A DNA stretch of 33,053 nt, taken from contig CACZST010000020.1 in assembly GCA_902783895.1 (NCBI GenBank), positions 1 to 33,053 of the forward strand, written 5' to 3'. The DNA is from an uncultured Erysipelotrichaceae bacterium (GTDB taxonomy: Bacteria > Bacillota_I > Bacilli_A > RF39 > UBA660). Below are positions 1 through 33,053 of the stretch, piece by piece (positions within the stretch are counted from its first letter, which is position 1; each line of letters starts with the position of its first letter). The translations under genes and the position numbers were made by a program. The notes under the pieces were generated by a model. That model ran no database searches and was not told the origin of the DNA. It was given only the letters and a program-made list of their open reading frames with translations.

Positions 1-1337
1 ATAATGAACAGATTAAACCACAAGATTTAGATGATGTTAATTATGTAATAGTTAAAAATAAAAATGGAAAATATGATTGGAGGCCAATCGAATTAATGCA
101 TCCTTTTATATACATCCAATTGGTTGAAACAATTACTTCAAGAGAGAATTGGGAATTTATTAGGAATAGATTTAAACAATATAGGAAAAATAAAAGAATC
201 AACTGCTGTAGTATTCCTGGAGAATCTGCTACAAAAAAGCATGATAAGAAAGCAAATATTTATAATTGGATAAACAATGTTGAACAAAAGTCAATAAAAT
301 TAGGATTGAATTATAAATATATGGCAACAACTGATATTTCTAATTGCTATGCTTCTATTTATACGCATGTAGTATCTTGGGCGTTATATACCAGGGAAGA
401 AGCTAAAAAGAAAGAAAAACGAACTAACAAAAAGCTTTTAGGCAATATAATAGATGAACTACTTAGAAAAATGAATTACAATCAAACAAATGGTATTCCT
501 CAAGGAAGTGTTCTGACTGATTTTATTGCTGAAATAATACTTGGTTATGCTGATGAATTGCTTACGGACAAGTTAAATAATTTTAATATAGATTACCAAA
601 TAATAAGATATCGAGATGATTATAGAATATTTGCAAATAACGAATTAGAATTAAATATAATTTTAAAAGCCTTGACAGAAGTATTATCAGATTTAAATTT
701 CAAATTAAATGTTACTAAAACGGAGATTACAGATAATATTATAAAGAGTTCTATGAAACAAGACAAATATGAATTATTAAGTTTATTTATCAATCCAAAT
801 CTAATATTAGAACAGAAATTACTAATTTTGAAGCAAATAAGTGATGACTATCATAGTGATAGCAGAATAAAGTTTTTACTTACAGATTTATACGAAAAAG
901 AAATAAAGAATTTGAAAAAAAAGCCAAGACATTATGCTGAAATAATTAGTATTATTGTAGATATTATGTTGAATAAACCAGGACTATATAATATATCTAT
1001 AGCCATACTTAGTGAATTGTTTAAATCATTATCAAAAGATGAAAAAAAATATTTTATTGATTTGATTATTAAAAAATTCAAAAACACCCCAAATACTGAA
1101 TATTTAAATATTTGGCTACAAAGGTTAACTATAGTTAGCGATAAAGAAAGAGATTATGATTGTAATATTTGCAAAAAAGTATATGATATGGAAACAAAAA
1201 TATGGAATTCCTCATGGCTAAATGTAGATATTAAAGAAGAAAGTATAATTGATTTAGAAGTTTTGAGTAAAATTTCACCGGTTATATCCTCAGAGGAAGT
1301 TGATAGATTTAATATAGATGGTTATATGAATAGCTAA
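1..1337 (+). CDS. Reverse transcriptase, defence/abortive-infection (UG/DRT-like) type, 5'-partial
   Basis: RNA-directed DNA polymerase. The frame is open from base 3 without a stop, and residues upstream of the first ATG (base 96) read into a family-like stretch (WRPIELMHP), so that ATG is internal and the true start lies left of the window. Numbering from the base-96 Met, palm motifs appear in order: TTDISNCY (motif A Asp about 80), GIPQGSVLTDFIAEI (motif B), RYRDDY (catalytic Asp 174-175) and KLNVTKTEI. About 170 further residues are helical and of unknown function. No group II intron maturase or HNH domain is seen. The motif B and C style recalls the chromosomal 'unknown group' RTs linked to phage defence; the exact subgroup cannot be set here. 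A small gene follows 52 bases later. RT identity is sure; the defence role is inferred. Confidence 0.9.
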   Translation, partial: NEQIKPQDLDDVNYVIVKNKNGKYDWRPIELMHPFIYIQLVETITSRENWEFIRNRFKQYRKNKRINCCSIPGESATKKHDKKANIYNWINNVEQKSIKLGLNYKYMATTDISNCYASIYTHVVSWALYTREEAKKKEKRTNKKLLGNIIDELLRKMNYNQTNGIPQGSVLTDFIAEIILGYADELLTDKLNNFNIDYQIIRYRDDYRIFANNELELNIILKALTEVLSDLNFKLNVTKTEITDNIIKSSMKQDKYELLSLFINPNLILEQKLLILKQISDDYHSDSRIKFLLTDLYEKEIKNLKKKPRHYAEIISIIVDIMLNKPGLYNISIAILSELFKSLSKDEKKYFIDLIIKKFKNTPNTEYLNIWLQRLTIVSDKERDYDCNICKKVYDMETKIWNSSWLNVDIKEESIIDLEVLSKISPVISSEEVDRFNIDGYMNS

Positions 1338-1389
1338 TTTTTGATAAATCTAGTGCAGTAATATACAAAAAAATATGTAGGTGATTTAA

Positions 1390-1605
1390 GTGAAAATAAA
1401 AGTATATCAAAGTAAAGATGATAAATATATAGAAATGGAAGTCGTTGCACAATATAAATATATTGGCGAAACAGATGAATTATCATTTATAAATGGTAAG
1501 ATATATAATTGTGTAGGTTACGATAAAAAGAGCAATATGGCAAGAATTGTAGATGAAACAAATGAGGATTATTTATACTCTTTAGATAATTTTGAAAAAG
1601 TTTAG
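1390..1605 (+). CDS. Small SH3-like protein
   Basis: A 71-residue protein starting at GTG, with an AGGTGA ribosome binding site about seven bases upstream. It is predicted to be mostly beta strand. The stretch KYIGETDELSFINGKIY followed by a final region with DYLY resembles small SH3-like barrel proteins of Firmicutes that share an 'INGKxYxV' core; this is from memory of the family and not certain. It has no signal peptide or membrane segment. It lies 52 bases after the reverse transcriptase and before a strong terminator, so the two are probably co-transcribed. Whether it works with the RT is unknown. Confidence 0.7.
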   Translation: MKIKVYQSKDDKYIEMEVVAQYKYIGETDELSFINGKIYNCVGYDKKSNMARIVDETNEDYLYSLDNFEKV

Positions 1606-1695
1606 AGGTAATGATAACTATAAATTGACAACTGATAAAATAAATAGAATTTTTGATATTCCAAAAGATATCTGAAAAATATTTGTTCAAAATAG

Positions 1696-1728
1696 ATCCA
1701 GAAACTAATCTGGATTTTTTTCTTTTTT
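1696..1728 (+). terminator. Rho-independent terminator after the RT/SH3-like genes
   Basis: A 7-bp perfect stem (ATCCAGA / TCTGGAT) with a 6-base loop is followed by a long T-rich run. It ends the RT and small-protein transcription unit. Confidence 0.85.
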
Positions 1729-1747
1729 AGGTACAATTTAGGTACAA
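1726..1747. repeat. Perfect tandem 11-bp repeat, possible integrase arm site
   Basis: The unit TTTAGGTACAA occurs twice head to tail with no mismatch. Fifteen bases later ACGGT occurs twice with a 10-base period (1763-1767, 1773-1777). Short direct repeats with a period near one helical turn are typical of arm-type sites for tyrosine integrases and excisionases. No integrase gene is present in the window, so a border of an integrated element is only inferred. Confidence 0.4.
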
Positions 1748-1824
1748 AAATACTAAAAAGCCACGGTAAATGACGGTTTATATCAATATAAAAAGGCCCG
1801 TATTTAAAGGGTTTAACACAATTT

Positions 1825-1883
1825 GGTCTCTTCTAACTGAAGAGAGCAGGCCCCCCTGAAGGAGCCATAAGGCTCCATTTTTG
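1825..1883 (+). ncRNA. Candidate structured small RNA with own terminator
   Basis: This G+C-rich island lies in a 404-base stretch without a gene (1606-2009). Three hairpins follow one another: TCTCTTC/GAAGAGA with loop TAACT (1827-1845); CAGG/CCTG with an all-C loop (1847-1858); and GGAGCC/GGCTCC with loop ATAA (1861-1876) followed by ATTTTTG, a good intrinsic terminator. No known RNA family is recognised. It could be a trans-acting small RNA, the 3' end of a longer RNA, or a simple terminator with upstream structure. The remaining part of the gap (1884-2009) is plain A+T-rich sequence in which nothing further is seen. Confidence 0.5.
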
Positions 1884-2009
1884 TTTGTTTAAATTTAATG
1901 AATAAAAATAAAGTTTTAAAACTTTTTAATATTGGTTATTTCAAAATATGTAATTGAAAATAATATTTCTAAATATAAAAGAAAAATATATAGATAGTAG
2001 GAGATTATT

Positions 2010-2318
2010 ATGCAGAATTTATTTGAAAATTATTTAAAAAATGGTTTGTCTGAATACGATTCAAAATACTTACCAACATATCAATATGTAATGCTATTGT
2101 CAAAAAACAATGATATTAAAGCATATTTTGCCAATGTTGATTATAATTATTTTATTGAGTATCCCGCATCTAATAATGCGTATGATACCCCATTAGAAGT
2201 TTTAGAAAGCGAGATATCACTTACAGGAAGTGATGCAGGTATAATATATGAAAATGTCAATGGCCATCTCAAGACAATAGCTTTTATTGATTTAGAAGAA
2301 AAGAATTGTAAAATGTAA
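2010..2318 (+). CDS. Hypothetical protein
   Basis: A 102-residue soluble, acidic protein that is not recognised. The ATG has a TAGGAG ribosome binding site at good spacing. It shows no membrane segment, signal peptide or metal motif; aromatic residues (Tyr, Phe) are frequent in the first half (YLPTYQYVML, YNYFIEY). The gene stands alone: an unexplained intergenic region lies upstream and a strong hairpin terminator directly downstream. Its size and solitary position in an accessory region are compatible with an immunity, antitoxin or SMI1-like accessory protein, but nothing in the sequence proves any of these. Confidence 0.6.
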   Translation: MQNLFENYLKNGLSEYDSKYLPTYQYVMLLSKNNDIKAYFANVDYNYFIEYPASNNAYDTPLEVLESEISLTGSDAGIIYENVNGHLKTIAFIDLEEKNCKM

Positions 2319-2326
2319 ACAACATT

Positions 2327-2364
2327 AAGGTTATTAACTTAAATGATAGTTGATAACTTTTTTT
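2327..2364 (+). terminator. Rho-independent terminator after the 102-residue protein gene
   Basis: A long stem (GTTATTAACT / AGTTGATAAC, one G-U pair, extendable by three more pairs) with an 8-base loop leads into seven T residues. Confidence 0.8.
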
Positions 2365-2372
2365 GTTATAAT
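2364..2372 (+). promoter_or_regulatory. Extended -10 promoter for the ASCH gene
   Basis: TGTTATAAT is a consensus extended -10 element placed about eight bases before the AAGGAG ribosome binding site. No good -35 box exists at 17 bases. It starts as the upstream terminator's T run ends, so the ASCH gene has its own start of transcription with a very short leader. Confidence 0.55.
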
Positions 2373-2391
2373 ATATAAAAAGGAGAAAATT

Positions 2392-2805
2392 ATGACAAAA
2401 GGAATATTTATAAGTATAAAACCAAAATTTACTAAAAAAATAGAAACTGGAGAAAAAAATTATGAGTTTAGAAAATATTATCCAAAAGAAAAAATAGATG
2501 TATTATATGTATATGAAACTACTCCAACGTCATCTTTAAAATATATTATAAAATTAGGTGATATAATTGAATATCCAAATAAAATATTAAAAGAAGGTTA
2601 TGGAAATTCAGACTTTAATAATGGACTTAAAAAATCAAAGTTTGCTTATGAAATAAAAAATGTTGATATCTTAGAAAATCCAATACCTTTAGAAATATTA
2701 AAAAAGGAATATGGATTTACACCTCCGCAAAGTTATGCATACGATAGTAGATATCCTAAATTAACTGAAAAAATTAATAATTCAAAATTAAAAAGAGTAA
2801 TTTAA
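2392..2805 (+). CDS. ASCH/PUA-like domain protein
   Basis: A 137-residue protein of the ASCH superfamily, a beta-barrel fold related to PUA that is thought to bind RNA. Diagnostic parts are the opening IFISIKPKFTKKIETGEKNYEFRK (a strand, then a G-E-K turn and a conserved E-x-R/K), and a later Tyr-rich region. An upstream in-frame start would begin before the -10 box, so the ATG behind AAGGAG is chosen. Its substrate is unknown: members include nucleoside-modifying hydrolases and nucleases as well as RNA binders. It lies between an orphan small gene and a DUF2130 gene with which it may share a transcript. Confidence 0.75.
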   Translation: MTKGIFISIKPKFTKKIETGEKNYEFRKYYPKEKIDVLYVYETTPTSSLKYIIKLGDIIEYPNKILKEGYGNSDFNNGLKKSKFAYEIKNVDILENPIPLEILKKEYGFTPPQSYAYDSRYPKLTEKINNSKLKRVI

Positions 2806-2864
2806 TATATTAAATAATAACTAATATGTGATAAAATTATATATGCATAATTAGGAGGTAAAAA

Positions 2865-4157
2865 ATGAATGAAATAAAATGTCCAAACTGTGGAACTGCG
2901 TTTAAAATAGATGAAAAAAACTATGATTCAATATTAAAACAAGTAAGAGATAGTGAGTTTAATAATGAAATAAAAGCAAGAGAAAAGCAATATGAAACCG
3001 AAAAAAATTCCGCAATTAAACTTGCCCAAAATGAAGTTGAAAAAACATTCACAAATAAATTAAAAGAAAAAGAAATTGAAATAACTAACTTACAAAATAA
3101 ATTAAACACCAAGGAGCAGCTTCAAAAATCATTAGTAAATGAAACAAAACTAAATACCGAAAATGAATATAAAACTAAAATAAATGATTTAACTTTAAAA
3201 ATAGCTGAATTAGAAAACAATATTAAATTAAAAAATACCGAAAATAAATCAAAGATAGAAGAAATAGTTAATGAAAAAGATAAAACAATAGATGAATTAA
3301 AAAACAAAATTGTCTTAGAAAGCAAAGAATATAAACTCCGTGAACAATCATTAAAAGATGGTTACGAAAATAAATTAAAATCAAAGGATGAAATGATTGA
3401 TTACTACAAGGATATGAAAGCAAGGCAATCTACAAAAATGATAGGGGAATCATTAGAAACCCACTGTAGCTATGAATTTAATAAATTAAGACCGCTTTTC
3501 CCAAACGCATATTTTGAAAAAGATAATGATGCAAAAACTGGTTCAAAAGGTGATTTTATATTTAGGGATTATGATGATGGAACTGAATTTGTATCTATAA
3601 TGTTTGAAATGAAAAATGAAGCTGATTCAACTAAAGCAAAACACAAAAATGAAGATTTCTTTAAAGAATTAGATAAAGATAGAAAAGAAAAAAATTGTGA
3701 ATATGCGGTACTAGTCTCTCTTTTAGAAATTGATAATGATTACTATAATGAAGGAATTGTAGATGTATCTCATAAATATGAAAAAATGTATGTTATTAGA
3801 CCCCAATTTTTCATACCTTTAATCACTTTGATTAGAGGAGCTGCGATGAATTCATTAAAATATAAAAAAGAACTAGCTTTAATCCAAAATCAAAATATTG
3901 ATATTTCTCACTTTGAAGAAAACATGAATACCTTTAAAGAAGGATTCTCAAGAAATTATAGACTAGCATCTGAGAAATTTAAAAAAGCTATCGATGAAAT
4001 AGATAAAACCATTGATCATCTACAAAAAACCAAAGATGCATTAATCTCAAGTGAAAATAATTTAAGACTTGCCAACAACAAGGCTGAAGATTTAACCATA
4101 AAAAGACTTACTAAAAATAGTCCAACTATGGCCAAAATGTTTGAAGAAAATAAATAA
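2865..4157 (+). CDS. DUF2130 family coiled-coil protein with nuclease-like fold
   Basis: A 430-residue soluble protein. The N-terminus has a single CPNCG zinc-ribbon-like half (residues 6-10). A long Lys/Glu-rich coiled coil occupies roughly 25-190. The conserved DUF2130 core follows (about 195-330), including MIGESLETH, KGDFIFRD and FEMKNEAD; the spaced Asp and E-x-K residues match a PD-(D/E)XK nuclease-type active site, and RPQFFIPLI is another family signature. A second helical region (345-415) closes the protein. The start has an AGGAGG ribosome binding site. Members are widespread, often in accessory DNA; RmuC-like roles have been suggested, but the biological function is not established. 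Confidence 0.85.
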   Translation: MNEIKCPNCGTAFKIDEKNYDSILKQVRDSEFNNEIKAREKQYETEKNSAIKLAQNEVEKTFTNKLKEKEIEITNLQNKLNTKEQLQKSLVNETKLNTENEYKTKINDLTLKIAELENNIKLKNTENKSKIEEIVNEKDKTIDELKNKIVLESKEYKLREQSLKDGYENKLKSKDEMIDYYKDMKARQSTKMIGESLETHCSYEFNKLRPLFPNAYFEKDNDAKTGSKGDFIFRDYDDGTEFVSIMFEMKNEADSTKAKHKNEDFFKELDKDRKEKNCEYAVLVSLLEIDNDYYNEGIVDVSHKYEKMYVIRPQFFIPLITLIRGAAMNSLKYKKELALIQNQNIDISHFEENMNTFKEGFSRNYRLASEKFKKAIDEIDKTIDHLQKTKDALISSENNLRLANNKAEDLTIKRLTKNSPTMAKMFEENK

Positions 4158-4189
4158 CTAAAAAGCATATACTATATTTGGTGATAAAA

Positions 4190-4627
4190 ATGAATAATAT
4201 TTACGCTCTTGCGCAAATAAAAGGAAATGAAAAATACCCAAATATTATAGGATATGCTTTTTTTAAACCAGTAAACAGTGGAATAATATGTCAAATAGAA
4301 ATTAACAATTTACCAAATAAAAAAGACTACGAATGGTTTCCCATTCATATTCATGGCGGCGAAAACTGCAGTATGAAAAATGGAAAATTTAATAATATAA
4401 AAGAGCATTATAACCCTGAAAATAAACCCCATCCATACCATAAAGGAGATTTACCAGTATTATTTTCAAATAATGGTTATGCCTTCATGACCTTTTATAC
4501 CACCAACCTTAAATTATCAGAAATAGAAAATAAATTAGTTGTGATACATGAGCCAAGTGATAATGATAATCCTACTACTTTTGGTGAAAAAATAGCATGT
4601 GGTAAAATTGAAATGCTGACTTTATAA
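4190..4627 (+). CDS. sodC: Cu/Zn superoxide dismutase family protein, cytosolic
   Basis: Predicted to convert superoxide to oxygen and hydrogen peroxide. All metal ligands of the family are visible: copper His 53, 55, 73 and 120 (HIH, HYNP, VVIHE); zinc His 73, 81, 84 and Asp 87 (KPHPYHKGD), with a zinc loop about six residues shorter than in animal enzymes. The disulfide Cys pair is present (Cys 60 in GENC, Cys 137 in ACG). The guiding Arg before ACG is Lys (GEKIACG). There is no signal peptide or lipobox, unlike most bacterial SodC proteins, so it should stay in the cytosol. The ATG is chosen because GGTGAT is its ribosome binding site; the earlier TTG overlaps that site. A terminator follows. 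Confidence 0.85.
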   Translation: MNNIYALAQIKGNEKYPNIIGYAFFKPVNSGIICQIEINNLPNKKDYEWFPIHIHGGENCSMKNGKFNNIKEHYNPENKPHPYHKGDLPVLFSNNGYAFMTFYTTNLKLSEIENKLVVIHEPSDNDNPTTFGEKIACGKIEMLTL

Positions 4628-4649
4628 ACAGATATAAATCTGTTTTTTT
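4626..4649 (+). terminator. Rho-independent terminator after sodC
   Basis: Perfect 8-bp stem AAACAGAT / ATCTGTTT with loop ATAA; the T run continues past the stem. Confidence 0.9.
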
Positions 4650-4657
4650 AATATAAA

Positions 4658-4686
4658 TTGACAAATAAATAATTAAAAACTATAAT
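4658..4686 (+). promoter_or_regulatory. Consensus sigma-A promoter for the M14 peptidase gene
   Basis: TTGACA, exactly 17 bases, then TATAAT: a perfect match to the housekeeping consensus, directly after the sodC terminator and about 24 bases before the peptidase ATG. Confidence 0.9.
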
Positions 4687-4709
4687 AATCCAAGCAAAGA
4701 GGTGGCAGT

Positions 4710-6152
4710 ATGATAAAATATGAATTTTTTGATTATGACAAAATGAATGAAAGACTAAATAATTTAATAAAAACAAAACACAAAAATGAAGTTAGAAAAT
4801 TAAAGCCAATCGCATATTCACCATGCGGATTTGAAGTTGAACATTACGTAATTGGTAAAGGAGATAAACATTTTATAGTTATGGGTGGAACACACGGTAA
4901 TGAAATAATTGGACCTGACTTTGTAACTCAACTTATGGAAAATATCGCAAGTGGAGAAGGATACTTTAAAGACTTTGATGAAAATTCTATAACCATAGAT
5001 TTTATACCTTGCCAAAATCCCGAAGGATTTATAATATCAACAGAAATATTAAAAAAATATTTAGAAGGTAAAAGTGAAGACGTTTTACAAACACTATCAA
5101 GAAGTTACTGGCAGGCTTATAGAGAAGATGACAGAAGAGAGCTTCTATTAAATAAATTTTTAACCGATTTAGGTGCTGAAAACAATATAAAAGAAAACTT
5201 TTGGGATAAATTTAGATTCAAAGAAATTTCAAAAAAAGAATTATTTGAATTCTGCCAAGAAAACTTTAATATAAATAAAGAAACCTTTGAAAAACTTTGG
5301 AAAGAAAAAATAATTCCATCAAGTGGAATTATAAAAAATGGTAAAATAATTAATAATGGAAACCGTTATGAAGTATTTCCAGATATATCATATGAAGATA
5401 TTGAAGAAAAAGATGAAAGATACATAAAATTAAAAGAAAAAGTAAAAAACATCATGCAAAAAGACTATACAGGATATACCTTCCCCAAAGAATCTTTAAT
5501 TGATTGGCGAAGCAACGCCAGAGGTATTGATTTAAATAAAAATAATCCAATTAATTTAAATCTAAAATTAGAAGAAAGAAATTTAAAAAACAAAAAATTA
5601 TTTGGAAGCTTAAGATTCAGTAACCTTTTAAGAGAAGTACCCGGTCCCCAAGGAAGCCCATCAATAAATATGGATGTTTTTGAATTTGAACCAGAAAATT
5701 ATGGACTTTTAAAATATCTCATAAATCAAATTGAAAACGGTGAATATATTGGAATGATATCATATCATGGAACTGGTGGATTAATTTATTATCATCCAAT
5801 AAAACCCCAAACAATAAGACATGAAATGGATAAAGAAATCGTTTCACAAATAGATGAAATAAATACCTTTATTGCCGATATATACGAAAAAGAAACTGGA
5901 TATATAAAACAAGATTATCCCAAAAAAATAACCGGAACTGGGGATATGCTTAGAAATTTGATACCTGGATTTTTACTAATTGAACTTTCTAAAATGGGAG
6001 GAAACCCACTTGGACCATATGGTGATAAAGATGGAAATTATACCCAAACAATAAGCACCAATTTTAAAGCTTTCAGTGAAACTATAAAATATGCTAAAGA
6101 AGTATTGGAAAAAGAAAATAAGAAAAAAGAACTTAAAAAAGTTATAAAATAA
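4710..6152 (+). CDS. M14-family (zinc carboxypeptidase-like) protein
   Basis: A 480-residue probable metallopeptidase or amidohydrolase of the M14 (carboxypeptidase/succinylglutamate desuccinylase-like) superfamily. Zinc ligands are H62 and E65 (GGTHGNE) and H353 (SYHGTGG). The substrate-binding R-G-x-D-L-N element is at 271-276 (NARGIDLNKN), and the likely catalytic Glu is E425 (LLIELSKMGG). Roughly 200 residues, largely helical and Lys/Glu-rich, are inserted between the HGNE and RGIDLN motifs, much longer than in simple carboxypeptidases. No signal peptide is seen, so it is probably intracellular. It is expressed from its own perfect promoter and its start has a GAGGTGG ribosome binding site. 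The substrate could be a peptide, a peptidoglycan fragment or an acyl-amino acid; this cannot be settled here. Confidence 0.8.
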   Translation: MIKYEFFDYDKMNERLNNLIKTKHKNEVRKLKPIAYSPCGFEVEHYVIGKGDKHFIVMGGTHGNEIIGPDFVTQLMENIASGEGYFKDFDENSITIDFIPCQNPEGFIISTEILKKYLEGKSEDVLQTLSRSYWQAYREDDRRELLLNKFLTDLGAENNIKENFWDKFRFKEISKKELFEFCQENFNINKETFEKLWKEKIIPSSGIIKNGKIINNGNRYEVFPDISYEDIEEKDERYIKLKEKVKNIMQKDYTGYTFPKESLIDWRSNARGIDLNKNNPINLNLKLEERNLKNKKLFGSLRFSNLLREVPGPQGSPSINMDVFEFEPENYGLLKYLINQIENGEYIGMISYHGTGGLIYYHPIKPQTIRHEMDKEIVSQIDEINTFIADIYEKETGYIKQDYPKKITGTGDMLRNLIPGFLLIELSKMGGNPLGPYGDKDGNYTQTISTNFKAFSETIKYAKEVLEKENKKKELKKVIK

Positions 6153-6169
6153 ACTACAAAATACATAAC

Positions 6170-6198
6170 TTGACTTACACCCCTAGGGGGTGTATTAT
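6170..6198 (+). promoter_or_regulatory. Promoter of the copper operon
   Basis: TTGACT and TATTAT boxes with a 17-base spacer. Transcription would begin near 6205, leaving only a very short leader before csoR. Confidence 0.85.
6176..6194. promoter_or_regulatory. CsoR-type copper operator palindrome
   Basis: TACACCCC-TAG-GGGGTGTA is a perfect 8-bp inverted repeat that fills the spacer between the -35 and -10 boxes. G/C tracts flanking a short A/T centre are the hallmark of CsoR operators. Bound apo-CsoR would block RNA polymerase; copper binding would release it. This gives autoregulation of csoR and its downstream genes. Confidence 0.85.
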
Positions 6199-6213
6199 TT
6201 TTATGGTGATGGT

Positions 6214-6516
6214 ATGAAAAAAGAAAACACACAAAAGTGTGTAAAATTAAGACATCGAGATGAAAATGAAAAGAAAAAAATAATAAAAAGACTAAATATG
6301 CTTGAAGGACAAATGCGCGGCATCAAACAAATGATTAAAGAAGATAGATATTGTGATGATATTTTAATTCAATTAAGTTCTGCCATAAATGCCCTAAAAA
6401 GTTTAGAAAATTTTATTTTAGAAAATCATATGAATAATTGTATGATTGAAGAAATAAAAAACGGAAATAATGAAATAGTTGATGAAATAATGAAACTAAT
6501 TAAAAAAATGAAGTAA
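6214..6516 (+). CDS. csoR: Copper-sensing transcriptional repressor CsoR
   Basis: A 100-residue all-helical repressor of the CsoR/RcnR (DUF156) family. It keeps the copper-binding triad Cys 47, His 72, Cys 76 with exactly the spacing of the Mycobacterium CsoR triad (25 and 4 residues), in the contexts RYCDD and ENHMNNC. This separates it from formaldehyde (FrmR), nickel (RcnR) and sulfide (CstR) sensors. The basic N-terminal helix (RLNMLEGQMRGI) is the family signature. The ATG is chosen because GGTGATGG precedes it; an upstream in-frame GTG lies inside the operator and before the transcription start. It heads the csoR-thioredoxin-copZ-copA operon. Confidence 0.92.
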   Translation: MKKENTQKCVKLRHRDENEKKKIIKRLNMLEGQMRGIKQMIKEDRYCDDILIQLSSAINALKSLENFILENHMNNCMIEEIKNGNNEIVDEIMKLIKKMK

Positions 6517-6528
6517 GGAGAAGTAAAA

Positions 6529-7197
6529 ATGAGTAAAAAAATAATATATATTGTAATTGCAGTTTTATTAATCGCAGTCCTAGGAATATTTTTAATGAAT
6601 GATAATAGTGGATTTAATAAACTAAAAAAAGAGTATGAAAGTTTAAATGGTCAAAAAAACGATAATGGAAAAAAATACCCTGAAGTAAAATTAGAAAATA
6701 GTAATGTAAAAATAATTTATGCATCATATGATCAAGTATTTAATGTATTAAAAAAAGACGGAATAATCTACTTTGGTTTTCCTACATGTCCTTGGTGCCG
6801 TAATGCTTTGCCAAGTTTAATAAAAGCTGCTGATGAAGCTGGAGTAAAAGAAATATATTATATGGACAATAAAGACGACCGTGATATAAAAACATTAGAA
6901 GACGGAAAAATAAAAGAAGAGAAAAAAGCCTCTAATGATTACGAAAAATTACTTAAAGAACTTGGAGATAAAGTATCTGTATATGAAGGCTTAAATGATG
7001 ATAGTATAAAAAGATTATATTATCCAACAGTTGTTGTTGTTAAAGAAGGTAAAATAACTGACTATATTGAAGGTACAGTTGACTCTCAAAAAGATCCATA
7101 TAAACCTCTAACCAAAGATGAACAAAAAGAACTAGTGAAAAAATACGAAAATGCTTTTGCTACAAAAAACATGTGTGATTTAGATAGTAAATGTTAA
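6529..7197 (+). CDS. Membrane-anchored thioredoxin-like protein of the copper operon
   Basis: A 222-residue thiol-disulfide protein. Residues 4-23 form an uncleaved N-terminal membrane anchor, followed by a Lys/Asn-rich linker and a thioredoxin fold facing outside. The active site is CPWC (Cys 87 and 90, after YFGFPT), and YYPTVVV supplies the cis-proline. An insert of Lys/Glu-rich sequence (about 108-140) sits between the active site and the cis-proline. The last residues hold another Cys pair, Cys 216 and Cys 222 (CDLDSKC), which could bind copper or resolve a disulfide. The gene is 12 bases after csoR with AAGGAG before its ATG, so it is copper-controlled. Its partner is unknown; repair of copper-oxidised thiols or copper handling outside the membrane are both plausible. 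Confidence 0.85.
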   Translation: MSKKIIYIVIAVLLIAVLGIFLMNDNSGFNKLKKEYESLNGQKNDNGKKYPEVKLENSNVKIIYASYDQVFNVLKKDGIIYFGFPTCPWCRNALPSLIKAADEAGVKEIYYMDNKDDRDIKTLEDGKIKEEKKASNDYEKLLKELGDKVSVYEGLNDDSIKRLYYPTVVVVKEGKITDYIEGTVDSQKDPYKPLTKDEQKELVKKYENAFATKNMCDLDSKC

Positions 7198-7213
7198 GAA
7201 AGAAGGAAACATC

Positions 7214-7408
7214 ATGGAAAAAACATTTGAAGTAACTGGTATGAAATGCCAAGGATGTAAAAATAATATTGAAAAAGAAGTAAAAAAAATAAAAGGAGTA
7301 AAAACAGCTGAAGTAAATCTAGAAGAAAATAAGTTATTAGTAAAAGGAGATTTCAACCAAGATGAAATAATCGAAAAAGTAAAATCATTAGAATATGAAA
7401 TTAAATAG
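7214..7408 (+). CDS. copZ: Copper chaperone, heavy-metal-associated domain
   Basis: A 64-residue single HMA domain with a beta-alpha-beta-beta-alpha-beta pattern. The copper site is GMKCQGC (Cys 12 and 15). It is expected to carry Cu(I) in the cytosol and hand it to the copper ATPase encoded next. The Lys-rich first helix (KNNIEKEVKKIKG) is the usual docking face. The stop codon is ten bases before the copA start, with the copA ribosome binding site overlapping the stop, indicating translational coupling. The ATG is preceded by AGAAGGAAA. Confidence 0.9.
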   Translation: MEKTFEVTGMKCQGCKNNIEKEVKKIKGVKTAEVNLEENKLLVKGDFNQDEIIEKVKSLEYEIK

Positions 7409-7417
7409 GTGATGAAA

Positions 7418-9637
7418 ATGGAAAAAAATTACAAAGTAGAAGGTATGCATTGTGTATCATGTCAAAATATAATTGAAAAAGAAGTAAGAAACATAAAGGG
7501 TGTTCAAAAAGCTAATATTAATTTTTCACAAAAAAGATTAAACATAATTTGTGATAATACTGTAACCGATGAAAAAGTAATATCTAAAATTACCGAAGCA
7601 GGTTATAACGCCATCCCAGCTGCAGATGATATCACAAAGGAAGATTTGGATAATATAAACGAAACCCAAAAGACTCTTAGAAAATTTAAAAAATCCTTAA
7701 TATTTGCTCTTCCAGTTTTCTTAATTGCCATGTTACCAATGATAATGCATATGCTCAATATCCATATTCCAGATTTTCTAAGTATGGAAAAAAATGGAAT
7801 ATGCTTATCTCTTATTGAGTTATTACTAACAATCCCAGTTATAATTATAAATAAAGAGACATTTATATCAGGTTTTAAAAACCTATTTAAATTACATCCA
7901 AACATGGATTCATTAATAAGTGTCGGCTCTTCAGCCGCATTTTTGTATAGTGTTTTTTTAACCATACAAATAGTTTTTCAAAATCAAGTTCACGAATTAT
8001 ATTATGAATCAGTAGGAACAATATTAACCTTAATTGTATTAGGTAAATATTTTGAAGCAAAATCACAAAATCAAACTTCAAAAGCCTTAAAAAAATTAAT
8101 ATCTTTAATTCCCCAAACCGCAACTATTATAATTAAAAATAAACAAAAGCAAATATCATCTAATGAAATCAAAGTAGGAGATAAATTATTAGTAAAACCA
8201 GGTGAAAAATTCAGTGTCGATGGCATAATAATTGAAGGAAGCACTGAAGTAGATGAATCACTAATCACCGGAGAATCATTGCCAGTTTTAAAAACTCAAA
8301 ATGAAAACGTAGTAGGTGGTGAAGTAAATTTAGCCAAAGCAGTAACATATAAAGCTACAAAGACACTAAAAGATTCCTCATTATCCCAAATTATAAAATT
8401 AGTTGCTGATGCTTCAAAGGAAAAAGCCCCAATCGCAAAATTAGCTGATGTCATATCTAGTTATTTTGTCCCATCAGTGATAATTATTGCTACCTTATCT
8501 GCTTTAATATGGCTATTTATAGGACAAAGTATTCCATTTGCCTTAACTATATTTGTATCAGTATTAATTATTGCATGCCCTTGTGCCTTGGGTCTTGCCA
8601 CACCAACTGCTATTATGGTATCTGCAGGAAAAGGCGCAGAAAATGGTATATTAATTAAAAATGGCCAAACATTAGAAAAAGCTCACAGTATAAAAACAGC
8701 CGTCTTTGATAAAACCGGAACTTTAACCATGGGCAAACCAGAAATATTAGATATCTTTACCTTTGACTTTGAAAAAGAAAAATTATTAGAAATAGCCGCA
8801 AGTATAGAAAGTTTATCTAATCACCCACTTAGTAAAGCAATAGTATCTAAAGTAAATACAAAAAAATATCTAAAAGTAAAAGATTTTGAAGACCTACCAG
8901 GATACGGAGTTAAAGGAAAAATTGATAAAAATAAAATTCTTATTGGTAATGAATCTTTGATGAAAGAAAATAATATCAAAATACCTGGAAATACAATAAT
9001 AAATAAATTAACAAGTCAAGGAAAAACACCAATATTTATATCACTAAATAATAAATTAATAGGTATCTTATCAGCTAGAGATGAAATAAATAAAACCGCT
9101 AAACAGGCTATACAAACATTAAACAAAATGAATATTGAAACAATAATGCTAACTGGAGATCATGAAAATGTTGCTAAAGCAATTGCTAAAAAACTAAATA
9201 TCAAAAAAGTATATGCAGGTGTAAAACCAGAAGAGAAATATCAAGTAATCAAAAACCTTCAAAAAGAAGGAAAAACCGTTGCAATGGTAGGTGATGGTAT
9301 AAATGACGCCATAGCTTTAACCGGTGCTGATATTGGAATTGCTGTTTCCAAAGGAACTGATATTGCATCATCATCTGCAAATATTATCTTAGTAAAAGAT
9401 GATTTAAATGGTGTTCCTGAAGCAATATTATTAAGTAAAAAAACCATAAAAATAATAAAAACAAATTTATTTTGGGCCTTATTTTATAATGTAATTGGCA
9501 TTTTATTTGCCACTGGAGCATTTTATAATCTTGGTTTACCACTATTAAATCCAATGATTGCTGCCCTTGCCATGTCATTAAGTTCAATATGTATTATCGC
9601 AAATACACTAAGACTAAATAGAGTAAAATTGTCGTAA
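7418..9637 (+). CDS. copA: Copper-exporting P1B-type ATPase
   Basis: A 739-residue Cu(I) export pump. One N-terminal HMA domain carries GMHCVSC (Cys 12, 15). Eight membrane helices follow, with the ion-selecting CPC motif at 387-389 (ACPCALG), the phosphatase TGES loop, the phosphorylated Asp 431 in DKTGTLT, the nucleotide-binding His 469-Pro pair (SNHPLSKA), and GDGINDA in the hinge. The CPC motif with CsoR and CopZ neighbours supports Cu(I) rather than zinc or cadmium. The chosen ATG has AGGTGA five bases upstream; two earlier in-frame starts overlap that ribosome binding site. It is the last gene of the copper operon; no clear terminator is visible after it. Confidence 0.95.
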   Translation: MEKNYKVEGMHCVSCQNIIEKEVRNIKGVQKANINFSQKRLNIICDNTVTDEKVISKITEAGYNAIPAADDITKEDLDNINETQKTLRKFKKSLIFALPVFLIAMLPMIMHMLNIHIPDFLSMEKNGICLSLIELLLTIPVIIINKETFISGFKNLFKLHPNMDSLISVGSSAAFLYSVFLTIQIVFQNQVHELYYESVGTILTLIVLGKYFEAKSQNQTSKALKKLISLIPQTATIIIKNKQKQISSNEIKVGDKLLVKPGEKFSVDGIIIEGSTEVDESLITGESLPVLKTQNENVVGGEVNLAKAVTYKATKTLKDSSLSQIIKLVADASKEKAPIAKLADVISSYFVPSVIIIATLSALIWLFIGQSIPFALTIFVSVLIIACPCALGLATPTAIMVSAGKGAENGILIKNGQTLEKAHSIKTAVFDKTGTLTMGKPEILDIFTFDFEKEKLLEIAASIESLSNHPLSKAIVSKVNTKKYLKVKDFEDLPGYGVKGKIDKNKILIGNESLMKENNIKIPGNTIINKLTSQGKTPIFISLNNKLIGILSARDEINKTAKQAIQTLNKMNIETIMLTGDHENVAKAIAKKLNIKKVYAGVKPEEKYQVIKNLQKEGKTVAMVGDGINDAIALTGADIGIAVSKGTDIASSSANIILVKDDLNGVPEAILLSKKTIKIIKTNLFWALFYNVIGILFATGAFYNLGLPLLNPMIAALAMSLSSICIIANTLRLNRVKLS

Positions 9638-9666
9638 AAAAGATAAAAAACTTTCATTTAAATATA

Positions 9667-9695
9667 TTGTAAATTAAAATAACCTATGCTATAAT
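9667..9695 (+). promoter_or_regulatory. Promoter for the DUF1292/coiled-coil pair
   Basis: TTGTAA, 17 bases, TATAAT with a TGC extended -10. The arrangement and spacer sequence closely resemble the promoter at 11728. Confidence 0.85.
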
Positions 9696-9721
9696 TAATC
9701 ATAGAATGGAGGGGTCTTATA

Positions 9722-9985
9722 ATGGAAGCATTAGAAAAGATCAAAGTTAGAAAAAGTAATGGTGAGCTTGCTGAAGCTGAAGTTTTACTTTGCTTTGAAC
9801 TTGAAGACACAGGAAAAAAATATATTCTTTATACTTTCAATGAAGTTGATGAACAAGCAATGGAAACTGTTCATGCATCAATAATTACCGAAAATAATAA
9901 TGGTTACGAATTAGATTCTATTCCAGCTGAGGAATGGAAAGAAGTTAAGGATATTATGCGTGACATAATTAGGAATGAGGGATAA
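9722..9985 (+). CDS. DUF1292 family protein
   Basis: An 87-residue acidic protein of the DUF1292 (YrzB-like, UPF0473) family. Typical traits are a central beta-rich part (FELEDTGKKYILYT), conserved Glu/Asp residues, and a C-terminal PAEEWKEV helix. Family members are common in Firmicutes, usually beside housekeeping genes, and their function is unknown. The start is fixed by the strong GGAGGGG ribosome binding site. The stop codon is one base before the next gene's ATG, so the two are translated together. Confidence 0.8.
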   Translation: MEALEKIKVRKSNGELAEAEVLLCFELEDTGKKYILYTFNEVDEQAMETVHASIITENNNGYELDSIPAEEWKEVKDIMRDIIRNEG

Positions 9986-9986
9986 T

Positions 9987-11702
9987 ATGGCAGTAAACGA
10001 AGCAAAAACAGAATTAATTTTTACACAAAAGGGCTCAAATCCAATAAAAATTACTGGCAAAATGAAACAAGCTCTTATAAATTTTAAAAACAAATTAAGA
10101 AATAAACTTAAAACTTCTCCAAAAGAAGTAGTTAAAGCTGCAAATAAAGAAGAATACGAAACAAATGTAAGAGTAAAAGAACTTAGAAAAGAAATTAGAA
10201 AAATTGAGAAAAAACATAAACTTACAAAAGAAGACGAATTATTAATAGAGCAAAAAGAACAAGAAATTGCCAAATTAAAAGAAAGATTAAAAGATTTAAA
10301 ATTCACAAAAATGTCATTACCATCAAGAAAAATTTGGTTCCCTTTCACTAGTGTGGAAGAAATGCAAAAATTAAAAGATTTTGAAAAAGACTTTAACAAA
10401 GAAGTACTATCTCAAAACGATGAAGAAGAAAAACCAACTATTCAACGTGTAGAAGCAACCCAAGATAAACCAGAACCTGCGCAAAAAGATCCAAAAGGTG
10501 AAAATCCACCACATGCAAACCCAGAACCAACTGAAGATGAAGTACAACCAGTTCCAAAACCTGAAGAAGAACATGAAAAACCAAAAGAAGAAGAAAAACA
10601 TGAAAAAAATGACAATAAACTTGAACCAATAAGAGAGGAAACTCGTGAAGAAAAACCAACTCTAAATAAAGCAACTGTTACGCCAGTTTATAAAAATTTA
10701 AATGATTTGAAAAATTTTGAAACTTATGAAGAATATTTAAAGGCATTTTTAAGCCAGTCAAAAACAAAGCATGAAGATATGTTTGTTCAAATATTGGATG
10801 GAAACTTACCTGAAGGACTATTAAAAAGAGATGAATTCAATATGAGAAAAGAAAATGATGCTTTAAAAGAAAAAATAGCCCAAACAGAAAAAGAAAATAA
10901 CGAATTAAAAGATGCCAATAAAGAACTAGCTAAAGAAAATGAAAAAAATGAGAAAAAAGTCAAAGAATTAAATAGGTTAAATGATGATCTTATGACTCAA
11001 AATTCTCAGCAACAAGAGCAAATCACAGATTTGGAAAAAGAAAAAGATAAATTAGAAACAGAAAAACAAGAAAAAGAAACTGCGATAAAATCTAAAGATG
11101 AAACAATTAATGAGCTAAATTCACAAAAAGAAACAGCTCAAAAGGAAAATGAAGCACTTAAAAAATCTTCACAAGATGCTCAAAAATCATATGAAGAAAC
11201 AATCGAAAAGCAAAATCAAGAAATTGAAAAGTTAAAAAAAGAAAATGAAAAAATACTTGCCGAATTAAATGGTTTAACAAACGGCGTTAAAAATCTTATG
11301 GCAGCAATTAATGGTGCCCAACAAAATAACAATCCTCAAACTATAGAGGAACCACAAGCACCAACTCCAACACCAGTTGACGAAACAATAAATGAAGAAC
11401 CAAAGCCAGCTTTTGAAGAAGAAGTTAAACCGATTGAAAATGAAAAACCAAAAAGAACTGTTAGACCTTCCGCAACTTTAAAAACTGAAAATATGCTTTA
11501 TAACGAACTTTCATCAAATCTACAAACAATTTTAGAAAATGGTGGTTTCACTGACGAAGAAAAAAATCATCTTGATAACGAAATTGATATTGATGATATA
11601 AAAAGTCAAATGGAATATGTAAAAGCTTTAGCTGAAAAAAAGTCATCTGAAAATCCAGACGATTTAACACATGAATTAGAAAATTTCGGTAGAACACGTT
11701 AA
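9987..11702 (+). CDS. Large coiled-coil protein, unknown function
   Basis: A 571-residue, extremely Lys/Glu-rich cytosolic protein that is not recognised. Layout: a short beta/basic N-terminus (ELIFTQKG, ITGKMKQAL), helical segment about 40-105, a Pro/Glu-rich disordered spacer about 135-225 (repeated PKPEEE-like clusters), a small conserved-looking helical patch (NDLKNFETYEEYLKAF), a long coiled coil about 275-430, a second Pro-rich linker, and a C-terminal helical domain. There is no signal peptide or membrane segment. The ATG follows GAGGGA. Being coupled to DUF1292 suggests a linked role. A scaffold or cell-architecture protein fits the shape, but this is a guess. Confidence 0.75.
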   Translation: MAVNEAKTELIFTQKGSNPIKITGKMKQALINFKNKLRNKLKTSPKEVVKAANKEEYETNVRVKELRKEIRKIEKKHKLTKEDELLIEQKEQEIAKLKERLKDLKFTKMSLPSRKIWFPFTSVEEMQKLKDFEKDFNKEVLSQNDEEEKPTIQRVEATQDKPEPAQKDPKGENPPHANPEPTEDEVQPVPKPEEEHEKPKEEEKHEKNDNKLEPIREETREEKPTLNKATVTPVYKNLNDLKNFETYEEYLKAFLSQSKTKHEDMFVQILDGNLPEGLLKRDEFNMRKENDALKEKIAQTEKENNELKDANKELAKENEKNEKKVKELNRLNDDLMTQNSQQQEQITDLEKEKDKLETEKQEKETAIKSKDETINELNSQKETAQKENEALKKSSQDAQKSYEETIEKQNQEIEKLKKENEKILAELNGLTNGVKNLMAAINGAQQNNNPQTIEEPQAPTPTPVDETINEEPKPAFEEEVKPIENEKPKRTVRPSATLKTENMLYNELSSNLQTILENGGFTDEEKNHLDNEIDIDDIKSQMEYVKALAEKKSSENPDDLTHELENFGRTR

Positions 11703-11727
11703 ACATCGTAAGATGTTTTTCTTTTAT
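11702..11727 (+). terminator. Terminator after the coiled-coil gene
   Basis: Stem AACATC / GATGTT (7 bp with an added A-T pair), loop GTAA, then a T-rich run. It overlaps the stop codon. Confidence 0.75.
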
Positions 11728-11756
11728 TGTAATTAAAAATCCGGTATGCTATAATA
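11728..11756 (+). promoter_or_regulatory. Promoter for the NfeD/SPFH pair
   Basis: TTGTAA, 17 bases, TATAAT with a TGC extended -10. Confidence 0.85.
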
Positions 11757-11778
11757 TTTAAATAGAGGAGGGGAAAGA

Positions 11779-12210
11779 ATGTCACAATGGATTATCTGGT
11801 TAATAATAGTAATATTACTTGCCCTAATTGAAATAATGTCTGTCAATTTAACAACAATCTGGTTTGTTATAAGTGGTATATGTGCAATTGGTGTATCATT
11901 TATCACCAATAATTATGTTATTCAATTTGCAGTATTTGTTATTTTAGGAGTAATATTACTAATCACAACAAAACCAATATTAGTAAAACATTTTGGAAAA
12001 CGTCATCCTAAAACTAATGCCGATAGAGTAATTGGAATGACAGGAGTGGTGACCCAAAAAATAACTAAAAATAAATCTGGTGAAGTTAAAGTTGATGGAA
12101 AGGTTTGGACTGCTTTTGCCGACCATCAAATCAAAGTAAATACCGAAGTAAAAGTTATTGAAATATCGGGAGTAAAATTAAAAGTAGAAAAATATAAGGA
12201 GGAAAAGTAA
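11779..12210 (+). CDS. NfeD-like membrane protein with OB-fold domain
   Basis: A 143-residue short NfeD protein. Three membrane helices (about 4-22, 25-43, 47-66) are followed by a soluble OB-fold domain (about 82-140; GMTGVVTQKI, GEVKVDGKVWTAF, EVKVIEISGVKLKVE). Short NfeD proteins form membrane complexes with SPFH/stomatin proteins and are thought to support membrane microdomains; the OB domain mediates protein contact. The gene overlaps the next one, an SPFH protein, by one base, the classic arrangement of this pair. The start has GAGGAGGGG upstream. It lacks the long ClpP-like protease half of full-length NfeD proteins. Confidence 0.9.
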   Translation: MSQWIIWLIIVILLALIEIMSVNLTTIWFVISGICAIGVSFITNNYVIQFAVFVILGVILLITTKPILVKHFGKRHPKTNADRVIGMTGVVTQKITKNKSGEVKVDGKVWTAFADHQIKVNTEVKVIEISGVKLKVEKYKEEK

Positions 12211-13097
12211 TGGCATTTTTAATCACATTATTAATTTTAGTTGTCGTAATTGTTATTCCCAATGTTAAAGTTGTATCGCAATCTGAATGTTATATAATTG
12301 AAAGATTAGGTTCTTATTATACAACTTGGGGTAATGGCCTTCATTTTAAAATACCATTTATTGACCATATATCTGGTAAAGTAAGCTTAAAAGAAAAGGT
12401 TAAAGATTTCGCGCCTCAACCAGTTATTACAAAAGATAATGTTACAATGCAAATAGATACAGTAGTATATTTCCAAATTACTGATGCTAAACTATATACA
12501 TATGGAGTAGAAAATCCAATAAGCGCAATTGAAAATCTAACAGCTACAACATTAAGAAATATAATTGGTGAATTAGAATTAGACCAAACACTAACATCAA
12601 GAGATATAATTAATTCAAAAATGCGTTCTATTTTAGATGAAGCCACAGATCCATGGGGTATCAAAATAAACCGTGTTGAAGTTAAAAATATTTTACCACC
12701 TAGAGATATCCAAGACGCCATGGAAAAACAAATGCGCGCTGAAAGAGAAAGAAGAGAAAAAATTCTTCAAGCTGAAGGTGAAAAGAAATCAAGCATCTTA
12801 ATTGCTGAAGGTGAAAAAGAAAGTTCAATATTAAAAGCTGAAGCTGCTAAACAATCACAAATTAGACAGGCTGAAGGAGAAGCTGCCGCAATCTTACAAT
12901 TAAATCAAGCTAAAGCAGACGCTATTAAAATGTTAAAAGAAGCAGGTGCTGATAAATCTGTACTTACTTTAAGAAGTTTTGAAACATTAGAAAAAGTTGC
13001 TAATGGTCAAGCAACAAAAATAATTGTCCCATCAGACCTACAAAATATCGCAACTATAGGCACAACTATTGAAGAAATAATGAAAGACAAAAAATAG
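12210..13097 (+). CDS. SPFH/stomatin-prohibitin family protein (QmcA-like)
   Basis: A 295-residue membrane scaffold protein. An N-terminal membrane segment (about 2-18) is followed by the SPFH domain (about 20-180; signature ERLGSYY, KEKVKDF, ITKDNVTMQIDTVVYFQI) and a charged Ala/Glu-rich coiled coil (about 185-255; repeated QAEGEKKSS-like units) used for oligomer formation. Members assemble into large rings that organise membrane microdomains and influence FtsH-type proteolysis. Its ATG overlaps the stop of the NfeD gene, supporting formation of a joint complex. A strong terminator follows. Confidence 0.92.
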   Translation: MAFLITLLILVVVIVIPNVKVVSQSECYIIERLGSYYTTWGNGLHFKIPFIDHISGKVSLKEKVKDFAPQPVITKDNVTMQIDTVVYFQITDAKLYTYGVENPISAIENLTATTLRNIIGELELDQTLTSRDIINSKMRSILDEATDPWGIKINRVEVKNILPPRDIQDAMEKQMRAERERREKILQAEGEKKSSILIAEGEKESSILKAEAAKQSQIRQAEGEAAAILQLNQAKADAIKMLKEAGADKSVLTLRSFETLEKVANGQATKIIVPSDLQNIATIGTTIEEIMKDKK

Positions 13098-13123
13098 TCA
13101 TAATGTAGATTATGGCTTTTTTT
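13096..13123 (+). terminator. Terminator after the SPFH gene
   Basis: 9-bp stem AGTCATAAT / ATTATGGCT (one G-U), loop GTAG, then seven T residues. Confidence 0.88.
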
Positions 13124-13165
13124 CATATTAAAAAATATATTAAATAAAATTATATAGGTGATATT

Positions 13166-13399
13166 ATGTTAAAAGGCATGAGGGACTACATATTTGAAAA
13201 TGATTTTCGTCTTAATTTATTAAAAGGAAAATTAAACATTGTAAATTATACAAATATTGACCACTTCGATGATGAAAAAATAATCATAAGGTACACCGGT
13301 GGAATAATATCAATTAAAGGCGAAAATTTAACCATATCTAAACTACTTACTGATGAAATATTAATAAGTGGAAATATTAAGAACATCGATCTAAAATGA
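13166..13399 (+). CDS. yqfC: Sporulation protein YqfC
   Basis: A 77-residue protein of the YabP/YqfC family, small beta-rich proteins made in the mother cell during sporulation. Family traits are the core NYTNIDHF, IIIRYTGGIISIKGENL and the C-terminal ISGNI strand. It is followed, with a 4-base ATGA overlap, by yqfD, exactly as in Bacillus and Clostridium. The ribosome binding site is TAGGTGA. The pair is good evidence that the organism, or its recent ancestor, forms endospores. Confidence 0.88.
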   Translation: MLKGMRDYIFENDFRLNLLKGKLNIVNYTNIDHFDDEKIIIRYTGGIISIKGENLTISKLLTDEILISGNIKNIDLK

Positions 13400-14544
13400 T
13401 AGAAAAATTAAAAAGTAAAGTTTCTCTCACCATTGAAGGACATAATATCAATAGATTTATAAACAAACTCACAAAAAGAAAAATAGAAATACTATCACTA
13501 AAATATAAAAACAGAAATACTGTAAATATATTAATATATAAAAAAGATCTAGAAACAGTTTATAAATTAAAAAGTATATATCAAATTACCGAAAACAGTG
13601 TTTATGGAATATTAAAAATAAAAGAAAATATAAAATTAAATACCCATTTAATTATAATAATACTAATATCATTATCATTATTTTTTGTTTTAATAAATAC
13701 GGTCTTTGATATTGAAATAATTCACTCTAGTAAAGATGTAAGGACATTATTAAAAAATGAATTAGAAGAAAATGGAATTAGAAAATTTACATTTAGAAAA
13801 ACATATAATGAACTTGAAAAAATAAAAGAAAAAATAATAGATAAATACCCAGATAAAATTGAATGGTTAGAAATTGAAAGAAAGGGAACTAAATATACCG
13901 TAAAAGTAGAAGAAAGAAAAATAAACAAAAAAGATGAGTCAAATACCCCAAGAAATATTATCGCCAAAAAATCAGGTATCATAAAAAAGGTTCTTGCTGA
14001 AAAAGGAGATATTGTTAAAGATAAAGATGACTATGTTCAAAAAGGTGATTTAGTTGTAAATGGAGAAATTATTTTTAATGAAGAAACAAAAGGCAAAGTA
14101 AAAGCTGAAGGAAAAGTATATGCCGAAGTATGGTATGTAACCAAAACTGAATATCCATTTGCTTATTTCGAAGAAAAAGATACAGGCAAATCTCAAAATA
14201 TTTATAAGATAAAATTTTTAAATAAAGATTTTGAATTAACATTTAACAAATATAAAACAAAGAAAGAAAATGAACAAATACTTTTAAAAAATAACATTTT
14301 ACCAATTAAATTTATTAAAACAAAACAAAGAGAAACAAAAAAAATAAATCAAGTATTAACTTTTGAACAGGCACTAACAAAAGCTGAAAATTTATCAATA
14401 AAAAAAATAGAGGACAAACTAAGCAAAGACGAATATATTATCAGAAGCAAATATTTGAAAAGTACAGTTAAAGAGAGTATAGTAGAAGTAGAAATGTTTT
14501 TCGCAGTTTACGAAGACATAACCGATTATAAAGAAATAGAGTGA
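13396..14544 (+). CDS. yqfD: Sporulation protein YqfD
   Basis: A 382-residue membrane protein required for normal sporulation in Bacillus subtilis and of nearly the same length. An N-terminal soluble domain (1-85) precedes one hydrophobic helix (about 84-106) and a large C-terminal domain. Family signatures include EWLEIERKGTKYTVKVEER, the G-IIKKV motif after NIIAKKSG, and GDLVVNGEI. The exact biochemical role is not known. It overlaps yqfC and is six bases before the vanZ-like gene, so it belongs to one long operon that runs to era. Confidence 0.9.
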   Translation: MIEKLKSKVSLTIEGHNINRFINKLTKRKIEILSLKYKNRNTVNILIYKKDLETVYKLKSIYQITENSVYGILKIKENIKLNTHLIIIILISLSLFFVLINTVFDIEIIHSSKDVRTLLKNELEENGIRKFTFRKTYNELEKIKEKIIDKYPDKIEWLEIERKGTKYTVKVEERKINKKDESNTPRNIIAKKSGIIKKVLAEKGDIVKDKDDYVQKGDLVVNGEIIFNEETKGKVKAEGKVYAEVWYVTKTEYPFAYFEEKDTGKSQNIYKIKFLNKDFELTFNKYKTKKENEQILLKNNILPIKFIKTKQRETKKINQVLTFEQALTKAENLSIKKIEDKLSKDEYIIRSKYLKSTVKESIVEVEMFFAVYEDITDYKEIE

Positions 14545-14550
14545 TGAAAA

Positions 14551-15162
14551 GTGTTTAGACAAACGTTAATTGAAATCTTAGGAGAAGTATGGCCAACTAT
14601 ATTAATAAGTTCTGTTATTGCGATAAGTATGAGACTAGTATATATATTCAAAAATAAAAAACCATTTATCTTATATAAAGAGCTTTTAGCACTTGCTTTT
14701 ATTGTCTATGTTCTATGTCTATTTTACGTTGTAACTTTTCAAGATGTAAGTTGGTCAACCTCAAATTATATACCTTTTAAAGAAATGTTTAGATATTCAT
14801 TTGGATCAAGACTTTTCATAAAAAATGTTATTGGAAACATTATTTTATTCATTCCATATGGTTTCTTTATAGGTTATTATTTAAAGTTAAATAAATTTTC
14901 ATCCGCAGCCATCATGATTACAATCACCTCACTTTCAATAGAAGTAACCCAACTTTTAATCGGAAGGGTATTTGATATTGATGATATTATCTTAAATATT
15001 ATTGGTGGAATATTTGGCTTTTACATATTTAAATCACTGGATATTATTAAATCTCACTTACCTAAAATATTGAAAAGACCCGCATTTTATAATATAATAG
15101 TTATACTATTAATTATTTTAAGCATTTTATATATGTTTAATTTAATTGAGTTAGGAGTGTAG
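14551..15162 (+). CDS. VanZ-like membrane protein
   Basis: A 203-residue integral membrane protein of the VanZ family. About five hydrophobic helices are seen. Family signatures are NYIPFKE, the conserved N-I-ILFIPYGFF segment, and S-IEVTQLLIGRVFDIDDIILNIIGG. Members include the teicoplanin-resistance accessory VanZ and many uncharacterised proteins; a role at the cell wall is likely, but the reaction is unknown. The GTG start is supported by a GTGATGAAAA Shine-Dalgarno-like stretch overlapping the yqfD stop. It occupies the place where phoH and often the yqfF/pgpH phosphodiesterase gene occur in Bacillus and Clostridium. Confidence 0.85.
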   Translation: MFRQTLIEILGEVWPTILISSVIAISMRLVYIFKNKKPFILYKELLALAFIVYVLCLFYVVTFQDVSWSTSNYIPFKEMFRYSFGSRLFIKNVIGNIILFIPYGFFIGYYLKLNKFSSAAIMITITSLSIEVTQLLIGRVFDIDDIILNIIGGIFGFYIFKSLDIIKSHLPKILKRPAFYNIIVILLIILSILYMFNLIELGV

Positions 15163-15163
15163 T

Positions 15164-15607
15164 ATGAATAATTTTGAAATATTTAATTTAACAAATGAAA
15201 AAATCGACGAAGAATTAGAAAAAGATTTCATAAATTATGCTTTAAAAAAGCTGGACCTAAAAGATGTTGAATTCAATATAATTTTTGTCGATAATGAAAA
15301 AATAAAAGAAATAAATAAAGAATATCGTGGTATCAATAGACCAACAGATGTTATAAGTTTTGCCTTAGAAGAAGGGGAAAATCCAACCTTCGAATTTGGT
15401 AGAGTGTTAGGTGACATATACATATCAGTTGACAAAATCCACTCACAAGCTAAAGATTATGGACACAGTGAAAAAAGAGAAATGGCCTTCTTAACAATCC
15501 ATGGCCTTTTACACATCTTAGGTTATGACCATATAAAAAAAGAAGATGAAATAGTAATGTTTAAAAAACAGGAGGAGATTCTAAGTGGATACGGTCTCAC
15601 GAGATAA
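15164..15607 (+). CDS. ybeY: Endoribonuclease YbeY (rRNA maturation factor)
   Basis: A 147-residue zinc-dependent single-strand endoribonuclease that takes part in 16S rRNA 3'-end maturation and ribosome quality control. The metal site HGLLHILGYDH is intact, giving the three histidines. The conserved NRPTDVISFAL and GDIYIS strands are also present. Its ATG is one base after the vanZ-like stop. The 3' end overlaps the start of dgkA by 23 bases, the usual order in Firmicutes. Confidence 0.95.
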   Translation: MNNFEIFNLTNEKIDEELEKDFINYALKKLDLKDVEFNIIFVDNEKIKEINKEYRGINRPTDVISFALEEGENPTFEFGRVLGDIYISVDKIHSQAKDYGHSEKREMAFLTIHGLLHILGYDHIKKEDEIVMFKKQEEILSGYGLTR

Positions 15608-15989
15608 ATTAAAAAAACATGGAATTTTAAGGTTCTTCAAAAGTTTCACTTATGCTTGGGATGGTTTAAAATATGCCTTTAAATACGAACAAAACATTTT
15701 ATTTCATGCCTTATCAACAATTGTTGTAATCATAGCTGGCCTATATTTTCATATATCTTTAACTGAATGGCTTATATTATGCTTAATTATCGGTTTAGTT
15801 ATCGCTACCGAACTTATAAACACAAGTATTGAAGCAACCATTGATCTTATAACTGATAAAGTTCATCCACTTGCTAAAATCGCCAAAGATACTGCCGCTG
15901 CGGCCGTACTAACATTTGGCTTTACCGCAATCATAATTGCCATTATAATCTTTGTCCCTAAAATATTAACCATGATTGGAGTAATGTAA
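15585..15989 (+). CDS. dgkA: Undecaprenol kinase/diacylglycerol kinase family
   Basis: A 134-residue integral membrane kinase. In Gram-positives this family phosphorylates undecaprenol to recycle the lipid carrier for cell-wall synthesis. An N-terminal amphipathic region (FKSFTYAWDGLKYAFK) is followed by three membrane helices. The catalytic signature is E-LINTSIEATIDLI, then KIAKDTAAAAVL. It starts at GTG inside the end of ybeY, with AGGAGGAG placed just upstream. The stop codon touches the cdd ATG. Confidence 0.93.
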   Translation: MDTVSRDKLKKHGILRFFKSFTYAWDGLKYAFKYEQNILFHALSTIVVIIAGLYFHISLTEWLILCLIIGLVIATELINTSIEATIDLITDKVHPLAKIAKDTAAAAVLTFGFTAIIIAIIIFVPKILTMIGVM

Positions 15990-16376
15990 ATGGAAGAAAA
16001 ATTAAGAAAATTATTAGAAAATAGCTATTCACCAATATATAATTATTATGTTGCCGCTATAATTGAATGTAATGATGGAAAACTTTTTTATGGAGTAAAT
16101 GTTGAAACATCATCTCCTGCCAGTGGAATATGTGCCGAAAGAAATGCTTTATATTCTGCTATTACTGAAGGATATAAACCTAGTGATTTTAAACATATTT
16201 ATATTATGAATAAAACAGATGATTATTGTTTCCCATGTTTTATATGTAGACAAGCCTTGGTTGACTTTTGTAAAAATACTAAAATAACAACCTATAACTA
16301 TAATGGTGATAAATCAAAAACAATAACAGTAAAAGATTTATGCCCATATCCTTTCGAAAGTGGTGATATAAAATGA
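15990..16376 (+). CDS. cdd: Cytidine deaminase
   Basis: A 128-residue tetrameric-type cytidine deaminase that converts cytidine and deoxycytidine to the uridine forms for pyrimidine salvage. The zinc site is Cys 48 with catalytic Glu 50 (CAERNAL) and Cys 83 and Cys 86 (PCFICRQAL). The usual Gly in PCGxCRQ is Phe here. The GVNVETSSPASG segment contacts substrate. It sits between dgkA and era as in Bacillus, overlaps era by four bases (ATGA), and uses a GGAG site within the end of dgkA. Confidence 0.93.
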   Translation: MEEKLRKLLENSYSPIYNYYVAAIIECNDGKLFYGVNVETSSPASGICAERNALYSAITEGYKPSDFKHIYIMNKTDDYCFPCFICRQALVDFCKNTKITTYNYNGDKSKTITVKDLCPYPFESGDIK

Positions 16377-17260
16377 AAAGCGGATTTGTAAGTTTTACAG
16401 GAAGACCAAATGTTGGAAAATCAACCTTATTAAATGAAATAATTGGTGAAAAGTTAGCAATCACTTCAAATAAACCTCAAACAACAAGAAATATTATTCA
16501 AGGAATTTATAATGATAAAGATACCCAAATTGTATTTGTTGATACACCAGGTATTCATAAACCAACTCATAAACTAGGTCAAATATTAAATAAAGGAGCT
16601 TACTACAGTATCGACGATGTTGATGTCGTTTGTTTCCTAGTTGACGCCAAAGCTGGTCTTGGTGGTGGAGATAAATATGTCATTCAAAGATTCAAAGATT
16701 TAAATAAACCAGTTATCTTAGTTATTAATAAAATTGATGGTCTTTCAAAGGATGAAATATTTAAAAAAATACTTGAATACAAAGATCTATATGAATGGAA
16801 AGATATAGTTCCAGTATCCGCATTGAAAGGGAAAAATATCGATACTTTAATCAAAGTAATCAGACAGTATCTACCTGATAATGTTAAATTCTTTGATGAT
16901 GAAACTATCACTAACAGAAGTTTGGAATTTATGGCTGCCGAAGTCGTAAGAGAAAAAATTCTTAGATCAACAGGTGATGAAATACCTTATTCAGTTACTT
17001 GTGTTACTACCAAATTTGTCAAAGATAAAGGTAATCGAATTATAAATGTCGATATCATTGTTGACCGTGATGCATTAAAGAAAATAATCATCGGTAAACA
17101 AGGAAGCAAACTTAAAAAAATTGGAACCGAAGCTAGAAAAGATCTAGAAGAAATCATAGGTGCCAAAGTATATTTAGAATTATATGTAAAAACAATTGAA
17201 AAATGGCGAGACCGTGAAAAATATTTAACTGAATTCAAATTTAATGATTTTAACGAATAA
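16373..17260 (+). CDS. era: GTPase Era
   Basis: A 295-residue GTPase needed for assembly of the small ribosomal subunit; it binds the 3' end of 16S rRNA. The G1 motif is GRPNVGKST (10-18), the switch region has TTRN, G3 is DTPG, G4 is NKID and G5 is SALKG. The C-terminal KH domain has GKQGSKLKKIG followed by LELYVKTIEKWRD. It is the last gene of the yqfC-to-era operon and is followed at once by a terminator. Confidence 0.97.
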   Translation: MKSGFVSFTGRPNVGKSTLLNEIIGEKLAITSNKPQTTRNIIQGIYNDKDTQIVFVDTPGIHKPTHKLGQILNKGAYYSIDDVDVVCFLVDAKAGLGGGDKYVIQRFKDLNKPVILVINKIDGLSKDEIFKKILEYKDLYEWKDIVPVSALKGKNIDTLIKVIRQYLPDNVKFFDDETITNRSLEFMAAEVVREKILRSTGDEIPYSVTCVTTKFVKDKGNRIINVDIIVDRDALKKIIIGKQGSKLKKIGTEARKDLEEIIGAKVYLELYVKTIEKWRDREKYLTEFKFNDFNE

Positions 17261-17279
17261 CCTTCTTGGTTATTTTTTT
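17256..17279 (+). terminator. Terminator after era
   Basis: 7-bp stem AATAACC / GGTTATT with a 5-base loop, then a T run; it overlaps the era stop codon. Confidence 0.85.
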
Positions 17280-17346
17280 AAAATATGATATTATTATATT
17301 GCATAAAATATAAAACAAAATACCATATTATAGTAGAGGTGATTAT

Positions 17347-17433
17347 ATGACTAAAAAACAGCTTTGGAACTTATTTAAAATAACCGGAAAAATTAAGTAT
17401 TACCTAGAATATAAAAAAATAGAAAATGATTGA
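17347..17433 (+). CDS. yqzL: YqzL-like small protein
   Basis: A 28-residue protein beginning MTKKQLWNLFKITGKIKYYL. The pattern (aromatic, Phe, x-TG-x-I-x-x-Y-L) matches the small YqzL protein encoded between era and recO in Bacillus subtilis and its relatives, though it is shorter than the Bacillus form. A GAGGTGA ribosome binding site precedes the ATG. Its last eight bases overlap the first bases of recO, so translation is likely coupled. The function is unknown. The call rests on position and residue pattern. Confidence 0.72.
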   Translation: MTKKQLWNLFKITGKIKYYLEYKKIEND

Positions 17434-18163
17434 AGTTGAAGGAATAATTACCAGTGAAACCAACTATAGTGAAACAAGTAAAATAATAAATGTTATCACT
17501 AAAGAAAAAGGTTTAATTGGCATAATGGCCAAAGGTGCCAGAAGTCTTAAAAGTCCTCTAAGAAGTGTAACTTCTAAACTCACATATGGCAAATTTATTA
17601 TATTTTATAAAGAAGGAAAACTTTCAACATTAAAAGAAGTATCAATTTTAAATTCTTTTAAAAACTTAAAAAAAGATATAACCGCTATCAGTTATTCTGC
17701 CTATCTTCTAGAACTAAGTGAAGGAGTAATCAAACAAAATAGTGACCCTAAAATATTTGATTTATTAAAAGAAAGTTTAATAAAAATAAATGAAGGTTAT
17801 GATCCCTTAGTTATTATGAATATACTAGAACTTAAATATTTAGATTTTTTAGGAGTAATGCCCATCATTGATTCATGCGCTATATGTGGCAAAAAAACAG
17901 GAATAATAACCTTATCAAGTTATCGAGGTGGGTATGTCTGTCTAAATTGCTATACAAACGAAAAGAAAGTTACTACTAAAACAATCAAATTAATAAGAAT
18001 GCTTTACTATGTAGATATTTCCAAAATAAGTAAAATAGAAATATCAAAAGAATCTAAAAATGAAATAAATCTTTTTTTAGACGATTACTATTCAAGGTAC
18101 ACAGGTTTATATTTAAAAAGCAAAAATTTTATCAAAAATTTACAAAAAATAAAAGTGGATTAA
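17426..18163 (+). CDS. recO: DNA repair protein RecO
   Basis: A 245-residue recombination mediator that helps load RecA at single-strand gaps with RecF and RecR and anneals strands covered by SSB. The N-terminal OB fold (about 1-80) has GIITSETNYSETSKII and GLIGIMAKGARS. A helical domain follows, containing the zinc cluster CAICGKK...CLNC. The start overlaps yqzL and lacks a strong ribosome binding site of its own, as expected for translational coupling. A terminator follows. Confidence 0.94.
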   Translation: MIEVEGIITSETNYSETSKIINVITKEKGLIGIMAKGARSLKSPLRSVTSKLTYGKFIIFYKEGKLSTLKEVSILNSFKNLKKDITAISYSAYLLELSEGVIKQNSDPKIFDLLKESLIKINEGYDPLVIMNILELKYLDFLGVMPIIDSCAICGKKTGIITLSSYRGGYVCLNCYTNEKKVTTKTIKLIRMLYYVDISKISKIEISKESKNEINLFLDDYYSRYTGLYLKSKNFIKNLQKIKVD

Positions 18164-18183
18164 TTAAAAATTAGTCTTTTTTT
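18158..18183 (+). terminator. Terminator after recO
   Basis: 7-bp stem GATTAAT / ATTAGTC (one G-U), loop TAAAA, then seven T residues; it overlaps the recO end. Confidence 0.75.
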
Positions 18184-18192
18184 ATAAATAAA

Positions 18193-18201
18193 TGTTATAA
18201 T
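18193..18201 (+). promoter_or_regulatory. Extended -10 promoter for the two-component genes
   Basis: TGTTATAAT lies 17 bases before the response-regulator ATG. No clear -35 box is visible at the expected distance. Confidence 0.55.
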
Positions 18202-18217
18202 TAAAGCGGTGATAAAC

Positions 18218-18883
18218 ATGGATAAAATAATAATAATTGAAGATGAAGAAAAAATAAGAAAAGAACTAGAAACATTTTTAAACAATAATGGATATCAAAC
18301 AAAAATAATTACAAATTTTGAAAATACCTTAAATGATATTTTAAAAGAAGATTCAAATTTAATTTTACTTGATATAAATATTCCAGGTGTAAACGGTATG
18401 CATTTATGTAAAGAAATAAGAAAACAAAGCAAAACACCAATTATTATTGTCACAAGTAGAAATAGTGAAATAGATGAACTTTTATGCATGAACTATGGTG
18501 CCGATGATTTTATTACCAAACCTTATAATCTTCAAATACTACTAGCCCATATCGAAGCAGTATTAAAAAGAAGTAAACCAGAAATAAGTCATATTTTAAA
18601 TTACGAAGGAATGAAAATAAACTTATCTAAAGGAACGCTAGAATATAATGGTAAAAATGTTATATTAACTAAAAATGAAGTTCAAATATTTTCTTATTTA
18701 TTAGAAAAAAGAGGAAATGTCGTAACCAGAGATGAACTTATGAATTATCTTTGGGATAGTCAAATGTTTGTTGATGATAATACATTAACTGTTAATATGG
18801 CAAGACTTAGAAAGAAAATAGAAGAATTAGGTTTTAAAAATATAATTGAAACAAGACGCGGATGGGGTTATATAGTACTATGA
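18218..18883 (+). CDS. OmpR-family response regulator (BceR-like)
   Basis: A 221-residue response regulator. The receiver domain (1-115) has the acidic pair EDEE near the N-terminus, phosphorylated Asp 52 (LLDINIPG), Thr in VTSR and Lys in TKPY. The winged-helix DNA-binding domain (about 130-221) has LTKNEVQIFSYLL and the TVNMARLRKKI recognition helix with GWGY at the end. The ATG behind GGTGAT is chosen over an upstream in-frame GTG that is part of that site. It overlaps the kinase gene by ATGA. Pairing with an intramembrane kinase and an ABC transporter points to the BceR group, which responds to envelope-targeting peptides. Confidence 0.92.
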   Translation: MDKIIIIEDEEKIRKELETFLNNNGYQTKIITNFENTLNDILKEDSNLILLDINIPGVNGMHLCKEIRKQSKTPIIIVTSRNSEIDELLCMNYGADDFITKPYNLQILLAHIEAVLKRSKPEISHILNYEGMKINLSKGTLEYNGKNVILTKNEVQIFSYLLEKRGNVVTRDELMNYLWDSQMFVDDNTLTVNMARLRKKIEELGFKNIIETRRGWGYIVL

Positions 18884-19893
18884 AATTTATAGATTATCTA
18901 AAAGAAAAAGCTTTATTAATAATTACATATTTAATTATCTTAATAATTATTTTCCTAATCTTATCTGTTTTTGATTTAATTCTTCCCGCAAAAGTTTTAG
19001 TCCTATTTCTTCTTTGTATATTTGGATTAATATTTATCTTTGAAGGATTTTACAAAAGAAAAATATTTTATAATGAATTATTTGAAATAATAAATAATAT
19101 CGATAATAAATTATTAATTACGGAAACAATGCCTACACCATATTTTATTGACGGAAAAATTATAAAAGAAATAATGAAACAAACCGATAAATATAAAATA
19201 GATGAAATAAATAAATATAAATTCAAAGAAGAAGATTTTAAATCATTTATTGAAATGTGGATTCATGAAATAAAAACACCACTTTCAACAATTAAATTAA
19301 TATGTGAAAATAACCAAAATGAAATCACCAATAGTATTTCTGAAGAGGCAAGCAAAATAAATAATTATATTGAAATAATGCTTTTTTACTCAAGAAGTCA
19401 GGCCCTAGAAAAAGATTATTTAATCAAAGAAACAAACCTAAATGATATCATAAACAAAGTAATTTTAAATAATAAAAAATCATTTATTTATAAAAATATA
19501 AAATTAGATATAAAAGACACTAATATAAATGTTAAATCAGATAGTAAATGGCTTGAATTCATTTTAAATCAAATTATATCTAACAGTATTAAATACATAG
19601 ATAAAAATCCTAAAATATCTATATTTACCAAACAAAGCAAAGAAAATATAAAACTTTATATCGTAGATAATGGGATAGGAATAAGTAAAAGTGACTTACC
19701 TAGAGTCTTTGATAAAGGATTCACTGGCCAAAATGGCCGAAAAAAATATAACTCAACTGGACTAGGCTTATATTTAGTAAAAGAATTATGTAATAAATTA
19801 GGTCATAAAGTTGAAATAAAAAGTAATGATAAAACTGAAGTCATCATTACTTTCCCAATAGGCTCATATACAAAAGAAATAGAAAGGAATTAA
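18880..19893 (+). CDS. Intramembrane-sensing histidine kinase (BceS-like)
   Basis: A 337-residue sensor kinase. Two membrane helices near the N-terminus (about 9-28 and 34-55) are joined by only a few residues, with no outside sensor domain, as in BceS-type kinases that are activated by their partner transporter. The phospho-accepting His 129 is in WIHEIKTPL. The ATPase domain has the N box (NQIISNSIKY), DNGIGIS, the F box region (RVFDKGFTG) and G-LGLYL. The ATG at the stop of the regulator gene (4-base overlap) is preferred to one 18 bases upstream. It is followed four bases later by a winged-helix-like gene. Confidence 0.92.
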   Translation: MKFIDYLKEKALLIITYLIILIIIFLILSVFDLILPAKVLVLFLLCIFGLIFIFEGFYKRKIFYNELFEIINNIDNKLLITETMPTPYFIDGKIIKEIMKQTDKYKIDEINKYKFKEEDFKSFIEMWIHEIKTPLSTIKLICENNQNEITNSISEEASKINNYIEIMLFYSRSQALEKDYLIKETNLNDIINKVILNNKKSFIYKNIKLDIKDTNINVKSDSKWLEFILNQIISNSIKYIDKNPKISIFTKQSKENIKLYIVDNGIGISKSDLPRVFDKGFTGQNGRKKYNSTGLGLYLVKELCNKLGHKVEIKSNDKTEVIITFPIGSYTKEIERN

Positions 19894-19897
19894 AATT

Positions 19898-20242
19898 ATG
19901 GGATATCTTACAAAAAGTAAAAGATTTGAAAATAACGAATTTACAATTAATATTGGAGAAGAAGATTTTACATTTTCATTAGAAAGTATTGAAAATAATA
20001 TAAGACTAGATGAAAGATCAAGCATGCTTTTCAAAAGAGCAATAGAAATAAATAGTGATATTACAGTAGATAATAATATAATTAAAGCTGGTTATTATGA
20101 AGTAAATATCAAAGATGAAAAAGAAAAATGGTTAAAAGCCATAGAAGAACTCCAAAATCAAAAATTAATTGAAACAAAAGATAATAAAACTTATACCATA
20201 ACTAAAAAAGGAAAAGAATATTATAAAAATAATTTAATGTAA
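19898..20242 (+). CDS. Hypothetical protein with winged-helix-like C-terminus
   Basis: A 114-residue soluble protein. The C-terminal half (KWLKAIEELQNQKLIE, then a short hairpin with TYTITKKGKEYYK) looks like a winged-helix or wing-containing domain often found at the ends of small predicted regulators and signalling proteins. The first half is not recognised. It starts four bases after the kinase gene with an AAAGGAA ribosome binding site, so it is co-transcribed with the sensor system. The function is unknown; an accessory regulator of the Bce module is possible. Its stop codon lies inside the left copy of an 18-bp direct repeat. Confidence 0.65.
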   Translation: MGYLTKSKRFENNEFTINIGEEDFTFSLESIENNIRLDERSSMLFKRAIEINSDITVDNNIIKAGYYEVNIKDEKEKWLKAIEELQNQKLIETKDNKTYTITKKGKEYYKNNLM

Positions 20243-20248
20243 GCTTAA
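20231..20248. repeat. 18-bp direct repeat, left copy
   Basis: AATTTAATGTAAGCTTAA, identical to 20977-20994. The two copies bracket the glycosylase gene; this copy includes the stop codon of the winged-helix-like gene. Confidence 0.85.
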
Positions 20249-20275
20249 ATTATTTTGCTAATAAGGAGAAATAAA

Positions 20276-20983
20276 ATGCCTGAAAAAACTTCCCAAAAAA
20301 TATTAAAATTTAATAATGAATTATCAAAAACAAAACTGAATCTACCAACAGGATTTAAAGAAATCAATCCATTTAACAGTAGTTCAAAAAAACAAGTTCA
20401 AAATATAACAAAAACGTTTTATCAAAAATATTATAATGATAATAAAAAAAGACGTATGATATTAGGAAGTTCACCAGCACGTCGTGGCACAGGAGTTACA
20501 GGGGTTCCATTTGAAAATATTGAGCATCTTCAAAATAAAACAGGAATCTTTATTGACAATTTCTATATAAATAAAGCCTCATCAAATTTCTTATATGAGG
20601 TAATAGAAAAATACGGCGGCACAGAAAAGTTTTACAATGATTTTTATATGAATTTTGTATGTCCAATAGGAATAGCAAAAATAAATTCAAAAGGTAATTT
20701 AGTTAACTGTAATTATTATGAAAATAAAAAATTAAAAGATTCACTTTATTCATTCATTATAAAATCGATAAAAAAACAGCTTAATTTCAATATTGATACA
20801 ACTGTCTGTTATTGTATTGGTAGTGGAGAAAATTATAAATTTTTATCTAAAATAAACGATGAATATAACTTTTTCAAAGTGATAATACCTCTTGAACACC
20901 CTCGTTTTATTATGCAGTATAATTCAAAACAAAAGGATGTATATCTTGAAAAATATATAAATGCCTTAAATTATAAAATTTAA
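20276..20983 (+). CDS. SMUG2-like uracil-DNA glycosylase family protein
   Basis: A 235-residue probable base-excision repair enzyme of the uracil-DNA glycosylase superfamily. The first active-site motif region is GSSPARRGTGVTGVPFEN, comparable to the G-x-N-P-G...TGIPF of SMUG-type enzymes, with Ser-Pro-Ala-Arg in place of Asn-Pro-Gly. The final motif is LEHPRFIMQYN, the His-Pro loop that inserts into DNA. SSNFLYEVI, MNFVCPIGI and CYCIGSGENYKFL are typical of the SMUG2/DUF4918 subgroup. The chosen ATG lies behind AAGGAG; an earlier in-frame start has no such site. It is bracketed by an 18-bp direct repeat. Substrate range (uracil or other damaged bases) cannot be told. Confidence 0.75.
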   Translation: MPEKTSQKILKFNNELSKTKLNLPTGFKEINPFNSSSKKQVQNITKTFYQKYYNDNKKRRMILGSSPARRGTGVTGVPFENIEHLQNKTGIFIDNFYINKASSNFLYEVIEKYGGTEKFYNDFYMNFVCPIGIAKINSKGNLVNCNYYENKKLKDSLYSFIIKSIKKQLNFNIDTTVCYCIGSGENYKFLSKINDEYNFFKVIIPLEHPRFIMQYNSKQKDVYLEKYINALNYKI

Positions 20984-20994
20984 TGTAAGCTTAA
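20977..20994. repeat. 18-bp direct repeat, right copy
   Basis: Second identical copy of AATTTAATGTAAGCTTAA. It contains the glycosylase stop codon, in a different frame from the left copy, and leads into the terminator stem. Confidence 0.85.
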
Positions 20995-21013
20995 GATGTA
21001 TCTTAAGTTTTTT
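20990..21013 (+). terminator. Terminator before the Bce transporter genes
   Basis: Perfect 8-bp stem CTTAAGAT / ATCTTAAG with a two-base minimal spacer (so an effective loop of four or more bases), then six T residues. Confidence 0.85.
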
Positions 21014-21014
21014 C

Positions 21015-21028
21015 TTACAAAACTGTAA
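21015..21028. promoter_or_regulatory. BceR-type operator
   Basis: TTACA-AAAC-TGTAA fits the inverted repeat TnACA-N4-TGTAA described for BceR-like regulators. It lies about 20 bases upstream of the -35 box of the transporter promoter, a position suited to activation by the regulator encoded at 18218. Confidence 0.7.
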
Positions 21029-21048
21029 TATTAAGTAATTTTAATAAA

Positions 21049-21077
21049 TTGTTATATAAAAGTTAAATATGTATAAT
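21049..21077 (+). promoter_or_regulatory. Promoter of the Bce-like ABC transporter
   Basis: TTGTTA, 17 bases, TATAAT. The start of transcription falls near 21084, which rules out the in-frame ATG at 21069 as translation start. Confidence 0.8.
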
Positions 21078-21095
21078 GAAGGTGAGGTGAAAGAA

Positions 21096-21863
21096 ATGGA
21101 AAAAATCTTAAAAGTATCAAATGTAGAAAAATATTATGGTAACCGCGGGAACCTAACCAAAGCTATTAATAATATATCATTTGATGTTGTTGAAGGTGAA
21201 TTTGTTGGTATTATGGGAGCTTCTGGTTCCGGTAAAACAACATTACTTAACTGTATTTCAACAATCGATAAAGTAACGAGTGGTCACATTTTAATAAATG
21301 ATACCGATGTTACTGAATTAAAAGGTAATCAATTAAATAAATTTAGAAGAGAAGATCTAGGCTTTATCTTCCAAGATTTTAATTTATTAGATACCTTAAC
21401 AGCCTATGAAAATATCGCACTTGCTTTAACTATTCAAGGCGTAAAACCAAAACAAATAGAAGAAAGAATAAGAAGTATTGCGAAAACATTAGATATAAGT
21501 AAAATTTTAAAAAAATATCCTTATCAATTATCAGGAGGTCAAAAACAAAGAGTTGCGGCCGCAAGAGCTATTATTACAAATCCAAAATTAATATTAGCTG
21601 ATGAACCAACTGGAGCGCTTGACTCAAAATCATCAAGAATGTTGCTTGAAAAATTAAATGAATTAAATAAAGACTTAAAAGCAACCATTTTAATGGTCAC
21701 TCATGATGCCTTTACTGCAAGTTATTGTTCAAGAATATTATTTATAAAAGATGGAAAAATATTTACTGAACTTGTAAAAGGTGATGATAGTAGAAAAGAA
21801 TTCTTTGATAAAATAATTGATGTTGTAACCTTACTTGGAGGGGATATGAATGATGCTCTTTAA
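21096..21863 (+). CDS. ABC transporter ATPase, BceA-like
   Basis: A 255-residue ATPase of the MacB/LolD-type group. Walker A is GASGSGKTT (41-49), the Q loop is IFQDFNLL, the signature is LSGGQKQR, Walker B is LILADEPTGAL and the H loop is VTHD. With the large permease downstream it forms a Bce-type complex that protects lipid II-cycle targets from antimicrobial peptides and signals to the kinase. The ATG behind GGTGAGGTGA is chosen because the earlier one overlaps the promoter. It overlaps the permease gene by 14 bases. Confidence 0.93.
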   Translation: MEKILKVSNVEKYYGNRGNLTKAINNISFDVVEGEFVGIMGASGSGKTTLLNCISTIDKVTSGHILINDTDVTELKGNQLNKFRREDLGFIFQDFNLLDTLTAYENIALALTIQGVKPKQIEERIRSIAKTLDISKILKKYPYQLSGGQKQRVAAARAIITNPKLILADEPTGALDSKSSRMLLEKLNELNKDLKATILMVTHDAFTASYCSRILFIKDGKIFTELVKGDDSRKEFFDKIIDVVTLLGGDMNDAL

Positions 21864-23784
21864 ACTATCATTAAAAAACATTAAAAAAAGTTTTAAAGAT
21901 TATGCTATATATTTCCTAACATTAGTACTTGGTGTTGCTATATTCTACGTCTTTAATGCATTAGATAGCCAAGAAGCATTACTTAAACTTAATAATTCTC
22001 AAAAGGCAGTAATTGGTCACATGAATGAATTTTTAGGTGGTGTATCAATACTAGTAGCCGTTATATTAGGATTTTTAATAATATATGCTAGTAGATTCTT
22101 AATAAAAAGAAGAAAAAAAGAATTTGGAATATACCTAACATTAGGTATGAGTAAAAGACAAGTTTCAAAAATATTATTAATGGAAACCATAATTATCGGT
22201 ATAATATCATTAATAGTAGGACTTGGAGTAGGGGTAATCGCATCTCAGTTCATGTCTATTGTAGTTGCGAAAATGTTTGAAGTTGACATGTCTAAATTTG
22301 AGTTTGTCTTTTCAAGCGCTGCCGCAATTAAAACAATCATATATTACGCAATTATTTATCTAGTTGTTATGATTTTCAATGTATTTGCCATATCAAAATA
22401 TAAACTTATTAATCTATTAAATGCATCTAAAAAAGGAGAAAAAGTTAAAGTAAGGAATTTAACTTTATCAGTTATTTTATTTATTATAGCTGTAATAATC
22501 CTATCAACCGCATATTATCTTGCAATAAATAGATTAGATAGTTTAGACCTATTTGGTACCGCACTTCTAATGGGAATTATTGGAACATTTATACTATTCT
22601 TCTCACTATCTGGATTTATTTTAAAATTAATTCAGTCAAATAAAAAAATATATTATAAAAATTTAAATATATTTACCTTAAGACAAATAAACAGTAAAGT
22701 AAATACAACAGTATTTTCTATGAGTATCATATGTTTACTATTATTCTTCACAATAACTATATTTTCATCTGCTTGGAGTATTAATGCATCACTTAAAAAA
22801 GATTTAAAATATGGAACTCCAGTCGATGTTGTTTTCAAAAAACCAAATGAAGAAAACAGCCAAAATATTTATCAAGTATTAGAAAAAGAAAAATTAAATA
22901 ATTTTAGTGATTATGTTGAAGGTAACATGTATTTCTTCGATACTATAACCGTCGAAAATTTGATGAAACCAATAAAAAATCAGTTAAAAGAGCATAAACT
23001 TTTACTTAGTCAAAACGTCCCAGTTATGACAATATCAGAATATAATAAATTTGCTAAATTTTATGGATACAAAACACTATCTTTAAAAGAAAATGAATAT
23101 ATAATAATAGCTGATTACAAACAAATGGTAAATTACCAAAACAAAGCCTTAGAAAAAGGTGTAACTATCCAAATAGGTGATAAAAAATATAAATCTAAAT
23201 ATAATCACTGTATAGAATCACATATTGATTTAGGCGCTAATAAATCAAACACTGGTATCGTAATAATGCCAGATAATATAGATACTTCTAAAGCAAACTC
23301 ATCAATAGAATGTTTAGCTGCAAACTACAAAGGAGATAAAGAAAAAGTTGATGAAAAGATAATGGAAAATAATTATAAGCTATATAATGAAGATAAAATT
23401 ACTTCCAATACTAAGATAGATATATATGCTGCAAGTACAGGACTAAGTGCCATAATGGTTTTCATGGGACTTTATCTAGGAATTATTTTCTTAATCTCAT
23501 CTGCTGCCATATTAGCCTTAAAAGAATTATCAGAAAGCAGTGACAATAAAGAAAAATATGAAATGTTAAGACGAATTGGTGTTGACGATAAAAGTCTTGA
23601 TAAAGCACTACTTTATCAAATAGGAATATTCTTTATATTCCCACTTGTAATTGCCATTATCCACTCAATATTTGGAATAATGTCTGCTAGTAAAATAATT
23701 GAAAGTATGAATTTTGAAGTAAATCTATCATCAATTATTATGACTGCAATATTACTAATTACAATTATGGTAGTTATTTCTTAA
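21850..23784 (+). CDS. ABC transporter permease, BceB-like, apparent C-terminal frameshift
   Basis: A 644-residue FtsX-domain permease. The Bce layout is visible: one N-terminal helix, a group of three, further pairs, a large outside domain (about 315-525) between helices seven and eight, and a final group of three. Two FtsX-like cores are seen (RRKKEFGIYLTLGMSKRQ and KEKYEMLRRIGVDDKS). The reading frame stops at 23782 within the last helix (TIMVVIS). Shifting back one base near 23775 continues as VYFLITYITSKRIINEK to a stop at 23823-23825, just at the terminator; this is the typical family ending. A one-base deletion or sequence error is therefore likely. Whether the shortened protein works is unknown. 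Confidence 0.92.
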   Translation: MMLFKLSLKNIKKSFKDYAIYFLTLVLGVAIFYVFNALDSQEALLKLNNSQKAVIGHMNEFLGGVSILVAVILGFLIIYASRFLIKRRKKEFGIYLTLGMSKRQVSKILLMETIIIGIISLIVGLGVGVIASQFMSIVVAKMFEVDMSKFEFVFSSAAAIKTIIYYAIIYLVVMIFNVFAISKYKLINLLNASKKGEKVKVRNLTLSVILFIIAVIILSTAYYLAINRLDSLDLFGTALLMGIIGTFILFFSLSGFILKLIQSNKKIYYKNLNIFTLRQINSKVNTTVFSMSIICLLLFFTITIFSSAWSINASLKKDLKYGTPVDVVFKKPNEENSQNIYQVLEKEKLNNFSDYVEGNMYFFDTITVENLMKPIKNQLKEHKLLLSQNVPVMTISEYNKFAKFYGYKTLSLKENEYIIIADYKQMVNYQNKALEKGVTIQIGDKKYKSKYNHCIESHIDLGANKSNTGIVIMPDNIDTSKANSSIECLAANYKGDKEKVDEKIMENNYKLYNEDKITSNTKIDIYAASTGLSAIMVFMGLYLGIIFLISSAAILALKELSESSDNKEKYEMLRRIGVDDKSLDKALLYQIGIFFIFPLVIAIIHSIFGIMSASKIIESMNFEVNLSSIIMTAILLITIMVVIS

Positions 23785-23822
23785 TTACTTATATAACAAG
23801 TAAAAGAATAATAAATGAAAAG

Positions 23823-23848
23823 TAATCAGATAATCTGATTATTTTTTT
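23823..23848 (+). terminator. Terminator after the permease
   Basis: 8-bp stem TAATCAGA / TCTGATTA with loop TAA, then seven T residues. It overlaps the stop codon of the restored permease frame. Confidence 0.88.
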
Positions 23849-23864
23849 AATAAAGCAAAAGTAA

Positions 23865-23897
23865 TAGTTTAATGCCAAACTATGTACACTAATGTAC
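23865..23897. promoter_or_regulatory. Possible operator upstream of deoD
   Basis: An inverted repeat TAGTTT-N6-AAACTA (23865-23882) is followed by ATGTAC twice with a 10-base period (23882-23887, 23892-23897), just upstream of the -35 box. This looks like a regulator-binding region; no regulator is known. Confidence 0.4.
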
Positions 23898-23905
23898 CAT
23901 AAACG

Positions 23906-23934
23906 TTGACTAAAACCCTTTTGTTTGTTAAACT
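23906..23934 (+). promoter_or_regulatory. Promoter of deoD
   Basis: TTGACT, 17 bases, TAAACT. The -35 is strong, the -10 weaker. Confidence 0.6.
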
Positions 23935-23966
23935 TAACATTAGAATATGAAAGGAAGATGAAGAAT

Positions 23967-24680
23967 ATGACCCCACATAATGAAGCAAAGTTAGGTCAAA
24001 TAGCAAAAACAGTAATTATGCCAGGAGATCCCTTGCGCGCAAAGTATATTACTGAAAAATATTTAGAAAATTATAAGATAGTAAATAAAGTAAGAAATAT
24101 TTATGCTTATACAGGAACATATAAAGGAAAAGAAATAACTGTCATGGCAAGTGGTATGGGAATGCCAAGTATGGGTATTTATGCCTATGAATTATATAAT
24201 GTTTATGGTGTAGAAAATATAATTAGAATAGGTTCATGCGGAGCTTATTTAAAAGAAATGAAATTATTTGATATTATTTTATCAGAAGATGTTTACAGTG
24301 AAAGTAATTTTGCTTTAACTATGAATAACGATAATTGTCATTTAGTAAACGCTGATAAAAGTCTAAATGATAAAATAAAAAAAATCGCCAAAGAAAAAAA
24401 TATAAATATATATGAAGGTACAACCGCATGTTTAGATTGTTTTGATGCATATATGACAGATTTATCTAAATTCTTTGAAAGAATACCTGAAAACATTAAA
24501 CCAATATCCGCTGAAATGGAAGCTTTTGCTTTATTTTATACTGCCAAAGTATTAAATAAAAAAGCTGCATGTTTAATGAGTGTTGTTGACTCAAAATATA
24601 TAACTGAAATCGCAACCGCTGAAGAAAGAGAAAAAGGCTTAGATAAAATGATTGAATTAGCTCTAGATTCAGCTATATAA
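23967..24680 (+). CDS. deoD: Purine-nucleoside phosphorylase, DeoD type
   Basis: A 237-residue hexameric nucleoside phosphorylase that splits purine (deoxy)ribonucleosides with phosphate into base and sugar 1-phosphate for salvage. Signatures: MPGDPLRAKYI near the N-terminus (phosphate binding), GMGMPSMGIYAYEL, RIGSCGAY, and SAEMEAFALF (ribose-binding Met-Glu). The third in-frame ATG (MTPHNEAKLGQIA) is chosen because it aligns with known DeoD starts and lies about ten bases after AAAGGAAG; two earlier candidates are too close to or before that site. It has its own promoter. Confidence 0.93.
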   Translation: MTPHNEAKLGQIAKTVIMPGDPLRAKYITEKYLENYKIVNKVRNIYAYTGTYKGKEITVMASGMGMPSMGIYAYELYNVYGVENIIRIGSCGAYLKEMKLFDIILSEDVYSESNFALTMNNDNCHLVNADKSLNDKIKKIAKEKNINIYEGTTACLDCFDAYMTDLSKFFERIPENIKPISAEMEAFALFYTAKVLNKKAACLMSVVDSKYITEIATAEEREKGLDKMIELALDSAI

Positions 24681-24718
24681 TCAAATAAAATAGCCATAAT
24701 AAAAAAGAGGTGAATCAC

Positions 24719-25984
24719 TTGAAAAAAATAGATATAAAAGAAAAATATTATGATCTTCATATAATCAAAACAGAAAAATTTAAAACAGTAAGAATGAAAA
24801 TAGATTTAAGAACTAATGCCCAAAGAGAAACAAATGCATATATGTCACTACTTCAAAACATTTTAACTGTCAGTACAAAATATAAATCTTTAAAAGAAAG
24901 GAATATTATTTGTGCTGATTTATATGACCCAATGTGGTCAATAAGAAGTGTTGATAGTGGTAGTAAAAAATGCTTATCTTTAGCTGCCACATTCACAAAT
25001 GAAAAATATACTGAAAAGGGTATGAACGAAAAAACAATAAAATATGTCTTAGATTTCTTATTTAATCCTAAAACTGTAGATAATCATTTCGATAAAGAAA
25101 TATTTGAAAATGAAAAAACAAACTGTTTAGAATATTTAAAATCATTAAAAGATAACCCTGATGCTTATTCAAATTATAGACTTATGGGAAATATGCAAAT
25201 ATATGATTTTAAACCATTAACTATTGAAGATTATATCAAACAAACCGAAGAAATAACTGAAGAAAGTTTATATAGATTTTATCAAAACCTTTTAAAAAAT
25301 AGTAAAATGGATATCTTTATTTCTGGTGATATTGATGAAAATCAAATAAAGGAAATATTAGAAAAATTAATCAAAAGAAATTCAAACATAGAAACCCTAA
25401 CATCTCATTATATTGACCAAAAAGAATATAATGAAAGTCCAAAAATAATTAAAGAAAAAACAAATAATACCCAAAGTAAATTAGCAATGGGATTAAAAGC
25501 AGTAAATTTAACTGAAACTGAAAAAAAATACACATTACTTTTATATAGTTGGATTTTAGGAAGGGGAACTAATAGTTTATTATTTGATGATGTAAGAGAA
25601 AAACATTCACTTTGTTATTATATTTACTCAAATGCCAAACCCCTAGAAGGAATAATTAATATATATGCTGGTATTGATTGTGACAAGTTTGAAAAAGTTC
25701 ATGAACTAATAAAAGAGAATATGAAAAAAATAGAAGAAGGGAATTTTTCAGACGAAAAAATTAAGTCTGTTAAAAACACATATAATAATTCATTAATAAA
25801 TATTGAAGATAGTTTAATTAGTATTACTGAAAATTTAGAATCTCAAATATTTATCAAAAGCGATGATTTAGAAACAAGAAAAACTGAAATAGAAAAAATA
25901 ACTAAAAAAGATATTCAAAATGTTGCTAAAAAAGTTCATATTGATACTATATTCTTATTAGAAGGTGGTCAAAATGGAGCGTAG
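24719..25984 (+). CDS. M16 peptidase-family protein without zinc motif (YmfF-like)
   Basis: A 421-residue M16-fold protein. No HxxEH motif is present at the place where M16 enzymes carry it, so it is probably a non-catalytic partner, as for YmfF of Bacillus. Family features in the C-terminal half are retained (SKLAMGLKAV, LLYSWILGRGTNSLLFDDVREKHSLCYY), the latter being the R/Y substrate-contact region of M16 enzymes. It starts at TTG with AGAGGTGA about six bases upstream; the in-frame GTG at 24710 lies inside that site. It overlaps the next gene by 11 bases, so the two subunits are made together and probably form a heterodimer. Confidence 0.85.
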   Translation: MKKIDIKEKYYDLHIIKTEKFKTVRMKIDLRTNAQRETNAYMSLLQNILTVSTKYKSLKERNIICADLYDPMWSIRSVDSGSKKCLSLAATFTNEKYTEKGMNEKTIKYVLDFLFNPKTVDNHFDKEIFENEKTNCLEYLKSLKDNPDAYSNYRLMGNMQIYDFKPLTIEDYIKQTEEITEESLYRFYQNLLKNSKMDIFISGDIDENQIKEILEKLIKRNSNIETLTSHYIDQKEYNESPKIIKEKTNNTQSKLAMGLKAVNLTETEKKYTLLLYSWILGRGTNSLLFDDVREKHSLCYYIYSNAKPLEGIINIYAGIDCDKFEKVHELIKENMKKIEEGNFSDEKIKSVKNTYNNSLINIEDSLISITENLESQIFIKSDDLETRKTEIEKITKKDIQNVAKKVHIDTIFLLEGGQNGA

Positions 25985-27239
25985 ATATATTGAGAAATTA
26001 GATTTACCTGTTTATACAGAAACCTTAGATAATGGCCTAGAAATATATTTATGTCCAATGCCATTTAACGAAATTACCGCCCAAATGACAGTAAGATTTG
26101 GTGGCTCAGTATTAGAATTTGAAAATGAAGGAAAAATAGTTAAGGTGCCTGCTGGTGTAGCTCATTTCCTTGAACATAAAATGTTTGAAAAACCAGGATT
26201 ATCTCCACTTCAAATATATGAAAATAATGGAGCGTCCGCAAACGCATTCACATCATACGATATGACCGCATATTACTTCGAAGGGCCAACTCATTTTTTA
26301 GATAATCTCCAAACCTTATTGGACTGTGTTCACAAACCTTATTTTACGAAAGAAAATATTCAAAAAGAAAAAGGAATAATTTCACAAGAGAAAAAGGCAT
26401 CAATGGATGAAATACCAGAAATAATCTTTGAAAAAGCTGCTGCTGATATCTTTAAAAATTCATATTATAAAAATTCTGTTTTAGGATCACTTGATGATAT
26501 AAATAATATGACCAAAGAAGAAATAGAAGTTTGTTATAAAACATTCTATCATCCAAGTAATATGTTTTTAACCATAACAGGTGGTATTGATGTAGATGAA
26601 ACAATAAAATTTATCAAAGATTATTATAAAAACTTTAATATTTCAAAAAAAGAAAAACCAGTTACCATTGGAAAAGAAGAGCCAGAAGAAGTTGTTAAAG
26701 CAAATGACGTAATATATAAAGATACCCCAAATAAAGAAATATTAATCTCTTATAAAATTAAAAATCCTAATTTCTTCAAAGATGAAAAATTAAATGATAT
26801 ATATATAGGACTATTTGCTGATATGAATTTCAGTGAAATAACTGATTTTCCTGACATTACTTTTAATGATAATAATATCTTAAGTGATGTAAGTTCATAT
26901 TATTATAAAGCAGGGGATTATTACATAATAAATGCCGAAGTAACAGTTAAAGAAGATGAAAATAAAATAATTGATTTAATTGATAAGCAAATAAAATCAA
27001 AAGAATTTAGTGAGAGAAACTTTAATTTAATTAAAAAAGTCTTATTAAACTATCTAGTAATAAGTTCTGAAAGAGTAGTAGGAGTAAAGGGAAGAATAGT
27101 TAATGATATATTTAAATATGGAAAAATAGATTATAATCCGCATGAAACATATCAAAATTTAGACTTTGAAACATTTAAAAAATTTGCAAATAAACTAAAC
27201 TTAGAAAATCGCAATATAACTATAGTAAAAAGCAAATAA
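25974..27239 (+). CDS. M16 zinc peptidase (YmfH-like)
   Basis: A 421-residue metallopeptidase of family M16B. The inverted zinc motif HFLEH is at 64-68 (GVAHFLEHKMFEKP), and the distal conserved Glu region follows (EKKASMDEIPE). The N-terminal part with TLDNGLEIYLCP and the C-terminal M16 domain are present. Together with the inactive partner just upstream it should form a chamber that degrades small unfolded peptides. The ATG overlapping the previous gene, with GAAGGTGG upstream, is chosen over an in-frame GTG within that site. In Bacillus the pair is followed by ymfI, ymfJ and pgsA; here a terminator ends the unit. Confidence 0.92.
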   Translation: MERRYIEKLDLPVYTETLDNGLEIYLCPMPFNEITAQMTVRFGGSVLEFENEGKIVKVPAGVAHFLEHKMFEKPGLSPLQIYENNGASANAFTSYDMTAYYFEGPTHFLDNLQTLLDCVHKPYFTKENIQKEKGIISQEKKASMDEIPEIIFEKAAADIFKNSYYKNSVLGSLDDINNMTKEEIEVCYKTFYHPSNMFLTITGGIDVDETIKFIKDYYKNFNISKKEKPVTIGKEEPEEVVKANDVIYKDTPNKEILISYKIKNPNFFKDEKLNDIYIGLFADMNFSEITDFPDITFNDNNILSDVSSYYYKAGDYYIINAEVTVKEDENKIIDLIDKQIKSKEFSERNFNLIKKVLLNYLVISSERVVGVKGRIVNDIFKYGKIDYNPHETYQNLDFETFKKFANKLNLENRNITIVKSK

Positions 27240-27250
27240 TTTACATTATA

Positions 27251-27273
27251 AAAAGGACATTTTTTGTCCTTTT
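27251..27273 (+). terminator. Terminator after the M16 pair
   Basis: 9-bp stem AAAAGGACA / TGTCCTTTT with a 5-base T loop. Confidence 0.82.
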
Positions 27274-27274
27274 A

Positions 27275-27303
27275 TTGATTTTACAAAAAAATATATGTAA
27301 AAT
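27275..27303 (+). promoter_or_regulatory. Promoter of the pilin-like gene
   Basis: TTGATT, 17 bases, TAAAAT, directly after the terminator. Confidence 0.65.
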
Positions 27304-27327
27304 ATACTTAGAAAAGTAGGGGATAAA

Positions 27328-28581
27328 ATGAAAAATAATAAAGGTTTTTTACTAGCTGAATCATTAGTCGTTTCAACATTTGTTATAACAGTACTTCTAT
27401 TTTTATTTGTCCAATTCCAAAATCTAATGACTACATACAAAAATAATATGAAATATAATAGTCCAAAAGCATTATATAGCCTTGGAACAGTTTCAAATTA
27501 TTTATCATCTGATCCAAATAATTTAACTGTTTTAAATAATAACCTTAATTCACAAAAATATTTTCTAGTATATGATAAAGCAAATGGTGGTTGTTCTACA
27601 TTATTATCATTAGACCAAAGTTATTGTAATACATTATTTGAAGACGCTGATATAAGTAAATTATACTATACAAAATCAGACCTAACCGAACTTAAAAATT
27701 ATATAAAATCAAATGACGATTCAAATATAAATCAAAAAACCAGAGATTTTATCAAAAGATTATCCGCAGATGAAATAGAAAACAAAGGAAGATTTATCGC
27801 TGAATTCAGTAGTGGTGATTATGCAACCATGGCCATAAATAATACATCAGTAGGCCCTGGACCAATAACTCCGCCAGCTCCAGGCAGCCAGTGTGTTGTT
27901 GGAACAATCCCTGTTCCAGTAGTAACAACAGGTGATGGTATGTATTATGATAATGGATGTGTTTATAAAGGAGGAAATCCAGATAATTATGTTGAGTTAA
28001 ATGGTGAACTATGGCGAATAGTTTCAATTAATCCAGATGCCACACTAAATATAATTAAACAAACATCAATCGGTAAAATGCCATTTGATTCAGGTAGAAG
28101 CAACGATTGGAAAGTATCATCAATAAATAATTATCTAAATAATACATACTTTAATTCCTTACCAATTAATATAAAAAATAAATTGGTAAACAGAGAATTT
28201 TCAACAGGATACCTCTACCATGAAAGCGAAGAAACATCAACTAGTAAAGTTGGATTAATATCTGCTTTAGAATATGCTAAGGCAAGTGCTGATACAAACT
28301 GTAGAAAAGATAATTATCTACTTAACACAAATTGTGCTAATCAAAATTGGTTATTTAAAAATGGATATACATTAACAAGAAATGACCAAGTTCCAAAAAA
28401 AGGAGGCCAAACAGCCGTAATAGTCTTAAGAATTAAAAATGGGGAAGTAATATCTGGAACACCTGGTAACCCAACTGCAAATGATGTTTCAAGTTATGAT
28501 GAGATTTATCCAGTAATGATATTAACCCAAACAGTACTAACTGGAGAAGGTACAGAGACTAACCCATACAAAATTGCTTAA
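27328..28581 (+). CDS. Type IV pilin-like N-terminus fused to a large surface domain
   Basis: A 417-residue exported protein. The N-terminus KG|FLLAES is a class III prepilin cleavage site (Gly 6, Phe 7, Glu 11 at +5), followed by a hydrophobic helix of about 20 residues. A helical/polar region with an internal Cys pair (GGCSTLL, QSYCN) follows, then a Gly/Pro linker (about 171-186) and a C-terminal domain (about 200-417) with GMYYDNGCVYKG, NYVELNGELWRIVSIN, SSINNYLNNTYFNSL and TETNPYKI at the end. That domain recurs in cell-surface proteins of low-GC gut bacteria; its ligand is unknown. No pilus assembly genes are nearby. It could be a minor pilin, a competence-type pseudopilin or an adhesin. 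Confidence 0.8.
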   Translation: MKNNKGFLLAESLVVSTFVITVLLFLFVQFQNLMTTYKNNMKYNSPKALYSLGTVSNYLSSDPNNLTVLNNNLNSQKYFLVYDKANGGCSTLLSLDQSYCNTLFEDADISKLYYTKSDLTELKNYIKSNDDSNINQKTRDFIKRLSADEIENKGRFIAEFSSGDYATMAINNTSVGPGPITPPAPGSQCVVGTIPVPVVTTGDGMYYDNGCVYKGGNPDNYVELNGELWRIVSINPDATLNIIKQTSIGKMPFDSGRSNDWKVSSINNYLNNTYFNSLPINIKNKLVNREFSTGYLYHESEETSTSKVGLISALEYAKASADTNCRKDNYLLNTNCANQNWLFKNGYTLTRNDQVPKKGGQTAVIVLRIKNGEVISGTPGNPTANDVSSYDEIYPVMILTQTVLTGEGTETNPYKIA

Positions 28582-28596
28582 AATATAATAAATTTA

Positions 28597-28625
28597 TTGA
28601 CTTTTATATAATAAAATGATATAGT
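28597..28625 (+). promoter_or_regulatory. Promoter of the str operon
   Basis: TTGACT, 17 bases, TATAGT, about 95 bases before the rpsL start. Confidence 0.75.
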
Positions 28626-28641
28626 TAAATTGTTTTAATTT

Positions 28642-28665
28642 AGATTTACCTTATTTGGTAAATCT
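28642..28665 (+). promoter_or_regulatory. Hairpin in the rpsL leader
   Basis: A perfect 9-bp stem AGATTTACC / GGTAAATCT with a 6-base loop lies in the mRNA leader. Only three T residues follow, so it is at best a weak terminator; an attenuator or a ribosomal-protein binding site for feedback is possible. Confidence 0.5.
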
Positions 28666-28720
28666 TTAAATTCTAAAAAATTAAAACGCCTGGATATGTG
28701 CAATGAAAGGAGGTAAGAAT

Positions 28721-29137
28721 ATGCCTACTATTAACCAACTAGTTAGAAAAAGAAGAGGAAGTAAAACTAAAAAGAGTAAATCTCCAATGTTAAACATCGG
28801 TTTCAACAGTAAAGATAAAAAAGTTACCAAAACTAACTCTCCACAAAAACGTGGTGTTTGTACACGTGTTGGAACTAAAACACCTAAGAAACCAAACTCA
28901 GCTCTTCGTAAATATGCTCGTGTTAGATTATCAAACGGGAGAGAAGTTGATACTTACATCCCAGGAGAAGGACACAACTTACAAGAGCACAGTGTTGTTC
29001 TAGTTCGTGGAGGACGTGTTAAAGACTTAATCGGTGTTCGTTATCACGTAATCAGAGGAACAATGGATACAGCTGGTGTTGAAAAAAGACGTCAAGGACG
29101 TTCAAAATATGGTGCTAAAAAACCAAAAAGTAAATAA
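28721..29137 (+). CDS. rpsL: 30S ribosomal protein S12
   Basis: A 138-residue ribosomal protein of the decoding centre. Signatures are [12 protein letters not shown], the streptomycin-region loop [20 protein letters not shown] and the [26 protein letters not shown]-like segment, which reads KDLIG here: the usual Pro in the streptomycin-linked 'LPG' is Ile. The ATG at MPTINQ is chosen; an upstream in-frame ATG overlaps the AAAGGAGG ribosome binding site. First gene of the str operon; rich in CGT arginine codons. Confidence 0.97.
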
Positions 29138-29155
29138 TGAAGGGAGGGTTATTTA

Positions 29156-29623
29156 ATGCGTAAAAGACAAGCAGTTAAAAGAGATGTACTACCAGATCCA
29201 ATATATAAATCAAAAGTAGTTACAAAACTAATTAACCAAATCATGCTTGATGGAAAAAAAGGTACTGCTCAAACTATTCTTTATGATGCATTTGATCAAA
29301 TTAAAGAAAAAACAAACTCTGACCCAGTAGAAGTCTTCAACAAAGCTTTAGAAAATATTAAACCTGCTTTGGAAGTAAGAACTAGAAGAGTTGGTGGAGC
29401 TAACTACCCAGTTCCAATCGAAGTTAAAGCTGACCGTAGCCAAGCTTTAGGTCTACGTTGGTTAGTTAACTATTCTCGTCTAAGAGGAGGTCACTCAATG
29501 GCTGAAAACTTAGCAAACGAAATAATTGATGCTTCTAACGGAGTAGGAGCAGCAGTTAAAAAACGTGAGGATACTCACAGAATGGCAGAAGCTAACAAAG
29601 CATTTGCTCACTATAGATGGTAA
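29156..29623 (+). CDS. rpsG: 30S ribosomal protein S7
   Basis: A 155-residue protein that nucleates assembly of the 16S rRNA 3' domain and touches mRNA at the exit site. Signatures: [41 protein letters not shown] and the C-terminal [20 protein letters not shown]. It lies 18 bases after rpsL and 15 before fusA, with GGGAGGG upstream of its ATG. In many bacteria S7 represses translation of its own operon by binding the rpsL-rpsG spacer; the spacer here is too short to hold a comparable structure. Confidence 0.97.
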
Positions 29624-29638
29624 GAAAGGAAATAAAAT

Positions 29639-31711
29639 ATGGCTCGTGAATATAGTATAGATCACACACGTAATATCGGAATCATGGCCCACATCGATGC
29701 GGGTAAAACAACATGTACCGAAAGAATCTTATACCATACAGGAAAAATCCATAAAATAGGTGAAACACATGATGGTGCCGCTCAAATGGACTGGATGGAA
29801 CAAGAACAAGAACGTGGTATTACCATTACTTCAGCAGCAACAACTGCTCACTGGAAAGGTTACAGATTAAACATAATCGACACTCCAGGACACGTTGACT
29901 TTACTGTTGAAGTACAAAGAAGTTTAAGAGTCTTAGATGGAGCTGTTGCTCTAATCGATGCCTCACAAGGTGTTGAACCTCAAACTGAAACTGTATGGCG
30001 TCAAGCTGATGACTATAATGTTCCAAGAATGATTTTTGCCAATAAAATGGATAAATTAGGTGCGGACTTCCAATATAGTTTAGACAGTATCGAAGAACGT
30101 TTAGGTGTAAACGCAAAACCAATTGAATGGCCAATTGGTGCTGAAAGTGAATTCAACGGTGTTATTGATTTAGTAACAATGAAAGCTTATCATTTTGATG
30201 GTAAACCTGAAGAAAACGCTACTGAAATCGAAATTCCAGAAGAATTAAGAAAACAAGCTGAAGAAAAACATAACGAACTTGTTGAAACAGTTGTTGAATT
30301 CGATGATGAATTAATGAATAAATACCTAGAAGGTGAAGAAATTTCTGTTGAAGAAATTAAAAGAGCAATCCGTAAAGGAGTACTTGAAGTTAAATTCTTC
30401 CCAGTAATGTGCGGAACTGCCCTAGGTAACATGGGAATCAAACCATTACTAGATGCTATCAATGATTACCTTCCATCACCAGCTGATGTTGAATCTATCA
30501 AAGGTGTAGATATGGATGGTAACCCAATTGAAAGACATCCAAGTGATAGTCAACCATTCTCATCATTAGCATTCAAAGTTATGACTGACCCATTTGTTGG
30601 TAAATTAACATTCATCAGAGTTTATTCTGGTAAATTAGCAAGTGGTTCATATACATTAAATGCTAATAAAAACAAAAAGGAAAGAATTGGTCGTATCTTA
30701 TTGATGCACGCCAACCACAGACAAGAAATATCTGAAGCATATACTGGAGATATCATTGCTGCAGTAGGTTTAAAAGCTACAACAACAGGTGATACATTAT
30801 GTGACGAAAAACATGCATGTATCTTAGCTCCAATGGAATTCCCAGAACCAGTTATTGAACTTGCTGTTGAACCTAAATCTAAAGCTGACCAAGATAAAAT
30901 GGCCTTAGCTTTACAAAAATTATCTGAAGAAGACCCAACATTTAGAGCATCAACTGATCCAGAAACTGGACAAACTATTATTGCTGGTGTTGGAGAACTT
31001 CACTTAGATATCATTGTTGACCGTATGAAAAGAGAATTTAACGTTGAAGCCAACGTTGGTAATCCACAAGTTTCTTATAGAGAAACAATCAAAACAGCTG
31101 CTGACTGTGAAGGTAAATATATCAAACAATCAGGTGGTCGTGGACAATATGGTCACGTATGGGTTAAATTTGAACCAAACCCAGGTAAAGGATATGAATT
31201 TGTTGACGCTATTGTTGGAGGAGCTGTTCCAAGAGAATATATTCCAGTTGTTGACAAAGGACTTCAAGAAGCTTTAGAATCTGGTGTTTTAGCTGGATTC
31301 CCAATGATGGATGTAAAAGCTACATTATTTGATGGTTCTTACCACGATGTAGACTCATCTGAAATGGCTTTCAAAGTTGCAGCTTCACTTGCATTAAAAG
31401 AAGCTAAAAATAAATGTAACCCGGTTATCTTAGAGCCAATCATGAAAGTTCAAATTAGTGTTCCAGATGAATACCTAGGAACAATCATGGGTGATATTAC
31501 TTCAAGAAGAGGACGTCCACTTGGACAAGAATCAAGAGGTAAAGCTCTAAAAGTTGACGCAATGGTTCCACTTGCATCAATGTTCGGTTACGTAACAACC
31601 TTAAGATCTAACACTCAAGGTCGTGGAGTCTTCTCAATGGAATTTGACCATTATGAAGAAGTTCCAAAGAATATCGCAGAAGATATTATCAAAAAAAATG
31701 GTGGAAACTAG
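29639..31711 (+). CDS. fusA: Elongation factor G
   Basis: A 690-residue translocation GTPase. G1 is AHIDAGKTT, the switch region has [12 protein letters not shown]3 is DTPGHVDF and G4 is NKMD. Domains II to V follow in the usual order; the domain IV tip lies around the [10 protein letters not shown] region and the C-terminal part has [11 protein letters not shown]-type sequence. Its length is normal. It is 15 bases after rpsG with AGAAAGGAA before the ATG. Codon use shows high-expression bias. Confidence 0.98.
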
Positions 31712-31721
31712 TATAAAGTAC

Positions 31722-31750
31722 TTGAAATTTTAATCCACTATTGATAAAAT
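31722..31750 (+). promoter_or_regulatory. Internal promoter for tuf
   Basis: TTGAAA, 17 bases, TAAAAT in the 72-base fusA-tuf spacer, allowing extra tuf transcription. Confidence 0.65.
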
Positions 31751-31783
31751 ATTAAATGAAATAGAAAAGAGGAGAAATATTAT

Positions 31784-32968
31784 ATGGCAAAAGAAAAATT
31801 TGATCGTTCAAAACCACACGTTAATATTGGTACTATCGGACACGTTGACCATGGTAAAACAACATTAACAGCCGCTATTAGTGATTACCTTGCTAAAAAA
31901 GGTTTAGCTAAGCGTGAAGACTTTTCAGATATTGATAAAGCACCTGAAGAAAGAGAAAGAGGTATTACAATCAATACTGCTCATATCGAATATGAGACTG
32001 AAAACAGACACTACGCACACGTAGACTGTCCAGGCCATGCTGATTACGTTAAAAACATGATCACTGGTGCTGCTCAAATGGATGGTGGTATCCTAGTAGT
32101 TGCTGCTACAGATGGTCCAATGCCTCAAACAAGAGAACATATCTTACTTGCTCGTCAAGTTGGTGTTCCACGTATGGTTGTTTTCTTAAACAAATGTGAC
32201 ATGGTAGATGATGAAGAACTTCTTGACCTAGTTGAAATGGAAGTTAGAGAATTATTATCTGAATATGGTTACGATGGAGATGAAACTCCAATGATTAGAG
32301 GTTCAGCTCTTAAAGCTCTTGAAGGAGACGCTGCTTACGAAGAAAAAATTGGTGAACTTATGAATGCTGTTGATACTTGGATCGAAACTCCAGCTAGAGA
32401 CAATGATAAACCATTCTTAATGCCAATTGAAGACGTATTCACTATCACTGGACGTGGTACAGTTGTTACTGGACGTGTTGAACGTGGTGAATTAAAACTA
32501 AACGAAGAAGTTGAAATCGTTGGTTTAAAACCTACAAAGAAAACAGTAGTTACTGGAATTGAAATGTTCAGAAAGCAATTAGACTTTACTGAAGCCGGAG
32601 ATAATACCGGACTATTACTTCGTGGTGTTAACCGTGAAGACGTTGAAAGAGGACAAGTTATTGCTAAACCTGGATCAGTTACTCCACACACTAAATTTAA
32701 AGCGCAAGTTTACGTTTTAACTAAAGAAGAAGGTGGAAGACATACTCCATTCTTCAGTAACTATCGTCCACAATTCTACTTCAGAACTACAGACGTAACT
32801 GGTGTTATCGAACTACCTGAAGGAGTTGAAATGGTAATGCCTGGTGATAACGTTGAAATGACAGTAGAATTAATCGCACCAATCGCTATTGAAAATGGTA
32901 CTAAATTCTCAATCCGTGAAGGTGGAAGAACAGTTGGTGCAGGTAACGTTTCAGAAGTTATTAAATAA
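31784..32968 (+). CDS. tuf: Elongation factor Tu
   Basis: A 394-residue GTPase that brings aminoacyl-tRNA to the ribosome. G1 is GHVDHGKTT, switch I has [13 protein letters not shown]3 is DCPGHADY and G4 is NKCD. Domains II and III are complete, ending in [15 protein letters not shown]. Its ATG is preceded by GAGGAGAA. It is the final recognised gene of the window and follows fusA with a spacer holding its own promoter. Confidence 0.98.
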
Positions 32969-32999
32969 TAAAAAATATGTAAAGAAGCATAAAAATTAA

Positions 33000-33019
33000 G
33001 TGAACCCCAAATAGTTCAC
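33000..33019. repeat. Inverted repeat after tuf
   Basis: GTGAAC-N8-GTTCAC forms a 6-bp stem, but no T run follows, so it is not an ordinary terminator. A second stem (TTAGAA / TTCTAA, 33037-33052) reaches the window edge and could be the tuf terminator if T residues follow. Confidence 0.5.
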
Positions 33020-33053
33020 AACAATAAAAAGAAGATTTAGAAAAAATTCTAAG

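Follow-up and report, generated by a model that had tools for sequence, protein, structure and literature searches.

An Abi-P2 family reverse transcriptase gene next to a phage-type small gene at the inferred right end of an integrative element

At its left edge, the window (the whole 33,053-nucleotide stretch of DNA analysed here, from an uncultured Erysipelotrichaceae bacterium) carries a reverse transcriptase (RT) gene, a small gene in the same direction and a series of short signals (Table 1). The RT frame has 444 codons and is open at its 5' end. Since the window begins at base 1 of contig C20, within the gene, it is the contig edge that cuts the gene off. The source assembly amounts to 1.04 Mb and is 78% complete. 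The frame contains GIPQGSVLTDFIAEI at residues 164–178 (bases 492–536) and RYRDD at residues 202–206 (bases 606–620), the latter in the fuller stretch IIRYRDDYRIF. A Pfam search gives RVT_1 (E 4.7e-15) and nothing else, so there is no maturase domain, and the region past the RT core aligns with the solved Abi-P2 structure beyond the RT core of that structure. The small frame starts with GTG, 52 bp after the RT, and is preceded by a plausible ribosome site, AGGTGA. As features, the RT frame, the small gene and the hairpin that follows are far beyond chance. The original prediction had described an RT with these two motifs, no intron or maturase parts, a long helical C-terminus and a co-directional 71-residue gene before a terminator, and this observation is confirmed.

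Table 1. Features at the left edge of the window
Feature	Position	Strand	Basis
Abi-P2 family RT gene, 5' end missing	3..1337	+	AbiP2 profile; 7r08 match; tree; 84%-identical relative
71-residue SH3-like phage-type gene (phrog_34144)	1390..1605	+	phrog match; viral relatives; structure model
Terminator-like hairpin after the small gene	1694..1717	+	9-pair stem, then T run
Tandem AGGTACA boxes, candidate arm-type integrase sites, probable right end of element	1725..1750		exact copy in contig C28; both ends in G002
CCCCCTGAAG, shared core of element ends, putative right end/attR	1852..1861	+	both ends in G002; left end in C28
GGAGCC-ATAA-GGCTCC terminator hairpin beyond the element end	1861..1876	+	read as displaced terminator of the recG-downstream RNA

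The RT is a member of the Abi-P2 family. The PADLOC AbiP2 model (PDLC03744) matches residues 3–437 with 517 bits (E 1.3e-155; profile positions 57–484 of 489). The second-best PADLOC model is RT_UG14 at 170 bits, Drt6 and Drt4 are also among the weaker profile scores, and the AbiK model gives about 99 bits. The best solved structure is PDB 7r08 (E 7.3e-69 over 414 residues, reaching past the RT core), and the next stands at 1.7e-19. 7r08 is taken as the Abi-P2 described structurally in PMC9508834, since the tyrosines 46 and 61 named there both coincide with tyrosines of the chain. The RTs of the P2-like phages P2-EC58, P2-EC30 and pro147 are about 35% identical to the window RT over 96% of the query, and relatives at 39–41% identity are found on Pediococcus and Enterococcus plasmids; no close relative was found among the viral contigs. 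Catalytic residues Asp111, Asp205 and Asp206 align with pro147 and 7r08. All of the aligned RTs have the motif A Asp and the RDD of RYRDD; they also share QTNGIP and RYRDDYRIF, with RFRDD in G028.

In the tree, the window RT pairs with an 84%-identical protein from a metagenome-assembled genome (MAG; locus L014, support 100/100). The pair falls inside an 11-row Abi-P2 clade (98/95), which includes the Abi-P2 proteins of P2 phages and also a more distant Listeria phage RT. The window RT is set apart from AbiK, Drt6, Drt3a/b and an Ec48-like retron RT, references that each score best on their own model, and from four group II-type RTs; UG14 and Drt4 are not among the rows. One row labelled group II by default (GII_L007) lies beside the Abi-P2 clade with weak support and on a very long branch. 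The original prediction had proposed placement in such a tree, and even with its 5' end missing the protein falls with the P2-phage Abi-P2 rather than with group II or retron RTs. Its guess of a phage-defence RT was right, and the profile, the solved structure and the tree sharpen it to Abi-P2. The window RT is a further case of a described family, and the locus itself is ordinary.

Comparison with the L014 relative, which is full length at 497 residues from an ATG at 313, places the missing part of the window RT at the first ~53 residues. In Abi-P2, the substitution Y61F abolishes DNA synthesis and Y46F does not (PMC9508834). The natural Met of the 7r08 chain is residue 32, and therefore Tyr61 is the Tyr of LPAY. 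LPxY is kept in L014, G566, G028, Pediococcus, L. kefiri and pro147, and appears as MPxY in G683. The corresponding segment of the window RT lies beyond the contig edge, and the window therefore cannot show that the gene of this genome is intact. The Abi-P2 copies on E. faecium plasmids are without the LPxY segment, and an IS30 gene overlaps their annotated start. Since the priming-tyrosine segment is missing, this widespread allele (L016 3908–5383; L096 3408–4883) may, on its sequence, be inactive or use another residue. A 129-codon Abi-P2 remnant is present in G009.

The 71-codon frame is a genuine gene because it is conserved in phage contigs and yields a confident SH3-like model. The predicted structure is all-beta, a seven-stranded SH3-like barrel with a mean pLDDT of 91. 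The protein matches phrog_34144 (E 5.6e-8), with no family of known function, and there is no match in Pfam, NCBIfam, PADLOC or plasmids. Foldseek on the model returns generic SH3-like barrels only, at E above 0.001, so the fold gives no function. Relatives in viral contigs are 43–80% identical and mostly adjoin terminase, portal or minor head genes. In the congener G018, a relative directly follows an apparent phage head gene, and in Streptococcus phage Javan173 an unannotated relative lies between portal-adjacent genes and the capsid genes. One phage contig carries a tandem diverged pair of the family just upstream of terminase and portal (L026 984–1223 and 1394–1624).

Two other readings of the RT gene were weighed. 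That it belongs to a group II intron or maturase, a retron or another UG/DRT class (UG14, Drt4 or Drt6) is extremely improbable; those UG and DRT profiles do match, as expected for relatives, but at least 340 bits below AbiP2, the maturase domain is absent, and the tree holds the RT apart from the retron, Drt6, Drt3a/b, AbiK and group II-type proteins. A group II intron RT was rejected on a TIGR04416 score of 55 bits against a cut-off of 300, RVT_1 as the only domain and the separation in the tree. A retron was rejected since no retron model appears in the best 25 PADLOC matches and the Ec48-like retron RT lies elsewhere in the tree. It is less far-fetched, yet still unlikely, that the gene is a decayed, non-functional Abi-P2 remnant at the contig edge. 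Its 5' end is unseen, and truncated or IS-abutting relatives are known, but 444 codons are still open with the catalytic residues intact, and the 84%-identical relative is full length.

The other matter to be weighed is whether the small gene is a partner of the RT, as a two-gene defence system in which the SH3-like protein would serve the Abi-P2 polymerase as sensor, adaptor or antitoxin. The two genes share a strand, the gap between them is short and a single terminator-like hairpin follows both; moreover, phage homologues could make the small protein a mimic of a phage trigger. Against this, the small gene was not found at the 12 other Abi-P2 loci examined, including that of the 84%-identical RT; the 12 include near-identical plasmid pairs and represent about nine independent cases. 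At L014, the DNA ceases to resemble the window shortly after the stop codon of the RT, and what comes next there is not the small gene but a membrane-type gene of 230 codons. Elsewhere the small-gene family occurs in the head modules of phages or in early regions that lack an RT, and Abi-P2 makes DNA in vitro as a single purified protein (PMC9508834). We therefore give the two-gene system very little credence. Much the same holds for a two-gene Abi-P2 variant in which the polymerase is modulated or triggered by the small phage-type protein, itself taken over from a phage; we think this quite improbable. As to an ncRNA partner in the style of DRT2 or DRT9, a search of the window with Rfam was negative, the interval from the RT to the small gene leaves little space for one, and the upstream side lies beyond the window. 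The original prediction had put forward an unrecognised operon of an RT and a small beta-barrel gene, and had named as a test whether related RTs also have the small gene next to them. With none at the 12 loci and a family that is phage-borne, the operon is not supported. Because the small gene is of a phage family and absent from those loci, the pairing is most likely chance cargo, with the small gene probably outside the Abi-P2 system.

The neighbours of Abi-P2 elsewhere are mixed. They are the C-terminus of HsdR at L014, an Eco57I-type methylase and a DUF5655 gene in G683, a recombinase in G566, a relaxase and conjugation genes in G028, a methyltransferase in Pediococcus, and DUF4145 and HsdS/HsdM in L. 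kefiri. Because they vary from locus to locus, the Abi-P2 RT is, as judged from gene order, a stand-alone cargo gene in mixed defence neighbourhoods. At one cargo locus of the P2-like prophage pro147 (L017 1373–5362), the Abi-P2 RT has a type IV (Ec48-like) retron as its direct neighbour on the opposite strand.

The signals to the right of the small gene point to a mobile element. The 26 bp holding the AGGTACA boxes recur exactly on another contig of this genome, C28, close to its end (22144–22169). A sister species (G002) has a complete element on one contig, with its two ends about 16 kb apart, AGGTACA boxes near both ends and CCCCCTGAAG at both. Its right end matches the window and its left end matches C28. 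In G002, window 9722–9985 has a counterpart at 71% identity in the second chromosomal gene past the right end, so the two right flanks are the same region. The cargo of the G002 element comprises AbiEi/AbiEii, HsdR, HsdM with a specificity domain and an OLD-like TOPRIM ATPase, and the element also encodes a phage replisome organiser and a tyrosine integrase with an arm-binding domain. The Abi-P2 gene and the small gene are thus probably the final cargo before the right end of such an element, the left end of which would lie on C28; the assembly does not join C28 to C20. Just outside the element end, the window has an ASCH-like gene (2389–2805; PADLOC candidate model PDC-M11B at 5e-18), followed by a DUF2130 coiled-coil gene (2865–4157). 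The locus adds to the settings of Abi-P2 the integrative elements of a lineage that has small genomes and is related to uncultured Tenericutes. Abi-P2 is exchangeable cargo there, since in other cases such elements bear AbiE and type I restriction systems.

Tracing the locus also exposed the attachment site of the element. Downstream of recG there is an RNA-like unit of ~95 nt with a promoter-like sequence, two hairpins and a terminator, and CCCCCTGAAG is invariant just before that terminator. The unit is present in this genome on contig C28 (21994–22098; L106 1501–1605), with intact examples at L088 1441–1534 and L102 1501–1609, and the hairpin beyond the element end in the window is likely its displaced terminator. 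A covariance model detects the RNA in 208 of the family's 291 genomes and in 125 of its 150 genera, usually as a single copy. Among 21 distinct sequences, 21 of 24 pairs are changed on both sides, as against 11 in shuffles. Because the alignment was fitted to the structure, this count is biased towards it, but slid controls drop to 35–47% paired cells, against 97% for the alignment itself. Rfam 15 gives no match at the units at E up to 1. The RNA is thus conserved, strongly covarying and unlisted in Rfam, and it is a better lead than the RT locus. The unpaired C-rich stretch before its terminator is reminiscent of C-rich regulators such as RsaE/RoxS.

In several genomes, integrases or AbiE genes lie directly downstream of this RNA. 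The loci in question are L066 (G002:C3:40000–59900), L067, L088, L107, L109 and L110. The recG-downstream RNA is a hotspot, in this bacterial family, for tyrosine-integrase elements carrying defence genes (AbiE, type I restriction, OLD-like). At occupied sites, the element supplies another hairpin and T-run and so seems to provide a substitute terminator, which would leave the small RNA terminated. Some attachment sites in relatives that look empty turn out to have an integrase a short way downstream (L088), and no truly empty site is claimed. Beside the small RNA in L108 (G006:C25) lies a bacterial gene (1698–2633) whose 311-residue product has a hydrophobic N-terminal segment and then a clear ubiquitin domain (Pfam PF00240, E 5.8e-22); acquisition from a eukaryote is possible.

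Taken together, we put at roughly 0.93 the probability that the window encodes an Abi-P2 RT at the right end of a tyrosine-integrase element, and that the adjoining 71-residue gene is unrelated and phage-derived. The RT gene would be cargo of an element inserted at the terminator of the recG-downstream RNA gene. By homology, its product would be an Abi-P2 polymerase with an RT-like palm and fingers and a helical C-terminal domain. The characterised Abi-P2 is a trimer that carries out untemplated, protein-primed DNA synthesis from Tyr61 (PMC9508834). By analogy, the window protein would also form a trimer, join the first nucleotide to a tyrosine of its own and make untemplated single-stranded DNA, with phage infection being aborted as a result. 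The coliphage Abi-P2 confers resistance to T5, and the exact defence mechanism of the Abi RTs is stated to be unclear (PMC11077055).

With the Abi-P2 of P2-like coliphages (7r08; PADLOC AbiP2), the window RT shares the core with RYRDD, QTNGIP and YTH motifs, a C-terminal region aligned past that core, the lack of a conserved partner gene and a mobile-element setting. It differs in its ~35% identity to the coliphage proteins and in residing in a bacterial integrative element, in a small-genome relative of an uncultured Tenericutes MAG, rather than in a P2 cargo locus. AbiK and AbiA are likewise Abi RTs reported with untemplated, protein-primed DNA and a helical domain (PMC9508834, PMC11077055), but the window RT scores far lower on the AbiK model than on AbiP2, and the HEPN domain of AbiA was not found in it by Pfam. 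The small gene agrees with the phrog_34144 phage proteins in sequence family, size and SH3-like fold, and differs in location, being next to an Abi-P2 RT at the end of an element and not in a phage head module. Finally, the 16-kb G002 element has the same AGGTACA boxes, CCCCCTGAAG core and right chromosomal flank, with a different cargo: AbiE, type I restriction and OLD-like genes in G002, and Abi-P2 with a phage-type gene in the visible part of the window's element.
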